From: Verrucomicrobiota bacterium
Lineage (GTDB): Bacteria; Verrucomicrobiota; Verrucomicrobiia; Chthoniobacterales; Terrimicrobiaceae
DNA: 32,564 nt
Assembly: GCA_009886045.1 (NCBI GenBank)
Contig: VFJO01000174.1
Span: 1-32,564 of the forward strand
Direction: 5' to 3'
Shown here: positions 1 through 32,564 of the stretch, one piece after another
How positions within the stretch are numbered: the stretch's first letter is position 1
How the letters are laid out: every line of letters begins with the position of its first letter
Translations under genes and position numbers: made by a program
The notes under the pieces: generated by a model
The model's input: only the letters and a program-made list of their open reading frames with translations
What the model was told of the DNA's origin: nothing
The model's database searches: none

Positions 1-71
1 CACTAAGACGCAAAGGTGCTGAGGGCTGAAGATTCCATGTGTTTCTTGGCGTCTCTGCGTCTTGGCGTGAG
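1..71. repeat. Degenerate inverted repeat of the AAGACGC type
   Basis: The left arm (about 4-24) contains AAGACGCAAAGG. The right arm (about 45-71), read on the opposite strand, contains CCAAGACGCAGAGACGCC. The arms share an exact AAGACGC core and then match only partly, so this is an imperfect hairpin or REP-like intergenic element. Short repeats of this style, with CGCAAAG/CGCAGAG units, are common between genes in several environmental phyla; that comparison is from memory. It lies in non-coding sequence ahead of panD. Confidence 0.45.
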
Positions 72-154
72 TATTCCGACGTGGCCGGCCTGCTAATCTG
101 CCTTACTGCAAGCGGCCCCATCCGCGCCGAAGCTGGGCTAGGAAGGATTGAGGA

Positions 155-182
155 ATCGCCATCGAGATTGATCTTCGGCGAT
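155..182 (+). promoter_or_regulatory. Leader hairpin upstream of panD
   Basis: ATCGCC (155-160) and GGCGAT (177-182) form a perfect 6-bp stem, with a further weak GAGA/TCTT pairing inside. The hairpin ends 20 bases before the panD ATG and is not followed by a T-run, so it is not a terminator. It could affect panD translation or mRNA stability, or be chance. Confidence 0.25.
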
Positions 183-202
183 GGAGCTCTAAAGTCTTGG
201 CT

Positions 203-565
203 ATGTTGAAAGCCATACTCGGTTCGAAAATCCACCGTGCCATTGTTACCGATGGGGATGTGAATTACGAAGGCAGCATGGCCATTGATGAGGACTTTCT
301 GGAGGAGGCGGGCATCACGCCTTACGAAAAAATTCTTGTGGGCAATCAGACGAATGGGAATCGCTTTGAGACCTATGCCATTCGTGCGCCACGTGGCAGC
401 CGGAGCATCGTGTTGAATGGAGCGGTGGCCCATCTGGGCAAGATTGGAGATCGCCTAACGATCATGACTTTTGTGCACCTCACGCTTGAGCAGATCAAGT
501 CACATACTCCGAAGGTCGTCGTGCTAAACGATGACAATGAAATTATTAGCCGACGTGGGATTTAG
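203..565 (+). CDS. panD: Aspartate 1-decarboxylase precursor
   Basis: PanD decarboxylates L-aspartate to beta-alanine for pantothenate and coenzyme A synthesis in the cytoplasm. The 120-residue product has the family's usual length and features: an N-terminal MLKAILGSKIHRA, the self-cleavage site Gly24-Ser25 in YEGS (Ser25 becomes the pyruvoyl group), the TNGNRFETYAI segment and the RGSRSIVLNGAVAH core. The ATG at 203 is chosen because family members start right at this position; an in-frame TTG at 197 would add two residues. No other pantothenate gene is nearby. The 3' end overlaps the convergent transporter gene by 20 bases. Identification is very secure. Confidence 0.97.
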   Translation: MLKAILGSKIHRAIVTDGDVNYEGSMAIDEDFLEEAGITPYEKILVGNQTNGNRFETYAIRAPRGSRSIVLNGAVAHLGKIGDRLTIMTFVHLTLEQIKSHTPKVVVLNDDNEIISRRGI

Positions 566-1754
566 CTGTCTCTTTTTGAGGCAACTTGAGGCAAAGGAAA
601 AAAGTCAGCAGCAGAAGTCCGGAGGCGACCCAGAATGGGCTTTGCGCATAGGCCGCGATGTTTTTGTCGAGATCAAAGGTGAGGAGCCAGCCTCCGAGGA
701 CGGGCCCGATCCAGCGGGCGAGGCTTCCGGCGGATTGGAGGATCCCGAGGGCGCGGCCTTGCCACTCGGCGTCCACATTTTGTGAGGCGATGCCGGAGAG
801 GGTGGGGCTGAGCAGGCTATTGCCGGTTGCGATCCCCGCGCAGGCGAGTAGGAGCATGGGGACACTGGCCGTGAAGGGCATGGCGAAGAGGCTTGCCGTT
901 AGGATGGCGGCTCCCAAAGTGGCGAGACGCGCTTCGCCAAATTTCTTCACGAGGCGGCCGATGAGTCCACCTTGGATCACCACTCCGATGATTCCGAGCA
1001 TGGCAAAAACATAGCCGGTCTGCGCGGTATTAAATTCATAGCGGTGGGCAACAAACAGCGCAAAGACAGCGGTCATGATCGAGAAGCCAGCGATGAGGAT
1101 AAAATATGTCACAACCGTCGTGAAGTAGGGCTTGCTTCGCACGTGATGAAAGATCGTTGGGAAGAGGCGGTCCTGCTTGGAACCACGTTTGTCCTTCGGG
1201 AGCGACTCCGGGAGCACAAAAAAGATGAGTGCGGCATTCACGAGTGCGAGACCACCTGCAACGTAAAGGGGGGCTGACTCGCCGAGCCAAGCAGCAGTTG
1301 CTCCTCCTAGTGCGGGACCGAAAACAAAACCCAAGCCGAACGCCGCTCCGATGAGTCCCATCGCCTTTGATCGGTTTTCGGGGGATGTGATATCGGCCAC
1401 ATAAGCCTGTGCGGTTCCGATGCTGCCGCCCGAGATGCCATCAATAATCCGTCCAACAAACAACATCGCTAGCGAGTTTCCGGCTCCCATGATTGTAAAA
1501 CCAAGTGCCGTTCCGAGTGTGCTGATGACGAGCACGGGTCGCCTGCCGATGCGGTCGGAGAGTTGGCCAAAGAAGGGGGCTGCGAGAAATTGGATGAGCG
1601 AGAAAATGCCGAACAACCAACCGATCTCCCAAGGCGTCGCACCGAAACGCTCGGCGTAGAAGGGGAGGACGGGGATCACGACTCCGAATCCCACCATATT
1701 GATGAAAATGGTAAGAAAAATTATGCCAAGTGCGGCGCGGTTGTTTTTTTGCAT
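546..1754 (-). CDS. MFS transporter, TetA-like DHA1 drug/H+ antiporter family
   Basis: A 402-residue major facilitator protein of the inner membrane with about twelve hydrophobic segments. The MFS signature GQLSDRIGRRPVL lies in the first cytoplasmic loop (about residues 63-75). The first helix has GFGVVIPVLPFYAERFG, typical of TetA-like efflux proteins, and the helix 5 region carries a GFVFGPALGG motif C-like stretch, a mark of antiporters. It probably exports a small molecule by proton exchange; the substrate cannot be read from sequence. The start codon overlaps the stop of the upstream gene as TAATG, implying translational coupling with the exported SRPBCC protein. Its 3' end overlaps panD on the other strand. 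It should not be called a tetracycline-resistance gene without evidence. Confidence 0.9.
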   Translation of the reverse strand: MQKNNRAALGIIFLTIFINMVGFGVVIPVLPFYAERFGATPWEIGWLFGIFSLIQFLAAPFFGQLSDRIGRRPVLVISTLGTALGFTIMGAGNSLAMLFVGRIIDGISGGSIGTAQAYVADITSPENRSKAMGLIGAAFGLGFVFGPALGGATAAWLGESAPLYVAGGLALVNAALIFFVLPESLPKDKRGSKQDRLFPTIFHHVRSKPYFTTVVTYFILIAGFSIMTAVFALFVAHRYEFNTAQTGYVFAMLGIIGVVIQGGLIGRLVKKFGEARLATLGAAILTASLFAMPFTASVPMLLLACAGIATGNSLLSPTLSGIASQNVDAEWQGRALGILQSAGSLARWIGPVLGGWLLTFDLDKNIAAYAQSPFWVASGLLLLTFFLCLKLPQKETAKSHVG

Positions 1755-2458
1755 TAGGGTTTTTTTGTCTCCTCCTTATCGGGGGCGGAATTTTCGGAGG
1801 CCTCAAGCGCATCGCGCAGGTGGTCAATTTGTAAGTTCAATTCTGTTGGGTGGGCCGACTCTTGCTCTTCGACTTTATGGGCGATGGCTAGGACAGTTTT
1901 TTGCATCCTTGCAAGAGCTGGTCCCCGGAGAATTTTTGCCATGCCTGAACTCGGTGTGACAAGGTTCGTGTATCGGATCACGGATTCGCCGCTTTCAAAA
2001 GGCTCGATGCGAAGGTTGCCCTGGGCGGCTTTTGTTTGAAGGGCCCGGAGGAGAACCCAGGAAGCCTGATAGCCCCCCTCGAAGGCCTTCATTTCGTTCC
2101 GCGCCGTGTAGGCTTCATCTTTCAGAATCGGAACCTCAACTTCGTAATCAACCTCCAACACGAGGGGTGAAATGGTTTTTGAGATTTTGGAATTCAGGAG
2201 GTCAGGGATGTAGGTCTTAGCCTGATTGTAGTCGAAAAAAACGGCCGCGACCTCTTCTGGGGTGGCCTTGACGCGTTTGTAGATTCGAATTTTCGGCCAG
2301 GGTTTCCCCAAAATCTCCTCTTCCAATACCACTAATTCACCCTTTGCGACGGCCTCTTGCTGTGAGTGCGACAAATCCACCAGCAGGTTTGCTGAGGCGG
2401 GCGGCGCAACCACAAGGAGCGCCACCAAGCATAAAAAATACAAACGGGCCGAAGACAT
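1754..2458 (-). CDS. Exported SRPBCC/START-like domain protein
   Basis: The 234-residue product starts MSSARLYFLCLVALLVVAPPA, a clear signal peptide probably cleaved after ASA near residue 23. The mature part resembles START/polyketide-cyclase-like hydrophobic-ligand domains: RIYKRVKATPEEVAAVFFDYN is the usual helix entry, followed by alternating strands and a C-terminal helix (ALARMQKTVLAIAHKVEEQ). The tail is charged and likely disordered. Ligand and role are unknown; a periplasmic lipid or hydrophobic-compound carrier is possible. An in-frame TTG at 2491 would add eleven residues; the ATG at 2458 is preferred because it places the signal peptide at the N-terminus. It is first in a two-gene unit with the MFS gene and divergent from the sigma-54 regulator. 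Confidence 0.75.
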   Translation of the reverse strand: MSSARLYFLCLVALLVVAPPASANLLVDLSHSQQEAVAKGELVVLEEEILGKPWPKIRIYKRVKATPEEVAAVFFDYNQAKTYIPDLLNSKISKTISPLVLEVDYEVEVPILKDEAYTARNEMKAFEGGYQASWVLLRALQTKAAQGNLRIEPFESGESVIRYTNLVTPSSGMAKILRGPALARMQKTVLAIAHKVEEQESAHPTELNLQIDHLRDALEASENSAPDKEETKKP

Positions 2459-2562
2459 CTCCCGACATAGAAGGCTGGAGAGAGGTTGCAATCAAGGATG
2501 TGATAAGAAAAATCGCTTTTGCACGCCGCCAAGGTGATGTTGAATTGAACTACACAAGGGCA

Positions 2563-4029
2563 ATGGCAAAGCAGCAGACGATTCTTTTGGTGGACAGGGA
2601 CACCGACTTTCTGGATTGGGCGAAAAACCAACTTCAGAGCAAATCCGCGCGCGTTCTCAGGGAGGAATCCTCCGATGCGGGCTACAAGACTTTCTGTTTA
2701 GAGGAACCCGACCTAGTGCTGGCAGAGATGAACTTGCATCCCTTCACTGGCATGGAGCTTCTTGCGCGAATTCGTAAACACTCGCCGAATGCGATGGTCA
2801 TCCTCACAAGCGCCTTTGGCACCACGCAGTCCGTGATTGAGGCCATGAAGATGGGGGCCTTTGATTTTGTGCGTAAGGAGCAGCTGCCTTTCAATCTCAA
2901 GGTCGTGGCAGACTCCGCGCTTCTCGCCGCCTCAGAGCTCCGCACGGCAAACACCTTCAAACCGCAGCTCACGGTCGAGCAGCACCGCGATGATATCGTG
3001 GGTCGTTCCGAGGCCATGCAGCAGGTTTTTAAAATGGTGGGCCGCGTGGCAGGTAGCGATGCCGCCGTGATGGTCACTGGCGAGAGCGGTGCAGGCAAGG
3101 AGCTCGTCGCCTGTGCAATTCACAATTACAGCTCTCGCAGTAACAGAAGCTTTCTCGCCATCAACTGCGCTGCCATTCCCGACAACCTGCTTGAGAGCGA
3201 GCTCTTCGGTCACGAAAAAGGCGCTTTCACGGGTGCAGCCACACAGCGTATCGGGCGGTTCGAGCAATGTAATAAGGGGACGCTTTTCCTCGATGAGATC
3301 GGCGAAATGCCCCTTCAGGTTCAAAGCAAAATCCTGCGTGTGCTTCAGGAGGGGGAGTTCTCGCGCGTGGGTGGCAACGAAACATTGCAAACAGATGTTC
3401 GGATCGTCTGTGCGACGAATAAAAACCTCGAGGATGAAGTCTCCAAGCGCACCTTTCGTGAGGATCTCTTTTACCGCCTCAACGTCGTGCGAATCCACAT
3501 CCCTCCACTCCGTCAGCGCGTTGAGGACATCCGTCTCCTTGCGGAATATTTTCTTCAAAAAATCGCCAACCGAAAACACACTCCGCCACTCAAACTCTCC
3601 GAGGAAGCTGCGCGGGTTCTTGAGTCCTATCCATGGCCAGGGAACGTGCGCGAGCTTGAGAATACCTTGCAGCGTGCTGCGGTGCTCTCCACGGCTGACA
3701 TTCTTTTGCCCAAGGATATTCCCCTTGGCGTCGCTGCTCCTAAGAACGGGCAGCAAGAGGGGGGCACTGCAATCGAACTCCTGCCGAAAGACCGTGCTGT
3801 GGAAGTTCTGTTCCAAGCCGCTTCTGAAGATGACTCACTCCGACTCCTGCCATGGATCGAACGGGAATTCACCATCCGTGCCATGCAAAAAACCGGCGAC
3901 AACCAAGTCCGTGCGGCAAGGCTCCTCGGGATAACTCGTGCGACTCTCCGAAAACGCCTCGACCGCAACAGCGGCGCAGGATTCGAGGATGAGGAGGAGT
4001 CAGAATTCATCGAACCCATCCCCAAGTAA
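2563..4029 (+). CDS. Sigma-54-dependent transcriptional activator with atypical receiver domain
   Basis: A 488-residue NtrC-type enhancer-binding protein. A receiver domain fills residues 5-120. An AAA+ domain (about 143-380) shows Walker A GESGAGKE (173-180), the sigma-54 contact loop GAFTGA (220-225), Walker B GTLFLDEIGEM (about 239-249) and the FREDLFYRLNV sensor region. A Fis-type helix-turn-helix closes the protein (about 450-480). It should remodel sigma-54 RNA polymerase at unknown promoters. The receiver is unusual: Glu55 replaces the phosphorylated Asp and Arg12 replaces one acidic-pocket residue, while Asp11, Thr82 and Lys105 remain. Upstream in-frame starts would overlap the divergent gene; ATG 2563, preceded closely by AAGGG, begins exactly at the domain (MAKQQTILLVDRD). 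No partner kinase is adjacent. Confidence 0.93.
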   Translation: MAKQQTILLVDRDTDFLDWAKNQLQSKSARVLREESSDAGYKTFCLEEPDLVLAEMNLHPFTGMELLARIRKHSPNAMVILTSAFGTTQSVIEAMKMGAFDFVRKEQLPFNLKVVADSALLAASELRTANTFKPQLTVEQHRDDIVGRSEAMQQVFKMVGRVAGSDAAVMVTGESGAGKELVACAIHNYSSRSNRSFLAINCAAIPDNLLESELFGHEKGAFTGAATQRIGRFEQCNKGTLFLDEIGEMPLQVQSKILRVLQEGEFSRVGGNETLQTDVRIVCATNKNLEDEVSKRTFREDLFYRLNVVRIHIPPLRQRVEDIRLLAEYFLQKIANRKHTPPLKLSEEAARVLESYPWPGNVRELENTLQRAAVLSTADILLPKDIPLGVAAPKNGQQEGGTAIELLPKDRAVEVLFQAASEDDSLRLLPWIEREFTIRAMQKTGDNQVRAARLLGITRATLRKRLDRNSGAGFEDEEESEFIEPIPK

Positions 4030-4041
4030 AATCTGCCATCC

Positions 4042-4122
4042 ATGAGCGCAGAGAATCCGAGCAATCAATCCGGCGACTTGTTTCAAAGCATCAACTACAC
4101 GACCCACCCGAAGCCCATTTGA
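4042..4122 (+). CDS. Possible 26-residue peptide
   Basis: A short frame beginning 12 bases after the activator's stop encodes MSAENPSNQSGDLFQSINYT and six more residues, ending in KPI. It is hydrophilic, with no signal or membrane segment. It could be a real peptide cotranscribed with the regulator or simply a chance open frame; there is no clear ribosome binding site. Reported only as a candidate. Confidence 0.2.
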   Translation: MSAENPSNQSGDLFQSINYTTHPKPI

Positions 4123-4147
4123 TTACTGCGTTTTTTTACGTCCCTAA

Positions 4148-4915
4148 ATGAGAACTTGGCGATTGATTAAAGATAATTGGCGGCCGTGTCGCTCCCTGCC
4201 GCTTGCGGATCGGGGTTTTCGTTATGGGATGAGCGTCTTTGAATCCATCGCCGTCGTGGCGGGGCGACCGCTTTTTTTGGCGGAGCATTTGGCGAGGCTT
4301 GCTCGGGCTGGGGGCGACTGCGGGGCGCATTTGCCAAGGCTTCCAGATTTCGATTTTTCGGGGCTCACGTCCGGCTTGCTGCGGATTTATTTCACGGCAG
4401 GACCGGGAGTCGTGGGGGATTCTTTTGCCGGGAATGTGTATGCATTATTTGATCTGGCAGAGGTCGGATGGGATTTTCCTGGAGCGAGAGTAATGTCTTG
4501 CGCTGCCCCGTATTTGCCGAGGCCCGGGGGGTGGAAGTCGGGGAACTATTGGCAGAATATCGAAGCGCTGGGCATGGCTAATCGCGGAGGGTGCGATGAG
4601 GCCTTGGTTTTCAATCCAGCGGGAATGCTGGTCGGAGCTGCGATGGCAAATGTTTTTTTGCAGAGGTATGGAAAATGGGTGACGCCTGCGTTGGAGACTG
4701 GTGCGCGTGATGGTGTCGTGAGGTCATGGGTTCTGCAGTGCTTGGGAGCTGAAGAAGGCATTTTGGAAAGTCGAGATGTGGCGCAGTGCTCGGCCGCTTT
4801 TCTTACCAACAGCCGCGTGGGAATTCGTTCCGTGCGGGAACTTGACGGCCGCCCGCTGGAGGATGGGGAGGGGGGGATTCAGCAAAAATATTGCCATGAC
4901 ATTTACGCCGCTTGA
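4148..4915 (+). CDS. Class IV (fold-type IV) PLP-dependent enzyme, aminodeoxychorismate lyase-like
   Basis: The 255-residue product matches the branched-chain aminotransferase / 4-amino-4-deoxychorismate lyase superfamily. DRGFRYGMSVFES (21-33) is the N-terminal signature, Lys130 in WKSGNYWQNIEA is the expected Schiff-base lysine, and TPALETGARDGVVR plus FLTNSRVGIRSV form the C-terminal signature. Family members make p-aminobenzoate, transaminate branched-chain amino acids or make D-amino acids; PabC-like is most plausible by size, but this is inference. The Glu that normally contacts the PLP ring nitrogen, 32 residues after the lysine, is Val162 here (LVGAAMANVF instead of an EGS-type motif). 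The 3' end overlaps mfd by 20 bases if mfd starts at 4896. Confidence 0.8.
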   Translation: MRTWRLIKDNWRPCRSLPLADRGFRYGMSVFESIAVVAGRPLFLAEHLARLARAGGDCGAHLPRLPDFDFSGLTSGLLRIYFTAGPGVVGDSFAGNVYALFDLAEVGWDFPGARVMSCAAPYLPRPGGWKSGNYWQNIEALGMANRGGCDEALVFNPAGMLVGAAMANVFLQRYGKWVTPALETGARDGVVRSWVLQCLGAEEGILESRDVAQCSAAFLTNSRVGIRSVRELDGRPLEDGEGGIQQKYCHDIYAA

Positions 4916-7900
4916 GGAATTTTTAAAACAGGCGGAATCGGGCTCTGCGGTAGCCAAGACGCTGAGGGCTAAGACGGGATCGCTTGTTCCCGAGGTGGCG
5001 GAGGCTGCCCAGCCTTTTGTGACTGCGCTATTGGTTGGCAAAATCAAAGGCCGAGTGTGGGTCGTCTGCCGGGATGTGAAGAGCCAGGAGGAATTCGCCT
5101 CCGAGCTGGCGGCTTGGTGCGGGCGGGTACGGCTATTCCCTGATCTGGAAGTTCCGAATGCCGAGGCGCTGCCCGACGCGGAGACTGAGTCCGAGCGCTT
5201 GGATTTGCTGCGCACGATGGCACGCAGCGAGGGAGATGAGGTGGTGCTGATTCATCAAGGGCAGTGGGAATCTGCCACACCTGCCTTGGGGGCTGTGACG
5301 CGCGAAGTTTTTACGTTGGAAAAGGGCCAGAGCATTTCGATCGAGGCTGTCGCCACCCGTCTCGATACGGCCGGTTACCACGCAGCGCCGCAGGTAGTCG
5401 CCCGTGGGCAGTATGCTCGGCGGGGGGGGATACTGGATGTGTTCTCTTGGCAGCAGTCGCGCCCGGCACGCATCGAGTGGTTCGATCTCGAGGTTGATTC
5501 GTTGCGGGAATTCGACATTGATAGCCAAGGTTCAGTTGGTGAGATCTCGCAAACCGAAATCTACACCGGTCGCTCAGATGGCGCGAGGGGGACGCTGCGT
5601 GATTATTTTGGAACCAAGGATCGTGTCATCACCATCGAGCATGAAGGGAAGTTCGAGGGCATCAGTATCTCGAGCGGCGGCGAAAGTCTCAAAGGTGGTG
5701 CGGTGTTTTATCCCCCGCCATTCGGCGATCTGGGTGCGGGCGATCTGGTGCTTAATGAAACCAAGCGCGACAGGTTTTTCAATCAGCTCCACAGCTGGGC
5801 AGCTGATCGTTGGACGATTGCCTTCGCCTGCGTGAACGAAGGCGAGGGCGAGCGTTTCCGCGAGATGGCCTCGGATTTTGACTTTGATACTTCGAGTTTA
5901 ATCTTCCTCACTTCGCGTGCGACGAGGGGTTTCGTGTGTCCGCAGGCAAAGTTTGCGCTGCTTGCGGAAGCCGAGGTGCTTGGCCGATCGGCCAGCCAGC
6001 GGGCGCACCGGGCGGCTCTCCGCCGAGAGCGAGTTCGCACAGGCCGTGCGGTGATGGATTTTTCAGAATTCGAGGCCGGCGACCTCGTCGTGCATCTCGA
6101 CCACGGGATCGGTCGCTATGAGGGGCTGGAAAAATCCCCCGATGGTGCGGGCGATGTATTGGTGATCGAATTTGCAAATAGCGCGAGGCTCTACGTGCCG
6201 CTCGACCAAGCTTGGCAGGTGGCTCGTTATGTGGGTCTCGGGCGCAAATATCCCGATCTCTCCGAGCTCGGTGGTGCGCGCTGGAAAAAGGCCAAAGAAA
6301 AGGCCACGCAGGGGATTTATCAATATGCTGCCCGTATGCTCAAAGTGCAGGCTGAACGCGAAACGGCGGATGGCCACCCCTTTCCTCCTGATTCGCACTG
6401 GCAGCAGGAGTTTGAGCGCTCCTTTGTTTTCACCGAGACGCCGGATCAGTTGAAGGCGATCCGTGACGCCAAGTCGGATATGGAGTCGCCTCGGGCGATG
6501 GATCGCCTAATCTGTGGCGATGTAGGCTTCGGTAAAACCGAGGTTGCCATTCGCGCCGCTTTCAAGGCCGTGACGAGCGGCAAGCAAGCGGTCATCATCG
6601 CTCCCACGACAGTCTTGGCGCAGCAGCACTGGCAGAATTTTCGCGAGCGCATGAGCGAGTATCCCGTAACGATCGAGCTCCTCAGCCGCTATCGCTCTGT
6701 GGCGGATCAGAAAAAGGTGATCAAGGCTCTCGGCCAAGGAAGTGTGGATATCGTGATCGGGACGCATCGGGTCATCTCTTCCGATGTGGTGTTCAAGAAT
6801 CTCGGCCTTGTGGTGGTGGATGAGGAGCAGCGTTTTGGCGTGAAGCACAAGGATGCACTGAAGGAAAAATTCCGCCTTGTAGATGTGCTCACGCTCTCTG
6901 CAACGCCGATTCCTCGCACGCTTTACCTCTCGCTCATGGGAGCGCGCGACATGTCGGTGATCGAGACGCCGCCGCCGAATAGGCAGCCCGTCGAAACGAT
7001 TGTTTGTGGCTACGACGAACGTGTCATACGTGATGCGATTCATCGCGAACTCGCCCGGGGTGGGCAGATTTATTTTTTGCACAACCGTGTGCAAACGATC
7101 CAACGCGTGGCTTCGCGGATTCGGGAACTCTGCGAAGGAGCCCGAGTCATTGTTGGCCACGGTCAGATGGACGAAAAGGAACTCGAGGGCGTCATGCAGA
7201 GTTTTGTCGGAGGACAAGCGGATGTCCTTGTTTCTACCACTATCATCGAGAGCGGGTTGGATATTCCCAATGCCAATACGATCCTCATCGATCGCGCCGA
7301 TCGATTTGGACTTGCGGACCTCTACCAATTGCGTGGGCGCGTCGGGCGCTCTGGAACAAAAGCCTACGCCTACCTGCTTCTGCCGCGTGAGTTGATGTCT
7401 GTCGGCGCGGCACGCAAGCGCGTTTCTGCGATCAAGCAATACTCGGAGTTGGGCTCGGGTTTTAAAATCGCCATGCGTGACCTAGAGATTCGCGGTGCTG
7501 GCAACCTACTTGGCACAGAACAAAGCGGGCACATCATCTCCGTGGGCTTTGATCTCTACTGCAAAATGCTTCGCCGTGCGGTGGATTCCGTGAAGGGGCA
7601 AAAGGCTTTTGGATCCACCACCGTATTGCGTTTTGATTTTCTCTCGACGGAGGAAGGAGCTTTCATGACATCGGGTGGCATTCCGTCCTTTGTTCCGAAT
7701 GCCTACATGTGCGATCCGAAGCAACGTATCGAAGCCTACCGGCGATTGGCGGAGCTTGGCACGCGCGAGGAAGTGGATGCGCTGCGCGCGACTTGGCGCG
7801 ATCGATTTGGCCCGCTACCTCTCGGGCTTGAAAATTCCTTGATCTGCGCAGCGATCCGTATCGAAGCCTCGCGGCGACGTATCAGCCAAGTGGAAGTCAG

Positions 7901-8036
7901 GGATGAAAAACTTATGCTCACGCGAGGCGGGAGTTATGTTCTGATTGGCGGACGGTTTCCCCGCTTGACGGTTTCTGACCCTGATTTTAAGCTCCAAGGC
8001 GTGTTGAGCTTCCTCGAAACGATGCAAAGCCGATGA
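4896..8036 (+). CDS. mfd: Transcription-repair coupling factor
   Basis: Mfd removes RNA polymerase stalled at DNA lesions and recruits UvrA for nucleotide excision repair. The 1046-residue protein is somewhat shorter than E. coli Mfd. In order: a UvrB-like N-terminal module ([11 protein letters not shown] near residue 170), the RNA polymerase-interacting domain ([20 protein letters not shown] near 390), RecG-like helicase motor with Walker A GDVGFGKT (about 540) and DEEQ box followed by RFGVKHKD (about 641), motif VI region [10 protein letters not shown], and the C-terminal TRCF domain with [28 protein letters not shown] 4896 starts just before the first helix; in-frame starts further upstream lie inside the preceding gene. 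Its stop overlaps the next ATG as ATGA, so it is coupled to the SurA-like gene. Confidence 0.96.
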
Positions 8037-9031
8037 AACGACTTTCTTCAATCTTTGCAATTTTCCTTGTCCTACTCCTAGCTGTGCCTTTTCTGCGGGC
8101 CCAGCAGGCCGAAGTCATTGATGGTGTCGCTGCGATCGTGAACAGTGACGTCGTCACAATTTCTCAAGTGCGTGAACTCGTTGGTGCGCGTGAGCGCGCC
8201 ATGCGTGAGGCCTACCGCGGATCGGATCTCGTAGATAAGATAAAGGAAATGAGACTCGCTGCCCTGAAGGATCTCATCGATCGCCAGCTCATTCTCCAAG
8301 AGTTTCAAAAAATGCAGGAAAAGGGAGCGAACATTCCAGACTATGTCGTTGATGACCGGGTGCAGACAATCATCCGCGAGGAATTCGGCGGCGACCGGGC
8401 GGCCTTCGTGAGGACGCTTCAAGCGCAAGGCTACACGCTCACGCGCTTCAAGGAGATTGAAAAAGAAAAGATCATCGTGCAAGCCATGCGCCAGTCCAAA
8501 GTCACCGATAATTTCGTCGTTTCCCCGAAGCAGGTTCAGGATTACTACGACAAAAATCGCCCGGCCTACTCTCTTCCGGAGCAAGTCAAATTACGCATGA
8601 TCGTGCTGCGTGAGGGAAACAGTGACGACATTGCAGCTGGCGGTGGCGGAGATAAAAAGCAAACGGCCGAGGAAATTCGCCAGAAATTGCTTAGCGGGGC
8701 AGAATTCGATCGCATGGCACAAATGTATTCCGAGGATGAAAGCACCAGCGACAGTGGTGGCGACTGGGGATGGATCGAACGCAATACGCTCAATGAGCAA
8801 CTCACGCAGGCCGCTTTTGCTCTCAAAGCGGGGGGCATCAGCTCAGTCATCCATATTGGGGATTCGTTCTATATTCTTTACGTCGAAGCTCGCAAAAACT
8901 CATCGGTGAAGCCGATGGCTGAGGTGCGGGAAGAAATTGAGCGCAACCTCATGCAGCAAGAGCGTATGAAGGTGCAGCAACGCTGGCTCGACACACTGCG
9001 GCAAAAAGCCTACATCAAAATCTTAACTTGA
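8033..9031 (+). CDS. Periplasmic SurA-like peptidyl-prolyl cis-trans isomerase
   Basis: A 332-residue exported chaperone/isomerase. Residues 1-23 form a signal peptide ([20 protein letters not shown], then LRA). The SurA-type N-terminal domain follows, opening with VIDGVAAIVNSDVVTISQV and containing LKDLIDRQLILQEFQ, and one parvulin domain spans about residues 180-285, recognisable by KLRMIVL, FDRMAQMYSEDESTSDSGGDWG and GDSFYILYVEARK. SurA of E. coli has two parvulin domains; this protein has one. It probably assists outer-membrane protein folding, fitting the small barrel gene nearby. The ATG overlaps the mfd stop, an odd partnership for DNA repair and envelope folding but consistent with compact operons. 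Confidence 0.9.
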   Translation: MKRLSSIFAIFLVLLLAVPFLRAQQAEVIDGVAAIVNSDVVTISQVRELVGARERAMREAYRGSDLVDKIKEMRLAALKDLIDRQLILQEFQKMQEKGANIPDYVVDDRVQTIIREEFGGDRAAFVRTLQAQGYTLTRFKEIEKEKIIVQAMRQSKVTDNFVVSPKQVQDYYDKNRPAYSLPEQVKLRMIVLREGNSDDIAAGGGGDKKQTAEEIRQKLLSGAEFDRMAQMYSEDESTSDSGGDWGWIERNTLNEQLTQAAFALKAGGISSVIHIGDSFYILYVEARKNSSVKPMAEVREEIERNLMQQERMKVQQRWLDTLRQKAYIKILT

Positions 9032-9075
9032 ACCAACTGCGACCCCCGCCTGTTTAACTCTCAAGGTCAGTGACA

Positions 9076-9471
9076 ATGAAACCTCACAAGCCAGCCACAA
9101 AAATCTCAATCCGCGTCGGAGTGAGAAGGTTTACTGCCCAGCGGAAGCTTGAAGACTGGGGTTCTAATGATTTAGTGAAAATTACTTTAGCAGATAAAAT
9201 CTCTGAGTATATTTTAAGGATAGGCGATGCAAATGCATTTTCCCTTAACATTGTCATTCAATTACTTACCCGAGGCAAGGTGCGTGTTGATTTTCGTGAT
9301 TCCTCTGAACGCCTTCAACTGACTGATTTTAAGGATATCGTTTCTCGTGTCGAAGCCGTTCACATTTTTGATCACTGGGTTGCAGAAAACCAATTTAAAT
9401 CCGAGCCGCCTGATGCAACCCAGAGAATCATGATGGAGCCTCCCGGTATCAAACTCCCAACAGCGATTTAG
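9076..9471 (+). CDS. Hypothetical protein, AT-richer than its neighbours
   Basis: I do not recognise this 131-residue protein. It starts MKPHKPATKISIRVGVRRFT and has a mix of predicted strands and helices, including DLVKITLADKISEYILRIG and VIQLLTRGKVRVDFRDSSERL, but no signal peptide or membrane segment. ATG 9076 is preferred over GTG 9070 because AAGG at 9063-9066 then lies nine bases upstream. Its first half is rich in A/T-ending codons (a run around 9170-9260 is mostly AT), unlike mfd and the surA-like gene, which hints at a different origin. It ends 35 bases before the convergent glcD-like gene, with no obvious terminator between them. Confidence 0.6.
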   Translation: MKPHKPATKISIRVGVRRFTAQRKLEDWGSNDLVKITLADKISEYILRIGDANAFSLNIVIQLLTRGKVRVDFRDSSERLQLTDFKDIVSRVEAVHIFDHWVAENQFKSEPPDATQRIMMEPPGIKLPTAI

Positions 9472-9506
9472 TATGCCTCGTGGAGTCGGATAACGGCGGG
9501 CTCTTT

Positions 9507-10874
9507 CTAAACAAATTTTCCAGGATTCAAGAGGCCGGCCGGGTCGAGAGCTTTTTTTAGGGTTTGGTGCAGGGCGCGAGTTTCGGGTGAGAGGGCCTGT
9601 GGCCACCAAGGTTTTTTAGCGAGGCCGATGCCGTGCTCGCCAGTAATGGCTCCCTGCCATGCGAGGACTTGGGCGAAAAGTGCGTCCAGCGCTTCGCCCG
9701 ATTTTTTTTGAACTGCGGGCTCGTCTGGGTTTTCGACCATTATGTTCACATGAATATTACCGTCTCCCGCATGGCCGAAGCAAGCGAGCGGAAAGCCGTA
9801 TTTTTTTTGGAGGCGTGCCGCAAATTTCATGAGGTCCACCAAACGGCCTCGGGGGACAACGATGTCCTCGTTGAGTTTTTTCAAGCCGGTGGCTTTGAGG
9901 GATTGTGAGTAGAGCCTACGCAGGCCCCAGAGTGCTTCGCAGCTTTCGTGAGTGGTAGCTTTTTGGATGCCTAATGCGCCGGAATTTTTGAGCAGTTTTT
10001 GGAGATGCGATGCTTCGGAGCGAACGCTCGATGGCTGGCCATCGACTTCGATAATCACCTGTGCGTTGCCGGGTGGAAACTGAGCGCTTGGGCTGAAGGC
10101 GCGGGCGGCGTTCAGCGTGAACGAGTCTGCCACCTCCAGAGCGGCCGGAAGAAAGCCTGCTGCAAAAACGCTCTGGATCGCATTCGAGGCAGCCTCGATC
10201 GATACGAAACCGGCAGATAGCACCGCGCTTGCGGGTGGCAGAGGGAGTAAACGGAGCGTGGCTTGTGTGACCACTCCCAGAAGTCCCTCGGATCCTGTAA
10301 AAAGCCCAATCAAATCGAAACCGGTTTTATTTTTGTGGGTACGGCCACCGCACTCAATAATTGTTCCGTCCGGCAAAACAACCGTGAGTCCAAGAATGTA
10401 GCTGCGGGTGGCTCCATATTTCAAGCAGCGCGGTCCCCCTGCATTGGTGGCGATGTTTCCTCCTATGCTGCAATTTTTGAGACTTGCGGGGTCTGGTGGG
10501 TAGAAGAGGTTTTTCTTTCGAACGGCTTGTTGGAGTTTGCCGGTAATGACTCCGGGTTCAACGACGGCGATGAAATCCCGATTGCTGATCTCAATAATCC
10601 GCTGCATGCGTTCCATGCAAAGAACGATGCCGCCTTGGACCGGCGTGCAGCCTCCAACGTATCCGTAGCCAGCACCGCGCGGGGTTACAGGAACTCCTGT
10701 GCGGTAGGCTTCGCGAAGGACGAAGGATGTTTCTTCCGTGTTCGAGGGAAAAACAACCGCGCAGGCCTTGCCTTTGGTGAACCATTTATCGGATGTGTAA
10801 ACCGAGTCGGGCTGATCTAGAACCCGGTCGGCGCCCAGCTTTGTTCGGAGTTTTCGAAGGAGTGCAGTGCTCAT
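9507..10874 (-). CDS. FAD-linked oxidase, GlcD / D-lactate dehydrogenase type
   Basis: A 455-residue flavoprotein of the vanillyl-alcohol oxidase fold. The N-terminal FAD_binding_4 domain includes PVTPRGAGYGYVGG, EPGVITGKLQQAVRKKNLFYPPDPAS and GGNIATNAGGPRCLKYGAT (about residues 60-160). The C-terminal oxidase domain has DIVVPRGRL, CFGHAGDGNIHVNI and TGEHGIGLAKK, whose histidines are the usual metal/substrate ligands, ending with LDPAGLLNPGKF. Relatives oxidise glycolate, D-lactate or other D-2-hydroxyacids and pass electrons to the quinone pool; the exact substrate is not decidable here. No GlcE/GlcF partner is adjacent. The ATG overlaps the stop of the upstream HAD gene (ATGA), suggesting a two-gene operon. 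Confidence 0.9.
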   Translation of the reverse strand: MSTALLRKLRTKLGADRVLDQPDSVYTSDKWFTKGKACAVVFPSNTEETSFVLREAYRTGVPVTPRGAGYGYVGGCTPVQGGIVLCMERMQRIIEISNRDFIAVVEPGVITGKLQQAVRKKNLFYPPDPASLKNCSIGGNIATNAGGPRCLKYGATRSYILGLTVVLPDGTIIECGGRTHKNKTGFDLIGLFTGSEGLLGVVTQATLRLLPLPPASAVLSAGFVSIEAASNAIQSVFAAGFLPAALEVADSFTLNAARAFSPSAQFPPGNAQVIIEVDGQPSSVRSEASHLQKLLKNSGALGIQKATTHESCEALWGLRRLYSQSLKATGLKKLNEDIVVPRGRLVDLMKFAARLQKKYGFPLACFGHAGDGNIHVNIMVENPDEPAVQKKSGEALDALFAQVLAWQGAITGEHGIGLAKKPWWPQALSPETRALHQTLKKALDPAGLLNPGKFV

Positions 10875-11659
10875 TTTTGGCGGTCAGAGTAGAAAAAATG
10901 CCAAGCCTCTGCCACACCCACCGCTGCGGGTTTTGATGCCAAATACCCGCCGGCAGCTTGAACGATTGAACAAACCTCTGGAATCGCATTTGAAGGGCAG
11001 CACGGGTGGGCCGCATAGCGTCCATCGAGCATCGATATGTCGTTGAAGTGGTCTCCGGCGGCTAGAACGTCCAGCGGAGAAATCTGCAAAATTCGACATA
11101 GTTCCCCCAGTGCGGAGCCTTTGTCATAGTCGCTGTGAGCGAAGCGGAGATAAATCGTGTTCCTCTGGTAGGAAAATGTCGGCATCGTTTGGCACTCGGG
11201 TTCAAGAAAGGCAACAAACTCATGCATGACGTTCTCATCGGAAGTGATGACTCCGGCTGGCTGGCCATTTTCTTCCAGAAGATTGATGCCTGGATGGCCT
11301 TCGGCCAGATTGCGAATGCGGTCAAAAATATCGATCGACTGGGCAAAGAGGTCATCGTGTTTTTTATAACACATCTCGTTCCATGCATGCTCTGGCACCC
11401 AGCGACCATCTGGAGTTCTGTGAAAAATTTCCCTTTCGTTGGTGAGCAGGAAGTCCGGCTGCACGGGTGGTTGGAATTTTCCTACGCCTTCGATGGCATG
11501 CTCAAGACTGCGACCCGTATTCACCGCCCAGAGGCCACCGGATTTTTTGTGTTCGACAAGCACGTTGGCGAAGTCCGGCGCGCACCGGCCATCCGAAAAA
11601 TGGCTGATCAGCGTTCCATCGAAATCCGTGCTTAAAAGCCTAAAGTGTGACATCACCAT
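10871..11659 (-). CDS. HAD superfamily hydrolase, Cof / sucrose-phosphatase-like
   Basis: A 262-residue haloacid dehalogenase-type phosphatase. Motif I is STDFDGTL, with the Asp nucleophile near residue 12 and the general acid Asp two residues later. Motif II is AVNTGRSL, motif III the Lys in YDKGSALGELC, and motif IV AGDHFNDISML. The large insert between motifs II and III is a type IIB cap, as in Cof and sucrose-phosphatase families. The likely role is dephosphorylation of a sugar phosphate or related metabolite; the substrate is unknown. ATGs at 11659 and 11653 are both possible; AGGG about ten bases upstream suits the first. It is translationally coupled to the glcD-like gene and could act on the same metabolite path, such as phosphoglycolate or a similar acid, but this is inference. 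Confidence 0.85.
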   Translation of the reverse strand: MVMSHFRLLSTDFDGTLISHFSDGRCAPDFANVLVEHKKSGGLWAVNTGRSLEHAIEGVGKFQPPVQPDFLLTNEREIFHRTPDGRWVPEHAWNEMCYKKHDDLFAQSIDIFDRIRNLAEGHPGINLLEENGQPAGVITSDENVMHEFVAFLEPECQTMPTFSYQRNTIYLRFAHSDYDKGSALGELCRILQISPLDVLAAGDHFNDISMLDGRYAAHPCCPSNAIPEVCSIVQAAGGYLASKPAAVGVAEAWHFFYSDRQK

Positions 11660-11731
11660 TCAGTAAACACCCTGCAGCCTGTCCCCGCAATTTTTCTGTT
11701 TAGAGTGTGTGGAATTTGTTACATTGCCTCT

Positions 11732-12022
11732 GTGAAATCTGCCTACGAACTCGCCATGAGCCGACTTGAGAAGTCATCCCCAGTCATTCATCTCACCCTT
11801 GAGCAAAAGCAGCAAATTGCGCAGGTCGACATTTCGATCAACGCCAAGATTGCTGAAAAAAAAATCTTCCTCGAAGACCAAATCAACAAGGCCACCTATC
11901 AGGAACGCGAAGCGCTCGAGCGCCAGCTCGTCTCCGAAATCGCCCGCCTCGAAGAAAAACGCGAACGCGACAAAGACAAAATCCGAACCCCCGCGACCTC
12001 GGCCGAGAAAAATAATGATTGA
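11732..12022 (+). CDS. Small charged coiled-coil protein
   Basis: A 96-residue protein from GTG 11732 (VKSAYELAMSRLEKSSP); ATG 11756 is an alternative that would remove the first eight residues, and the frame is open further upstream. The centre and C-terminus are almost pure charged helix, for example IAEKKIFLEDQINKATYQER and LVSEIARLEEKRERDKDKI, suggesting a coiled coil. I recall similar short proteins with a KSAYELAM start in related bacteria, which favours the GTG, but no function is known to me. It has no membrane segment or signal. It is divergent from the HAD gene, and the promoter of the next gene appears to overlap its stop codon. Confidence 0.65.
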   Translation: MKSAYELAMSRLEKSSPVIHLTLEQKQQIAQVDISINAKIAEKKIFLEDQINKATYQEREALERQLVSEIARLEEKRERDKDKIRTPATSAEKNND

Positions 12023-12046
12023 CGTTTCTGTCGTTTTTTTTACAAA
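12019..12046 (+). promoter_or_regulatory. Putative sigma-70-type promoter for the outer-membrane barrel gene
   Basis: TTGACG (12019-12024) and TACAAA (12041-12046) are separated by 16 bases that include a T-run. The -35 box matches the consensus at five of six positions, the -10 box at four. Transcription would start near 12053 and give a leader of about 45 bases. The -35 box overlaps the stop codon of the preceding gene. Confidence 0.4.
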
Positions 12047-12098
12047 GGTGTACAGCGTCGCTCGTGTAAACCTGCGGAGCTGATTAAAATAATAAACT

Positions 12099-12629
12099 AT
12101 GAAAAAACTCACACTCGCACTTCTTACTGTTGCTGTCTCAGTCACAGGCGCCTTCGCTGGTACCTCGGCTAAGACTTTCAAACAGACTGTAGCCCCAGCT
12201 CCGGAATGCAAATTCCGCGATCAAGAACTCCAAGTCGACGCATTTGCCGCCGGCGCTTTCTACAACCAAGGCCGTCCAGGCTGGGGTGGTGGACTCGGAG
12301 TGAACTACTTCTTCACCAAATTCATCGGTCTCGGTGTCGAACAAGACGTTCTCGGTCATCAAGGAACTCCCGCTGAATGGGTTACCGCAGGTAACCTCTT
12401 TCTTCGTTATCCAATCTGCTCGATCAACCTCGCTCCTTACGCCCTCATCGGCGGCGGTGCAGCCTACGGCGAAGGTCGCCGTGGTCATGGTTTCGGCACT
12501 GTTGGTGGTGGTCTTGAGTACCGCGTTACCGACAACGTCGGTCTCTTCTCCGACGCTCGTTGGGTTTACTCCTCCGAAGAGCCTAAGAGCGGAATCCTTG
12601 GCCGCGCTGGTCTTCGCTTCGCGTTCTAA
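12099..12629 (+). CDS. Small outer-membrane beta-barrel protein
   Basis: The 176-residue precursor has a signal peptide MKKLTLALLTVAVSVTGAFA (1-20). The mature part alternates polar and hydrophobic residues in Gly/aromatic-rich strands (VDAFAAGAFYNQGRPGWGGG, LGVNYFFTKFIGLGVEQDVL, APYALIGGGAAYGEG, VGGGLEYRVTDNVGLFSDARW) and ends LRFAF with the C-terminal Phe expected of Bam-dependent barrels. By length it would make an eight-stranded barrel like OmpA-N or OmpX. Function is unknown. Codon use looks strongly biased toward C- and T-ending codons, and the gene has a good promoter candidate and a very strong terminator, suggesting high, monocistronic expression. It has no clear Shine-Dalgarno before the ATG. 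Confidence 0.85.
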   Translation: MKKLTLALLTVAVSVTGAFAGTSAKTFKQTVAPAPECKFRDQELQVDAFAAGAFYNQGRPGWGGGLGVNYFFTKFIGLGVEQDVLGHQGTPAEWVTAGNLFLRYPICSINLAPYALIGGGAAYGEGRRGHGFGTVGGGLEYRVTDNVGLFSDARWVYSSEEPKSGILGRAGLRFAF

Positions 12630-12657
12630 TTAAACACCGAAGTCTTACTTAAAACAT

Positions 12658-12690
12658 GAAGCCGACTCGCAAGAGTCGGCTTCTTTTTTT
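12658..12690 (+). terminator. Intrinsic terminator after the barrel gene
   Basis: GAAGCCGACTC (12658-12668), loop GCAA, and GAGTCGGCTTC (12673-12683) form a perfect 11-bp stem capped by a GNRA tetraloop and followed by a run of seven T (12684-12690). This is a textbook rho-independent terminator, 28 bases after the stop codon. Confidence 0.97.
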
Positions 12691-12723
12691 GTAGAAAAAG
12701 AAATCGGTTATATCTGAAACTGA

Positions 12724-12739
12724 TAGGGTGATCACCCTA
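12724..12739. promoter_or_regulatory. Perfect 16-bp palindrome, possible operator
   Basis: TAGGGTGATCACCCTA reads identically on both strands with no spacer. Its position, 34 bases after the terminator T-run and about 280 bases before dnaE, and its perfect symmetry suggest a binding site for a dimeric protein. The symmetric arms could also form a cruciform. No regulator gene lies next to it. Confidence 0.4.
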
Positions 12740-12980
12740 ATTGACGGAGTTTCAAGATTTCTCAGCGTACCATTTCCATTACTTGACCATAAGCTCCTGC
12801 ATTCCAATTTGCAGAATCAGGCGAACTCATCAAAGGAGTGGCAGTTATTTAAAATGCTCAAATCATCTCGCTTCTTTGTTGAATTTTTTCATTGGGTGAG
12901 TCGCTTGGATTTTTTGGATTTGAAGGATCATTTTATGAATGGATCCGGCATACCTGAATTTTAAATTGTACTGCGACTAT

Positions 12981-13008
12981 TCGACAAAGCGTGGCGCGTT
13001 GGTATAGA
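12981..13008 (+). promoter_or_regulatory. Putative dnaE promoter
   Basis: TCGACA (12981-12986, five of six consensus positions) is followed after 16 bases by TATAGA (13003-13008, four of six). Transcription would begin near 13015, only about two bases before the dnaE ATG, so the message would be leaderless or nearly so. No Shine-Dalgarno is visible before the ATG, which is consistent. Confidence 0.45.
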
Positions 13009-13016
13009 ATCGAGCT

Positions 13017-16000
13017 ATGTCGTTCGTTCATCTGCACTGTCACTCCGAATTTTCGCTTCTGGATGGGGCCGTGCGCTTGGATGAGTTGGTCAAAAAGGCG
13101 GTAGGTTTTGGGATGCCTGCTGTGGCAGTGACGGATCACGGCAACTTACATGCGGCTGTGCCATTTTATCAACAAGCCGAGAAGGCCGGTATCAAGCCGA
13201 TTATTGGCTGTGAAATGTACGTTGCACCGGGCTCAATGCTCGATAAAAACGCCTCGTCGGCAAAGGATGTGGCCTTTCATCTCACTCTGTTGGCAACAAA
13301 TGAAGAGGGTTATCGGAATCTTGTGAAGCTATCCACCGCGGGGTATCTCGAGGGATTTTACTACAAGCCACGTGTGGACCGGCAGCGTCTGGCTCAACAT
13401 TCACAAGGCATCATTGCCCTCAGCGGATGCTTGAAGGGTGAAGTCGCTTCGCTGCTGGCGTCGGGTCGTTTTGATGAGGCCCAGTCCACAGCTGCGGCGT
13501 ATCGCGATATTTTCGGTGCTGAAAATTACTTCATCGAGTTGCATGATTTCGGCCTCGATGCGCAAAGAAAAATCAATCCTCAACTTGTAAAAATTGCTCG
13601 TAATCTGGATATTGGAATAGTTGCTGCGAACGACGTGCACTTTCTCGAGAAGTCGCACCACGAAGCTCACGACGTGCTTATTTGCATCGGTACGGCCTCC
13701 AATGTCGTGGATGAAAAACGGATGCGCTACAGTCCGGAGCTTTATTTCAAGTCGCCCGAGGAGATGCACGCCATTTTTGCCGAGCTTCCCGAGGCATGTG
13801 ATAACACGCTGCGCATTGCCGAGCGGTGTGAGTTCAAGATGGAGTTTGGCAAGCCAAAATACCCAAATTTTGATTCCCCTGACGAGCGTACCCGTGAGCA
13901 ATATCTTCGGGATCTCTGCCACCAAGGTCTTTGTAAACGCTTTGGTGCGCGCGTCGATACGGACCCCGAGCTCAACAAGCGGCTCGATTACGAACTTTCC
14001 GTGATCGAGAAAACCGGATTCATCAGCTATTTTCTTATCGTGTGGGATTTTATCCGGCACGCCAAAGAAAGGGGCATACCCGTCGGTCCTGGGCGTGGTT
14101 CGGCAGCGGGTTCCCTCATCGCTTATGTCCTTGGCATCACGGATATCGACCCGCTTCGATACGGGCTAATTTTTGAAAGGTTTTTGAATCCTGAGCGCGT
14201 AAGCCCGCCTGACATCGATGTGGATTTCTGCATGGAGCGTCGAGGCGAAGTGATCGAATATGTGCGTCAAAAATACGGAGAACGCTCTGTTTCGCAAATT
14301 GTTACATTTGGAACTCTAGGCGCCAAAAGCGTAATTCGCGATGTGGCTCGAGTGCTTGGGTGGAGCTATGCTGATGGCGACCGTGTGGCAAAAATGATCC
14401 CAAACGAGCTCAACATTGACCTCGAGAAGGCGCGCGAAAAAAACCCTGAGTTGCAGACTGCCATCGAAAACGAAGCGCCCGTTCGCCAACTCTGGGACTA
14501 CGCCACCTTGCTCGAGGGACTCAGCCGCAATACCGGTATCCATGCCGCTGGTGTGGTGATCGGCGACAGGCCGCTCGATGAATTTATACCGCTGTCTCGT
14601 GGTAAGGAAAACGAAGTTGTCACCCAGTATGCCATGGGACCGCTCACCGACCTCGGCATGCTCAAGATGGACTTCCTCGGTTTGCGCACTCTCACGATCA
14701 TGCAGGAGGCCGTGCGACTTATCCATGCCAAGTGCCCGGATTTTAATATTGATCATATCCCAATTGACGACCGCGCCGCGTTTGACATCTACAACCGAGG
14801 CGAAACGCTTGGCGTTTTTCAAATGGAAAGCGGTGGTATCACAAATTGTTGTAAGCGTTTTGATGTAAGCTGTATCGAAGATATCATAGCAATCGGGGCG
14901 CTCTACCGTCCGGGCCCCATGCAGTTCATTGATGACTACATCGAGCGCAAAAAAGGCATCAAAAAAGTTGAATACCTACATCCGCTACTCGAGAAGGTTT
15001 GCTCGGAAACGCATGGCATTATCGTCTATCAGGAGCAGGTTCAGATGGCTGCCAGTGTGCTCGCGGGTTACTCCCTTGGCGAGGCCGACTTGCTCCGCCG
15101 CGCGATGGGGAAAAAGGATGCCGAGAAGATGGAAAAAGAACGCAAACGCTTTGTCGAAGGTTGCGGCACACACAATAAAATTCCGCCAAAGGTAGCGGAT
15201 GCCATTTTCGGCTTTATCGAGAAATTTGCGCAATACGGATTCAATAAGTCCCACAGCGCTGCGTACGGATGGATATCCTACCAAACAGCTTATCTTAAGG
15301 CTCATTTTGCCCGTGAGTTCATGTCGGCCATGCTCACCTTTGATGCAAACGATACCGACCGGCTTGCAGTCGTCATCACCGAGTGTCGCCGTATGGAGAT
15401 TCCCGTCCTACCGCCCGACATCAATGCAAGCGCGCTGAAGTTCTCCCCCGATGCGAGTGGTCCCGGCATTCGTTTCGGTCTTGCTTCCATCAAAAATGTC
15501 GGCGCGGGGGCGATGGAATCTGCCATTTCTGAAAGAGAAAAAAGCGGATTCTTCCGCACTTTAGAGGATTTCTGCTCCCGCCTGGATTCGCGCACGGTGA
15601 ACCGCAAAATTCTCGAGAGCCTTGTCAAGTGCGGGGCGTTTGACGGTTTGGACAGGAACCGGGCTGCATTATTTGCGGAAATCGAACCTGCCATGGGTAC
15701 CGCCGCATCCATGCAGCGCGACCGCGCGAGTGGGCAGATTTCCCTCTTTGGAGATGCTCCACTAGCAGAACCAAAGAAGTCCGCCCATGCGGCAAAAATC
15801 GAACCCTGGTTCCAACTCGAAATGCTCAAGTATGAGAAGGAGCTCCTCGGCTATTACGTGAGCGGGCATCCACTCGACAGCTATGCGGGAAATTTTGACT
15901 CTGGAAAATACAACACGATCGCCCAAGCGCGCGAGGCGACCGAGCCGGGAACTTTCAAGCTCGCCGGATTGATCATGTCAGTCGAAAAGCGCTTTTCTAA

Positions 16001-16424
16001 AAAAGACGGCAAGCCTTTTGGAATTATGATTCTTGAGGACTTCACTGGCTCGCTCGAAATCACGGCTTGGGATGAATCCTTCTCAAAGAATGCCGCTCTA
16101 TTTGTGGCCGGTTTGGCGGTCGCGATCAACACACGCATCACCCGCCGCGACGAAGCGATCCGCGCCACCGCAGGCGCCGTCGCTGCCCTCAAAGAAAAAA
16201 CTTCTGTGCGCCCCGTGCGCCTGCGCCTCGCCCGCGAGCGGCTCGATGAACCCGCCTTGCTGAAAATCCTCGCCGCCGTAAAATCCAACTCCGGCCCACG
16301 CCCCCTCATCCTGGAATTCATCCTTCCCAACGGCCGCTCACTCGAAATGCCGACCGGCGAAGAATTCGCCATCGGTGATGAACGTGCGCTCGTAGCCGCA
16401 GTGAGCGGACTCCTTGTTGCTTGA
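13017..16424 (+). CDS. dnaE: DNA polymerase III alpha subunit
   Basis: DnaE is the replicative polymerase catalytic subunit. The 1135-residue product is of normal length. The PHP domain starts at residue 3 with VHLHCHSEFSLLDGA and AVTDHGNLHAAV. The palm follows, with the catalytic pair in PPDIDVDFCMERRGEVIEYV (about residues 400-419) and GPGRGSAAGSL just before it; the fingers carry GFNKSHSAAYGWISYQTAYL. A helix-hairpin-helix region and an OB fold (FKLAGLIMSVEKRFSKKDGK) complete the usual DnaE1 order. The segment QISLFGDAP near residue 900 resembles a clamp-binding motif of the QxxLF type. The gene stands alone, with its own promoter candidate and no Shine-Dalgarno. Confidence 0.97.
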   Translation: MSFVHLHCHSEFSLLDGAVRLDELVKKAVGFGMPAVAVTDHGNLHAAVPFYQQAEKAGIKPIIGCEMYVAPGSMLDKNASSAKDVAFHLTLLATNEEGYRNLVKLSTAGYLEGFYYKPRVDRQRLAQHSQGIIALSGCLKGEVASLLASGRFDEAQSTAAAYRDIFGAENYFIELHDFGLDAQRKINPQLVKIARNLDIGIVAANDVHFLEKSHHEAHDVLICIGTASNVVDEKRMRYSPELYFKSPEEMHAIFAELPEACDNTLRIAERCEFKMEFGKPKYPNFDSPDERTREQYLRDLCHQGLCKRFGARVDTDPELNKRLDYELSVIEKTGFISYFLIVWDFIRHAKERGIPVGPGRGSAAGSLIAYVLGITDIDPLRYGLIFERFLNPERVSPPDIDVDFCMERRGEVIEYVRQKYGERSVSQIVTFGTLGAKSVIRDVARVLGWSYADGDRVAKMIPNELNIDLEKAREKNPELQTAIENEAPVRQLWDYATLLEGLSRNTGIHAAGVVIGDRPLDEFIPLSRGKENEVVTQYAMGPLTDLGMLKMDFLGLRTLTIMQEAVRLIHAKCPDFNIDHIPIDDRAAFDIYNRGETLGVFQMESGGITNCCKRFDVSCIEDIIAIGALYRPGPMQFIDDYIERKKGIKKVEYLHPLLEKVCSETHGIIVYQEQVQMAASVLAGYSLGEADLLRRAMGKKDAEKMEKERKRFVEGCGTHNKIPPKVADAIFGFIEKFAQYGFNKSHSAAYGWISYQTAYLKAHFAREFMSAMLTFDANDTDRLAVVITECRRMEIPVLPPDINASALKFSPDASGPGIRFGLASIKNVGAGAMESAISEREKSGFFRTLEDFCSRLDSRTVNRKILESLVKCGAFDGLDRNRAALFAEIEPAMGTAASMQRDRASGQISLFGDAPLAEPKKSAHAAKIEPWFQLEMLKYEKELLGYYVSGHPLDSYAGNFDSGKYNTIAQAREATEPGTFKLAGLIMSVEKRFSKKDGKPFGIMILEDFTGSLEITAWDESFSKNAALFVAGLAVAINTRITRRDEAIRATAGAVAALKEKTSVRPVRLRLARERLDEPALLKILAAVKSNSGPRPLILEFILPNGRSLEMPTGEEFAIGDERALVAAVSGLLVA

Positions 16425-16467
16425 AGCAGAACCGGACCGCCCTTTCCCAAGTCCGAGCACAAAACAT

Positions 16468-16497
16468 ATCAAGACATAATCTGGGTATGCACTTGAT
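16468..16497. repeat. Imperfect dyad downstream of dnaE
   Basis: ATCAAG-A-CATA (16468-16478) and TATG-CA-CTTGAT (16486-16497) can pair over ten bases with a small bulge and a seven-base loop. It lies 44 bases after the dnaE stop but lacks a T-run, so it is a weak candidate for a terminator or mRNA 3' structure. Its right arm touches the apparent end of the IS relic. Confidence 0.35.
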
Positions 16498-16701
16498 GAT
16501 CTTTCCTCGAAAACACGTGGAGGGGCGCTTATTGTTATTCGGGATTATGGCTCTGGGAGGATTCGAAGTCGAGCTGGGGGATTTACAGCCGAGGGCCGAG
16601 TGCAACTGGGTTCGATTCTAGAAGCCTTTGATGTAGTCGAAAATGATGAGTCTGGCCTGCTCCTTGGTATCTGGAAGAGCGCCATTCGGGTTAGTGTTCA
16701 T
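16497..16701 (-). mobile_element. Relic of an IS3-family insertion sequence (3' end)
   Basis: The stretch contains the last part of a transposase frame (separately listed) followed, on the minus strand, by about 35 bases ending ...GAGGAAAGATCA at 16497, which looks like an IS3-type right end with a terminal CA. The rest of the element, including the left end and orfA, is absent, so it cannot move by itself. The end assignment is inference from recollected IS3-family ends. Confidence 0.55.
16535..16701 (-). pseudogene. C-terminal remnant of an IS3-family transposase (orfB)
   Basis: Reading the minus strand from 16701 gives the catalytic-domain tail of an IS3-type DDE transposase: TKEQARLIIFDYIKGF, then a TAG (16619-16621) where family members have Tyr, then NRTQLHSALGCKSP, and after a one-base frame change QLDFESSQSHNPE and TAA at 16535. 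The IFDYIxxFYNRxRLHSALGxxSPxDFE pattern is highly characteristic. So there is one nonsense change (TAC/TAT to TAG) and one frameshift in about fifty codons, plus loss of everything upstream. It is clearly dead. It explains most of the otherwise gene-free 458 bases between dnaE and the next gene. Confidence 0.8.
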
Positions 16702-16821
16702 TTTCTTTCATTTTAATGTGCTGTGATGCGGGGGCGTGCGTGGAGAAGGGGGCAGATTGGAAAAAGGTGGCGTGATGGCGGTGTTTTGAACACGGTGGAC
16801 AAAGCGAGCCTCTTTGCCAAG

Positions 16822-16849
16822 TTGCCTAAAAAAGATTTTGATCTATATT
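16822..16849 (+). promoter_or_regulatory. Putative promoter for the saccharopine dehydrogenase-like operon
   Basis: TTGCCT (16822-16827) and TATATT (16844-16849, five of six consensus positions) are 16 bases apart. Transcription would start near 16856. A GAGGTGAG ribosome-binding-like sequence (16854-16861) is 21 bases from the ATG, too far in linear form, but a small TGAGC/GCTCA hairpin (16858-16872) lies between them. Confidence 0.4.
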
Positions 16850-16882
16850 GGTTGAGGTGAGCTAAGCGCTCAATTTTTTTAT

Positions 16883-18109
16883 ATGGCAAATGCAATGGTT
16901 ATAGGAATTGGCGGTGTGGGTTCGGTCATCGGCCAAAAGCTTCATGAATACGACTGTTTTGACCGCATCGTCTTGGCGGATATGGATCCCATTTTTGCCA
17001 AACAGTTGGCGGCTAAAACCCCTAAGAGCCGCTTTCTGGTTGTGAAAACAAATGCCATGCACACCGATGCGCTGGCGGCGCTCATGCGCGAGCACGAGGT
17101 TACGGTGACTTGCAATGCTTGCGTGTGCCAGACGAACTACTCCGTACTCGAGGCCTGCCTTCGTGCAGGATCCCACTACATCGACATGGCGGCGGATATC
17201 TACTCTGCTCCTGGCGTGAAAAAGCCGGGCAAGAATTCCTTCGAAGCCGAAATCGAAAAATTCAACCAACCATTCCTCGATCGAGGACTTGCTGGAATCC
17301 TGTGCATGGGTATGGATCCTGGGGCGGTGAATGTTTACGCCCGCTGGGCGATGGATCGTTTGGATACGGCCTCAAGTATCCGGGTATTGGATGCCGACAA
17401 TGCGGAAGTGCGAGGCTACCGCTTTGCAGTGCTGTTTTCGCCGGAGACATTTTTTGAGGAACTCGGAGCTCCGCCTTACTATGTGAAGGATGGGCGTGTC
17501 GTGAGCGGAAAGCCGTTGGAGACCGAGATCGAATGGGTTCGTTTTCCGGAGCCGATTGGACTTCAAAAAACCTATGCCGTCGCGCACGAGGAGGGCGTGA
17601 GTTTAGGCATTCATCCCCCCTTTGTAGAGAAAGGTGTGCGCTACTCGGTTTTCAAATACAGCATTCCGGATAAAGTGGTGAATATTTCCAAGAGCCTTCA
17701 ACTCCTGAATCTCGACACTTGGAAAAAAATACGAGTCGATGGCGTAGAGGTTTCTCCAGTACGCGTAGCCAGTGCCCACCTGCCCAAGCCTGCACAGCTC
17801 GGGGCGACGGTGGAGGGCTACTCCTGCGTTGGCACCGAGGTTCGAGGAACAAAGGACCGCAAACGCGTGGAGTATTTTGTGTATTCGATGGATAGCCACC
17901 GCGACACTTATGAGAAATATGGTTATTCACTCACTCTTGTGCAGACCGGAATCCCCCCTGCCATCACGGCCCGCCTACTTGCTACTGGAAAAATCACCGA
18001 GCGTGGCGTGATGATGCCCGAAGCCCTCGATCCCGAAGAACTCATGAACTGCTTTTCCCGCGAGGGTCTGCCGACTTTTGTGGAGAAAAGGGAAGTCGAG
18101 CGCATTTAA
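16883..18109 (+). CDS. Saccharopine dehydrogenase-like (Lys9/SDH family) oxidoreductase
   Basis: A 408-residue NAD(P)-dependent enzyme. The N-terminal Rossmann fold opens AMVIGIGGVGSVIGQKL with GxGGVG at 8-13, then DRIVLADMD. The middle has TCNACVCQTNYSVLEACLRAG, AGSHYIDMAAD and GILCMGMDPGAVNVYARWA, all typical of saccharopine dehydrogenase and carboxynorspermidine synthase. The reaction is probably reductive or oxidative interconversion of a saccharopine-type secondary amine with an aldehyde plus amino acid. Since an aldehyde dehydrogenase follows six bases downstream, and no carboxynorspermidine decarboxylase is present, a lysine/aminoadipate semialdehyde role is the favoured inference. A lysine-ketoglutarate reductase is not in the window. 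Confidence 0.85.
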   Translation: MANAMVIGIGGVGSVIGQKLHEYDCFDRIVLADMDPIFAKQLAAKTPKSRFLVVKTNAMHTDALAALMREHEVTVTCNACVCQTNYSVLEACLRAGSHYIDMAADIYSAPGVKKPGKNSFEAEIEKFNQPFLDRGLAGILCMGMDPGAVNVYARWAMDRLDTASSIRVLDADNAEVRGYRFAVLFSPETFFEELGAPPYYVKDGRVVSGKPLETEIEWVRFPEPIGLQKTYAVAHEEGVSLGIHPPFVEKGVRYSVFKYSIPDKVVNISKSLQLLNLDTWKKIRVDGVEVSPVRVASAHLPKPAQLGATVEGYSCVGTEVRGTKDRKRVEYFVYSMDSHRDTYEKYGYSLTLVQTGIPPAITARLLATGKITERGVMMPEALDPEELMNCFSREGLPTFVEKREVERI

Positions 18110-18115
18110 AATATC

Positions 18116-19537
18116 ATGAAACCTTTCTACTTGGGCGGGTGCTGGGTGGAAACTCAGGCCTTCGAGCCAATTCACAACCCTTGGTCTGGCGAAATGCTTA
18201 CCAGTGTCTGCATGGCTGGCTCGCGAGATATCGAATCTGCCGTCGCAAGTGCCCACGAGGCATTTCGGAAAACGCGAAAACTTTCCAGCTCAGTCCGTGC
18301 AACGACTCTGGAAAAAATCGCACAGATCATCTCCGATCGTCGCCAGCAGTTCGTTGACGTCATCGTTGCCGAGGCTGGAAAACCTGTGACCTTTGCCGAA
18401 GCCGAAGTGGATCGCACCTGCCTGACCTTCCGTTTCGCAGCTGCACTTGCCTTGGGCGACGCGGGGCATGGCGTCAATATGGATGCCAGCGCACCCGGCT
18501 TCGGCCACTTTGGCTTGGTGCAACGCTTCCCGCTGGGCCTGATCCTTGGCATCACGCCCTTCAATTTCCCGCTCAATCTCGTTGCCCATAAAGTGGCTCC
18601 CTGCATCGCCACGGGAAATACGATGCTGCTGAAACCCGCATTAAAGACCCCTCTCTCGGCGCTCCTGCTCGCCGAGGTCCTCCACGAAGCCGGAGTGCCA
18701 GCGGGGCAAATCAACGTCCTGCCTTTCTCTCACGACCTGATTGCTCCGCTGCTCTCCGATCCGAGAGTGAAAATGCTCAGCTTCACCGGCAGCGTGGATG
18801 TTGGCTGGAGACTTAAGGGCCGAGGCGCCAAATTAAAAACCGCCCTCGAACTTGGCGGAAATGCCGCCGTCATCGTCGAGCCCGACTCCGATTGGCACGC
18901 CGCCATCCCAAAAATTGCTGCAGCTGCCTACGGATTTGCTGGCCAGTCGTGTATCAGCGTGCAACGAATCCTCGTGCATCGTGAGATTTTTACCCAGTTC
19001 CGAGGCGCTCTTGTCTCCTTCATTCAGGAAAAAATCCAAACTGGGGATCCCTCCGAGCGCTCGACCCTTGTTGGCCCAATGATCAATGCTGCCGCCCGCG
19101 ATAAGGTCGTCGAGTGGGTCGAAGAGGCCACTGCGGCAGGAGCCTCACTCCTCACTCCCCTGAATGCCTCAAGCCGCTCTGTCCTTGGCCCCTTACTGCT
19201 CGAAAATGTACCCTCCGATTCGCCTGTGCTCTGCGAAGAAGCCTTTGCCCCGCTCGCTGTGCTCCAGCATTACGGCACCTATGAAGAAGCCCTCGCGATG
19301 GTTAATGACTCCCGCTTCGGACTCCAAGCGGGGGTTTTCACAAGCAATCTTCAAAAAGCCATCCACGCCTTTGAGGAACTCGAGGTCGTAGGCGTCCTGA
19401 TTAACCAAGTCCCGACCTTCCGCGTGGAAAACATGCCCTACGGTGGAGTCAAAGAGAGCGGCTCCGGTCGCGAAGGCGTCCGCTACGCAATGGAGGAAAT
19501 GACCGAGCCCCGCTGCTTGGTGATCAATAAAAGTTGA
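18116..19537 (+). CDS. NAD(P)-dependent aldehyde dehydrogenase
   Basis: A 473-residue member of the ALDH superfamily. Visible landmarks are the N-terminal cofactor loop GITPFNFPLNL with Asn150, Lys173 in LLKPALKTP, the Rossmann turn FTGSVDVGWRL, general base Glu245 in ALELGGNAA, catalytic Cys279 in GFAGQSCISVQRI and the C-terminal MPYGGVKESGSGREG. Sequence style is closest to glyceraldehyde/lactaldehyde or semialdehyde dehydrogenases. As the second gene of a pair with the saccharopine dehydrogenase-like enzyme it could oxidise aminoadipate semialdehyde, but substrate specificity is inference. The gene starts six bases after the preceding stop, so the two are almost certainly cotranscribed. 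Confidence 0.92.
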   Translation: MKPFYLGGCWVETQAFEPIHNPWSGEMLTSVCMAGSRDIESAVASAHEAFRKTRKLSSSVRATTLEKIAQIISDRRQQFVDVIVAEAGKPVTFAEAEVDRTCLTFRFAAALALGDAGHGVNMDASAPGFGHFGLVQRFPLGLILGITPFNFPLNLVAHKVAPCIATGNTMLLKPALKTPLSALLLAEVLHEAGVPAGQINVLPFSHDLIAPLLSDPRVKMLSFTGSVDVGWRLKGRGAKLKTALELGGNAAVIVEPDSDWHAAIPKIAAAAYGFAGQSCISVQRILVHREIFTQFRGALVSFIQEKIQTGDPSERSTLVGPMINAAARDKVVEWVEEATAAGASLLTPLNASSRSVLGPLLLENVPSDSPVLCEEAFAPLAVLQHYGTYEEALAMVNDSRFGLQAGVFTSNLQKAIHAFEELEVVGVLINQVPTFRVENMPYGGVKESGSGREGVRYAMEEMTEPRCLVINKS

Positions 19538-19634
19538 GCATTCCCAGCAGGGGGTATTTGCAGGCACCGGTAAAAATCCTTTTTTCTGAGATGCTCCTGT
19601 CGAGGGAGAAGCGCAAATGTAGTATTTTTGTGTC

Positions 19635-19948
19635 ATGGCCAAAACGGCACTATTACCCGCCTAGGTCGACTGCGGAAAAGCAAGGGCGCCGAGCAGATTT
19701 TCTCTAAACTCGGAATCACTGTGGGTGATGCGATTAAAATCTTTCTCTCACAGGTCTGCATCCAAAAAGCCATCCCTTTCGCGCCGACCACTTGCCTTCA
19801 ACTCATCCTCGACAATTCCAGCCTCGAGGAAATCGAAGCACGTTATACCGATCACACTTTCAATGCGGAAATCTCGGCAGCCTTAATTGAGCGACCGACC
19901 CGGAAATTCAAATCTGCCGCCGAGACTCTTCGCGCCCTTAAAACCTGA
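19635..19948 (+). pseudogene. RelB/DinJ-family antitoxin with disrupted N-terminus
   Basis: From ATG 19635 the frame reads MAKTALLPA, then TAG (19662-19664), then VDCGK. The family body continues only after a one-base slip at the A-run 19676-19679: KSKGAEQIFSKLGITVGDAI, then KIFLSQVCIQKAIPF, which is unmistakable DinJ/RelB. The MAKTA...ARVD-like start is the usual N-terminal DNA-binding strand, so both a nonsense change and a frameshift separate it from the toxin-binding part. An alternative TTG start at 19628 stays in the body frame but yields an unrelated leader (MCHGQNGTITRLG). The protein may therefore be missing, shortened or made without DNA binding. A sequencing error would have to explain two changes. 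The stop overlaps the toxin ATG (TGATG). Confidence 0.75.
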
Positions 19949-20253
19949 TGTGTGAAATCAAACTCGCGAGCCAGTTCAAGCAGGATTACAAAAAGCTGGA
20001 TTGCGAGAAAGGTCTGGATGATCTACCCGAAAAAGCCATCGATCTCCCATCGACAGGGCAGTCGTCGAATGCGCGTCTCCGCGATCATCCTTTCAAAGCG
20101 GGATATGTGGGATGCCGCGAGTTCCATTTCAAACCGGACTTGCTAGTCATCTATGTCCAAACGGACGAAGAACTCCAATTGGTGAGCTTGGGTAGGCACA
20201 GCGATTTGTTCGAGTGGGTGGAATTTACAGCACAAATTGGCGACTATCATTAA
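19948..20253 (+). CDS. YafQ-family mRNA interferase toxin
   Basis: A 101-residue RelE-superfamily toxin that would cut mRNA on the ribosome. Aligned by eye to E. coli YafQ, His47, His60, Asp64, His84 and Phe88 occupy the catalytic positions with the same spacing (H50, H63, D67, H87, F91 in E. coli); the Trp after the Asp is Leu65 here. The segments are RDHPFKAGYVGCREFHFKPD and LVSLGRHSDLFEW. The protein continues about 13 residues past the normal end, and the stretch PEKAIDLPSTGQSSN is slightly unlike typical relatives, so some decay is possible. Its start overlaps the antitoxin stop. With the antitoxin damaged, either the toxin is weak or the antitoxin still works. Confidence 0.85.
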   Translation: MCEIKLASQFKQDYKKLDCEKGLDDLPEKAIDLPSTGQSSNARLRDHPFKAGYVGCREFHFKPDLLVIYVQTDEELQLVSLGRHSDLFEWVEFTAQIGDYH

Positions 20254-20306
20254 CCCGGCCTCGCCTGCATTGACCGAGTTCCTCGGTGCTGCTATTTTCC
20301 TAAACT

Positions 20307-20771
20307 ATGAAAGTGCACCTTCACCATATTCCGGAAGGGGACACGCTGCACATCGAAGGCGAGGAAACCCCCGCAACTTTGGAACTCGAACAGGGTGGCT
20401 TCACCCCAACCACGACTCTGTGGTACTCGCTCGATGTCGGCCTGAGCGGTGGAGGGTTGTTTGCTATAGGGAGCCTTTCCATTCGGGGAAAAATGCAATG
20501 CGTCAACTGTCTCGAAGATTTCGAATGGGATCTGATCGTTGATCCCTTTTCGATGCAAATTGATTTACCAAAAGCGGAGTTGATTGACTTGACCCCTGAG
20601 GTCAGAGAGGATATGCATCTTGCCCTGCCCGCGCACCCCAAGTGCGACAGCGGCGGTGAAAAGCAATGCCCCGCGCGTCGCGATGACTCCCGAGTTGCCT
20701 TTGTGCAGCCGGTCGGAAAGTCCGTGCCGGCATGGGACGCGCTGGACAAGCTAAAACCAAAACTAAAGTAA
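20307..20771 (+). CDS. YceD / DUF177 family protein
   Basis: A 154-residue protein of the DUF177 family, which is usually encoded just before rpmF and is linked to ribosomal RNA or large-subunit function. Cys65 and Cys68 in [12 protein letters not shown] are the first family hallmark; Cys113 and Cys121 in the [11 protein letters not shown] region are probably the second pair, together resembling a metal-binding site. The acidic strand-rich middle ([20 protein letters not shown]) also fits. The adjacent L32 gene begins four bases after its stop, supporting both identification and cotranscription. The exact biochemical role is not established here. Confidence 0.88.
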
Positions 20772-20775
20772 AATT

Positions 20776-20958
20776 ATGGGAGTTCCCAAACGCAAAACCT
20801 CAAAAATGCGCCTTCGCACGCGCAAGGCAGCAAACCGCTGGCAAGCCCCTAAGCTCGCCAAATGCCCTCAATGCAGCGCATCCGTTCCCGGTCATGTCGC
20901 CTGCCCGTCCTGCGGATATTACAACAAACGCCAGGTCTTAACAATCGGCGCTGAGTAG
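20776..20958 (+). CDS. rpmF: 50S ribosomal protein L32
   Basis: A 60-residue basic ribosomal protein. [20 protein letters not shown] is the conserved start (usually [11 protein letters not shown]...), and Cys30, Cys33, Cys43 and Cys46 form a zinc ribbon (CPQC...CPSC). Length and context between yceD and plsX are canonical. The start is fixed by the family N-terminus. Confidence 0.98.
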
Positions 20959-20982
20959 TTCCGAGTCTCGGATTTTCTCCGG

Positions 20983-22017
20983 ATGAAAATTGCCCTCGAC
21001 GCCATGGGAGGGGATTATGCCCCGCAAAATCCCATAGCGGGAGCCATCCAAGCACTGCGCGATTTTCCCGATGTGGAGATTATTTTCGTTGGTGATGAGT
21101 CCAAAGTTCGTGCCGAACTCGCGAAGCACGCCACCGCCGATATCCAGTCCCGCTACTCCTGCCTCCATGCCTCACAAGTCGTGGACATGTCCGATAGCGG
21201 GCTCGATAGTGTTCGGAGAAAGAAAGACTCATCCGTAAGTCGCGCGGTTGATCTCGTCAAATCGGGTGATGCCGACGCGGTGGTCTCCGCTGGGCATACA
21301 GGCGCTCTTGTGGCGGCTTCGACCATCAAGCTTCGTACTTTGCCTGGCATCGAGCGTGCTGCTCTCGGTGTGCTCATTCCAGCCGATAGCGGGGTTTTCC
21401 TCTTGATTGACGGCGGAGCGAATATCGACCCGAGTCCCCGGCACATCGTGGGATTTGCTGTGATGGGGGCCGTTTATTACAAGGCCATCGTTGGGACACC
21501 CGAGGCGCGTGTCGGACTGCTCAATATCGGCACCGAACCGGGCAAGGGCACCGATTTTTGTCGCGAGTGCCACCAGTTGCTCAGCGAGGCGCCCGTGAAC
21601 TTTGCAGGAAATGTCGAAGGACACGGCATTTTTAAAAAGCCCGTGGAAGTCGTCGTCTGCGATGGATTCACCGGGAATATCTTTCTGAAAACCGTTGAGG
21701 GGCTCGCCAAATCAATGGTCTCGTGGATCAAGGAGGAAATCCAAAAAAACCCGCTTCGAATGCTTGGCGCTCTTCTCTCTCAAGGCGCATTCAAGGCGGT
21801 GAAAAAAAGGACAAGCACCGATGAATATGGCGGCACACCCTTGCTTGGAGTCAATGGCATTTGCATCAAGGCACATGGCAACTCCTCCGCTCTCGCTCTG
21901 CGCAATGCCATTCGCGCCGCCCGCATGGCAGTCGAACTTCAAATCAACAACCGCATCGTCGAGGCGATGAAACCACTTCATGAAAAACTCCCTTCGCGAC
22001 ATCCAGCCTCGGTCTAA
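20983..22017 (+). CDS. plsX: Phosphate acyltransferase
   Basis: PlsX converts acyl-ACP and phosphate to acyl-phosphate, the first committed donor for phospholipid synthesis by PlsY. The 344-residue protein starts MKIALDAMGGDYAPQNPIAG, the family signature, and has SAGHTGALVAAS, PRHIVGFAVMGAVYY and VCDGFTGNIFLKTVEG. It is peripheral to the membrane. It lies 24 bases after rpmF and its end overlaps fabH by 38 bases, so the yceD-rpmF-plsX-fabH set is a single transcript by all appearances. Confidence 0.97.
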   Translation: MKIALDAMGGDYAPQNPIAGAIQALRDFPDVEIIFVGDESKVRAELAKHATADIQSRYSCLHASQVVDMSDSGLDSVRRKKDSSVSRAVDLVKSGDADAVVSAGHTGALVAASTIKLRTLPGIERAALGVLIPADSGVFLLIDGGANIDPSPRHIVGFAVMGAVYYKAIVGTPEARVGLLNIGTEPGKGTDFCRECHQLLSEAPVNFAGNVEGHGIFKKPVEVVVCDGFTGNIFLKTVEGLAKSMVSWIKEEIQKNPLRMLGALLSQGAFKAVKKRTSTDEYGGTPLLGVNGICIKAHGNSSALALRNAIRAARMAVELQINNRIVEAMKPLHEKLPSRHPASV

Positions 22018-22996
22018 TCGCAGCGCCTCTATCATTGGTACCGGCAGCTACGTGCCAGAGCGTGTCATGACCAATTCGGATCTCGAAGCCATGGTGGAGA
22101 CAAACCACCAGTGGATCGTAGAACGGACCGGAATCTACGAGCGCCGCATCGCAGCGGAAAACGAATTCACCAGTCACATGGCTGCAAAAGCCGCCCAAGC
22201 AGCCATGGAAAATGCCGGTGTGACCCCAGAGGAAATCGACATGATCCTCGTTGCCACAATCACTCCGGACATGTTTTTTCCATCAACCGCTTGTCAGGTT
22301 CAGCGTCACATCGGGGCGAAAAATGCGACGTGCATGGATGTGAATGCCGCCTGCTCTGGCTTTCTTTATTGCGTCGAAATCGCAAACCAATTTATCTCAA
22401 ATCACGCCTGCGAAACCGTGCTTGTCATCGGCGCCGATAAGCTCAGCAGCATCGTCAACTGGGAGGATCGTAACACTTGCGTCCTCTTCGGGGATGGCGC
22501 CGGAGCCGCGATCCTTCGTCACCGTCCCGGCTCAAAAGGTGTCGTCACAACGTACATGGGCAGTGATGGGAACTATGGAGATATCCTCCACATGCCCGGT
22601 GGCGGTTGTGCCAAGCCGATCACCCGCGAAAATGTGGATGACAAACTCAACACCCTCCAAATGAATGGACGCGAAACATTCAAGCAGGCTGTGACTTCCA
22701 TGATGCGTGCCGCAAATATCGTTCTCGAGCGATGTGGCCTCACCTCGAACGACATCCAATGCGTGATCCCGCATCAAGCAAACATCCGGATTATTGAGGC
22801 CATGGCGGGCCGCATGGATCTCACGATGGACCGCTTTCACATCAATCTCGACAAATACGGCAACACCTCTGCTGCGGCAGTTGCTATCGCTCTGGATGAA
22901 GCGGCGCGCGTCGGTCGATTCCAGAAGGGCGACCCGATTCTCCTCGTTGTTTTCGGTGGCGGTCTCACCTATGCCAGCTCAGTCATCGAGTGGTAG
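21980..22996 (+). CDS. fabH: Beta-ketoacyl-ACP synthase III
   Basis: FabH condenses acetyl-CoA with malonyl-ACP to start fatty acid synthesis. The 338-residue protein has the full catalytic triad: Cys125 in VNAACSGFLYC, His in CVIPHQANIRI and Asn in DKYGNTSAAAVAIAL. The glycine-rich end FGGGLTYASSVIEW is typical. The start ATG 21980 lies inside plsX; a short extra leader (MKNSLRDIQPRSNRS) precedes the usual ASIIGTGSYVPE, so a later start cannot be excluded, but no better candidate is visible. The stop overlaps the nitric oxide synthase start. Confidence 0.96.
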   Translation: MKNSLRDIQPRSNRSASIIGTGSYVPERVMTNSDLEAMVETNHQWIVERTGIYERRIAAENEFTSHMAAKAAQAAMENAGVTPEEIDMILVATITPDMFFPSTACQVQRHIGAKNATCMDVNAACSGFLYCVEIANQFISNHACETVLVIGADKLSSIVNWEDRNTCVLFGDGAGAAILRHRPGSKGVVTTYMGSDGNYGDILHMPGGGCAKPITRENVDDKLNTLQMNGRETFKQAVTSMMRAANIVLERCGLTSNDIQCVIPHQANIRIIEAMAGRMDLTMDRFHINLDKYGNTSAAAVAIALDEAARVGRFQKGDPILLVVFGGGLTYASSVIEW

Positions 22997-24084
22997 CCGA
23001 AGATTCCACCCGCGAGGCACTCGACTTTCTTGAGGCTTTTGCCCTCGAGAAAAAAATCGATTCCGCCACGCATGCGCAGCGTGCTCAGGCCGCGCGTGAG
23101 GAACTCGCTTCCAGAGGAAGCTGGACGCCGACATTTGATGAGCTCGAGCATGGTGCCCGCATGGCTTGGAGAAACAATGCCCGCTGCATTGGTCGTCTGT
23201 TCTGGCCCTCCCTCAAAGTCCGTGACCTGCGACACATTTCCGAGCCCAGCGAGGTATATCGAGCCCTTCTCGAGCATCTCGACACCGCGACAAACGCGGG
23301 AAAAATTCAGCCATTCCTTACGGTTTTTGCTCCAGCAACGAGCGAGGGTTCCGCCGTGAGAATCTGGAACCACCAACTCCTCAGCTACGCCGGCTACGAA
23401 CAGCCCGACGGTACCATCCTCGGTGATCCGAAAAATGTGGCATTCACTCGCCATGCCCTTGCCCTCGGCTGGAGAGGCGAGGGGATCCGTTTTGATCTCC
23501 TCCCTCTCATCATCCAAAAACGTGGTTGCGAGCCTGTGCTTTTTCCACCTCCCCACACTCAAACCTTGGAAGTTTCTCTGAAGCACCCGAGCCTGCCATG
23601 GTTCCCTGATTTGGGACTGAAATGGTACGCTGTTCCCATTCTTTCTGATATGCGCCTGCGTCTCGGAGGACTCGATTTTCCGGCCGCGCCATTCAATGGC
23701 TGGTATATGGGAACCGAAATCGGCTCACGGGATTTGGGTGACGAAGCCCGCTATGATATGCTTCCGGCCGTCGCGGAAAAAATGGGCATTGATTGTGGGA
23801 CGGATTCCCTCTGGAAAGACCGGGCGCTCGTCGAACTCAATGCGGCGGTCATTTTTTCCTTTGAGGAGTCTGGTGTGCGCATTGTGGATCACCACCGCGC
23901 GTCCTCCGAATTCATGGAATTTGCCGCGCGCGAAATGAAGGCCGGTCGTGCCGTTTCTGCCGAGTGGAGTTGGATCGTTCCGCCGATGTCTGGGTCCGCC
24001 ACACCCGTTTTCCATAAACTCTGGGAGAACAGTTTGCAGCTCCCTGACTACCTGCCCCAACCCCACGCCTGGGATTGTTTTTGA
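22990..24084 (+). CDS. nos: Nitric oxide synthase, oxygenase-only bacterial type
   Basis: The 364-residue product matches bacterial NOS oxygenases, which oxidise L-arginine to citrulline and nitric oxide with reducing power from separate flavoproteins. Cys66 in MAWRNNARCIGRLFW is the heme thiolate ligand. QLLSYAGYEQPDG and RFDLLPLIIQ line the active site, Glu243 in FNGWYMGTEIGSRDLGD binds the arginine guanidinium, and SWIVPPMSGSATPVFH contains the pterin-stacking Trp. There is no fused reductase domain. The only sensible start is GTG 22990, which overlaps the fabH stop by seven bases; this implies translational coupling. Length equals the Bacillus enzymes. No tetrahydrobiopterin gene is in the window. 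Confidence 0.95.
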   Translation: MVAEDSTREALDFLEAFALEKKIDSATHAQRAQAAREELASRGSWTPTFDELEHGARMAWRNNARCIGRLFWPSLKVRDLRHISEPSEVYRALLEHLDTATNAGKIQPFLTVFAPATSEGSAVRIWNHQLLSYAGYEQPDGTILGDPKNVAFTRHALALGWRGEGIRFDLLPLIIQKRGCEPVLFPPPHTQTLEVSLKHPSLPWFPDLGLKWYAVPILSDMRLRLGGLDFPAAPFNGWYMGTEIGSRDLGDEARYDMLPAVAEKMGIDCGTDSLWKDRALVELNAAVIFSFEESGVRIVDHHRASSEFMEFAAREMKAGRAVSAEWSWIVPPMSGSATPVFHKLWENSLQLPDYLPQPHAWDCF

Positions 24085-24145
24085 TTCCACTTTCCATGAG
24101 CTTTCTCGGTTTGGTTAAGACCCGCACCGTGCTAATGTAACCACC

Positions 24146-25408
24146 ATGCGCCGACTCATTTTTTCTGCCTTCCTTGCTCTCAGCCTTACGGCGCAAGCCC
24201 GCGAGGCCTCGACAGCGGCCACGCCCTCAAAGAATGAAGAATCACCCTACGAACAACTCCAGCTCTTGGCTCGCGCCATACAGCTCATTCGGCAGGATTA
24301 TGTCGATGAGACAAAAATTGATTACAAAGAACTCACCTACAGTGCCCTTCGTGGCATGCTCGACCATCTTGACCCCCACAGCCAGTTCATGGAGCCCAAA
24401 AGCTTCAAAAGCATGCAGGAGGACACTCGTAGCGAATTCGGCGGTCTCGGCGTGGTTGTCACTCAGAAATCCGGCATACTCACCGTCATCAACCCCATGG
24501 AAGACACCCCAGGCTTCAAAGCCGGAATCCTGCCAGGGGACCAAATTTTAAAAATCAACGGCGAAAACACAGATAACTTGGCACTCAACGATGCCGTTGA
24601 AAAACTCCGAGGCAACCCCGGAGAAAAAGTGAGTCTCACGCTCAGACGCCCATCCACTGGCGAGGTGAAGGATTATGAAATCGCCCGCGAGGTCATCAAG
24701 GTGGCAAGTATCAAGGATGTCTGCATTCTTCCCCGGCGCGACCCCGCACAGGCACGCATCGGCTATGCACGCATCACTCAGTTTAACGAGCCCACTGCCG
24801 CGGAATTAGGTGCCGCGCTTGACAAATTAGAGGCTCAGGGGATGGATGCTTTGATCCTCGACCTGAGGCACAATCCCGGGGGGCTTCTCGGAAGTGCAGT
24901 GGATGTTTGCGGCCACTTTGTCCCTCCGAACACGCTCGTTGTTTCCACGGAAGGCCGCGCTGCTTCGCGGGAATACAGAACCTCTGTAAAAGCTGCTCCT
25001 CATCGCAAGTATCCCCTCGTTGTGTTGACCAATTATGCGAGCGCTAGCGGTTCTGAAATTGTTGCGGGCGCACTCAAGGATCTGGACCGCGCACTCATTG
25101 TCGGCGAAACCACCTTCGGCAAGGGATCCGTTCAGAGCATCGTCTCGCTACCAGATGGCTCTGCCGCACGTCTCACCACCGCAAAATATTTTACCCCCGG
25201 TCGCAAGCTCATCCACGAGCACGGGGTGAGTCCCCACATCCGTGCCACGCTCACTAATGAAGAAGAATCAGAGCTCCTCCGCTCGCGTCGCAAACGTGAG
25301 GACCCTGCCACTTCGGAAACTGCAATCTGGGATCCTCAGCTCGAGCGGGCGGTGGATGCCCTGCTCGGCTCGCAGCAGCACGTCAAAAATCAAAACGCAA
25401 AAAAGTAA
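24146..25408 (+). CDS. ctpA: Carboxyl-terminal processing protease (S41 family)
   Basis: A 420-residue exported serine protease that trims or degrades proteins with exposed C-termini. Residues 1-18 are a signal peptide (MRRLIFSAFLALSLTAQA). A PDZ domain covers about 96-172, with FGGLGVVVTQKSGILTVINP and ILPGDQILKINGE. The peptidase domain carries LILDLRHNPGGLLGSAV, catalytic Ser301 in NYASASGSEIVAGAL and catalytic Lys326 in GETTFGKGSVQ, 25 residues later as in E. coli Prc. It acts in the periplasm. Its TAA overlaps the tsaD ATG by one base. Confidence 0.95.
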   Translation: MRRLIFSAFLALSLTAQAREASTAATPSKNEESPYEQLQLLARAIQLIRQDYVDETKIDYKELTYSALRGMLDHLDPHSQFMEPKSFKSMQEDTRSEFGGLGVVVTQKSGILTVINPMEDTPGFKAGILPGDQILKINGENTDNLALNDAVEKLRGNPGEKVSLTLRRPSTGEVKDYEIAREVIKVASIKDVCILPRRDPAQARIGYARITQFNEPTAAELGAALDKLEAQGMDALILDLRHNPGGLLGSAVDVCGHFVPPNTLVVSTEGRAASREYRTSVKAAPHRKYPLVVLTNYASASGSEIVAGALKDLDRALIVGETTFGKGSVQSIVSLPDGSAARLTTAKYFTPGRKLIHEHGVSPHIRATLTNEEESELLRSRRKREDPATSETAIWDPQLERAVDALLGSQQHVKNQNAKK

Positions 25409-26439
25409 TGCCCATACTTCTTGCCATTGAGACTTCGTGTGATGAGACGGCAGCCGCTGTTTTGAGAGACTTCGATGGGATTTTGGCTCACGAAATTTTC
25501 AGCCAAGCGGAAATCCACTCCGAGTTTGGGGGTGTCGTTCCAGAAGTGGCATCTCGGAATCATCTCGTTTCGGCTCCCGTGATCATTGACCGGGCACTTG
25601 AGAATGCAGGTCTAAAAATCTGCGACCTCGATGCGATTGCAGCTACAACTGGCCCCGGCTTGGCCTCGGCTCTCCTCGTTGGCACAGCTGCTGCAAAGGG
25701 ACTTTGTATCGGGGTTGGGAGACCTTTTCTCGCGATCAACCACATTGAAGGGCATCTCCTCTCGCCATTTTTTGGCCTCGAAAAAATCCCGCCGCACACG
25801 GCGATGGTCGTGAGTGGCGGGCACACGCTGCTGTTGGATGTGGAGGGCTTTGGGCAATATCGCCTGCTTGGCCGCACCCTTGATGACGCTGCCGGTGAGG
25901 CGTTTGATAAAGTCGCGAAGCTTCTTGGCCTTGGCTACCCAGGCGGAATCGAGATTGATCGCTTGGCCAAGTCAGGCAACCCTACACGCTTTGATTTTCC
26001 ACGTGGTATGATTGATTCGGGGGATCTCGACTTCAGCTTCAGTGGTCTTAAAACTGCCGTCCGGTTTTTTCTTGAAAAAAATCGCCCTCCCGAAATTGCC
26101 GACCTGCCTGATCTCTGCGCCTCTTTTCAAGCAGCCGTCACGGATGTTCTCCTCGCCAAACTTTTCAAAGCAGCCAAGCAGAACAACCGACGGCTTGTGA
26201 GCCTGAGTGGTGGCGTCAGTGCCAACTCCTCGCTTCGCTCGCGGGCCATCCAGCGCGCCGCTGAGTTGGGTTTGGAAATCCACTTTCCGCCCGCCGGTCT
26301 GCTTACTGATAATGCTCTGATGATAGCCTTTGCGGCAGCTCACCACCTAGCCGCCGGACGCCGCAGCTCTATCGATGTCGAAATCACCCCAAATTTTCGT
26401 GCGGCGGCCCTGTGCGATCCCTGCGCAGCTTTTTCGTAA
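25408..26439 (+). CDS. tsaD: tRNA N6-adenosine threonylcarbamoyltransferase
   Basis: TsaD transfers the threonylcarbamoyl group to A37 of ANN-reading tRNAs, working with TsaB, TsaC and TsaE. The 343-residue protein begins MPILLAIETSCDETAAAVL, the family signature. His112 and His116 in INHIEGHLLSP are the metal ligands, SGGHTLLLDV and RTLDDAAGEAFDKVAKLLGL build the nucleotide site, and LTDNALMIAFAAAH carries the C-terminal metal-binding Asp. All hallmarks are present. The start at 25408 is fixed by the conserved N-terminus and overlaps the ctpA stop by one base. Confidence 0.98.
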   Translation: MPILLAIETSCDETAAAVLRDFDGILAHEIFSQAEIHSEFGGVVPEVASRNHLVSAPVIIDRALENAGLKICDLDAIAATTGPGLASALLVGTAAAKGLCIGVGRPFLAINHIEGHLLSPFFGLEKIPPHTAMVVSGGHTLLLDVEGFGQYRLLGRTLDDAAGEAFDKVAKLLGLGYPGGIEIDRLAKSGNPTRFDFPRGMIDSGDLDFSFSGLKTAVRFFLEKNRPPEIADLPDLCASFQAAVTDVLLAKLFKAAKQNNRRLVSLSGGVSANSSLRSRAIQRAAELGLEIHFPPAGLLTDNALMIAFAAAHHLAAGRRSSIDVEITPNFRAAALCDPCAAFS

Positions 26440-26568
26440 AAAACGCAACGACTGGATTGTCCGGAGCGTAAAAATTTGCGAAACAATCCTGATCCATGAA
26501 ATTTTCATTTTCAGACGTCAATTTTTAATTTCTAGTGATCCTGTAGATTTGAAACCTCATTTTTGAAA

Positions 26569-28338
26569 ATGCCAGCCACTACCATCGACGCACCCGTTCA
26601 AGAGTCCGCTCCCCACGCTCATCCTGAGCACCCAACTAGCTTTTTCCATAAATATCTTTGGACCTACGATCACAAGATGATCGGTCTTCAGTATCTTTGG
26701 ACCGCCCTTGCTTTTCTTTTCCTCGGTGGCGCTCTTGCTTTGGGAGTTCGCTGGCAGCTCGGCTTTCCCGGTGCGGAAATTCCCCTAATCGGGCGGCTCC
26801 TTCCAGCAACCGTTGCTGTTGACGGCTCCATTATTCCCGGCGGTTACAATATGCTCGTGACGATGCATGCGACTATAATGGTCTTCTTCGTCGTGATGCC
26901 TCTTCTGATCGGAGCCTTCGGCAATTACCTGATTCCACTTCAAATTGGCGCGGGTGACATGGCGTTTCCGCTTTTGAACGAGTTAAGTTATTGGCTCTAT
27001 GTCCTGTCTGGTATCATTCTCCTTGGTGCCTTCTTCGCGCCAGGTGGAGCTCCGGGAACAGGTTGGACGGCCTACGCACCGCTCAGTTCTGTGGCTGCTT
27101 ACAATGGAACACCGATCGGTCAAAGTCTCTGGGGAGCAGCATTATTCATAAACGGTCTATCGTCCATCGCTGGGGCTACAAATTATATCACGACTGTCGT
27201 CAACATGCGCGCCCCCGGCATGACCATGTTTCGCATGCCATTGCCAGTCTGGTCGCTTTTCATCACGGCAATTCTGCTCATCGTGGCCGTGCCAGTCCTC
27301 TCTGCTGCCGCTGCGATGCTCTTCGCAGATTTGAACATGGGTACGAGTTTCTTCTCTCCTCAAGGCGGTGGGCAGCCTCTCCTCTGGCAGCACCTCTTCT
27401 GGTTCTTCGGGCATCCAGAGGTTTACATCATGATCTTGCCGGCCATGGGCTTGACCTCGGAAATTTTAGCCGTCTTTTCCCGCAAGCCGGTTTTTGGTTA
27501 CAAGGCGATGGTCTATGCCATGATTGCCATCGGGTTTCTTGGCTTCGTCGTGTGGGGGCACCACATGTTTGTCAGCGGCATGAATCTGACTCTCAGCGCC
27601 GCGTTCTCGGTATCCACCATGGTGATTGCAGTGCCCTCCGCTATCAAAACTTTCAACTGGATGGGCACGATTTGGCGTGGTTCGATTGAATTCACAACAG
27701 CCATGTGCTTTGCATTGGCTTTTGTGTCCATGTTTGTCATTGGCGGATTGAGTGGCATTTTCATGGCTTCCACACCGGTCGATCTTTTTGTTCACCACAC
27801 TTATTTCATCGTAGCCCACTTCCACTACGTGCTCTTCGGCGGAAGTATATTCGCCATCTTTGGAGCGATCTATTTCTGGTTCCCCAAAATGTTTGGACGC
27901 ATGCTCAATGAGTCGCTCGGCAAGGCTCACTTCTTCCTCACACTTCTTTTCTTCAACCTCACTTTCTTCCCGATGCACAATTTGGGCCTCGGTGGGATGA
28001 TGCGCCGCATCGCAGACCCCACCGTCTATGAGCACCTACGCCAACTTCAGCCGCTCAACCAGCTCTGCACAATTGGCGCGATCGGACTTGGCTTCACCAC
28101 ATTCCTCTTCCTATGGAATGTCGTCATGAGTCTGCGCAATGGAAAAAAAGCTCCGAACAATCCTTGGCATTCCAACACTCTTGAGTGGACGGTGCCATCG
28201 CCTCCTGGGCATGGCAATTTTGACAAAACGCCTGTCGTCTACCACGGACCCTACGAATACAGCGTTCCTGGTCTTGACAAGGATTACCTGCCTCAGACCG
28301 AGCGTGCGCCCGAAGGTGCTCGCCTTGAGTCCCACTAA
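26569..28338 (+). CDS. ctaD: Cytochrome c oxidase subunit I, A1-type aa3 oxidase
   Basis: The 589-residue core subunit reduces oxygen and pumps protons in the inner membrane. Heme a ligands are His100 (TMHATIMVFF) and His419, heme a3 ligand His417 (AHFHYVLFGG). CuB ligands are His282, His331 and His332, with Tyr286 of GHPEVY as the cross-linked tyrosine and Glu284 marking an A1-type enzyme. Asp130 (GAGDMAFP) and Lys360 (SAIKTFNW) are the D- and K-channel residues, so proton pumping is expected. ATG 26569 is used; a TTG two codons earlier is unlikely. Subunit II, which normally precedes this gene, is absent; tsaD is directly upstream. The 129-base gap before it holds no gene. Confidence 0.96.
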   Translation: MPATTIDAPVQESAPHAHPEHPTSFFHKYLWTYDHKMIGLQYLWTALAFLFLGGALALGVRWQLGFPGAEIPLIGRLLPATVAVDGSIIPGGYNMLVTMHATIMVFFVVMPLLIGAFGNYLIPLQIGAGDMAFPLLNELSYWLYVLSGIILLGAFFAPGGAPGTGWTAYAPLSSVAAYNGTPIGQSLWGAALFINGLSSIAGATNYITTVVNMRAPGMTMFRMPLPVWSLFITAILLIVAVPVLSAAAAMLFADLNMGTSFFSPQGGGQPLLWQHLFWFFGHPEVYIMILPAMGLTSEILAVFSRKPVFGYKAMVYAMIAIGFLGFVVWGHHMFVSGMNLTLSAAFSVSTMVIAVPSAIKTFNWMGTIWRGSIEFTTAMCFALAFVSMFVIGGLSGIFMASTPVDLFVHHTYFIVAHFHYVLFGGSIFAIFGAIYFWFPKMFGRMLNESLGKAHFFLTLLFFNLTFFPMHNLGLGGMMRRIADPTVYEHLRQLQPLNQLCTIGAIGLGFTTFLFLWNVVMSLRNGKKAPNNPWHSNTLEWTVPSPPGHGNFDKTPVVYHGPYEYSVPGLDKDYLPQTERAPEGARLESH

Positions 28339-28349
28339 TTTGTGAGTTC

Positions 28350-29396
28350 ATGGATGGAGCAAACACATCCCTGAGTCTGCGTCGGCTTGCCATTTACGCC
28401 TGGGCTTGCATCACGCTGGCCACAACGTTCCTTCTGTTGTGCAGCGGAGGGATTGTGACCTCTAAAGGTGTTGGCATGTCTGTGCCTGACTGGCCGACCA
28501 CCTATGGCTACAACATGTTCCTCTTCCCTCTCTCGGGCTGGGTCGGTGGAGTTTTTTACGAACACAGCCACCGGCTCATTGCCTCGGGCGTCGGGCTCAT
28601 GACAATGATTCTCGCCGTAGGGCTTTTGGTCGTGGAGCCGCGTCGCTGGGTCAGAAATCTCGGCATCATTGCCTTCATCGTTGTCTGTATCCAAGGTTTA
28701 TTGGGAGGGCTCCGCGTTTCGCTTTTTAAAGATGAAATCGGAATCTTCCATGCCATGCTGGCGCAATCATTTTTCTGCTTGCTGGGGATTCTGACGCTGG
28801 CGACAAGTCCGAGCTTCATGCGCCGAGCATGGGATGTTTTCTTGCCCGATCCCGTCTTAAAAAACCTTGTCGTCGGAGCCACTGGTCTCATCTTTTTACA
28901 ACTCAGCCTTGGTGCGACGATGCGGCATGAGCATGCAGGCCTAGCGATTCCTGACTTCCCTCTGGCCTATGGGAAAATCCTGCCTGACACCTCGGCGGCC
29001 TCAATCGCTGCAATCAACTCGGCTCGTGTTGCCGATAATAAAATGCCCACCACGGCTGCATACGTCTGGATTCAGATGGCTCACCGGGGGGTGGCCGTTG
29101 CAATACTGCTTGCTGTTGTCGCTGCGGCATGGCGTGCCTTCACTAATCCCATCGCCCGCGCGGCGCGCCTGTGGGCAGGCGTGTGGCTTCTGATGATTTT
29201 CGCTCAGGTGCTCTTAGGCGCTTGGACAATCTGGTCCGATAAAGCTGCCGATGTTGCAACCGCCCACATGGCGCTTGGAGCCTTGTCTCTCATCGTGGGG
29301 GTTGTTCTCTCTTTCCGCCTCTGGCGCGGAGCGGAAGCGGGTCGCTTTGTCATTCCCGACCAACCCCCAGTTTTGAACTTTGCCCGTATCGCATGA
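28350..29396 (+). CDS. ctaA: Heme A synthase
   Basis: CtaA/Cox15 oxidises the methyl group of heme O to make heme A. The 348-residue protein has about eight membrane segments in two similar halves. Conserved ligands are Glu71, His72 and His74 in YEHSHR, His134 in IFHAML, His245 in MAHRGV and His306 in TAHMALG. An additional RHEHAG (about 192-197) precedes a periplasmic loop. The gene begins eleven bases after ctaD and overlaps ctaB by four bases. Together with ctaB it supplies heme A to the subunit I made from the same transcript. Confidence 0.95.
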   Translation: MDGANTSLSLRRLAIYAWACITLATTFLLLCSGGIVTSKGVGMSVPDWPTTYGYNMFLFPLSGWVGGVFYEHSHRLIASGVGLMTMILAVGLLVVEPRRWVRNLGIIAFIVVCIQGLLGGLRVSLFKDEIGIFHAMLAQSFFCLLGILTLATSPSFMRRAWDVFLPDPVLKNLVVGATGLIFLQLSLGATMRHEHAGLAIPDFPLAYGKILPDTSAASIAAINSARVADNKMPTTAAYVWIQMAHRGVAVAILLAVVAAAWRAFTNPIARAARLWAGVWLLMIFAQVLLGAWTIWSDKAADVATAHMALGALSLIVGVVLSFRLWRGAEAGRFVIPDQPPVLNFARIA

Positions 29397-30283
29397 AGAG
29401 CGCCGCTGTCCTTACGCGGGAACGAAAGAACGCCTTGATCGATGATGTCCTTGAACTGGTAAAGGCCCGCCTTTCTTTTTTAGTTCTCATCACCACGCTT
29501 GTTGGATTCTTGCTTGGTTGGCAAGGGCCTTTTGACTGGGTTGTGCTTCTCGCCACGCTGCTTGGCACTGCCCTCTCCGCAGCGGGAGCTGCGGCTCTCA
29601 ACCAATGGTGGGAACGGGATATTGACAGCCTCATGAAGCGCACGAGGGACCGTCCGCTGCCCGCCCGCCGCATGCAACCGCAAGACGCTCTCCTCTTCGG
29701 TTTGTTTTTTTCTCTGAGCGGTATCGCCATCCTCACGCTTTTTGCGAATCCTCGTGCTGCCTTCCTCGCTTTCGCCACCATTGCGATCTACATCCTAGTT
29801 TACACACCTATGAAGCGCATCAGCTCGCTGAACACGCTTGTTGGCGCGATACCTGGAGCCCTGCCGCCGCTGATCGGTTGGGTTGCCGCCCGAGGCCAGT
29901 ACAATACCGAAGGGTGCCTCCTCTTCGCCACGCTCTGGTTTTGGCAGATGCCACATTTCTTAGCCATTGCTTGGATGTATAAAGACGACTACGCCGATGG
30001 AGGTTTTGTGATGCTCACCGCTAAGGACCCCGAAGGCAGTGTCACGTCGCGTCAAGCGCTTCTCTATTCCCTCTTTCTCATTCCCGTCACCCTCATGCCC
30101 TCAATTCTGGGATTCAATTCCCCCATTTACTTTTTTGGCGCTCTTGCTCTGGGCTTGGCTTTTACGGCTTTTGCGCTGCGATTCATGATGCAACGCAGTC
30201 GTGCAGCTGCACGGAATCTTTTCTTTTCCTCCATCATCTACCTGCCTCTTCTCCTCGGCCTTCTTGTCGCCACGCAAAGATGA
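29393..30283 (+). CDS. ctaB: Protoheme IX farnesyltransferase (heme O synthase)
   Basis: CtaB/Cox10 attaches a farnesyl group to heme B to give heme O. The 296-residue UbiA-superfamily protein has the prenyl-diphosphate motif NQWWERDIDSLMKRTRDRPL (about 76-95), several membrane helices and the MPHFLAIAWMYKDDYADGGF segment of the second Asp-rich motif. ATGA overlaps join it to ctaA in front and to a 39-residue membrane peptide behind. Confidence 0.96.
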   Translation: MKSAAVLTRERKNALIDDVLELVKARLSFLVLITTLVGFLLGWQGPFDWVVLLATLLGTALSAAGAAALNQWWERDIDSLMKRTRDRPLPARRMQPQDALLFGLFFSLSGIAILTLFANPRAAFLAFATIAIYILVYTPMKRISSLNTLVGAIPGALPPLIGWVAARGQYNTEGCLLFATLWFWQMPHFLAIAWMYKDDYADGGFVMLTAKDPEGSVTSRQALLYSLFLIPVTLMPSILGFNSPIYFFGALALGLAFTAFALRFMMQRSRAAARNLFFSSIIYLPLLLGLLVATQR

Positions 30284-30399
30284 AAAAAAATCTCTCCCGA
30301 AATGCGATTGTTATGATTTTTCTCTGGCTTTTTGCTATTTCCCTCTCTGCATTCGTTCTGATACTTATGAACATTCGTGGTCCCTTGATCAACCCGTGA
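30280..30399 (+). CDS. 39-residue single-pass membrane peptide in the oxidase operon
   Basis: A short frame starts with an ATG that overlaps the ctaB stop (ATGA) and ends 29 bases before subunit III. The product is MKKNLSRNAIVMIFLWLFAI followed by SLSAFVLILMNIRGPLINP: two lysines, a long hydrophobic helix (about 9-30) and a short tail. Its coupling to ctaB and location between two oxidase genes suggest a real small membrane protein, for example an assembly factor or a small accessory subunit. No family is recognised. The main reason for doubt is its length. Confidence 0.6.
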   Translation: MKKNLSRNAIVMIFLWLFAISLSAFVLILMNIRGPLINP

Positions 30400-30428
30400 C
30401 TCTTTTCTAACTAAAACCAACCATATTC

Positions 30429-31052
30429 ATGTCCACAGCAGTCCTCACCCACGATTCCCAAGAGCACAACGGCGCATCGCCAGCCACAGCCAAATTCGGC
30501 ATGATCATGTTTCTGATTTCCGAAGGCATGCTCTTCGCTGGGCTTCTTGGCGCTTATTTTGTCCTCCGCTGGTCGGGGAACGGCTTCCCATGGCAGGCAG
30601 GCCACGCTTGGCCACCGAGTCCTGACATCGCCCACCTCCCGCTTTTGCTCACTTCGATCAATACCGTCTTCCTCATCGCGAGCAGTTGCACCTTCCACAT
30701 GGGTGAGGTTGCGGTTCTCAAAGGAAAATCCGGCCTCGGCTGGCTTTTTGTGACGATCGCCCTCGGCTCCCTGTTCGTCGGCCTCCAATGCTACGAATGG
30801 TGGCATCTTCACCACGAAGGACTCTGGTTCAACACAGGCGGTGTTTATGGCTCCAGCTTTTTTGTCATCACCGGTTTCCACGGACTCCATGTGGCCATCG
30901 GCGTTCTGCTGATCCTCTGGTGCTTTCTCCGCCAACTTTTTACTCGCTGCTTCACACCTACCCGCCATATCGCGCTCAACAACGTCGCTCTCTACTGGCA
31001 CTTCGTGGATGTCGTCTGGCTGTTTGTTCTCGCACTGCTCTACTATGTCTGA
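30429..31052 (+). CDS. ctaE: Cytochrome c oxidase subunit III
   Basis: A 207-residue membrane protein with about five helices, as in short bacterial subunits III. Hallmarks are FGMIMFLISEGMLFAGLLGAYF with Glu32, the FVGLQCYEWWH segment, TGFHGLHVAIGVL and the C-terminal ALYWHFVDVVWLFVLALLYY. Subunit III does not hold redox centres but stabilises proton uptake into subunit I. The N-terminal 20 residues are hydrophilic. Its end overlaps the Sco gene by eight bases. Confidence 0.95.
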   Translation: MSTAVLTHDSQEHNGASPATAKFGMIMFLISEGMLFAGLLGAYFVLRWSGNGFPWQAGHAWPPSPDIAHLPLLLTSINTVFLIASSCTFHMGEVAVLKGKSGLGWLFVTIALGSLFVGLQCYEWWHLHHEGLWFNTGGVYGSSFFVITGFHGLHVAIGVLLILWCFLRQLFTRCFTPTRHIALNNVALYWHFVDVVWLFVLALLYYV

Positions 31053-31698
31053 AATCCACGCGCGGCCCGGAATACCGCGCATCGGATGGATCGTGGCATT
31101 TCTCGTGGCGGCGGCCCTCATCGGCCTCGCCTATGTGAGCCTCAAATCCACCCGTCCGCCTGCACTTCCCTCAAATCTTGAGAAAATTTCCAAGGTTCCC
31201 GGATTCGAACTCACCGACCAGACTGGCAACCGCGTCACGCTCGACGATCTCAAGGGAAAAATTTGGGCTGCAAATTTTATCTTCACCCGCTGCAAAGGCC
31301 CGTGCCCGATCACCGTGCTCCGGATGCAAGAACTCAACACAAAGCTCAAAAAGACGCGAGGCAATGTGCAACTCGTTACTTTCACAGTCGATCCAGAATA
31401 CGATACTCCCGAGGTTCTCAAGGCCTTTGGCGAGCAACAAGGTGCTGACCCCGCCTCCTGGAAATTCCTCACCGGCATGCCCGACGCCATTCAAAAAATC
31501 GTCGTCACTGGTCTCCTCCAACCGATTGCCAAGGAACCTGATGGTACCCCAGCCCACTCAACCCGAATCGTGCTTGTGGATGCCGACGGCTGGCTACGTG
31601 GGTACCAAGACGGTCTCGATCCCGAAGCTGTCCAAAAGCTCATGCTGGACATCGGCGAACTCCTACGCGAAGTTTCCAAAGCGACTAAAAAAAACTGA
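31045..31698 (+). CDS. Sco1/SenC family copper chaperone
   Basis: A 217-residue membrane-anchored thioredoxin-fold protein that normally delivers copper to the CuA site of subunit II. An N-terminal anchor helix (about 14-32) is followed by the soluble domain. Cys83 and Cys87 in FTRCKGPCP form the CxxxC copper site, and His171 in PAHSTRIVLVD is the third ligand. ATG 31045 is preferred; further upstream starts would extend into the coding sequence of subunit III. The presence of a CuA-loading factor makes the absence of subunit II in this cluster more striking. Four bases separate it from the next gene. Confidence 0.92.
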   Translation: MSEIHARPGIPRIGWIVAFLVAAALIGLAYVSLKSTRPPALPSNLEKISKVPGFELTDQTGNRVTLDDLKGKIWAANFIFTRCKGPCPITVLRMQELNTKLKKTRGNVQLVTFTVDPEYDTPEVLKAFGEQQGADPASWKFLTGMPDAIQKIVVTGLLQPIAKEPDGTPAHSTRIVLVDADGWLRGYQDGLDPEAVQKLMLDIGELLREVSKATKKN

Positions 31699-31702
31699 CT
31701 CC

Positions 31703-31975
31703 ATGGTTAAAAAATCCGCCATCAATACAATGAAACACTTCATCACCTTGTTCGTTTGCTTTTTTTTGACCCGTCTGCCCGAAGCCGCTGCATGCGTGGG
31801 TTGCAGGCAGCCCGGCACCGGGGGGCCCGACGAACCCCAAACCGTCACCGCAGGTATTGCCCTCTCTTGGGGAGTCGTTGGGATGCTCGCAATCGTCGGT
31901 CTGATCCTTGCGGGTCTCACCTACTACATCGCGGATACCTGCCGCAAACTCGACCGCAGCAATAAGGTGCCATGA
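31703..31975 (+). CDS. Small exported membrane protein with CxxC, oxidase cluster
   Basis: A 90-residue protein from ATG 31703, or 81 residues from ATG 31730, neither with a clear ribosome site. The N-terminus looks like a signal peptide (MKHFITLFVCFFLTRLPEAA) ending at AAAC, then VGCRQPGTGGPDEPQ gives a CVGC pair outside the membrane. A second hydrophobic helix (about 52-74 of the longer form) and a basic tail (CRKLDRSN) follow. The topology would be a short periplasmic segment with two cysteines tethered to the inner membrane. It could be a copper-binding or redox accessory of oxidase assembly, but no family is recognised. Its stop overlaps the next gene's ATG. Confidence 0.7.
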   Translation: MVKKSAINTMKHFITLFVCFFLTRLPEAAACVGCRQPGTGGPDEPQTVTAGIALSWGVVGMLAIVGLILAGLTYYIADTCRKLDRSNKVP

Positions 31976-32406
31976 GCGTTTCTGACCTGCCGCCTCTCAA
32001 CGCCAGCCTCAACGCCATCTCCACCGTCCTCCTCGCTGCCGGTTTCATCTTCATCAAAACCGAGCGAAAAATTGCGCACCGCAACTGCATGCTCGCCGCG
32101 TTTTCCGTCTCCTGCGTCTTCCTCATCACCTACGTGCTTCACAAGATTTTAGTCCACGGCGTTCATACCCCCTTTGGCGGCGAAGGTTTCTGGCGCACCT
32201 TCTATTACAGCATGCTCATCTCGCACATCATTCTGGCCATCGTCATCGTCCCTCTCATCTTGGTGACTATGACGCATGCCATCAAAGGCCGCTTTGAAAA
32301 ACACCGCGCTTGGGCCCGGTGGACATTCCCGCTCTGGTTCTATGTCTCCGTCACCGGCGTGCTTGTTTACTTCATGCTCTACCAGTGGTTTCCTAAAATC
32401 GCCTGA
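31972..32406 (+). CDS. DUF420 membrane protein, CtaM-like
   Basis: A 144-residue protein with four hydrophobic segments. HRNCMLAAFSVSCVFLITYV, the YVLHKILVHG segment, YYSMLISHIILAIVIVPL and KHRAWARWTFPLWFYVSVTG fit the DUF420 family, which includes the Bacillus/Staphylococcus CtaM (YozB) needed for maturation of heme A-containing oxidases. The conserved histidines (in HRN, HK, SHI and KHR) suggest heme or metal contact. It overlaps the previous gene by four bases (ATGA) and is the last intact member of the oxidase cluster in view. Confidence 0.88.
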   Translation: MSVSDLPPLNASLNAISTVLLAAGFIFIKTERKIAHRNCMLAAFSVSCVFLITYVLHKILVHGVHTPFGGEGFWRTFYYSMLISHIILAIVIVPLILVTMTHAIKGRFEKHRAWARWTFPLWFYVSVTGVLVYFMLYQWFPKIA

Positions 32407-32451
32407 CACCACTCGCTCGCCCGAAAATCTGTCAAAAAAAACACATCCGCT

Positions 32452-32564
32452 TTGAGCACTCAATCCACCGCCGCCCGTCGCCCTATGGGGCTCGAACACC
32501 CTGCCGTCCTCGATGCTTTTGCTCACGATAAGCGCCGTGATGCTCTTATCCTCGCCATGTACGA
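32452..32564 (+). CDS. Unidentified protein, N-terminal fragment cut by the window edge
   Basis: An open frame runs from TTG 32452 to the end of the sequence, with an alternative ATG at 32485. It reads STQSTAARRPMGLEHPAVLD and then AFAHDKRRDALILAMYE before truncation. The visible part is hydrophilic and helical, with no signal peptide. It begins 45 bases after the DUF420 gene and could belong to the same transcript. There is too little to assign a family. Confidence 0.5.
   Translation, partial: MSTQSTAARRPMGLEHPAVLDAFAHDKRRDALILAMY

Follow-up and report, generated by a model that had tools for sequence, protein, structure and literature searches.

A nitric oxide synthase with Leu218 and Asp248 encoded directly behind fabH in a genus of Verrucomicrobiota

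Introduction

Bacterial nitric oxide synthases (NOSs) have been studied chiefly in Gram-positive bacteria and Deinococcus. The enzymes of Bacillus subtilis and Geobacillus stearothermophilus (structures 1m7v and 2flq) consist of a single oxygenase domain, and the Sorangium-type NOS carries the same domain together with an N-terminal reductase module. Bacterial NOSs accept non-specific cellular reductases (PMC6104048), and in S. aureus the nitrite derived from NOS promotes aerobic respiration (PMC5539425). The release of NO is set by a gate position occupied by Val or Ile, the latter being stated for all bacterial NOSs in one account (PMC6104048) and for the majority of them in another, in which gate mutants to Phe, Tyr, Arg, Ser and Thr were made (PMC6120233).

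The sequence-only reading from which this analysis started held that oxygenase-only NOS is known mainly from Firmicutes, Deinococcus and some actinobacteria, a picture that is outdated since NOS was noted in metagenome-assembled genomes (MAGs) of freshwater Verrucomicrobia, with no toxin genes adjacent, in 2017 (Cabello-Yeves et al., PMC5673642). That study concerns the same phylum and habitat type as ours, and its text contains no fabH linkage, residues or phylogeny. Here we describe a nos gene in a window of 32,564 nucleotides (the whole stretch of DNA analysed; contig VFJO01000174.1) from a bacterium of the Verrucomicrobiota, and compare it with its counterparts in the genus, the family and the phylum.

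The encoded enzyme

The nos gene (22990..24084, plus strand) starts with GTG, the sole standard start ahead of the conserved domain, and encodes a protein of 364 amino acids. Residues 6-361 match positions 5-361 of the 362 in the Pfam profile PF02898 (NO_synthase) with a score of 485 bits (E 1.4e-145), the cut-off being 22.7; NCBIfam gave no match. The closest solved structures are those of the G. stearothermophilus enzyme (GsNOS, 2flq, E 4e-115) and of B. subtilis NOS (1m7v), followed by the animal enzymes, identity to the solved NOSs being about 50%. The protein can be aligned to the two bacterial enzymes over residues 29 to 358 with few gaps, and over residues 30-260 its numbering coincides, by chance and through compensating gaps, with that of B. 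subtilis NOS, such that Cys66 and Glu243 bear the same numbers in both. Cys66, the heme ligand within an RCIGR motif, Glu243, which binds the guanidino group of the substrate and is preceded by Trp238 and Tyr239, and the pair Trp326 and Trp328, at the pterin site near the dimer interface, are invariant in all the NOSs aligned. Unlike the Sorangium-type enzyme, the protein has no reductase domain. The initial description of an intact NOS with Cys66, Glu243 and the pterin Trp region is thus borne out by both profile and alignment, and the protein reads as a genuine, oxygenase-only bacterial NOS.

In another verrucomicrobial genome the NOS domain (L112, G214:C227) is fused to a preceding reductase module with BFD-[2Fe-2S] and FAD-binding parts, resembling the self-sufficient Sorangium enzyme; the same genome contains a second NOS fragment of degraded appearance (L113).

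The operon and the fabH-nos junction

As first proposed, nos stands at the end of a co-directional run of genes, all on the plus strand. This run begins with a yceD/DUF177 homologue (20307..20771), the match of which to PF02620, at 32.5 bits, falls slightly below the cut-off of 33.2, and continues with rpmF (20776..20958; ribosomal protein L32, 60 amino acids, identified from sequence and position), plsX (20983..22017; phosphate acyltransferase, TIGR00182, 340 bits) and fabH (21980..22996; beta-ketoacyl-ACP synthase III, TIGR00747, 404 bits). The plsX and fabH frames overlap by 38 nt, and nos starts, again as proposed, seven bases inside fabH, the two frames having the stretch GTGGTAG (22990-22996) in common. 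Neither a promoter nor a terminator was found above chance at this junction. A pair of genes for a RelB-like antitoxin and a YafQ-type toxin (19628-20253) lies directly upstream of the operon and is missing there in a close relative (G012).

The overlap had been taken as a sign of translational coupling. This holds in part: among the 13 congeners with NOS the frames overlap in seven, as in the window, but in the remaining six they are separated by 36-44 nt and nos starts with ATG. Where there is an overlap it measures 7 nt, or possibly 4 nt, except in one genome (G006) with 26 nt; in the gapped congeners a search for a hairpin by single-sequence folds gave no consistent structure. Moreover, the end of fabH is conserved as Glu-Trp-stop (GAG TGG TAG/TGA), and because these codons supply a GTG free of cost, the overlap alone is weak evidence of coupling and is in part a by-product of fabH coding. 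Co-transcription of fabH and nos is likely across the genus, and coupling through overlapping frames is likely restricted to the seven overlapping congeners.

Downstream of nos no conserved partner was found among the congeners. A gene for an S41 carboxyl-terminal processing protease (24146..25408, plus strand) begins 61 nt after nos, and it follows nos in the window's subclade only; in several congeners HDOD/CheD/CheA genes are convergent to nos. The window also contains a cluster for an aa3-type oxidase (26563-32406), comprising coxA, ctaA/ctaB-like genes and genes for oxidase subunit III-like, SCO1-like and DUF420-like proteins, coxA alone being backed by a profile. In the window this cluster lies 2.5 kb downstream of nos; it stands shortly after nos in the window's subclade only and is given no weight here, because in most congeners it lies away from nos.

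Conservation and inheritance of nos

In each of the 13 congeners with NOS, nos directly follows plsX-fabH. The three remaining congeners, with completeness of 64, 82 and 82%, lack not only NOS but also this fabH, and the missing nos therefore reflects assembly gaps, true absence being ruled out. NOS was not found in ten genomes of other genera of the family; in all five of these other-genus genomes searched for it, fabH is present with other genes 3' of it. Across the phylum NOS occurs in 18 of the 388 genomes sampled. Within the genus the supported groups of the NOS tree reappear in a tree of plsX, fabH and yceD, and in five congener pairs omega is 0.07-0.09 for NOS and 0.025-0.05 for fabH. 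Taken together, the sequences speak for a single old gain of nos, followed by vertical inheritance under strong purifying selection. The suggestion of a recent insertion downstream of a constitutive operon fails against the common site and the vertical tree.

An origin from phage or plasmid was also rejected, the respective collections yielding only distant NOSs (less than 60% identity). A 'viral' contig of 134 kb in IMG/VR carries an intact NOS of the Ile/Asn type (L161, 4917-6107; 48% identity); this contig may be mislabelled bacterial DNA. Within the genus, one genome possesses, besides its fabH-linked nos, a frame of 203 codons (L016/L138, G010:C4:241599-241868) in which the match is confined to NOS positions 189-278, with an identity of about 49%; it is a piece or relic of another NOS.

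The nearest named record (96% identity) is the Spartobacteria MAG ZE-3nov15, and another congener comes from a MAG with Erken in its title; such titles point to freshwater plankton as the habitat of the genus.

We give an even chance to the possibility that the linkage to fabH has no functional meaning, nos having been captured behind a strong housekeeping operon that offered a convenient site of expression, and NOS having been kept for stress or respiration. The variable spacing, from an overlap of 26 nt to a gap of 44 nt, is consistent with this, as are the varying genes downstream of nos and the lack of a fabH beside nos in marine Verrucomicrobia whose NOS falls into one clade with that of the genus. 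On the other hand, the adjacency has been kept across the genus despite a synonymous divergence of fabH near or above saturation, and in no genome of the genus is an intact nos found at another place.

A NOS branch with Leu218 and Asp248

In a tree of 75 distinct NOSs the sequences of the genus form, together with six others (L019-L023 and L099), one branch with 100% SH-aLRT support. The six derive from Akkermansiaceae, Puniceicoccaceae, Opitutales and other Verrucomicrobia MAGs, several of them marine or estuarine by isolate name; support for the genus as a single clade within the branch is only 45/81. A second verrucomicrobial group (clade B: L012, L013, L098 and L100-L111), likewise oxygenase-only and from the same taxonomic class, occupies a separate branch. 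One of its members (L108, G406:C66) has one in-frame TAG and is thus either a pseudogene or wrongly sequenced.

Leu218 and Asp248 are present in every member of the branch to which the genus belongs, a clade signature missed by the sequence-only reading. Position 218 is the Val/Ile gate. Neither residue occurs in any of 84 NOSs from outside the phylum, a Bacillota-rich sample made up mostly of the sequences that match the window protein best, and the statement holds for that sample: position 218 is occupied by Ile in 67 and by Val in 17, and position 248 by Asn. With 17 instances of Val, the Ile gate is not a strict feature of the family, and the window enzyme, with its Leu, departs from it as well. 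Outside this branch the two residues also occur singly, Leu218 without Asp248 in L097 and L109 and Asp248 without Leu218 in L105; clade B otherwise has Ile or Val at 218 (all but L109) and Asn at 248 (all but L105). In a literature search, mostly of papers open without subscription, neither the linkage to fabH nor the Leu/Asp signature turned up in any earlier report, and both are apparently new, NOS in freshwater Verrucomicrobia being already known.

Compared with the B. subtilis and G. stearothermophilus enzymes, the window NOS has Leu218 for Ile, Asp248 for Asn and an altered C-terminal Tyr motif. This Tyr, which 55 of 73 other NOSs have, corresponds to residue 356 (window 24055-24057) and is exchanged in all members of the genus for Pro, Val, Gln, Ala, Ser or Leu.

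From its place at the gate, Leu218 should give NO-release kinetics unlike those of the usual Ile type. A more radical consequence, that the altered heme pocket shifts the main product from free NO to nitroxyl, nitrite/nitrate or a nitrated metabolite, would accord with the presence of both residues throughout the clade and of neither in the outside-phylum sample, and with the raised NO dioxygenase activity of the iNOS V346I mutant (PMC6104048). Yet all other catalytic residues are intact, Leu at the gate is no less conservative a substitution than Ile, and no biosynthetic cluster adjoins nos, and we regard such a shift as rather improbable. That the gene encodes a NOS-fold heme protein devoid of NOS activity, or is decaying, is very improbable indeed given the invariant catalytic and pterin residues and the low omega in all five pairs.

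Cofactor, electron supply and a proposed role

In searches for single families, the genome to which the window belongs proved to encode GTP cyclohydrolase IB (FolE2); GTP cyclohydrolase IA (FolE1) was not found in it, and its sole protein of the PTPS family is QueD-like, with a CxxxHGH motif which we take to mark QueD and not a biopterin enzyme. These three features suggest tetrahydrofolate, rather than biopterin, as the probable pterin of the enzyme. The 16 congeners lack Flavodoxin_1 proteins, such that electrons for NOS would have to come from other carriers; in this absence, as in the position of nos within a plsX-fabH operon, the genus differs from Bacillus and Geobacillus. H-NOX and globin families were not found in the 16 congeners either.

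We consider it quite probable that the genus possesses a functional NOS encoded by the last gene of a constitutive operon, gained once by an ancestor and supplying NO in step with growth, with altered release kinetics. According to this proposal, nos would have been acquired directly after fabH by the ancestor of a planktonic verrucomicrobial genus and descended vertically since, being co-transcribed as the final gene of the constitutive yceD-rpmF-plsX-fabH operon. The putative activity is the oxidation of L-arginine to citrulline and NO, probably with tetrahydrofolate and with electrons drawn from general cellular reductases or ferredoxins. Since nos rides on a growth-linked lipid/ribosome transcript, the output of NO should scale with growth, and by analogy with other bacterial NOSs it would serve respiratory tuning or protection against oxidative stress; the most likely role is thus a putative low-level production of NO in step with growth.

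Three observations count against this proposal. With neither an H-NOX sensor nor a globin scavenger found in the genus, no known target of NO is at hand; the exchanged C-terminal Tyr is common in other NOSs; and, as only the plsX-fabH side of the nos neighbourhood is conserved, the operon may give steady expression and not a functional link.

Implications

A broader reading, which we offer tentatively and as doubtful, is that these enzymes constitute a distinct class of NOS, defined by the Leu gate and Asp248 and residing in the lipid/ribosome operon of planktonic bacteria with no detectable H-NOX or globin, where it would provide a growth-proportional signal of NO, or of an NO-derived compound, with kinetics that match neither the animal enzymes of Val type nor the bacterial ones of Ile type. 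Earlier work on the gate compared Val with Ile and with polar or aromatic residues introduced by mutation, and a natural Leu gate offers a ready test of how one position sets the release of NO. For the organisms themselves, the retention of NOS by a genus of lake bacteria, under purifying selection and within a housekeeping operon, implies a basal and not a stress-induced role of NO.
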